From positions 1 through 36,256 of the forward strand of contig CANCCE010000002.1 of NCBI GenBank assembly GCA_947374505.1: a stretch of DNA of 36,256 nucleotides, written 5' to 3'. Numbering within the stretch: position 1 is the stretch's first letter; every line of letters starts with the position of its first letter. Positions 1 to 36,256 of this stretch are shown piece by piece. This DNA is from Comamonadaceae bacterium. Lineage in GTDB: Bacteria; Pseudomonadota; Gammaproteobacteria; Burkholderiales; Burkholderiaceae_C. Under the pieces are notes generated by a model. The model was given only the letters and a program-made list of their open reading frames with translations. It ran no database searches and was not told where the DNA came from. Position numbers and translations under genes: made by a program.

Positions 1-1
1 T

Positions 2-154
2 CTGTTTCACAAGATCGTCGCTTCTGCGGGCACCGACGCCGGGGTCGACGCTTTCATCAGCGAGCGCTTGGGTGGCGCCCCGGACCATCCGATGACGGTG
101 ACTTTTCCCGAGGGCGAATACCTCAAGGGGCTGGTGCTGGTCAGAAAGCTTTGA
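2..154 (+). CDS. C-terminal end of an unidentified protein (truncated by window start)
   Basis: Open frame from base 2: LFHKIVASAGTDAGVDAFISERLGGAPDHPMTVTFPEGEYLKGLVLVRKL* ending TGA at 152-154; no family recognised. Confidence 0.5.
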   Translation: MFHKIVASAGTDAGVDAFISERLGGAPDHPMTVTFPEGEYLKGLVLVRKL

Positions 155-207
155 GCAGAAGGCCTTGATGTCTGCAGGTTGGCCGGGTGGTAGCTGCAGC
201 CGCCGGC

Positions 208-236
208 CCCGCTCGCTAAAATAGCGGGTTAATTTT
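208..236 (+). terminator. Hairpin followed by T-rich stretch, possible weak terminator of the upstream gene
   Basis: CCCGCT (208-213) / AGCGGG (223-228) with 9-nt loop, followed by TTAATTTT. Confidence 0.3.
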
Positions 237-295
237 GGCTCGCATCTTGTTGAGCTTCCTACTCGTTTTTTCAGATTTTTCTAGTTAGGCACACC

Positions 296-1366
296 ATGAG
301 TTTGATTCCCGTCACCATCTTGACCGGCTTTCTGGGTTCCGGCAAAACCACTTTGCTCAAACGCGTGTTAACTGAAGCCCACGGTCAGAAAATTGCTGTC
401 ATTGAAAACGAGTTCGGTGAAGAAAACATCGACAACGAGATTTTGGTGAACGACACCAACGAGAACATCATTCAGATGAACAACGGTTGCATCTGCTGCT
501 CGATTCGTGAAGACTTGCGCGAAACGCTGCAACTGTTGGCCGCCAAAAAGCGCAAGGGACTGCTGACGTTTGACCGTGTCGTGATTGAAACCACGGGCTT
601 GGCTGATCCAGGTCCGGTGGCGCAGACTTTCTTCATGGACGAAGAAATTGCCGAGCAGTACCTGCTGGACTCGATCCTCACCTTGGTGGATGCCAAGCAC
701 GCCGCCACACAGCTCAACGACCGCCAGGAAGCCCGACGCCAAGTTGGTTTTGCCGATCAGATCTTCATCAGCAAGACCGATCTGGTGGAGGACAGCGAAG
801 TCAAAGCCCTGATGCGCCGCTTGACCCACATGAACCCCCGCGCTCCGCAACGTGCGGTGCATTTTGGTGAAGTCGCCATCGCCGATGTGTTTGACCTGCG
901 CGGCTTCAACCTGAATGCCAAACTCGATATTGATCCAGACTTTCTGAAGGAAGAGACTGATGCTCACGCCGGCCATGACCATGCACCAGGTGAGCATTGC
1001 GACCATCCTTCGCATGCCCATGATGCCGCTGATGGCCACGCCGGACACGGCCATCACCACCATCATGACGATGACGTGAAAAGCTTTGTATTCCGCTCAG
1101 ACCGCGCCTTCAGCCCGGCCAAACTAGAAGATTTCTTGGGTGCTGTGGTGAATATTTATGGCCCCCGCATGCTGCGCTACAAAGGCGTGCTGAACATGGA
1201 AGGCACCGATCGCAAAGTGATCTTTCAGGGCGTGCACCAGCTCATGGGCAGTGACCTTGGCCCCGCCTGGGCGGAAGGCGAAGTGAAGACCAGCAAGATG
1301 GTTTTTATCGGCATTGACCTGCCGAAAGATATTTTTTTGCAAGGCCTTGAGCAGTGCCTGGTTTGA
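296..1366 (+). CDS. COG0523 / CobW-family metal-chaperone GTPase with His-rich region
   Basis: P-loop GFLGSGKTTLL, CxCC motif NNGCICCSIREDL, ETTGLADP, SKTD guanine-specificity motif, His-rich stretch HAGHDHAPGEHCDHPSHAHDAADGHAGHGHHHHHDDD, CobW C-terminal domain. Confidence 0.93.
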   Translation: MSLIPVTILTGFLGSGKTTLLKRVLTEAHGQKIAVIENEFGEENIDNEILVNDTNENIIQMNNGCICCSIREDLRETLQLLAAKKRKGLLTFDRVVIETTGLADPGPVAQTFFMDEEIAEQYLLDSILTLVDAKHAATQLNDRQEARRQVGFADQIFISKTDLVEDSEVKALMRRLTHMNPRAPQRAVHFGEVAIADVFDLRGFNLNAKLDIDPDFLKEETDAHAGHDHAPGEHCDHPSHAHDAADGHAGHGHHHHHDDDVKSFVFRSDRAFSPAKLEDFLGAVVNIYGPRMLRYKGVLNMEGTDRKVIFQGVHQLMGSDLGPAWAEGEVKTSKMVFIGIDLPKDIFLQGLEQCLV

Positions 1367-1575
1367 GTTAGGCTCTCCGCAAACTGCAAAAGCTTGCGGT
1401 TCACGCTGACTTGAGGCTGGAGGGCTCGATGTCCGTTTCTTTTTTACAACGTTTCGGTTTTATGGCGCCCGGCGCAGCTGATGCGCCGCTAAAATCGCGC
1501 GCCGAATGAATCACCAGGACTCCGGTTTTGAAAGCCGAGGGTCATCCACAGGCCACTGCCCAAAGGAGACAAGAC

Positions 1576-2652
1576 GTGAAAACCCCCGCCAAAAAGAGCA
1601 AGACGCCTGTGAAAGTGGCAGTCAAGACGGTCGCAAAAGTTGCAGCAAATAAGCCGATTAAGAAGACGCTGACGAAGCCGACCAAGCCGGTTGCGAAGAC
1701 TCCCAGCAAGGCGGTGGCGAAGCGGGTAGTGACTCCGGCAAAGGCTCAGCCCGTGGCCGCCAAGAAAGCCCTTCCCGTCAATAAATCGAAAACCAAAGAA
1801 GTTGATAAGAAAAAAATTGTAGCTAAATCGGTTATAAAGCCTGTTGCCAAGCCGGCCATCAAGTCGGCAGCCAAGCCGGTTGTTAAGCCAGCCGCCAAGC
1901 CAGTTCCGAAATCTCCGTCAATCTCTTCTGTCAAAGTTGCACCGCTGAGTGCAACCAAAGCAGCGTCCCTACCTACCAAGCCGGCGCAGGCTGCCCAGCC
2001 CGCCGCGCCTCCAGCTCCAAAGACCATGATCACGCCTCCACCCGCTCTCAAACCCGGACGCAGAAGTTCCGCCCGCACCGCAGCGATGTCGCCACCGCCA
2101 GCACCGATGGTGCCGACCCACGCGCCCGATGCAGCTAAAGCCAGCTACTCGACCATCACGGAACGCGTGATTTCGCCGCCACCGCATGTGGCCGCACGCA
2201 AAGACCCCAAGCTTGCCAACAATTGGAAGACCAAGGAAGCCAACGAGTTGACGGACGAAGAAGTCAAGGCCATGCCTGACAGCGAGTACATGAACGACAA
2301 GCAGCTGGCTTTTTTCCGCCACAAGCTGTCGATCCTGAAAAGTGAAATTCACGCCAGTGCTGGTCAAACCACCGAAAACTTACGTGAAGACACGGTTGTT
2401 GTGCCCGATCCAGCCGACCGCGCGACGATCGAAGAAGAGCACGCCCTGGAGTTGCGCACGCGTGACCGCGAACGCAAGTTGCTCAAAAAAATCGAGCAGT
2501 CGATTTCCCGCATTGACGCGGGCGACTACGGCTATTGCGATGAGACCGGTGAAGCCATTGGCGTCGGCCGTCTGATCGCCCGTCCTACTGCCAGCTTGTC
2601 GCTGGAAGCGCAACAGCGCCGTGAGCTGAAACAAAAATTGTTCGGTGACTAA
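1576..2652 (+). CDS. dksA: DksA-family RNA polymerase-binding transcription factor with long Lys/Ala/Pro-rich N-terminal extension
   Basis: C-terminal half matches DksA: coiled-coil tip PDPADRA, ELRTRDRERKLLKKIEQ, GDYGYCDETGEAIGVGRLIARPTASLSLEAQQRRE. GTG at 1576 is preceded by AAAGGAGAC, a better start than the TTG at 1528 used by the ORF track. Confidence 0.88.
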   Translation: MKTPAKKSKTPVKVAVKTVAKVAANKPIKKTLTKPTKPVAKTPSKAVAKRVVTPAKAQPVAAKKALPVNKSKTKEVDKKKIVAKSVIKPVAKPAIKSAAKPVVKPAAKPVPKSPSISSVKVAPLSATKAASLPTKPAQAAQPAAPPAPKTMITPPPALKPGRRSSARTAAMSPPPAPMVPTHAPDAAKASYSTITERVISPPPHVAARKDPKLANNWKTKEANELTDEEVKAMPDSEYMNDKQLAFFRHKLSILKSEIHASAGQTTENLREDTVVVPDPADRATIEEEHALELRTRDRERKLLKKIEQSISRIDAGDYGYCDETGEAIGVGRLIARPTASLSLEAQQRRELKQKLFGD

Positions 2653-2677
2653 GCACTGACAGCGTGTCACCAGCCAG

Positions 2678-2702
2678 CTCTTGCGCACAGCCTGCGTAAG
2701 AG
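2678..2702 (+). terminator. Stem-loop downstream of dksA (no strong T-run)
   Basis: CTCTTGCGCA (2678-2687) / TGCGTAAGAG (2693-2702), one G-T wobble, 5-nt loop. Confidence 0.3.
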
Positions 2703-3012
2703 TGGTTGAGTGATTGGCAATAGCGGCAAGCTCAGTCTTTGTTCGCACGGTCAGCCCAGCACAAGCTCAGCCGAATCCTTCCCTCGCTTCCACACGAGTT
2801 CACGCACCGCACGATGGACTGCTGCGCTGCGCTCGCAGTGACGGGATTGTTTCGTTCGCATTGAAAAGATTTTTCCTCATCTTGGAAATCCCTGAGAAAG
2901 CACTTTCACAGCCATCGCTAAGTGCTTAATTTTGAACAACTTTTATCTGCCGGCAGCCTTTGAAAGCGGCTCTAAGTCCTTGATTTCATTGAAAATTATT
3001 CTTTAAAGCCAC

Positions 3013-3040
3013 TTGCTTCGGGCGATATTCCTGATAAAGT
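3013..3040 (+). promoter_or_regulatory. Candidate dcw-cluster promoter (Pmra)
   Basis: TTGCTT (3013-3018), 16-nt spacer, TAAAGT (3035-3040), next to the MraZ-like repeats. Confidence 0.35.
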
Positions 3041-3074
3041 GGTGAAAAGTGCAGTTTTGTGGTGAAAAGTGTTT
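3039..3074 (+). promoter_or_regulatory. MraZ operator-like direct repeats
   Basis: GTGGTGAAAAGTG occurs at 3039-3051 and 3059-3071. Read as pentamers: TGGTG AAAAG TGCAG TTTTG TGGTG AAAAG TGTTT, i.e. TGNNN half-sites with 10-bp phasing just upstream of mraZ. Confidence 0.7.
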
Positions 3075-3089
3075 TAAAGGTCTAAGCCA

Positions 3090-3518
3090 GTGTTCCAAGG
3101 TGCGTCTTCCATTGTTCTCGATGCTAAGGGTCGGCTGTCTGTGCCAACCCGGCACCGTGATGTGCTGAGCGCCACCGCCGCAAGCCAGCTGACCATCACC
3201 AAACACCCGCACGGTTGCCTGATGATTTTCCCGCGCAACGAGTGGGAAAAATTCCGCGAGCGGATCGCTTCGCTGCCCATGCAAGCCCAGTGGTGGAAGC
3301 GTATTTTCCTGGGTAACGCCATGGACGTTGAGCTAGATGCCACCGGCCGCGTGCTGGTCTCGCCTGAACTGCGGGCGGCTGCCGGTATTAGCAAGGACAC
3401 GGTGTTGCTCGGCATGGGCAGTTACTTCGAATTGTGGGATTCGGCTACTTATGCGGCCCAAGAGGCTGAGCAGATGAAGGGCGAAATGCCCGACGTCTTC
3501 AAGGACTTTTCGTTCTGA
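3090..3518 (+). CDS. mraZ: Transcriptional regulator MraZ
   Basis: [23 protein letters not shown] ... [28 protein letters not shown] start; first gene of dcw cluster. Confidence 0.95.
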
Positions 3519-3527
3519 AAGATCACG

Positions 3528-4445
3528 GTGCAAGACACATGGACACACCGCACCGTCTTGTTGAACGAAGCAGTCGACGCGCTGCAGATCAACCCGGACG
3601 GACATTACATCGACGCGACCTTTGGGCGCGGCGGTCACTCGCGCTTGATTCTCTCGAAGCTGTCGCCGCAGGGCCGGCTGACGGCGTTCGACAAAGACCT
3701 GGATGCGATTGCAGAGGCGGCCACGATCAACGATCCGCGCTTCAACATTCGCCACGAAGGCTTCAGCCATTTGGGCGAGTTGCAGGCCAACAGTGCCCGC
3801 GGGATTTTGCTGGATCTGGGGGTGAGTTCGCCGCAGATCGACAACGCGGCACGGGGATTTTCATTTCGCGGCAATGGGCCGCTCGACATGCGCATGGACA
3901 CCACCCGTGGCCAGAGCGTGGCCGAGTGGCTGGCCGATGCATCCATAGAAAGCATGACGGAGGTCATACGTGAATACGGCGAAGAACGGTTTGCTGGGCA
4001 GATTGCAAAGGCGATTGATCGTCGGCGGCTTGAACGGGGCCCACTTGGGAGCACCGCTGAATTGGCCGAAGTCGTGGCTAGCGCGGTCAAAACCCGCGAG
4101 CCGGGTAAGGACCCTGCAACGCGCACATTTCAAGCTTTTCGGATTTTCATCAATGCCGAGCTTGAAGAGCTGCAACAAGCGCTAGTGGCGTCGTTAAAAG
4201 TCTTGCAACCTGGAGGACGTCTGGTGGTGATCAGTTTCCACTCGCTCGAAGACCGCATCGTCAAGCAGTTCATCGCTGAGCATTCGCGCGAGGTGTTCGA
4301 TCGCCGCGCGCCGTTTGCCGAGCCCAAAGCGATGAAGCTCAACGCGCTGGGCCGTGTCAAACCGTCTGAAGCTGAAGTCTCCGGCAACCCGCGCTCACGC
4401 AGTGCCGTGATGCGCGTGGCCGAACGCACCGAGGTGCCAGCTTGA
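3528..4445 (+). CDS. rsmH: 16S rRNA (cytosine-1402-N4)-methyltransferase RsmH
   Basis: [64 protein letters not shown]. Confidence 0.97.
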
Positions 4446-4747
4446 CCCGCGTCAATCTGTTGCTGCTGGTGGCAGTCTTGCTGACGGCGCTGTATTTAGT
4501 CCACACGCAATACGAGTCGCGACGGATTTTTGTGGAGCTCGAAAAAGCCACGTCACAGGGGCGCAAGCTGGAGATTGACAACGAAACACTGCAGGCTGAA
4601 CGACGTTCGCAGGCGACGCCTTTGCGGGTCGACAAACTGGCCAAGGACAAACTGCAGATGGTGCCTGCCACGGCCGCCATCACGCAATATGTGACGAATC
4701 GTGCTCCTGCGACGCCTCTTGCCGTCACGGCCTCAGGCAAGCCATGA
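4442..4747 (+). CDS. ftsL: Cell division protein FtsL
   Basis: Small bitopic protein between rsmH and ftsI: N-terminal [35 protein letters not shown] coiled coil. Confidence 0.93.
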
Positions 4748-6477
4748 GTCGCAGCGTTCGTTACAGCTCAAGTCCGCTGCTGGCCAGCAAGACGCCGGTT
4801 TGGCGGAGTAAATTCATTGTGGCGGCTATTGCCTTGGGTTTCGCCGGGTTGGCTGCACGCGCTGCACATATCCAGATTTTCGGCAACGAATTTTTCCAGC
4901 GTCAAGGCGAAGTGCGCTTTGTGCGAACGCTGGAGTTGCCTGCCAGCCGGGGTCGCATCCTGGATCGCAATGGGCTGATTCTGGCGTCGAGCATTCCGGC
5001 GGAAAGTATCTGGGCTATTCCTGAAGACGTCGAAGTGAGCAAGGCGCAGTTGGCTGAACTGGGGCGATTGCTGGAGATGCCTGTAGCGACGCTGGAAAAA
5101 AGACTGGCCGATGAGGATAAAACTTTTGTCTGGCTGAAACGGCAAGTCGACGAGTCGGTGGCCAAGCAAATTGCAGAACTGAATATAAAGGGTCTTTACC
5201 AGCGCAAAGAGTACAAGCGGCAGTACCCCGATGGCGAAGCGACAGCGCATGTGGTTGGTTTTGCAGACGTTGAAAACCAGGGCCTGGAAGGCATGGAATT
5301 GACCTTCAACAAAGAGCTCAACGGGCGTGCCGGATCGCGTCGTGTGATCAAAGACCGGCTGGGTCGTGTGGTGGAGGACATTCGTGAACAAGTGCCACCG
5401 GTAGAAGGCAAAGACTTGCAGCTGTCGATTGACAGCAAGGTGCAATTTTTCGCCTACCAAAAGTTGCGGGACACGGTGATTTCATTCAAGGCCAAGGCCG
5501 GCAGTGTGGTCGTCCTTGACTCCGTCACCGGCGAAGTGCTGGCGTTGGCTAATTACCCCAGCTATGTTCCGGACAAGCGTAAAAATCTCAGCGGTGAGCA
5601 GCTGCGCAATCGGGCCATCACAGACACCTTTGAGCCCGGCTCGACCATGAAACCGATCACGGTGGCGATGGCATTGGAGGCCGGTCGTGTGACGCCGCAA
5701 ACCACCATTGAAACCGGGCCGGGTCGGTTCACCATGGGCGGTTTCACGATCAGTGACACGCACAACTACGGCACGTTGACGGTCGAAGGTGTGATTCAAA
5801 AATCAAGCAATGTCGGTGCCCTCAAGATCGCGCAAAAAATGAGTCCGAATGAAATGTGGGACACCTACACCGCACTCGGCTATGGGCAAAAACCGCAGAT
5901 TCAATTTCCAGGCGCGGTCACTGGCCGGTTGCGACCCTGGAAGACATGGCGTCCGATCGAGCAGGCCACCATGGCCTATGGTTACGGACTGTCGGCATCG
6001 CTGTTTCAGATGGCGCATTCGTACACGGCCTTCGCCCACGACGGTCGCATCATTCCTTTGACCATGCTCAAGAGCACCGCGCCGGCCGTCGGTGTCCGGG
6101 TGTTCTCTTCTGAAAACGCGCATGCCGTACGCCGTATGTTGCAAATGGCCGCAGCCCCGGGGGGTACTGGCCAGTTGGCGCAGACCGTCGGTTATTCAGT
6201 CGGCGGCAAATCCGGCACTGCGCACAAGCAGGTTGGCAAGGGCTACGCCAGCAACAAATACCGTTCCTGGTTCACTGGCATGGCACCGATTGAATCACCA
6301 CGCATCATCGTCGCCGTGATGATTGATGAGCCTAGCAATGGCCAGTATTTCGGTGGTGTGGTGGCCGCGCCCGTTTTCAGTGAAACCGTGCAACAGACCT
6401 TGCGCATGATGGGCTTGCCCCCTGATGTGGCGGTCAAGCCTCAGATCGTTACCAGTCCCGTCGAGGAGTCATTTTGA
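4744..6477 (+). CDS. ftsI: Peptidoglycan transpeptidase FtsI (PBP3)
   Basis: Active-site motifs STMKP, SSN, KSGTAHK; PBP dimerisation domain RGRILDRNGLILA. Confidence 0.97.
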   Translation: MSRSVRYSSSPLLASKTPVWRSKFIVAAIALGFAGLAARAAHIQIFGNEFFQRQGEVRFVRTLELPASRGRILDRNGLILASSIPAESIWAIPEDVEVSKAQLAELGRLLEMPVATLEKRLADEDKTFVWLKRQVDESVAKQIAELNIKGLYQRKEYKRQYPDGEATAHVVGFADVENQGLEGMELTFNKELNGRAGSRRVIKDRLGRVVEDIREQVPPVEGKDLQLSIDSKVQFFAYQKLRDTVISFKAKAGSVVVLDSVTGEVLALANYPSYVPDKRKNLSGEQLRNRAITDTFEPGSTMKPITVAMALEAGRVTPQTTIETGPGRFTMGGFTISDTHNYGTLTVEGVIQKSSNVGALKIAQKMSPNEMWDTYTALGYGQKPQIQFPGAVTGRLRPWKTWRPIEQATMAYGYGLSASLFQMAHSYTAFAHDGRIIPLTMLKSTAPAVGVRVFSSENAHAVRRMLQMAAAPGGTGQLAQTVGYSVGGKSGTAHKQVGKGYASNKYRSWFTGMAPIESPRIIVAVMIDEPSNGQYFGGVVAAPVFSETVQQTLRMMGLPPDVAVKPQIVTSPVEESF

Positions 6478-7976
6478 ACACTCATAAACATAAAGCGCTC
6501 ACGTCTCCCAAAGAGGCTGCACGCTGGTTGCGGCAAAACGTCAGTGGGACCTTGGTGGCAGACAGTCGGCGCGTGAAGCCTGGTGATGGCTTTTTGGCTT
6601 GGCCCGGTGCTGCCAACGATGCGCGGCGTTTTGTGCCGGAGGTGCTGGCAGCGGGTGCGACGGCTTGTCTGGTCGAAGCGGATGGCGCACAGTTGACCGA
6701 TGACGCGCGAATCGCTACGTACAGGGGGCTCAAAAGCGCAGCAGCGCCGATTGCTGCGGCCTTCTTTTCTGAACCCAGTCTGGAGCTGTCGGTTGTTGCC
6801 GTCACAGGTACCAATGGCAAGACATCCACCGCCTGGTGGATGGCACAAGCGCTGAGCCAATTGGGTCAGCACTGTGCCGTGGTGGGTACCCTGGGCATTG
6901 GGGAACCCGGCGCGTTGGTTTTCAATGGCCTGACAACGCCCGACCCCGTGTTGTTTCAGGAACAACTGCGCTGCTTGGTCGATGAAGGTTTTGTGGCTTG
7001 TGCCGTCGAAGCTTCTTCGATTGGTATCGAAGAGCGACGGCTTGACGCGACGCAGGTGCACACGGCCGTCTTTACCAATTTCACGCAAGATCATCTCGAC
7101 TACCACGGCTCCATGGCTGCTTACTGGGCGGCCAAAGAGCAATTGTTCTACTGGCCAGGACTGCAAGCCGCGGTGGTGAATATTGACGATCAGCACGGTG
7201 CAGAATTAGCGACCGTGCTGTCAACACAGAAGCTCGATGTATGGACCGTTTCTTGCACAGGTGCGGCTCGCATCGAAGCACGTTCTATTCAGTACGGTCT
7301 CGACTCGCTGAGTTTTGAAGTGGTTGAGGGTGAGACGATTTGCCAGGTGACGGCCCCGGTCGTTGGAGATTTCAACGTCTCTAATTTGATGGGCGTGATC
7401 GGCGCATTGCGCAGTCTCGGCTTGCCGCTGAAGGCGATTGCCGCTGTCTGCGCAACACTGAGCCCGGTGCCGGGCCGCATGGAAACGCTGTCTACCGAAG
7501 CTGCACCTCTGGTCGTGATTGATTACGCGCACACACCGGACGCACTTGAAAAAACATTGCAAGCACTCAAGCCGCAAGCGCAAAGCCGCGGTGGCAAACT
7601 CTGGTGCCTGTTTGGCTGCGGTGGTGACCGTGATGCGAGCAAACGCCCTTTGATGGGTGCTGTTGCCGGCCGCCTTGCAGATTACACGGTACTGACCAGT
7701 GACAACCCACGCAGTGAAAAGGCGGGCGACATCATGGCGCAAATTCTGGCTGGCATGCCAGTGTCTGCACCCGTGCTTCAGCAGCCTGACCGGGCACTGG
7801 CCATTGCCGCTGCATTGCAGCAGGCACGGCCGCAAGACGTGGTGCTGATTGCCGGCAAAGGCCATGAAAGCTACCAAGAGATTCAAGGTGTGCGCCGGCC
7901 TTTCTCCGACCGAACTGAAGCTGAACTGGCTTTGGCGGTTTACACCAATAACGCAGGCAACGCTAACAACTCATGA
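6474..7976 (+). CDS. murE: UDP-N-acetylmuramoyl-L-alanyl-D-glutamate--2,6-diaminopimelate ligase MurE
   Basis: GTNGKTS, DYAHTPDALEKTL, FGCGGDRDASKRPLM, TSDNPRSE; TTG start overlapping the ftsI stop. Confidence 0.96.
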   Translation: MNTHKHKALTSPKEAARWLRQNVSGTLVADSRRVKPGDGFLAWPGAANDARRFVPEVLAAGATACLVEADGAQLTDDARIATYRGLKSAAAPIAAAFFSEPSLELSVVAVTGTNGKTSTAWWMAQALSQLGQHCAVVGTLGIGEPGALVFNGLTTPDPVLFQEQLRCLVDEGFVACAVEASSIGIEERRLDATQVHTAVFTNFTQDHLDYHGSMAAYWAAKEQLFYWPGLQAAVVNIDDQHGAELATVLSTQKLDVWTVSCTGAARIEARSIQYGLDSLSFEVVEGETICQVTAPVVGDFNVSNLMGVIGALRSLGLPLKAIAAVCATLSPVPGRMETLSTEAAPLVVIDYAHTPDALEKTLQALKPQAQSRGGKLWCLFGCGGDRDASKRPLMGAVAGRLADYTVLTSDNPRSEKAGDIMAQILAGMPVSAPVLQQPDRALAIAAALQQARPQDVVLIAGKGHESYQEIQGVRRPFSDRTEAELALAVYTNNAGNANNS

Positions 7977-9373
7977 TGACTTTGGCCCAGGCTCAGCAAC
8001 ACTTGCCAATGGCGACATTGGTGGGGGGGGCGGCTGTGCATTTTTCGCGCGTGCACACCGATACCCGCAGCCTGCGTGCCGGTGATTTGTTTGTGGCGCT
8101 CAAGGGCGAGCGTTTTGATGCGCATGATTTTTTAAGCCAAGCAGCGTCGCAGGGTGCGGTCGCCGCGCTGGCTGAGCATGGCTTGGCAGAAGCAGGTTTG
8201 CCGGGTCTGCAAGTGCCGGATGCCAAAGCCGCATTGGGTCAGTTGGCGGCGGCTTGGCGCACGCAGTTTTCGCTGCCTTTGATCGCAGTGACTGGCAGCA
8301 ACGGCAAGACCACCGTGACGCAAATGATCGCGTCTATCCTGCGCGCCTTCAAAGGCGAACAGGGCTTTGCCACTGAAGGCAATTTCAACAACGACATCGG
8401 CGTGCCCTTGACCTTGCTGCGTTTGCGCGCAACCCACGCTGTTGGCGTGGTCGAGCTGGGCATGAACCACCCGGGTGAAATCGCCGGTCTGGCCGCCATG
8501 ACGCAGCCGACCGTCGCGCTGGTCAACAACGCGCAGCGGGAGCATCTTGAATTCATGGCGAGTGTGGAAGCTGTGGCACGTGAAAACGGTGCTGTGCTGA
8601 GTGCATTGCCGGCAGACGGTGTCGCCGTCTTTCCCGCCGACGAGGAGTACTCACCGCTGTGGCGTGAATTGGCTGGAACCCGTCGTGTCATGACCTTTGC
8701 ACTGAGCGGCCAAGCCGATGTGACGGCCGCCGCCGAATGGACCGGCGTGCTTTGGCAAGTGACAGCACAGACGCCACTCGGCCCCGTGACTTTTGCGTTG
8801 AATGTGGCCGGGCGTCACAACGTGAAGAACAGCTTGGCGGCCACCGCTTGCGCCTTGGCAGCTGGCGTCCCTTTGAGCGCTATTGGCGCGGGACTCACGG
8901 CCTTTACGCCGGTCAAAGGCCGTTCACGCGCACTGCCACTGACGCTTGGCGGTCGTGCGCTGATCTTGATTGACGACAGCTATAACGCGAACCCGGATTC
9001 AGTCCGCGCCGCCATCGATGTGCTGGCTGAATTGCCGGCGCCGCGCTTGCTGGTGTTGGGCGACATGGGCGAGGTCGGCGACCGCGGTCCAGCATTTCAC
9101 ACAGAGATCGGCGCACATGCGCTGCACCGCGGCATTGAACAGCTGGTCTGCACTGGTGACCTGACGCGTCACGCCGCTGAGGCTTTTCCGGGCGCGCGTC
9201 ACCACCATGCGTTTGAGGCCTTGTTGGCTGACGTTCAAAAAACCTTGCCAGACTGCGCCAGTGTGCTGATCAAAGGATCGCGCTTCATGAAGATGGAGCG
9301 CGTGGTCGAGGCGATTTCGAAACAAGCTGGCGCTGATGCCACTGCCAACACAAAGGAGAACGCATGTTCTTAA
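7973..9373 (+). CDS. murF: UDP-N-acetylmuramoyl-tripeptide--D-alanyl-D-alanine ligase MurF
   Basis: [49 protein letters not shown]. Confidence 0.96.
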
Positions 9374-10542
9374 GTCTGGCTCAGTGGCTGCAAACCTTGT
9401 CGCCTGAATTCGGGTTTTTCCGGGTTTTCCAATACCTGACCCTGCGCGCCGTCATGGCCGCACTCACAGCCTTGTTGATTGGCTTGATCGCCGGTCCGAT
9501 CGTCATTCGCCGCCTGACCGAATTGAAAATCGGCCAGCCGATCCGCGAGTACGCGATGCAGACGCACTTGAGTAAAAGCGGCACACCGACCATGGGCGGC
9601 GTGTTGATTCTGCTGGCGATTGCGATCTCGACCTTGTTGTGGGCCGACTTGAGCAACCGCTTTGTCTGGATCGTGCTGGTGGTGATGCTGGGTTTTGGCG
9701 CTATCGGCTGGGCCGACGACTGGAAAAAAGTGGTCAACAAAGATCCCGAAGGCATGCGCTCACGCGACAAATACCTCTGGCAATCGCTGATCGGGCTACT
9801 CGCCGCGTTGTACCTGGTGTTCAGCATTTCAGAAAGCTCGAACTTGCGCGTGTTCGAGCTGTTCGTGAATTGGGTCAAGTCGGGTTTTGACGTTAACTTG
9901 CCACCGCAAGCGGGATTGCTGCTGCCTTTCTTTAAATTGGTCAGTTATCCATTGGGTGTGTTTGGCTTTGTGATCCTCACCTACCTGGTGATTGTGGGAT
10001 CTAGCAACGCCGTGAATCTGACCGATGGGCTGGATGGCTTGGCCATCATGCCGGTGGTGATGGTGGGTTCAGCACTGGGCATTTTTGCGTACGTGACGGG
10101 CAGCTCGGTCTATTCCCGCTACCTGTTTTTCCCTTACATCCCGGGCGCCGGTGAACTGCTGATTTTTTGCGCTGCCATGGCGGGCGCTGGCTTGGCCTTC
10201 TTGTGGTTCAACACCCATCCGGCGCAGGTCTTCATGGGTGACGTTGGTGCGCTGGCACTCGGCGCTGCGCTCGGCACCATTGCGGTGATCGTGCGGCAGG
10301 AAATTGTGCTCGCCATCATGGGCGGCATCTTTGTGGTCGAGGCTTTGTCGGTCATGTTGCAGGTGACTTACTTCAAGTACACCAAACGCAAATACGGCAC
10401 CGGTCGGCGTATCTTGAAGATGGCGCCACTGCACCATCATTTTGAGAAAAGTGGCTGGAAAGAAACGCAAGTGGTGGTGCGCTTCTGGATCATCACCATG
10501 CTGCTCTGTCTGGTCGGTTTGTCGACCCTGAAACTGCGATGA
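9364..10542 (+). CDS. mraY: Phospho-N-acetylmuramoyl-pentapeptide transferase MraY
   Basis: [42 protein letters not shown]; polytopic. Confidence 0.97.
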
Positions 10543-12116
10543 AAAATCTCGCAAATCAACATGTCTTGGTGCTGGGGCTCGGCGTGTCCGGCTTGGCACT
10601 GGCACGTTGGTGCGCGCGTCATGGCAGCCGCGTGACAGTCGCCGACACTCGGGCAGCTCCGCCGCAGTTGGCAGCCTTGCAGCAAGAGTGGCCAACGGTG
10701 ACATTTGTCGCCGGTGATTTCGCCGAGCTGATGAACCGAGGCGAGCACTTCGATGTGATGTTGCGCAGCCCCGGCTTGTCGCCCGCTGAGATCGCACCCG
10801 TGCAGCAAGCCGCTAAAGAGCAGGGCGTGGCTGTGGGGAATGAACTCAGCTTGTTTGCGGAAGCGCTGCGAGAGCTGGGCGAAGAAGATGTGAATACAGA
10901 AACGCCTGAGGTCGAACCGCAAAACGAATCTGAAGCGACAGCTGAGCCGCCTGCGGCGTCTACTCGCAAGCTCCCCTATCGTCCGAAAGTCATCGCCATC
11001 ACCGGCACCAATGGCAAAACAACCGTCACCTCACTGACCGGGCAACTGGTGCAGCGCGCCGGCAAAAGCGTCGCGGTCGCCGGCAATATCGGGCCCACAC
11101 TGCTCGACACCTTGCAGACCTGCATAGACACTGACGCGTTGCCGGATGTGTGGGTGCTGGAGCTGTCAAGCTTTCAGCTGGATGAAGTGACTGGCTTTGA
11201 GCCGAGTGTGGCGACGGTCTTGAACATCAGTCAAGACCATCTTGACTGGCACGGCTCCATGGCCGCCTACGTGCGCGCCAAGTCAGCCATTTATGGGCAC
11301 AGTGGCTTCATGTTGTTGAACCGCGATGACCCCCAGGTCATGGCCGTTGTCCCGCCGCTGGTCAAGGGTAAACAGCTGCGTCCGCTTCAAACTTTTGGCG
11401 CTGATGTGCCGCAAAGTCCTGGCGACTACGGCATTGAAACTGTCAATGGCATGGCTTGGTTGGTGCGTGCGGCAGAAGCCGACGAGACCATCAAGCGTCG
11501 GCGTGACGAAGACATCCCTGTCTATGTGCAGCGATTGATGCCGGTTGATGCTTTGCATATTCGCGGTCGTCACAATGCCACCAATGCGCTGGCTGCCTTG
11601 GGCTTGGCGAATGCCATCGGCTGCACCATGGCACCGTTGTTGCACGGCCTGCGCGACTACCGCGGTGAGCCGCACCGGCTCGAGTCGGTCGCCGTGGTCA
11701 ATGAGGTTGAATACTTTGACGACAGCAAAGGCACCAACGTCGGTGCCACCGTTGCTGCTCTGAATGGCTTGGGTCCGGACCGCCGTCTGGTGTTGATCTT
11801 GGGCGGTGAAGGCAAGGGGCAAGACTTTACGCCGCTGGCTGAGCCGGTGGCGCGCTATGCACGCGCCGTGGTGCTGATCGGGCGCGATGCGCCTTTGATT
11901 CAAGCCGCGATCGAAGACTCCGGTGTTGACATGCTGTCTGCCGATTCGATGTCGGCCGCGGTTGATCTTGCAGCCAGCGCGGCACAAGCCGGCGACGCCG
12001 TGCTGATGTCGCCGGCCTGCGCCAGCTTCGACATGTTCGACAACTATGGCCACCGGGCTCAGGTGTTTTGTGATGCGGTCCAAGCGCTGGCACTGGACGC
12101 GGGGGCTGTCATATGA
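10539..12116 (+). CDS. murD: UDP-N-acetylmuramoylalanine--D-glutamate ligase MurD (with acidic insertion)
   Basis: [85 protein letters not shown]. Confidence 0.96.
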
Positions 12117-13357
12117 GTATCAGCGCACGTCTGGTGGGCTGGTTTGGTGTGCCGCAGGACGGCCATGAGAAGCTGCCTGTTCGGACCAGTCTGGATCGAA
12201 TCAGCAACTCAGCACCCGTGCGCTTGCTTGGCTTTGACCAAGCCCTGGTGGGTGTCACGCTGGCACTCGTGCTGTGGGGCTTGATCATGGTGTATTCGGC
12301 CTCTATTGCGATGCCTGACAACCCCAGGTTCTCACGCTACGCCCACAACCACTTTTTAATTCGACACATTCTGTCAGTGTGCTTGGCACTGGCCGTGGCC
12401 TTTGTGACATTTCAAGTGCCACTGTCAGCATGGGAGAAATTTGCACCCTGGCTGTTCATTGGCTCATTGGTGCTGTTGTGTCTGGTGCTGCTGCCGTTCA
12501 TTGGCAAGGGTGTGAATGGCGCGCGCCGCTGGATCTCACTGGGGTTCATGAATTTTCAACCGTCTGAACTGGCCAAGTTTGCGGTCTTGATCTATGCCGC
12601 CGACTACATGGTCCGCAAGATGGACGTCAAGGAGCGTTTCTTCCGCGCTGTCCTGCCGATGGCTGCAGCCGTGGCGGTGGTTGGTGTTTTGCTGCTGGCC
12701 GAACCTGACATGGGTGCCTTCATGGTGATCTCGGTCATCGCTATGGGTATCCTCTTTTTAGGCGGCGTCAACGCGCGTATGTTCTTCGTGATTTCTACCG
12801 TCGTCGTGATTGCCTTTAGCCTGATGGTGGCACTCAGTGAATGGCGGCGTGAACGAATATTTGCCTATCTCGATCCGTGGGATGCCAAGCACGCTCTCGG
12901 CAAGGGTTATCAGTTGTCGCATTCACTGATTGCTTTTGGCCGCGGTGAATTCTTTGGTGTCGGGCTGGGGGGCAGCGTTGAAAAACTGCACTGGTTGCCA
13001 GAAGCGCACACCGACTTTTTGCTGGCGGTGATTGGTGAAGAGTTTGGCTTACTCGGTGTACTTGTTTTGCTGGGTCTGTTCTTGTGGCTGACGCGCCGCA
13101 TCATCCACATCGGCCGCCAGTCGATTGCGCTCGACCGTTTGTTCGCCGGTCTGGTGGCGCAAGGGGTTGGCATTTGGATCGGCTTTCAGGCCTTCATCAA
13201 CATGGGCGTGAATCTGGGTGCGTTGCCGACCAAGGGATTGACCTTGCCGCTGATGAGTTATGGCGGGTCTGCGATTTTGATGAATCTGGTGGCGTTGGCT
13301 GTGGTGTTGCGCATTGATTATGAAAATCGCGTGCTGATGCGGGGGGGCCGGCTATGA
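12113..13357 (+). CDS. ftsW: Lipid II polymerase / SEDS protein FtsW
   Basis: [64 protein letters not shown]. Confidence 0.96.
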
Positions 13358-14436
13358 CGCGTCTTCACACTGCCCTCGTCATGGCCGGCGGCACCGGCGG
13401 GCATATTTTCCCGGGTCTGGCTGTCGCTGAAGCCTTGCGCGAGCGCGGCTGGCAGGTGCACTGGTTGGGCGGTAAAGGCCGCGTCGGTCGGCCGAGCATG
13501 GAAAGCCAGCTGGTGCCAGCGCAAGGGTTCGCATTTGAATCGATTGATTTTTCAGGCGTTCGCGGCAAAGGCCTACTCACGCTGCTCCTGCTGCCGCTGC
13601 GTTTGTTGCAGGCCTTTTGGCAAAGTCTTCAAGTTGTGCGCCGTGTCAAACCCGATGTGGTCATCGGCTTGGGCGGTTACGTCAGTTTTCCGGGCGGCAT
13701 GATGGCGGTGCTGCTGGGCAAGCCGCTGATCTTGCATGAGCAAAATTCAGTCGCCGGCATGGCCAACCGCGTGCTCGCGGGTGTGGCGGACCGGATCTTC
13801 ACGGCCTTTCCGAAGGTCTTCAAAAAAGCTGAGTGGGTGGGCAATCCGTTGCGCACAGCTTTCACGCAACACGCTGAACCGGCTCTGCGTTTCACCGGCC
13901 GCAGCGGACCACTCAAGTTGTTGGTGGTCGGTGGCAGTTTGGGTGCGCGGGCGCTGAACGAGTTAGTGCCAAAAGCGTTGGGGCTGATGAGTGAGGCCAG
14001 TCGCCCGCAAGTGGTGCATCAAAGTGGCACTCAACAGATTGAAGCATTGCGCAGCAACTATGCCCAAGCCGGCGTGGTGGCCGAGTTGACGCCTTTCATT
14101 GACGACACGGCGCAAGCCTTTGCCGATGCAGACCTCGTCATTGGCCGCGCTGGCGCTAGCACCGTGACTGAAATTGCAGCGGTGGGCGCAGCGGCTCTGT
14201 TCGTACCTTTCCCAGCCGCTGTGGATGACCACCAGACCCTCAATGCCCGCTTTTTAGTCGAGGCTGGCGGCGGTTGGTTGATCCAGCAGTCGGACTTGAC
14301 GCCAGAGGGCTTGGCGGGCTTGCTGCAGACCATGACGCGGGCCAATCTCTTAGAGCGGGCTGAGGCCGCATATCAAATGAAAAAGATCAATGCCACGGCG
14401 AGTGTCGTTGCGGCCTGTGAGGAATTGGCTCGATGA
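13354..14436 (+). CDS. murG: UDP-N-acetylglucosamine--N-acetylmuramyl-(pentapeptide) transferase MurG
   Basis: [64 protein letters not shown]. Confidence 0.97.
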
Positions 14437-15842
14437 AGCACGCGGTTAACAATATTCACTTCATCGGCATCGGTGGTTCCGGCATGTCCGGCATTGCCGA
14501 AGTGCTGCACAACCTCGGGTATGTGATTTCCGGCTCCGACTTGGCTGACAGCGCGACGCTGCGACGCCTCGCCAGTTTGGGTATCAAAACCTATCTCGGC
14601 CACGCTGCCAGCAACCTGACCAGTGTCGATGCCGTGGTCACTTCGACGGCTGTGCGGGCAGACAACCCGGAAGTTCTGGCCGCTCGCGAAAAACGCATTC
14701 CGGTGGTGCCGCGCGCCCTGATGTTGGCCGAATTAATGCGTCTTAAACGCGGTATCGCGATTGCGGGTACGCACGGAAAAACCACCACCACCAGTCTGGT
14801 CGCCAGCGTGCTGGCTGAAGCCGGACTGGACCCCACCTATGTGATTGGCGGTCGTCTGAACAGCGCCGGCACCAATGCAAAATTAGGTTCCGGCGACTAC
14901 ATCGTGGTCGAAGCCGACGAATCCGATGCTTCGTTTTTGAACCTGCTGCCCGTGATGGCGGTGGTCACCAACATTGACGCTGACCACATGGAAACCTATG
15001 GTCACGACTTTGGCAAGCTGAAGGCGGCCTTTGTTGACTTTTTGCACCGTATGCCTTTTTACGGCACAGCGATTTTGTGTTCAGACGATGCTGCTGTCTG
15101 CGACATCATTCCGCAGGTCTCGTGCCCGGTCACCAGCTACGGCTTCAATGCAGGCGCGCAAGTGCGCGCCGTCGATGTACGCCATGTCAATGGCCAAATG
15201 CATTTCACCGTGCAACGCCGTAACGGCGTCACGATGCCAGACATGCCGGTGGTGCTGAACTTGCCCGGTGAACACAACGTGTTGAATGCGCTGTCAGCGA
15301 TTGCGGTGGCGGTGGAGCTGGATATTCCGGACGCTGCGGTGCAAAAAGCGCTGGCTGAATTCAATGGCGTGGGCCGACGTTTTCAGCGTTACGGTGAAGC
15401 GCCTGCCGCTGCGGGTGGGCACTTCACGCTGATTGACGACTACGGCCATCACCCGGTCGAAATGGCTGCCACGCTGGCTGCAGCGCGTGGCGCCTTTCCG
15501 GGCCGGCGTTTGGTGCTGGCTTTTCAACCGCATCGTTTCAGCCGCACACGCGATTGTTTTGAAGACTTCGTCAAGGTCATTAGCCAAGCCGATGCACTGC
15601 TGCTGGCAGAGGTTTATGCAGCGGGTGAGGCGCCCATTGTGGCGGCGGACGGTCGAGCCTTGACCCGTGCTTTGCGCATGGCCGGAAAGATTGAACCGGT
15701 GTTTGTCGATGCCATCGATGCCATGCCGCAAGCGATTTTGGATCTTGCGCAAGCCGGTGATGTGGTGGTTTGCATGGGTGCCGGCTCCATCGGTCTGGTT
15801 CCCGGCAAGGTCATGGCCATGGGAGCTGCTCATGCGCATTGA
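14433..15842 (+). CDS. murC: UDP-N-acetylmuramate--L-alanine ligase MurC
   Basis: [68 protein letters not shown]. Confidence 0.97.
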
Positions 15843-16818
15843 ACCAAGCGTTTTTGGCAAGGTCGCCGTGCTCATGGGTGGGCATTCAGCTGAACGTGAA
15901 ATATCGTTCATGTCAGGTCGGGGGGTGCTGGCCGCCTTGCTGTCGCAAGGCGTCGATGCGCACGCTTTTGATCCCGCAGAGCGTCCCCTGAATGATCTCA
16001 AGTCAGAAGGGTTTGAGCGCTGCTTCATCACTTTGCACGGACGTTTTGGTGAAGACGGCACGGTGCAGGGTGCCCTTGAATTGTTGGGTATTCCGTACAC
16101 GGGTTCCGGTGTGATGGCCTCTAGCGTCTGTATCGATAAAGTCATGACCAAACGGATCTGGCTGGCCGATGGCTTGAGCACGCCGGGTTATGTTTTATTG
16201 CGCCGTGGTGTCTACAGTTCTGCGGATGTGATGGCAGTGCCCGACACCTTGGGTTTGCCGTTGATTGTGAAACCAGCGCGGGAGGGTTCGTCAATTGGCT
16301 TGACCAAAGTCACCCACGCCCATCAGATGGCCGACGCTGTAGCGCAAGCAGCGCAACTCGATGCCGATATTTTGTGTGAGCAGTTCATCAGCGGCGATGA
16401 AGTCACTTGTCCCGTACTGGGTTCCGGCACTGATGCACGAGCGTTGCCGGTGATTCGCATCGTCGCCCCCGAAGGCAACTATGACTACCAAAACAAATAC
16501 TTCACCGACACCACGCAGTACATCGTGCCCTGTGGCTTGCCGGCCGGAGAAGAAGCCGCCATTCAGGGATTGGTGCTGGCGGCCTACCAGACTTTAAATT
16601 GCCGTGGCTGGGCGCGCGCTGACGTGATGATCGACGCAACCACACGCCAGCCTTATTTGCTAGAGCTGAACACCTCGCCTGGCATGACCGGCCATTCATT
16701 GGTGCCGATGTCGGCACGTGCCGCTGGCATGTCGTATGAAGCGCTTTGTTTGGCGGTGTTGCAAAGCGCCAGTCTGGATCATCAACCGGCAGCATTGAGT
16801 GTGGGGGGCCGTGTATGA
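15832..16818 (+). CDS. ddl: D-alanine--D-alanine ligase Ddl
   Basis: From ATG 15832: [58 protein letters not shown]. The tracked ORF start at 15667 is an in-frame extension inside murC. Confidence 0.95.
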
Positions 16819-17615
16819 GCCGCGCAAAACGCGCACCTTTCACCAAAGCCTTGCCGCTCGACGTCAGGTTGATGAATAACGCGGCTGTTGCTTTCCTGTC
16901 GGTTTTTGCAGCACTGTCAATGACCACTGTTGTCGGCTGGTTGGCCAAGCAGCCGGTTTTCAGCCTGAAGGCCATTCATGTCGACAACGAATTAGCGCAC
17001 AGCAACGCAGCAACCTTGCGGGCCAATGTGGCACCCAAGTTAACCGGTAACTTTTTCACGCTGGATCTGGCGCGTACCCGGAGTGCCTTTGAGAACGTGC
17101 CTTGGGTTCGGTATGCGGTGGTGCGGCGCGAGTTTCCAGACAGCCTTCGCGTCGAACTGCAAGAGCATCAGGCCGTGGCGTTTTGGGGTACTGAGGCAGA
17201 CTCGAAATTGGTGAATAGTTTTGGCGAAGTCTTTGAAGTCAACCAAGGCGATTTAGAGGCAGAAGACTTGCCATTGCTGAACGGTCCCAACGGGCAGTCT
17301 GCACTGGTGCTTCAGGTGTATCAAGCGGTGGCACCCATGCTCGAAAAGCTCGACATCAAATTGAACGAAATGGAATTGACCAATCGCGGTAGCTGGCGTG
17401 TCTTGCTGGACGGCGGCGGCGTGATTGAAATGGGCTTGGGCAGTCCGGCCGAGATTCAGGCTCGGGTACAGCGTTTCGTTGCCACAGTGGGACAAACCTC
17501 ATCCAAATTTGGACGCAATCTTCAGTCAGCGGATTTGCGCTATGCCAATGGTTATGCGATCAAGTTGCGCGGCGTCACAACGGTTTCCGCCGGTGACAAA
17601 CAGAATAAAAAATAA
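16815..17615 (+). CDS. ftsQ: Cell division protein FtsQ
   Basis: From ATG 16815 ([22 protein letters not shown]...): single N-terminal TM, POTRA ([12 protein letters not shown]), [30 protein letters not shown]; ddl-ftsQ-ftsA synteny. Confidence 0.95.
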
Positions 17616-17627
17616 GGTGTAAAGACT

Positions 17628-18857
17628 ATGGCCAAAGAATACAAAGATCTGGTTGTCGGGCTCGATATCGGTACCAGCAAAGTGATGGTGGTGGTTGCCG
17701 AAATATTGCTCAACGGAGAGCTCAAGTTGGCGGGCCTCGGCATCGCCGCCAGCAGCGGTCTCAAGCGCGGTGTGGTCGTCAACATCGACGCCACTGTGCA
17801 AAGTATTCAGCAGGCTCTGAAAGAAGCCGAATTGATGGCGGATTGCAAGATCGGTCGTGTCTACACCGGCATCACGGGCAGCCATATTCGCGGTATCAAT
17901 TCAAGCGGCATGGTCGCGGTTAAAGACAAGGAAGTCAGCCAGGCCGACGTCGCCCGGGTGATTGAAACGGCCAAGGCCATCAACATCTCGACCGACCAGC
18001 GTTTGCTGTTGGTGGAGCCACAAGAATTTGTGATTGATGGGCAAGATGTGCGCGAACCGATTGGCATGAGCGGCATCCGGCTGGAAGCGAAAATCCACAT
18101 CGTCACCGGTGCGCAAAGCGCCGCTGAAAACATCATCAAGTGCGTGCGCCGCTGCGGTTTGGAAGTGGATCAGTTGATGCTCAATCCGTTGGCATCCAGC
18201 TTGGCGGTGTTGACGCAAGACGAGCGCGAATTGGGCGTGGCGATGGTTGACATCGGCGCCGGCACCACGGACGTGGCGATCTTCACGGGGGGGGCCATTC
18301 GGCACACCGCGGTGATCCCAATTGCTGGCGATTTGATCACCAGCGACATCGCCATGGCGTTGCGCACCCCGACCAAAGACGCCGAAGACATCAAGGTTGA
18401 AAACGGCTGCGCCAAGCAACTGCTGGCCGACCCGGAGCGGCAAGTAGAAGTGCCCGGCTTGGGTGATCGTGGACCGCGCATGCTCAGCCGTCAGGCACTG
18501 GCTGGCGTGATTGAGCCACGCATCGAAGAAATTTACTCGCTGGTACAGCAAGTCATCCGCGAATCAGGCTACGAGGAAGTGCTGTCTTCGGGCATCGTCA
18601 TCACGGGCGGCAGCGCCGTCATGCCGGGCATGGTCGAACTGGGCGAAGACATCTTTTTAAAGCCGGTCAGGCGCGGTATGCCGCGCTATTCCAGCGCACT
18701 GTCAGACATGGTCGCGCAGGCCCGTGCCGCCACTGTGATGGGTCTTCTGGAAGAAGCCCGGCTGGCACGTATGCGCGGCTACAAGGTCTCGCAAAAAGCG
18801 GGCAGCATGCACAACGCTTTCGGTAAGGTCAAAGACTGGCTAGTGGGGAACTTTTGA
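17628..18857 (+). CDS. ftsA: Cell division protein FtsA
   Basis: VVGLDIGTSKVMVVVAE, GITGSHIRGINSSGMVAVKDKEVSQADVARVIE, VDIGAGTTDVAIF, GIVITGGSAVMPGM, C-terminal amphipathic helix VKDWLVGNF. Confidence 0.97.
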   Translation: MAKEYKDLVVGLDIGTSKVMVVVAEILLNGELKLAGLGIAASSGLKRGVVVNIDATVQSIQQALKEAELMADCKIGRVYTGITGSHIRGINSSGMVAVKDKEVSQADVARVIETAKAINISTDQRLLLVEPQEFVIDGQDVREPIGMSGIRLEAKIHIVTGAQSAAENIIKCVRRCGLEVDQLMLNPLASSLAVLTQDERELGVAMVDIGAGTTDVAIFTGGAIRHTAVIPIAGDLITSDIAMALRTPTKDAEDIKVENGCAKQLLADPERQVEVPGLGDRGPRMLSRQALAGVIEPRIEEIYSLVQQVIRESGYEEVLSSGIVITGGSAVMPGMVELGEDIFLKPVRRGMPRYSSALSDMVAQARAATVMGLLEEARLARMRGYKVSQKAGSMHNAFGKVKDWLVGNF

Positions 18858-18995
18858 TGATTCATTTATCAATGCAACGTCGTGCCTCATCTTGTCCAAC
18901 GCACTCGGGAGGGGCTGACCCGCCGTCATAAAAATCATGCTGACACTCATAAATTATTTAAATCCAAGCAATTGCAATACAAACAGGAGGCTCCC

Positions 18996-20231
18996 ATGAG
19001 CATCGAAATGATCGAGATTGAAGAGTTCAACCAAGGCACTCTGATCAAGGTGATCGGCGTCGGCGGCGGCGGCGGAAACGCCGTTGAACACATGATTGAA
19101 AGCGGCGTGCAAGGCGTCGAATTCATCTGTGCCAACACCGACGCGCAAGCGCTCGGTCGCGGCACCGCACACAAGACCATCCAGCTCGGCGGCAGTGGCC
19201 TGGGCGCCGGTAGCAAACCCGAAAAAGGTCGCGATGCGGCTGAGCTCGCGGTGGACGACATCCGTGAAGCCATCGCTGGTGCGCACATGCTGTTCATCAC
19301 CGCCGGCATGGGCGGTGGCACCGGTACTGGCGCTGCGCCGGTGATCGCTCGGGTGGCCAAGGAAATGGGCATTCTCACTGTCGGCGTGGTCACCAAACCG
19401 TTCGACTGGGAAGGCGGCCGTCGCATGACGAATGCCGACAGCGGCCTGGCCGAACTCGAAGCCAACGTCGACTCGCTGATCGTCGTACTGAACGAAAAAT
19501 TGCTCGACGTGTTGGGCGACGACATTACCCAGGACGAAGCCTTTGCACATGCCAACGATGTGTTGAAAAATGCGGTCGGCGGTATTGCTGAAATCATCAA
19601 CGTGCCCGGCCACGTCAACGTCGACTTTGAAGACGTCCGCACCGTCATGGGCGAACCCGGTAAAGCCATGATGGGCACTGCTGTGGCCAGCGGTCCTGAT
19701 CGTGCGCGCATCGCCGCCGAGCAGGCGGTCGCTTGCCCATTACTGGAAGGCATTGATTTGTCGGGTGCTAAAGGTGTCTTGGTGTTGATCACGGCGGCTA
19801 AAGGTTCGCTCAAATTGAGCGAATCCAAACTGGCCATGAACACCATTCGCGCCTACGCTTCACCGGATGCACATGTGATTTACGGCACCGCCTACGACGA
19901 CAATTTGGGTGATGAAATTCGTGTCACGGTGGTCGCCACCGGACTGAGTCGCCAGACGACTCGTCGCACAGCACCACCGCTGCAAGTGCTGCGCACCGGC
20001 ACTGACAATTTGCCGGTGTTGAACATGGCGGTTGGTAATGCAGGTCAAACCTACACCGCCAGCACCAACGCGCAACCGGCCAGCCCGGCACAGCATGACT
20101 ACGGCAATATGGCCGTGCCAAGCGTCTGGCGCACCAACCGAACGCAAGCTGCGGCGAAAGTGGATGCCTTGGCTTCGGGCGGCATGGACGACTTCGAGAT
20201 CCCGGCCTTTTTGCGCAAGCAAGCCGATTGA
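18996..20231 (+). CDS. ftsZ: Cell division protein FtsZ
   Basis: From ATG 18996 with SD CAGGAGG: IKVIGVGGGGGNAVEHMI, GMGGGTGTGAAPVIA, conserved C-terminal peptide DDFEIPAFLRKQAD. The 18882 start is an upstream in-frame extension. Confidence 0.97.
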   Translation: MSIEMIEIEEFNQGTLIKVIGVGGGGGNAVEHMIESGVQGVEFICANTDAQALGRGTAHKTIQLGGSGLGAGSKPEKGRDAAELAVDDIREAIAGAHMLFITAGMGGGTGTGAAPVIARVAKEMGILTVGVVTKPFDWEGGRRMTNADSGLAELEANVDSLIVVLNEKLLDVLGDDITQDEAFAHANDVLKNAVGGIAEIINVPGHVNVDFEDVRTVMGEPGKAMMGTAVASGPDRARIAAEQAVACPLLEGIDLSGAKGVLVLITAAKGSLKLSESKLAMNTIRAYASPDAHVIYGTAYDDNLGDEIRVTVVATGLSRQTTRRTAPPLQVLRTGTDNLPVLNMAVGNAGQTYTASTNAQPASPAQHDYGNMAVPSVWRTNRTQAAAKVDALASGGMDDFEIPAFLRKQAD

Positions 20232-20251
20232 GGCTGATGCTTTGCAGACTT

Positions 20252-20308
20252 TGCGTTCACGCCCTGACGGCGTGAACGCAGGGCTGCGAAACAGCAGAGC
20301 CCTTTTTT
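20252..20308 (+). terminator. Tandem hairpins between ftsZ and lpxC; second followed by T6 (intrinsic terminator/attenuator)
   Basis: Perfect 12-bp stem TGCGTTCACGCC-CTGAC-GGCGTGAACGCA (20252-20280), then GGGCT...AGCCC (20281-20302) followed by TTTTTT (20303-20308). Confidence 0.8.
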
Positions 20309-20343
20309 CCTCACAGATCTGCTGTGCAAATTAAAATAAGCCC

Positions 20344-21267
20344 ATGCTGGCTCAAAGAACGCTCAAATCCCTGACCAAGGCGGTAGGCGTTGGCCTGCAC
20401 AGCGGTCAGCGCGTGGAGTTGACGCTGCGCCCAGCGCCGCCGGACACGGGGATCGTTTTCAGGCGCGTCGATTTACCGCAACCGGTGGACATTGTGGTGT
20501 CGGCAGTGGCGGTGACCGACACGCGCATGGCCTCGACCATTTCCAGCGGCAATGCCAAAGTCTTCACGGTTGAGCATCTGATGTCGGCTTGCGCCGGTCT
20601 CGGTATCGACAACCTGTTCATCGACATCACCGCCGAAGAAGTGCCTATCCTGGATGGCTCGGCGGCCTCGTTTGTGTTCTTGCTGCAGTCAGCCGGCATC
20701 GCCTTGCAACAAACACCCAAAAAGTTTGTGCGCGTCATCAAACCTGTTGAAGTCCGCGAAGGCGAGGGCGCCAGCACCAAGTGGGCGCGCCTGAGCCCTT
20801 ACGACGGCTACAAGCTCAGTTTCGAAATTGATTTTGACCACCCGGCCGTGGACTCCACTGGTCAACGGGTCGAGTTCGACATGGGCAGCGATTCGTATAT
20901 TCGCGACATTGCGCGGGCCCGCACCTTTGGCTTCACCAAAGACGTCGAGATGATGCGCGCCAACGGCTTGGCACTTGGTGGCGGTCTCGACAACGCCATC
21001 GTCATGGACGACTACAAGGTGCTCAATACAGAAGGCTTGCGCTACAACGACGAGTTCGTCAAACACAAGATTTTGGACGCCATGGGCGACCTGTATCTGC
21101 TGGGCAAACCATTGCTGGCCGCCTACAGCGCGTTTCGGTCGGGTCATGCGATGAACAACCAACTGTTGCGCGAGTTGCTGGCCCACCCTGAGGCCTATGA
21201 AATCGTCAGCTTCACCGACGAAAAAACCGCACCAAAAGGCTTGGCGCAACTTGCGCCGGCGTGGTAA
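20344..21267 (+). CDS. lpxC: UDP-3-O-acyl-N-acetylglucosamine deacetylase LpxC
   Basis: [77 protein letters not shown]. Confidence 0.97.
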
Positions 21268-21293
21268 CCGGCACTTCACGCTAAGGCTTCACC

Positions 21294-21470
21294 ATGCTGC
21301 TCTTTCGTTGGCTTCTGATCTTGCTCATGCTGGCAGCTGGTGCCTGCTTCGCCTTGTTTGCCATCACCGGGCAGCCGCGCTTCAAACGCTACGGTCTGCT
21401 GATTTTGAAGTGGACGCTGGTCTCAGCCTTCGGCTTTTTCGCAGTCTTGACGCTTGAGCGCTTGCGTTGA
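21294..21470 (+). CDS. 58-aa small hydrophobic membrane protein (not in the ORF track)
   Basis: ATG 21294 to TGA 21468-21470: MLLFRWLLILLMLAAGACFALFAITGQPRFKRYGLLILKWTLVSAFGFFAVLTLERLR*; two predicted TM segments with a short basic loop. Confidence 0.65.
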   Translation: MLLFRWLLILLMLAAGACFALFAITGQPRFKRYGLLILKWTLVSAFGFFAVLTLERLR

Positions 21471-21630
21471 AGATCGATGGATCGTGGTCGATGTCTAGCG
21501 TGGCGTCGAATTTCTTGAACTTTCCGGTCACTGCGCCCCCCATCTGCTTGACTGTGAATTCAATCTGACTTTGATCCAGGATCACACCGCGAGGAGCGGC
21601 ATGGACAAGGCCTACCCAGTCAAAAAACAA
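21471..21630 (-). pseudogene. Truncated YceI-family fragment
   Basis: Minus-strand reading AAPRGVILDQSQIEFTVKQMGGAVTGKFKKFDATLDIDHDPS resembles the N-terminal part of YceI-like proteins; the rest of the domain is missing. Confidence 0.6.
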
Positions 21631-21735
21631 GCTTGCGGATGAAAGAACGCGACTTTAACCGACGACCTGTGTCGAATTTTTTAAAAGGGATAAACGCCAA
21701 AATACGCAGGCGCACAAATCTAAACAGCCTGCCGG

Positions 21736-23097
21736 CTACTCATCCCGCATCAACAGTGTTCGATTGGCACGCAGCGCCAGCAAGGTGCAGGCAACCCCCG
21801 ACAGCAGGTAAATGCTGACGGCCACCAGGCCAAAGCGTGCCGACAAACCGAGCGCGACCAGCGGCGCAAAAGCTGCGCCTATCAGCCAGGCCAGATCGGT
21901 CGTCAGCGCAGCACCGGTGTAGCGTAAGTGAGGCAAGAAGTTGGCTGTCACAGCACCGGCCGCCTGGCCATAAGACAGGCCCAGCAAGACAAAGCCAATC
22001 AGGATGAAGGTGTCCTGTCCGATGGTGCCACCGCCTAGCAACATGGGCGCAAACAAAGCAAACACGCCAATCAAAACAGCCAGCAAGCCCAGCGTACTGC
22101 GCCGTCCGATGCGGTCGGCCAACAGGCCACACACAGGCATGGCGCCAGCCGCCAGCAAAGCGCCAACTATTTGCACAACAAGGAACTCACCGATCAATTG
22201 CTCCGAGTACAACATCACCCAAGACAGCGGAAACACCGTGACGATGTGAAACAGGGCAAAACTGGCCAGCGCGGCAAAGGCGCCTATCAACAAGTTGTTG
22301 CCTTGGGTGCTGATCAGTTCGCGCAGGCTGCAGGGTTGCAGTTCATTGGCATCCAGCTCGCGCTCGTACTCACGCGTGACCACCAGGCGCAGGCGGGCAA
22401 ACAAGGCCACCACATTGATGGCGAAGGCGGCAAAGAAAGGGTAGCGCCAGCCCCAGTCTAAAAACTCCGCGCTGCTCAAATTGCTCCAGAGATAAGCAAA
22501 CAGACTGCAGGCAATCAAAAACCCCAGCGGTGCGCCCAGCTGGCCCAGCATGGCATACCAGCCGCGCCGGTCTTCGGGTGCGTTCAAGGCCAACAGCGAT
22601 GGGAGTCCGTCCCACGAGCCGCCAAGCGCCAAGCCCTGGCCGATTCGGCACAACGCCAGCAAGGCAATGGCGCCGACACCCAACACCTGGTAACTTGGCA
22701 ACAAGGCCATGCCGGCGGTGGCGCAACCCAGCAACAACAACGCCAGGCTGAGCTTGGCGCTGCGGCCGTAACGGCGTTGTAGCCACATGCCAGCGACCGT
22801 GCCCAAAGGTCGCACGACAAAGGCGAGGGAAAACAAAATAAACGCGTAGAGGGTGCCCTGCAGGCTGTCCACAAAAGGAAAGAACACCGCGGGAAAGACC
22901 AGCACCGAGGCGATGCCAAAAACAAAAAAATCGAAATACTCAGAAGCCCGCCCGATCACCACGCCCACAGCGATATCGCCCGGGGCGACGCTGTCGCTTG
23001 ATGGCGCAAGGCTGTGGCGACTGGGCTGTTGACGGGTGTCAGGACCGACAACGCTGGCTGGACAGAGGTTCATGGTGGGTGAGGCAGTGTTTTGCAT
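21736..23097 (-). CDS. MFS transporter, metabolite:H+ symporter (MHS)-like
   Basis: About 12 hydrophobic segments; GRASEYFDFFVFGIASVLVFPAVFF, RPLGTVAGMWLQRRYGR, GLLADRIGRRSTL. Confidence 0.85.
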   Translation of the reverse strand: MQNTASPTMNLCPASVVGPDTRQQPSRHSLAPSSDSVAPGDIAVGVVIGRASEYFDFFVFGIASVLVFPAVFFPFVDSLQGTLYAFILFSLAFVVRPLGTVAGMWLQRRYGRSAKLSLALLLLGCATAGMALLPSYQVLGVGAIALLALCRIGQGLALGGSWDGLPSLLALNAPEDRRGWYAMLGQLGAPLGFLIACSLFAYLWSNLSSAEFLDWGWRYPFFAAFAINVVALFARLRLVVTREYERELDANELQPCSLRELISTQGNNLLIGAFAALASFALFHIVTVFPLSWVMLYSEQLIGEFLVVQIVGALLAAGAMPVCGLLADRIGRRSTLGLLAVLIGVFALFAPMLLGGGTIGQDTFILIGFVLLGLSYGQAAGAVTANFLPHLRYTGAALTTDLAWLIGAAFAPLVALGLSARFGLVAVSIYLLSGVACTLLALRANRTLLMRDE

Positions 23098-23108
23098 GGT
23101 GAAAAAAG

Positions 23109-23122
23109 TTGATTCAAATCAA
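23109..23122. promoter_or_regulatory. FNR/ANR-type box 1
   Basis: TTGATTCAAATCAA, perfect match to TTGAT-N4-ATCAA; 11 nt upstream of the MFS ATG (minus strand). Confidence 0.8.
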
Positions 23123-23148
23123 TTTACCTTGGGCAATATGTCCAATCG

Positions 23149-23162
23149 TTGATTTGAATCAA
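23149..23162. promoter_or_regulatory. FNR/ANR-type box 2
   Basis: TTGATTTGAATCAA, perfect match to TTGAT-N4-ATCAA; exact reverse complement of box 1, 40 bp centre-to-centre; upstream of cyoA. Confidence 0.8.
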
Positions 23163-23223
23163 TGAAGCTACAGTAATGATCAATTCGCAATTAGCGTTTA
23201 CCCTTTGTAGCTGGTCACCAAGC

Positions 23224-24276
23224 ATGTCACTCCCACCGGATAGTTTTCGAACCTTAAAACGCTTGGCCCTGTTGCTGGCGACCTTGCCTTTAGCGGCTTG
23301 CAGCACGATTGTGATGAAGCCCTTCGGCGACATCGCGCAGCAGCAATCACAGCTGATTGTCACCGCCGTCGTGCTGATGCTGCTGATAGTGGTGCCGGTG
23401 ATCGCCCTGACGCTGGTGTTTGCCTGGCGCTACCGTAGCACCAACCAAGCGGCGCCTTACACGCCGGAGTGGGACCACTCGACCCGCCTTGAGTTGCTGA
23501 TTTGGGGCGCCCCTTTGCTGATCATCATTGCGCTGGGCGCAGTGACCTGGATCAGCACCCACAAGTTAGACCCCTACCGTCCTCTGGAACGGCTGGACGC
23601 CCATCGGCCACTTGTCGCTGGTGTCAAACCTTTCGTCGTTGAGGTCGTGGCGCTGGATTGGAAATGGTTGTTTGTTTACCCTGAGCTGGGCATTGCTACT
23701 GTGAACGAGCTGGCAGCTCCGGTAGACCGACCCATCGAATTCAAAATCACGGCGTCTACGGTGATGAATTCTTTCTATATTCCAGCGCTGGCAGGACAGA
23801 TTTACGCCATGCCCGGCATGCAAACTCAGCTGCACGCGGTGATCAACACAGCCGGCGTGTATGACGGCTTTTCGGCCAATTACAGCGGCCGGGGCTTTTC
23901 ACACATGCGCTTCAAGTTTTTGGGGTTGGCACCCGCAGATTTTGAGCGCTGGGTGCAAACCACCAGAAGCGCTGGCGGTGAGCTGGCCCGCCAGGAGTAT
24001 TTGAAACTCGAGCAACCCAGCGAAAGCGAACCGGTGCGGCGTTACGCCAGCGTTGACGCCGGGTTGTACCAAGCCATTTTGAACCGCTGCGTCGACAGCA
24101 ACAAGATGTGCATGGGCCAAATGATGGCCATCGATGCAGCTGGCGGTCTGGGCAAGGGCAGCATCGACGGTTTGTCGAGCCAACCTTGGCGAGATGTCCA
24201 GCGCACTTACGTCGCTGCCTTGTGCACGCCTGACAACCTCAGCGGCGAAGGCCCTGTGGCCTATTTAAAAAAATAA
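23224..24276 (+). CDS. cyoA: Quinol oxidase subunit II (CyoA-like lipoprotein)
   Basis: Lipobox LPLAACS, two N-terminal TMs, SANYSGRGFSHMRFKFL (no CuA Cys ligands, so quinol type), CMGQMMAID. ATG 23224 (MSLPPDSF...) preferred; the in-frame ATG at 23176 is possible. Confidence 0.92.
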   Translation: MSLPPDSFRTLKRLALLLATLPLAACSTIVMKPFGDIAQQQSQLIVTAVVLMLLIVVPVIALTLVFAWRYRSTNQAAPYTPEWDHSTRLELLIWGAPLLIIIALGAVTWISTHKLDPYRPLERLDAHRPLVAGVKPFVVEVVALDWKWLFVYPELGIATVNELAAPVDRPIEFKITASTVMNSFYIPALAGQIYAMPGMQTQLHAVINTAGVYDGFSANYSGRGFSHMRFKFLGLAPADFERWVQTTRSAGGELARQEYLKLEQPSESEPVRRYASVDAGLYQAILNRCVDSNKMCMGQMMAIDAAGGLGKGSIDGLSSQPWRDVQRTYVAALCTPDNLSGEGPVAYLKK

Positions 24277-24288
24277 CCGAGATCTCAC

Positions 24289-26289
24289 ATGTTCCCCGTT
24301 CAAGATATTTTGAAGCTTGTGTTTGGCCGCCTAGGCCCGGACGCCATACCGCACGACCCGATTGTTTTGGGCACCCTTGCGATGGTGATTCTGGGCGGCT
24401 TGTCACTGTTTGTGGCGATGACCTACTACCGCGTCTGGGGGACGCTGTGGCGCGACTGGATGACCAGCATCGATCACAAAAAAATTGGCATCATGTATAT
24501 CATCTTGGCGGTGGTGATGCTGTTGCGCGGTTTTGTTGATGCGCTTCTCATGCGCGCCCAACAAGCCATGTCATTCGGTGACAACGCCGGTTTTTTACCG
24601 CCTCACCATTACGACCAAATTTTCACGGCACACGGCGTGTTGATGATCTTTTTCGTTGCCATGCCAGTCATCACGGGCTTCATGAACTATGTGGTGCCCT
24701 TGCAAATCGGTGCGCGTGACGTGTCGTTTCCGTTCTTGAACAACTTCAGCTTCTGGATGACCGCCAGTGGTGCGGTTCTGATGATGATTTCTCTGTTTGT
24801 CGGCGAGTTTGCGGCTACGGGCTGGCTGGCTTATCCACCGCTGTCCGGCATTTTGCAGAGTTCGGGAGTCGGCGTTGACTACTACATTTGGGCGCTGCAA
24901 ATTGCCGGTGTCGGCACCTCGCTGTCGGGGATCAACTTGATCGCCACCATCATCAAAATGCGCGCCCCTGGCATGACCATGATGAAGATGCCCATCTTCA
25001 CTTGGACGGCACTGTGCACCAATGTCTTGATCGTCGCGGCTTTCCCCGTGCTGACGGCTGTGTTGGCTTTGCTGACACTGGACCGCACCGTCGGCACCAA
25101 CTTCTTCACCAATGACCTCGGCGGCAACGCCATGATGTACGTCAACTTGATCTGGATTTGGGGCCATCCCGAGGTCTATATCTTGGTTTTGCCTTGCTTC
25201 GGTATTTTCTCCGAGGTGATTTCAACCTACAGCCACAAACGCCTCTTTGGTTATGCCTCCATGGTTTACGCCACTGTCGTCATCACCGTGTTGTCGTACG
25301 TGGTTTGGCTGCACCACTTTTTCACCATGGGCTCGGGTGCCAGCGTGAACGCTTTCTTTGGCATCACCACCATGATCATCTCGATCCCGACCGGCGCGAA
25401 GATATTCAACTGGCTGTTCACCATGTACCGCGGCCGCATTGTTTTTGACGTGCCGATGCTGTGGTCGATTGGTTTCATGGTCACTTTTGTGATCGGCGGC
25501 ATGACCGGTGTGTTGTTGGCCGTGCCGGCGGCTGACTTCGTGTTGCACAACAGCTTGTTCCTGATTGCCCATTTCCACAACGTGATCATTGGCAGCGTTG
25601 TGTTTGGCATGTTTGCCGGTATCAATTACTGGTTTCCAAAAGCCTTCGGCTACAAGCTGGATGCGTTTTGGGGCAAGTGTTCATTCTGGTTCTGGCTGGT
25701 CGGCTTCTACATGGCCTTCATGCCGCTGTATGTGCTCGGTCTGATGGGCGTGACCCGCCGCATGAGTCATTTTGAGGATCCATCGCTGCAAATCTGGTTT
25801 CAGGTGGCCGCCTTAGGTGCCGTGCTGATCGCCATTGGGATTGCCTGTTTCTTGATCCAACTGGCCGTGAGCTACCGCAACCGGGAGCAGCTGCGCGACG
25901 CCACCGGCGACCCATGGAATGGCCGGACGCTTGAATGGTCAACGTCCTCGCCACCGCCGGAATACAACTTCGCCTTCACACCCGTCGTGCATGAACTCGA
26001 TGCTTGGCACGACATGAAACAGCGCGGACACCAGCGGCCGGTTGCCGGCTTCAAAGCGATTCACATGCCAAAAAACACGGCGGCCGGTTTTGTCATCGCC
26101 ATGCTCTGCGTTGTCATCGGGTTTTCTTTGACCTGGCACATGTGGCTGGTGGCCGGGCTGTTCTTCGCCCTGGTGCTGGTGACGGTTGTTGTGCACACCT
26201 TCAACTACCAACGCGACTTTTATATTCCGGCAGACCATGTCACCGAGATTGAAAACCTGCGCACGCTCTCCCTTGCGGCGCAGGCCTGA
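24289..26289 (+). CDS. cyoB: Quinol oxidase subunit I (heme-copper oxidase, CyoB-like)
   Basis: [76 protein letters not shown]. Confidence 0.97.
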
Positions 26290-26315
26290 ACTTAACTCTT
26301 GAAGCGTCCCTAACC

Positions 26316-26939
26316 ATGCAGACTTCTACACTTTTGGCGGCCGGTCACCCGGTACGCTTTTATGACGATGGTGCTCACCATCCCCAGCAAGGCACTTTGC
26401 TGGGATTCTGGATCTACCTGATGAGCGACTGCCTGATCTTTGCTGTCCTGTTTGCTGTTTATGCGGTGCTGGGTCGCGGTTATGCGGCCGGTCCATCGGG
26501 CGCTGATTTGTTCAACTTGCCGCTGGTGGCGGCCAACACAGCCTTGCTGTTGTTCTCCTCCGTCACCTATGGCTTGGCCATGATCGGCATGCAGCATGGT
26601 CACAAAAAGGCAGTGCTCGGTTGGCTGGCCGTCACGGCTTTGTTTGGCTTGGGCTTTCTGAGCTTGGAGCTGTTTGAGTTCTCGCATTTGATCCATGAAG
26701 GTGCGGGCCCGCAGCGCAGCGCTTTTCTATCGTCATTTTTCACCTTGGTTGGTACCCATGGTTTGCATGTCACCTTCGGCACGATCTGGTTGGTGACCTT
26801 GATGTTTCAAGTCAGTCGCTTTGGATTGACCCTTGAGAACAAGCGCCGCTTGATGTGCTTGTCGATGTTCTGGCACTTTCTGGATGTGGTCTGGATTGGC
26901 GTCTTCACCTTTGTTTATTTGATGGGAGTGTTGCCATGA
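26316..26939 (+). CDS. cyoC: Quinol oxidase subunit III (CyoC-like)
   Basis: [64 protein letters not shown]. Confidence 0.94.
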
Positions 26940-27331
26940 GCGAGCACCATATTGCGTCCGACGACCACAGCGATCACCACAGCGATGACGACAGCGGCTA
27001 CCACGCCAGCGTCAAAGGTTATTTGACCGGGTTTTGCCTGTCGGTGGTTCTCACCGCGATCCCCTTTTGGCTGGTGATGGCCAAGGTATTGCCCTCGTCG
27101 GGCATCACGGCCTTGGTGGTGCTGGGATTCGCCGCGCTGCAAATCGTCGTCCACATGGTTTACTTTTTACACATGAACACGCGGGTCGAGGGCGGCTGGT
27201 CGATGCTGGCCCTGCTGTTCACCGGGGTGCTGGTGCTGATCATGTTGTCTGGGTCGATTTGGGTGATGTACCACCTGAACACCAACATGATGCCGGTGCA
27301 CGACATGACGGAAATGCGTAACATGCCCTGA
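26936..27331 (+). CDS. cyoD: Quinol oxidase subunit IV (CyoD-like) with His/Asp-rich N-terminus
   Basis: From ATG 26936: [48 protein letters not shown] ... [11 protein letters not shown]; overlaps the cyoC stop (ATGA). Confidence 0.93.
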
Positions 27332-27334
27332 TCC

Positions 27335-28120
27335 ATGAGCAACGACACCGACCGCCCCCCGCCAGCTGCCAAGCCCTCATGGCTGTTGGCTTGGCTGTTG
27401 TTGGCTGCGGCCTTGTTTGTCGGCTTGCTGGCGCTGGGGGGCTGGCAGGTTCAGCGGCTGCAGTGGAAGCTGGCATTGATAGAACGGATTGAGCAGCGGG
27501 TACACGCCGCAGCAGTGGCGGCACCCGGCCCGGTCGAATGGTCCGCCATCAGCCGTGAATCGAATGAGTACAGCCGGGTTCAAGTCTCAGGGCGCTTCGA
27601 CCACGGCCGGGTCACGCTGGTGCGCGCCAGCACCGTGCTGGGCCGTGGTTTTTGGGTGATGACGCCGCTGCAGACCCGCGCTGGTTTTTGGGTGCTGGTG
27701 AACCGCGGCTTTGTGCCTGAGGCTGACAGTGCGCAACTGGCACGCTTGGGCCCTGCTGAGCCCCAAGTCATCAGCGGTTTGTTGCGGCTCAGCGAGTCTG
27801 GCGGCAGCTTTCTCCAGCACAACGATGCGGCTTCAGGTCGTTGGTACTCGCGAGACGTGCCGGCGATGGCGGCCAGCGTGAAACTCGACGCAACTTCCGT
27901 GGCGCCTTACTTTATTGACGCGGTGGCCTCGTCCGATACGCAGGCCTGGCCGCGCGGCGGGCTGACAGTGCTCAGCTTTAACAACCACCACATTGTTTAT
28001 GCGTTGACCTGGTTTGCGTTGGCGGCCATGTTGGCGTCTGCTGCAGCTTACCTTTGGTTTTCCGAGCGACAACTGCGCAACTTGTTGGCCAGTGGCAAGC
28101 AGGTGGCTTTACGTGCGTGA
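27335..28120 (+). CDS. SURF1-family cytochrome oxidase assembly protein
   Basis: LLALGGWQVQRLQWKLALIERIEQRVHA, VLVNRGFVP, VLSFNNHHIVYALTWFALA; two flanking TMs. Confidence 0.9.
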   Translation: MSNDTDRPPPAAKPSWLLAWLLLAAALFVGLLALGGWQVQRLQWKLALIERIEQRVHAAAVAAPGPVEWSAISRESNEYSRVQVSGRFDHGRVTLVRASTVLGRGFWVMTPLQTRAGFWVLVNRGFVPEADSAQLARLGPAEPQVISGLLRLSESGGSFLQHNDAASGRWYSRDVPAMAASVKLDATSVAPYFIDAVASSDTQAWPRGGLTVLSFNNHHIVYALTWFALAAMLASAAAYLWFSERQLRNLLASGKQVALRA

Positions 28121-29459
28121 ACCGCTGCAACTGTTGCCACTGCAGGCTGATGATTTGAGCGGCGGCGATGTCACTGAAATTCTGGCGGAGCGCAATAATT
28201 TACTTCAGCTGATTCAGCTGCGCTGGCTGGCGGTGGGTGGCCAGCTGACCACGATTTTGGGTGTTCAGTTTGTCTTGGGGGCCCGGCTTCCACTGGCCGA
28301 AATGTTGACCCTGGTCGCTGCGCTGAGCCTGTTCAACTTGGCCAGTTGGTTGCGCTGCCGTACGGCTGCGGGCGAAATCGTCAATGGCGAGTTGTTCACC
28401 GGCTTGCTGGTCGACGTGGCGCTGCTGAGTGCCTTGCTTTATTACAGCGGCGGCATTGCCAACCCTTTTATCTTTTTGTATTTGCTGCAGGTGGCGGTCG
28501 GCGCCGTGCTGCTCAAACCACGCTACATCTGGGCCATGGTGCTGCTGACCAGCGGCTGCTTTGTGCTGCTGACGCTGTGGCACCGGCCCTTGATCCTGCC
28601 AGACCTCGTGGACCTGACACTGTCGCTGCACTATATTGGGGGGTTGGTGGTTTGTTTTGCGCTGAATGCAGCGCTGCTGGTGATTTTCATTCACCGCATC
28701 AGCAGCAACTTGCGCCAGCGTGACGCCCGACTGGCCGATTTGCGCCAACGCGCAGCGGAAGAAGAGCACATTGTCCGCATGGGCTTGTTGGCCTCGGGCG
28801 CGGCGCATGAGCTGGGCACGCCGCTCGCCACCTTGTCGGTGATATTGGGTGACTGGGCGCACCACCCGCCCTTGGCCCATGACCTGGTCTTACGCGACGA
28901 GATCAAGCTGATGCAATTGCAATTGCAGCGCTGCAAGACCATCGTCAGCGGTATTTTGATGTCGGCGGGCGAGGCCCGCGGCGAGGCCTCGGTGGCGACC
29001 ACGTTGCATCTTTTTCTGGACCAACTGGTGGACGAATGGCGCAGCGCTCGCCCGACGCAAGTGCTCGACTATCAGCGCAACGACCTGCTGGACAGACCGA
29101 TTGTGTCTGACTCGGCGCTCAAGCAGATGGTGCGCAATGTGCTCGACAACGGCATTGACGCAGCGCCTTTCATGCCTTTGCAGCTGCGGGTGGAGTGTGC
29201 TGACGACTGGCTCTCGCTGAGTATCCGTGATGCGGGCCCGGGCTTTAGCTCTGACATCCTGGCTAATTTCGCCAAGCCCTACTATTCCACCAAAGGCCGA
29301 CCCGGTAGCGGGCTGGGACTTTTTTTGTCGGTCAATGTGGCGCGTACTTTGGGCGGCAGGATCGACGCCCGCAACCTGGCAGGCGGTGGCGCCGAGGTGG
29401 TGATCAAACTGCCATTGGCCGCGCTGACCCTGCGCGAAAGGACAGAGCATGGAAACTGA
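28113..29459 (+). CDS. regB: RegB/PrrB/ActS-type redox-sensing histidine kinase
   Basis: Six-TM N-terminus with quinone-site motif YYSGGIANPFIFLYLLQVAVGA; H-box GAAHELGTPLATLSVILGDW; HATPase GRPGSGLGLFLSVNVARTLGG. GTG 28113 (VREPLQLLPL) preferred over 28014; overlaps the SURF1 3' end by 8 nt. Confidence 0.88.
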   Translation: MREPLQLLPLQADDLSGGDVTEILAERNNLLQLIQLRWLAVGGQLTTILGVQFVLGARLPLAEMLTLVAALSLFNLASWLRCRTAAGEIVNGELFTGLLVDVALLSALLYYSGGIANPFIFLYLLQVAVGAVLLKPRYIWAMVLLTSGCFVLLTLWHRPLILPDLVDLTLSLHYIGGLVVCFALNAALLVIFIHRISSNLRQRDARLADLRQRAAEEEHIVRMGLLASGAAHELGTPLATLSVILGDWAHHPPLAHDLVLRDEIKLMQLQLQRCKTIVSGILMSAGEARGEASVATTLHLFLDQLVDEWRSARPTQVLDYQRNDLLDRPIVSDSALKQMVRNVLDNGIDAAPFMPLQLRVECADDWLSLSIRDAGPGFSSDILANFAKPYYSTKGRPGSGLGLFLSVNVARTLGGRIDARNLAGGGAEVVIKLPLAALTLRERTEHGN

Positions 29460-29985
29460 ACGTCGGCTGCTGATTGTCGAAGACGACGATGCTTTCGCCT
29501 TGACCTTGAGCCGCTCGTTTGAGCGGCGCGGCTACCAAGTCAAACGCGCTGCGGGTCTGGTCGAGGTGCCCGCTTTGCTATTGACGCACCGGCCCCAATA
29601 CGCGGTCGTCGACTTGAAACTGGCGGCGGGCGCCTCCGGCCTGAGCTGCGTTCAACTGTTGCACGCGCACGATGCGCTGATGCTGATTGTGGTGCTGACC
29701 GGTTACGCCAGCATCGCCACGGCGGTCGAGGCGATCAAGCTGGGCGCGCGGCATTACTTGGCCAAGCCAGCCAACACCGACGACATCGAAGAGGCTTTCG
29801 CCCGCGCCCAAGGCGATACGGCGGTAGCGCTGACCACGCGGACAACATCGGTCAAGACCTTGGAATGGGAGCATATCCATGAAGCCTTAGCGGCTGCCGA
29901 CTTCAATATTTCAGAGACCGCAAGGCGTCTGGGTATGCACCGCCGTACCTTGGCTCGGAAGTTAGAAAAGCAGCGCATCAAATAA
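29449..29985 (+). CDS. regA: RegA/PrrA/ActR-type response regulator
   Basis: Receiver LLIVEDDDAFALTLSRSFERRGYQV, AVVDLKL, VVLTGYASIATAVEAIKLGARHYLAKPA; Fis-like HTH HIHEALAAADFNISETARRLGMHRRTLARKLEKQ. Confidence 0.92.
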   Translation: METERRLLIVEDDDAFALTLSRSFERRGYQVKRAAGLVEVPALLLTHRPQYAVVDLKLAAGASGLSCVQLLHAHDALMLIVVLTGYASIATAVEAIKLGARHYLAKPANTDDIEEAFARAQGDTAVALTTRTTSVKTLEWEHIHEALAAADFNISETARRLGMHRRTLARKLEKQRIK

Positions 29986-30190
29986 TTGGCGGTTTCTTTG
30001 ACGCTTTATAAATGCAGAAGTTTGTAGGGTGTCATTTTCGAGGTTTTTTCGCTACGCCATTCCTGAACTTAGGCTGGCAACCGACACCGTCCAGACGCTT
30101 CTTGTGCTTGCTCTGTACGGCCTGGTGCTGCTGAAGGGTATTGTTAACAACCCACCTGCTCGAATGGCTGTTCAATAGCCCTCTTCGGCT

Positions 30191-31102
30191 TCAAGTCATT
30201 TGATTCCAATTGCGCAGGGTGATCTGTTTGAGCAAGTGCTGCTTGAACGCTAACGCCAAGGGTGACAACTTCTTGCTTGCAGGGTGGACGATATGCCAGG
30301 CTGAGGGCAGGGGGAAGCCATCAACATCAATGACGCTCACACCGTGCTCCTTCTGACGACCATGCAGGGCATGCCGGGAAATAACCCCAATACCGAGCCC
30401 ACCAGCGACCGATTCTTTCACCGCTTCATTGCTTCCCAACTCAAGCCGGACATCTGGACGGAACCTCATCTTGCGAAAGTACTGGTCAGCAGCCATACGC
30501 GTCCCAGATCCTTTTTCTCGCAAGATGAAGCGACGTTCTGCGAGTTCAGGCAAGGCCACGAGTTTGCGTTTGGCCAGCGGATCTGAGGTCGGTGCAACCA
30601 ACACAATCGGATTTTGCATAAAGACTTCGTCACCCAGATCCATGTCAGTTGGTGGCATGGACATGATGTAGATATCATCGAGATTTTCGCGTAGACGATG
30701 AACCACGCCATCACGATTGAGGATCTCCAACGAAACGTCGATCGCCGGATACTGGGTGCAAAAGCTGCCGATCAAGCGGGGCATGAAGTACTTAGCGGTA
30801 CTGACCACGGACACCCTTAGCTTGCCTTGTGACAAGCCTTTGATGGCATCGACGCTCTGCCCGAATGAATCCCACGCTTGCGCCACAGAGCGGGCCGTCG
30901 CAGCCAACTCCTTACCGACATCAGTCAGATAGATTTTCTTGCCGACAACTTCGTAAAGTGGCAGTCCCACCGACTGCGTGATCTCCTTCAACTGCATAGA
31001 GGCCGTCGGCTGAGTCACATGCATCGCCTTGGCCGCGGCACTGACGCTGCCGGTCTCTGCCAATGCCAAGAAAACCCGGAGTTGTCGGAACGTGACGTTC
31101 AT
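30191..31102 (-). CDS. LysR-family regulator, CbbR/CmpR-like
   Basis: FRQLRVFLALAETGSVSAAAKAMHVTQPTASMQLKEITQSVGLPLYEVVGKKIYLTDVGKEL; effector domain; divergent from an SbtA-like permease. Confidence 0.88.
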   Translation of the reverse strand: MNVTFRQLRVFLALAETGSVSAAAKAMHVTQPTASMQLKEITQSVGLPLYEVVGKKIYLTDVGKELAATARSVAQAWDSFGQSVDAIKGLSQGKLRVSVVSTAKYFMPRLIGSFCTQYPAIDVSLEILNRDGVVHRLRENLDDIYIMSMPPTDMDLGDEVFMQNPIVLVAPTSDPLAKRKLVALPELAERRFILREKGSGTRMAADQYFRKMRFRPDVRLELGSNEAVKESVAGGLGIGVISRHALHGRQKEHGVSVIDVDGFPLPSAWHIVHPASKKLSPLALAFKQHLLKQITLRNWNQMT

Positions 31103-31114
31103 AGCTTTTTATCT

Positions 31115-31158
31115 ATACATAAGTATTTAAGAATTGATTTTACTAGATAGTCTTAAAT
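31115..31158. promoter_or_regulatory. Inverted repeats in the lysR/sbtA divergent region (candidate LTTR operator)
   Basis: ATAC-N4-GTAT (31115-31126) and ATTTAAGA (31125-31132) / TCTTAAAT (31151-31158). Confidence 0.4.
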
Positions 31159-31186
31159 TTATAAAATTTGCAGAAGGAGAACCTTT

Positions 31187-32191
31187 TTGCAAAACTTACT
31201 CGATCCCGCCATTCTTTTTTTCGTCATCGGCGTAGTGGCCGGAGCGGTCAAATCGAACCTCGAAATACCCCCCGCCATCTCTCGATTTCTGTCTTTGTAT
31301 CTGCTGATGGCCTTGGGGCTGAAGGGAGGCTTCGCTCTATCGCATTCAGGACTGACAGCCAACGTTGGCGTTAGTCTGGCGGCCACTATGTCACTGGCCA
31401 TCGTCATTCCATGGCTAGGCTACTGGTTCCTGAGGCGTTTTGTTTCCGGCTTTGACGCCGCAGCTGTCGCTGGGACTTACGGGTCCGTCAGTGCGGTCAC
31501 TTTTGTGACGGCTGTTCAGTACTTGGAAAATCAGCAAGTGGCTTACGGTGGGCACATGGCCGCAGGGATGGCCTTGATGGAGTCACCGGCCATCATCATG
31601 GCTGTTGTCTTTGCCAATACGCTCAGGCAAAAGGCGTCTCCAGAACCGATCGTCTTGGGAGGCGGCGTTGCGGCCATGGGCCGTCAAACGATCAAACGAA
31701 CGGTTTCGATTGGAAAAATCCTGCATGAGTCATTCACGGACGGCGCTCAGTTGTTGCTTCTCGGTGCCATGGTCGTGGGTTTGATCACGGGGGATGCGGG
31801 GCAGACGGCCATGCAACCTTTCTCCGGCGACCTGTTCAAAGGGATGTTGTGCTTCTTTCTGCTGGACATGGGTCTGATGGCTGCGCGCAATTTACCGCAG
31901 TTGCGCGGGAAATCTCCCGTGCTGATCGCTTATGCCGTGTTGGGACCGATCTTTCATGCCAGTCTTGCCCTGGGTCTGGCTTTTCTGTTGAACCTGCCAG
32001 CCGGCGATGCTGCCTTGCTCATGGTACTGGCTGCCAGCGCCTCGTACATTGCAGTGCCTGCAGTGCTGCGCTACGCCCTCCCGGAAGCCAATCCTTCGCT
32101 GTACTTCAGCCTGAGTCTCGGGGTGACTTTTCCGCTGAACATTCTGGTCGGGATACCCACTTACACGGCCATTGCGCAAGCGTGCCTCTGA
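31187..32191 (+). CDS. SbtA-family (formerly DUF897) sodium-dependent bicarbonate permease
   Basis: LLDPAILFFVIGVVAGAVKSNLEIPPAISRFLSLYLLMALGLKGGFALSHSG; FDAAAVAGTYGSVSAVTFVTAVQYLE; SASYIAVPAVLRYALPEANPSLYFSLSLGVTFPLNILVGIPTY. TTG start with AGAAGGAGA SD. Confidence 0.9.
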   Translation: MQNLLDPAILFFVIGVVAGAVKSNLEIPPAISRFLSLYLLMALGLKGGFALSHSGLTANVGVSLAATMSLAIVIPWLGYWFLRRFVSGFDAAAVAGTYGSVSAVTFVTAVQYLENQQVAYGGHMAAGMALMESPAIIMAVVFANTLRQKASPEPIVLGGGVAAMGRQTIKRTVSIGKILHESFTDGAQLLLLGAMVVGLITGDAGQTAMQPFSGDLFKGMLCFFLLDMGLMAARNLPQLRGKSPVLIAYAVLGPIFHASLALGLAFLLNLPAGDAALLMVLAASASYIAVPAVLRYALPEANPSLYFSLSLGVTFPLNILVGIPTYTAIAQACL

Positions 32192-32228
32192 TGATTTTGC
32201 GATGACAACCCCCGCCCGGACTCTCTAA

Positions 32229-32804
32229 CTAGGTCGTCAAGTTGTCGTCCTGACTCAACACGGCAAGCAAGATCTGGTGTTGGCGCCGTTGGAGGCGGCC
32301 CTAGGCTGCCATTTGGTGCACACGGATGGCTATGACACGGACAGTTGGGCACGTTCGCCCGCGAGGTAGCCCGCCCCGGGTCACAAATGGACGCGGCTAG
32401 AAGAAAGGCAACCATCGGAATGGCCCAGACCCTTTTGCAGGCTTGATGCCATGGAACACCGAGGTCTTGCTCTGGGTCGATCAGGACAGCGAAAGTGAGG
32501 CGACTGGCTTCGCACAAGGACCGGCCCAAAGCCTTCAACGGGCGGTCAAAACTTGGGGAGAACTGGCGTCTTTCGCCGCTGAGGCCAATTTTCCGGAACG
32601 CCACTTAGCGTTACGACCCGGCCGAGACGATCATCTGGACACCATTAAGGGCGTCCATGACCAGAAAAGCCTGGTGCAAGCCTTTAATTTGGCAGTGGCG
32701 GAATCAGAATTTGGTCCTGCACGGTGTGCGCTAAACAAGATCATCGGCTTTTAAAATTTGGAAAGTTTGCAGACCCTGGCCGGTGTGATTTTTGTGACCC
32801 TTGA
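32229..32804 (+). pseudogene. Decayed DUF6671-like gene with frameshifts and internal deletions
   Basis: Pieces in different frames: VVVLTQHGKQDLVLAPLEAALGCHLVHTDGYDTD (frame of 32241), LGTFAREVARPGSQMDAARRKATIGMAQT (frame of 32345), PWNTEVLLWVDQDSESEATGFAQG...FPERHLALRPGRDD...IKGVHDQKSLVQAFNLAVAES (frame of 32443), ADPGRCDFCDP* (32769-32804). Confidence 0.72.
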
Positions 32805-33115
32805 CGATTGGGAAACAAGGGTCAGATTGACTGGGCGCAGTCCCCGGTTGAAACTAACTTTCGCTCCGGAATTCATTCCAACAAAGCTTAGGGCGAGCAG
32901 TCAGCAGAAATGATTTTGAAAATTTAGAAGCTGGTTGCGACTGAGTAGCCCTTCATGGCCTGAGTTTTTATCCCGGTTCTTTGCGACCGTCGGCTGATGA
33001 CACCAAAGCTGACGCTCGATAAGTCGACATGATTGACGCATCCGCTGCAAAAAGCCATACAGATCCAGTTCAGAATACGCAGCCAAGTCGCAAGGTGCGG
33101 TTGATAGAAAAAACA

Positions 33116-33664
33116 TCACCGGCTGCGCCCATCCCGATAAGCCCCATCCATTTTTCCGCCCAAGCCGCTGGCCTTCGCCAGTCTGGCCATGGCCGGGCCA
33201 ACGTGCGCATGGGTGATGGCCAAGCCCAAAGCATCAGCAGCGTCTTTGCCCGGCAGTGACGGCAATTTGAGCAGCCGCATCACCATCTCTTGCACCTCGG
33301 CTTTGCCCGCTTTACCGTAGCCGGCCACAGCTTTTTTCATTTGCAAGGCGGTGTATTCGCTCACCTGCAAATCAGTCGATACCAGCGCGGTGATGCAGGC
33401 GCCGCGGGCTTGGCCCAACAACAAGGTGGCTTGCGGGTTGACGTTGACAAAAATGATTTCAACCGAGGCTTGATCGGGTTGGTAGCGGGCGACCACTTCG
33501 CGGACGCCGTCAAACAAAACCTTGAGTCGCGCCGGCAAAGGCCCGCCCACCATGTTCGTGGTTTTGATGGTGCCGCTGGCCACGTAGCTCAGTGTTGAGC
33601 CATCGACATCGATGACGCCAAAACCGGTGATTTGCAGCCCGGGGTCAATGCCTAAGATACGCAT
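33116..33664 (-). CDS. ruvC: Holliday junction resolvase RuvC
   Basis: [82 protein letters not shown]. Start at 33664 (in-frame upstream extension rejected). Confidence 0.96.
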
Positions 33665-34488
33665 CAGGGCACATCCACGCCGCCCATGCGCGCGACGATG
33701 GTGTTGGCACGCGAGGCCAGGTAGTCTGAGTTGGGCCGGCTTTCGAAATAGCGTGGTCGCGGCAGCATCACCGCCAACCGCGCGGCTTCGTAGGGGCTGA
33801 GTCGGGCGGCTGGTTTGCGAAAGTAGTGCTGGGCTGCAGCCTCGGCACCAAAAATGCCTTCGCCCCATTCGACGTTGTTGAGGTAAATTTCCAGAATGCG
33901 TTGTTTGTTGAGCATCGATTCAAGCAGCAGTGTCAGCAGCAGTTCTTCACCTTTGCGCAGCAAGGTGCGCTCACCGGAGAGAAAAAGATTTTTGGCCAGT
34001 TGCTGGGTGATGGTCGAGCCGCCGATGATTTTGGGCGCTTTGGCGACAAGTGTCGGGGGTGCAGGTGCAGCGCTGAAAATGCTGGACTTTTTGCCTTGCT
34101 GACGCTTAGCCATGTCGGCGGCGATCCTGTCCGCTTGTTTTTGTGCGCGTTGCTCGGCAACGGCATTTTTCCCCCAGGCTTTTTCGAGCGCTTCCAGATC
34201 CAGCCCGTCATGTTCGGTGAAGCTGGCGTCTTCCGAGGCGATGACAGCGCGCTTCAGGTTGACTGAGATTTGCGCATAAGGGACCCAGCGCTGACTCCAT
34301 TTGAGCGCCCCCGTGGTGCTCACCACCCGGTAAATTTCCGAGCGTTGAAATGCGGTGGATTCAGGCGCGAGGATGGCCATCAGTGCGATGCGGCCGACAA
34401 AATAAAGCTGCAGGGCCAGCAACGCCACAAGCACCAGCAAGAGCAACTTGAAAAGGGGCCGCAACAGTGCTTTCAAAGCGAGGCTCAT
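33664..34488 (-). CDS. mtgA: Monofunctional biosynthetic peptidoglycan transglycosylase MtgA
   Basis: [92 protein letters not shown]. Confidence 0.95.
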
Positions 34489-34571
34489 GGCTGCGCCGCC
34501 CGCATGACTTGCCGCACCAGCGCAGATTTTCTACTGGCGATGTAGTTTTTTGTGTCGAGGTGTTGCTTCAT
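34485..34571 (-). CDS. 28-aa micro-ORF overlapping the mtgA start (uncertain)
   Basis: [28 protein letters not shown]; stop overlaps the mtgA ATG (ATGA). Confidence 0.25.
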   Translation of the reverse strand: MKQHLDTKNYIASRKSALVRQVMRAAQP

Positions 34572-34588
34572 TTTTTGCTCGTCTTGGA

Positions 34589-35437
34589 TCAGCGTTGGCT
34601 GAGCCGGGTCTGCAATGTGTCATCCCGACTGAAATTAAACCGCGAAACCACCACAATCTGGTCGGCTTGACGCCGCATCTCGGGCGTGAATCGTCCAAAC
34701 GGGGCAGACCGCAAGGCGATGCTTTGTGCTTGCCTGTCCAGCGTGAGATTACCCGAGGTTTGCATGACTTCTGTCGCTAGCAGTTGGCCGTCGAAATTAA
34801 CCGTCAGGGCCATGGTCAGTTCACCATAAAGTTTTTGGCCGGCGAGTGCTGGAAAGGCGGTCGTGCCTTGGCTTTCAATCTTGCGTCGCAAGCGGTCGTA
34901 ATACAGCGCGTAGACCTCTTCGCGCGTGGCCGGACTGATGTAACGTTTTTTGGGACGTTCGTTTTCGGCGCTGATGCGTTTTTCGATCTCGGCCAGGATG
35001 TTGATCAGTTGCCGGCGTTTTTCTTCACGCTCAGCCTGCGCCGGGTCTTGCGACATTTTTGCGACAACCGGTGGTGGCATCGCGGCGAGCTGTTTTTTGA
35101 GCTGTGTCAGCAACTGCATTTGCTGCGCTTGCATCGACTCAATCTTGCGCTGGACTTCGTCGGTGGGGTCGCCCAAATCAGTCAGTGCCGATGTCGGCAG
35201 AGGCGATGTGGCGCGGCCTTTGTCCAAGTCGCCACCGCCAGCCAGTGAAAACTGCGCAATGGCTTTGGCTTGGTCAGGCCGCTCGTTGGCCTTGCTGTTG
35301 ACCAAAATGACTTCCAGCGGGGTGTCTTGGAAAATCCGGTCAAATTGAGCCGGGTCGACCCAGCGAACCGCCAGCAACACGACATGCAGCAGCACGGAAA
35401 TGCCCAAGGCCAGTTGCAAGGTGCCGGGCGATTTCAC
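34589..35437 (-). CDS. TonB-like energy transducer family protein
   Basis: N-terminal TM, proximal VDPAQFDRIFQDTPLEVILVNSKANERPDQAKAIAQFSLAGGG; C-terminal YYDRLRRKIESQGTTAFPALAGQKLYGELTMALTVNFDGQLLATEVMQTSGNLTLDRQAQSIALRSAPFGRFTPEMRRQADQIVVVSRFNF. Confidence 0.85.
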   Translation of the reverse strand: MKSPGTLQLALGISVLLHVVLLAVRWVDPAQFDRIFQDTPLEVILVNSKANERPDQAKAIAQFSLAGGGDLDKGRATSPLPTSALTDLGDPTDEVQRKIESMQAQQMQLLTQLKKQLAAMPPPVVAKMSQDPAQAEREEKRRQLINILAEIEKRISAENERPKKRYISPATREEVYALYYDRLRRKIESQGTTAFPALAGQKLYGELTMALTVNFDGQLLATEVMQTSGNLTLDRQAQSIALRSAPFGRFTPEMRRQADQIVVVSRFNFSRDDTLQTRLSQR

Positions 35438-35467
35438 GGGTCAGCTGCTGTGGTGATGCATCGCTGA

Positions 35468-36256
35468 TTACGCAGCGGCCGCGCTGGCGGCGTTGGCCGC
35501 ATCGCCGTCGGGCTCGTTCAGGTCAACGGCGATAGAGATTGGACCGGCGGCGAATTCCGACTCTTCTGAGTCCAAGTCTTCGTCTGCGGCCGCTGCAGCG
35601 TCTTCCGGCTCGGTGTCGAGTCGCTCAATCACGGTGCTGTGAATGTCCAGCGTGATCTCGTCTATCTCACCCAGCTTGACGCGCACCCGTGCGCCGCGCG
35701 GCAAGCCTTGCGCGCCCGCTGCCGGCAGCACCAGCGGCAAGTCATCGGCACGCACCAAGTTGTCTTTAAAGAAGGTCGCGGTGAGTTCGGTGATGCCGTT
35801 TTGTTGCAGGTACTTGAGCGTCCAGTAACGCTCGATCCCGGACTGAAAACCGTTGTAAGCGCTATACGCCGCATCGAAGCCAGAGATGATGGCGAAGAGT
35901 TCGGTGTCGCGTTGCTTGAAGGGCGCGGCCAGTGCGGCGGTGCGGCCATGCCGCACGCAAGAAATGATCTGCCACTGGTTCACCAAGTCAACATAACGGC
36001 GTAGCGGTGAGGTGCTCCAGGCGTAGCTTTTGACGCCAATGCCAGCGTGTGGCAAGGCCTTGGTGCCCATGCGCACTTTGACGCCCGGCGCCATGCTGGC
36101 TTGGCTGCGGTAAATGCCCGGCACGCCATGCTCGGCCAGCCATTCGCCCCAGGTGCTGTTGGCCAAAATCATGGCCTCGGCGACGATCAAATCAAGCGGC
36201 GCACCGCGCTGGCGAATGCTGATGCTGACGACCTCATCGCCTTGCGGTTCGCCGCC
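35468..36256 (-). CDS. RNB-domain exoribonuclease (RNase II/R family), C-terminal part; truncated at window end
   Basis: Frame open to the window edge: RRQ...RQRGAPLDLIVAEAMILANSTWGEWLAEHGVPGIYRSQASM...YAWSTSPLRRYVDLVNQWQI; Ala/Asp/Glu-rich C-terminal tail. Confidence 0.92.
   Translation of the reverse strand, partial: GGEPQGDEVVSISIRQRGAPLDLIVAEAMILANSTWGEWLAEHGVPGIYRSQASMAPGVKVRMGTKALPHAGIGVKSYAWSTSPLRRYVDLVNQWQIISCVRHGRTAALAAPFKQRDTELFAIISGFDAAYSAYNGFQSGIERYWTLKYLQQNGITELTATFFKDNLVRADDLPLVLPAAGAQGLPRGARVRVKLGEIDEITLDIHSTVIERLDTEPEDAAAAADEDLDSEESEFAAGPISIAVDLNEPDGDAANAASAAAA

Follow-up and report, generated by a model that had tools for sequence, protein, structure and literature searches.

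The stretch of DNA analysed here (the window, 36,256 nucleotides from a Comamonadaceae bacterium) contains a cytochrome o ubiquinol oxidase operon in which the structural genes are followed by a SURF1-like gene and by genes for a RegB-like kinase and a RegA-like response regulator. The operon is divergent from an MFS transporter gene, and the intergenic region carries two FNR-type sites, a palindrome and a predicted promoter:

21736 to 23097, minus strand: MFS transporter, metabolite:H+ symporter type, divergent (TIGR00883, 254 bits, below the cut-off of 443); start at 23097 or, more likely, 23073
23109 to 23122, no strand: box 1, TTGATTCAAATCAA, species-specific and a perfect match to the FNR-type pattern; centred at about -65.5 relative to the predicted cyoA transcription start
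23129 to 23145, no strand: palindrome TTGGGCAATATGTCCAA, which most relatives have as TTGGACAATATGTCCAA; centred at about -44 and probably the operator for the RegA-like regulator of the operon
23149 to 23162, no strand: box 2, TTGATTTGAATCAA, FNR/ANR-type site kept in relatives; centred at about -25.5, in the spacer between -35 and -10
23169 to 23174, plus strand: predicted -10 of the cyoA promoter, TACAGT; transcription start predicted near 23181
23224 to 24276, plus strand: cyoA, cytochrome o ubiquinol oxidase subunit II (TIGR01433, over cut-off); start chosen by conservation
24289 to 26289, plus strand: cyoB (TIGR02843, over cut-off)
26316 to 26939, plus strand: cyoC (TIGR02842, over cut-off)
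26975 to 27331, plus strand: cyoD (TIGR02847, over cut-off); start approximate, as the ORF opens at 26855 and the profile match begins near 26975
27335 to 28120, plus strand: SURF1-like oxidase assembly gene (NF050123 match, below cut-off)
28014 to 29459, plus strand: RegB/PrrB/ActS-like histidine kinase (NF033792, 217 bits, cut-off 350; HATPase_c; GGIANPF); coordinates are those of the mechanically called ORF, with the true start further in
29449 to 29985, plus strand: RegA/PrrA/ActR-like response regulator with a Fis-type helix-turn-helix (NF033791, 162 bits, cut-off 250; Response_reg and HTH_8)

The cyo operon and its divergent neighbour

Since the kinase and the regulator are the best matches but score below the curated RegBA cut-offs, we term them RegBA-like. 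The GGIANPF sequence of the kinase fits GGXXNPF, the quinone-binding motif of RegB (PMC8191878).

In most of the cyo loci that we examined, from alpha-, beta- and gammaproteobacteria alike, an MFS gene and cyoA recur as a divergent pair. Of the named relatives found, the closest was a Comamonadaceae MAG with a CyoB 97% identical to that of the window. Such neighbourhoods are known: YhjE-like MFS genes lie beside cyoABCD, mostly in the opposite orientation, their co-regulation has already been suggested, and in E. coli an active bo3 oxidase needs yhjE (PMC10588857). The MFS gene of the window is likewise a divergent member of the metabolite:H+ symporter family, a likeness of family and not of orthology; unlike the present analysis, that report names no operators.

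The start of cyoA is best placed at 23224, where ATGTCA is retained in most relatives. An in-frame ATG further upstream, at 23176, was rejected as it is not conserved in the alignment. On the other side, the preliminary description had placed box 1 immediately upstream of the MFS ATG, which fits the ATG at 23097; this codon is absent in several relatives, which have a common ATG at 23073. The predicted cyoA leader contains a conserved stretch at 23190-23215, CGCAATTAGCGTTTACCC, which several other Burkholderiales have as GTTWWCCC. A clear Shine-Dalgarno sequence was not found in the leader before the ATG at 23224.

Two FNR-type sites, one of them conserved

The two 14-mers first noted between the MFS gene and cyoA were confirmed as exact reverse complements of each other, 40 bp apart from centre to centre. 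They are the sole matches to TTGAT-N4-ATCAA in the whole window, even with one mismatch allowed. When the 150-bp intergenic region was subjected to 200,000 dinucleotide shuffles, 222 of them contained one perfect site and none contained two. The 2.74-Mb assembly has 17 perfect sites, and 14 of the 15 outside this region lie within long ORFs, so that boxes 1 and 2 make up two thirds of the intergenic perfect sites of the assembly. About 50 bp downstream of the third (L148:2001-2014) begins a universal stress protein gene, with an Hsp20 gene next to it; a universal stress protein gene is a classic FNR/ANR-type target. Two perfect FNR boxes with centres separated by 46 bp also occur in a different genome of the genus, where no cyoA was found (L011, G059:C61:11706-11765).

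We then compared ten MFS/cyoA intergenic regions of the same genus, that of the window and those of nine relatives. Box 2 was present as TTGAY-N4-RTCAA in 9 of the 10, with both half-sites held and the middle four bases variable. Box 1 was perfect in the window alone, matched at 9 of 10 positions in one sister (L110), and had decayed in, or was missing from, the remaining eight. The cyoA regulatory region of the window thus holds two perfect sites of the TTGAT-N4-ATCAA type, of which box 2 is conserved. These comparisons suggest that box 2 is very probably functional. They also bear on the notion that both boxes arose by chance because the intergenic region is AT-rich. The poor conservation of box 1 is compatible with chance, as is the location within ORFs of 14 of the assembly's 17 perfect sites, which presumably arose by chance. 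The shuffles, which never yielded two perfect sites, and the conservation of box 2 in both sequence and position argue against it, making chance extremely improbable as an account of the pair and disfavoured already for box 2.

A palindrome at a fixed distance from the predicted -10 of cyoA

The strongest and most conserved element of the intergenic region is absent from the preliminary description. It is a palindrome, TTGGRCAATATGTCCAA (23129-23145), situated between box 1 and box 2, and TTGGACAATATGTCCAA is nearly constant in all ten aligned regions. The window has GGGCA instead of GGACA, a variant also found at other cyo loci. The underlying substitution in the left half, G for A at 23133, is unique among the ten aligned regions and occurs in the same intergenic region in which box 1 became perfect. 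The palindrome has counterparts before cyoA in alpha-, beta- and gammaproteobacteria. A genus-wide scan recovered the cyo sites and missed the GGGCA variant of the window, and many of its other matches may be background.

Anchoring 58 loci on the palindrome revealed a fixed promoter geometry. A TA dinucleotide lies exactly at +32 from the palindrome centre in 52 of the 58, and TAnnnT in 43, frequencies that far exceed those at every other offset. We infer that this peak marks the -10 of the cyoA promoter. With the resulting start near 23181, the palindrome would be centred at -44, with box 2 downstream of it at -25.5 and box 1 upstream at -65.5. In 15 of the 58 loci, including those of Paucibacter, Roseateles and Pelomonas, box 2 or a counterpart matching at least 9 of 10 positions occupies exactly offset +12 relative to the palindrome centre. 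FNR-like matches at offset -14 in four loci (L034, L067, L092 and L118) were discarded as overlaps with the palindrome itself. In the 58 palindrome-anchored loci the minus strand showed no -10 at a constant spacing that would mark a mirror-image promoter for the MFS gene.

These observations allow the original proposal for the two boxes to be judged, namely that FNR binds both, cooperatively or through a DNA loop, and co-regulates cyo and the divergent MFS gene. In its favour, the two perfect sites, with centres 40 bp apart, account for two thirds of the intergenic perfect sites of the assembly and would flank a shared operator. However, outside this species box 1 is not conserved, the MFS side has no fixed mirror-image -10, and a spacing of 40 bp is very short for a DNA loop. 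With no conservation of box 1 in the nine relatives, the paired or looped arrangement lacks comparative support; we consider it quite unlikely and dropped it. What survives of the suggested coordinated oxygen control is its part at the oxidase: box 2 is conserved at a fixed place in the cyoA promoter, and a role in repressing the oxidase at low O2 is plausible.

Co-occurrence of the palindrome with RegBA-like genes

The palindrome, scored at 9 of 10 positions or better, was present in 40 of the 41 loci with a kinase and regulator linked downstream vs. 3 of the 32 loci without them. Two of the three exceptions that have a palindrome and lack the pair (L023 and L085) are matches at other positions, and one of the 40 (L091) was scored on the wrong site, with a fitting variant, GGGCAAAACGCCC, present at the expected place. 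Fisher's exact test gave p = 7e-16 for this co-occurrence, a value that is inflated by shared ancestry and that we do not use as a probability. On the CyoB tree about four well-supported independent changes could be counted, of which three agree with the link between palindrome and regulator and none opposes it, a result that is not significant. A survey of 16 genomes of the genus found just one strong RegA-type regulator, the one present in the 11 cyo carriers.

The core of the palindrome, GRC-N5-GNC, fits the published RegA-family sites as far as their patterns are quoted in PMC5506826, and it matches the R. capsulatus RegA pattern quoted there, SSGNVRDNHYSNCSS, at 13-14 of 15 positions. The operators of RegA, PrrA and RegR that are quoted in that source are degenerate, in contrast to the palindrome, which is nearly invariant, has AT-rich flanks and keeps a fixed spacing to the -10. 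Our literature search, which covered open-licence papers, found none that names the palindrome at 23129-23145. Taken together, the comparative data suggest that the operon's RegA-like regulator probably binds this palindrome.

One genome of the genus has a GGACAAATTGTCCA palindrome (G058:C1:2992621-2992634) several hundred bases ahead of a sequence that matches a gene for cytochrome oxidase subunit II and is distinct from cyoA. A second oxidase may thus be among the targets of the RegA-like regulator.

The candidate regulator at box 2

A search of the 2.74-Mb assembly, which is 70% complete, found no FNR gene. Sister species have an FNR with the cysteines and the ExxSR helix, and true FNR proteins are encoded in nearly all well-assembled relatives. 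The 3-kb hemN-fnr stretch of one sister is 82-91% identical to those of three other relatives and has zero match in the assembly, so that the whole region, hemN-fnr-ccoG, is missing from it. An assembly gap is therefore the simpler explanation for the absent FNR, and we did not accept a real loss of the gene. Thus, the FNR homologue that the preliminary description had called for was not seen in this assembly, and its relatives make its presence in the organism plausible.

The assembly does encode another CRP/FNR-superfamily protein, on contig C136, with an ExxSR-type recognition helix and without an N-terminal cysteine cluster. Box 2 might then be bound by a family member with the same half-site, be it this cysteine-less type or an NO sensor of the DNR/NnrR type, the sites of which resemble those of FNR. 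We regard this as unlikely, as the C136 gene sits among polysaccharide genes with no tie to respiration, and true FNR is nearly universal in the well-assembled relatives.

A proposed two-signal model for the cyoA promoter

From the geometry, the conservation and the co-occurrence described above, we infer which protein binds which site and with what sign, and arrive at the following model. The RegB/RegA-like pair encoded in the operon would probably sense the quinone pool, and the RegA-like regulator, bound to the palindrome at about -44, would activate cyo. An FNR/ANR-type dimer on box 2, at about -25.5 and between the -35 and the -10, should block RNA polymerase, which makes repression plausible and would shut the oxidase off at very low O2. 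Box 1 would be a recent species-specific addition, or a weak site that was strengthened, and could either act on the MFS gene or have no effect on it. We consider it reasonably probable that the cyoABCD-SURF1-regBA-like operon is controlled in this manner, by RegA-like activation from the palindrome combined with FNR/ANR repression at box 2.

The sign of the FNR effect could also be the opposite, with FNR at box 2 activating the promoter directly or by aiding the RegA-like regulator. FNR usually activates from near -41.5 or further upstream, and box 2, at -25.5 from the predicted start, lies between the -35 and -10, away from those positions. Activation therefore seems distinctly improbable, even though the homologous cyoABCDsurF1regBA operon of Sphingopyxis granuli TFA rises without O2 and depends on Fnr proteins (PMC7713065). 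That operon has the same make-up as that of the window, and its autoactivation by RegBA has been proposed. It differs in that its Fnr box lies within the operon, upstream of regB, with none seen upstream of cyoA, and we found no operator sequence given for it (PMC7713065). Since it is induced without O2 and has no Fnr box before cyoA, the sign of regulation could differ in the window.

Repression from box 2 has parallels among FNR/ANR-repressed low-affinity oxidases. Anr represses Cyo in P. putida (PMC3621253), and FNR/ANR-type repression acts on cio-1 in B. cenocepacia, where cyo itself showed no expression and no Anr effect (PMC11742914). These systems share with the window an FNR/ANR-type site at a quinol oxidase promoter and an expected repression at low O2; they differ from it in that the site of the window lies in the promoter spacer beside a predicted RegA-like operator. 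In B. pseudomallei, RegA and FNR both strongly affect cyoABCD (PMC8191878). The cyoA promoter thus seems to be a neat new case of redox control of a known type and not a new kind of switch.

The part worth following up is the palindrome with its fixed promoter geometry. The published sites of this regulator family are degenerate, and the palindrome provides a clean candidate operator, which makes the model easy to test. The model gives a widespread quinol oxidase a concrete two-signal scheme for its expression, with quinone redox state read through the operon's RegA-like protein and O2 through FNR. A broader reading, on which our confidence is evenly balanced, is that the cyo-linked RegBA-like systems of alpha-, beta- and gammaproteobacteria form a dedicated subgroup, marked by an operator of its own that hardly varies (approximately TTGGACAAAWYGTCCAAT, at -44, with the -10 following after 32 bp), and that one Burkholderiales lineage put an FNR repressor site into the spacer.

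Directly after the oxidase operon, at 30191-32191, a CbbR-like LysR gene on the minus strand is divergent from an Sbt-type bicarbonate transporter gene, a pair that hints at carbon fixation.
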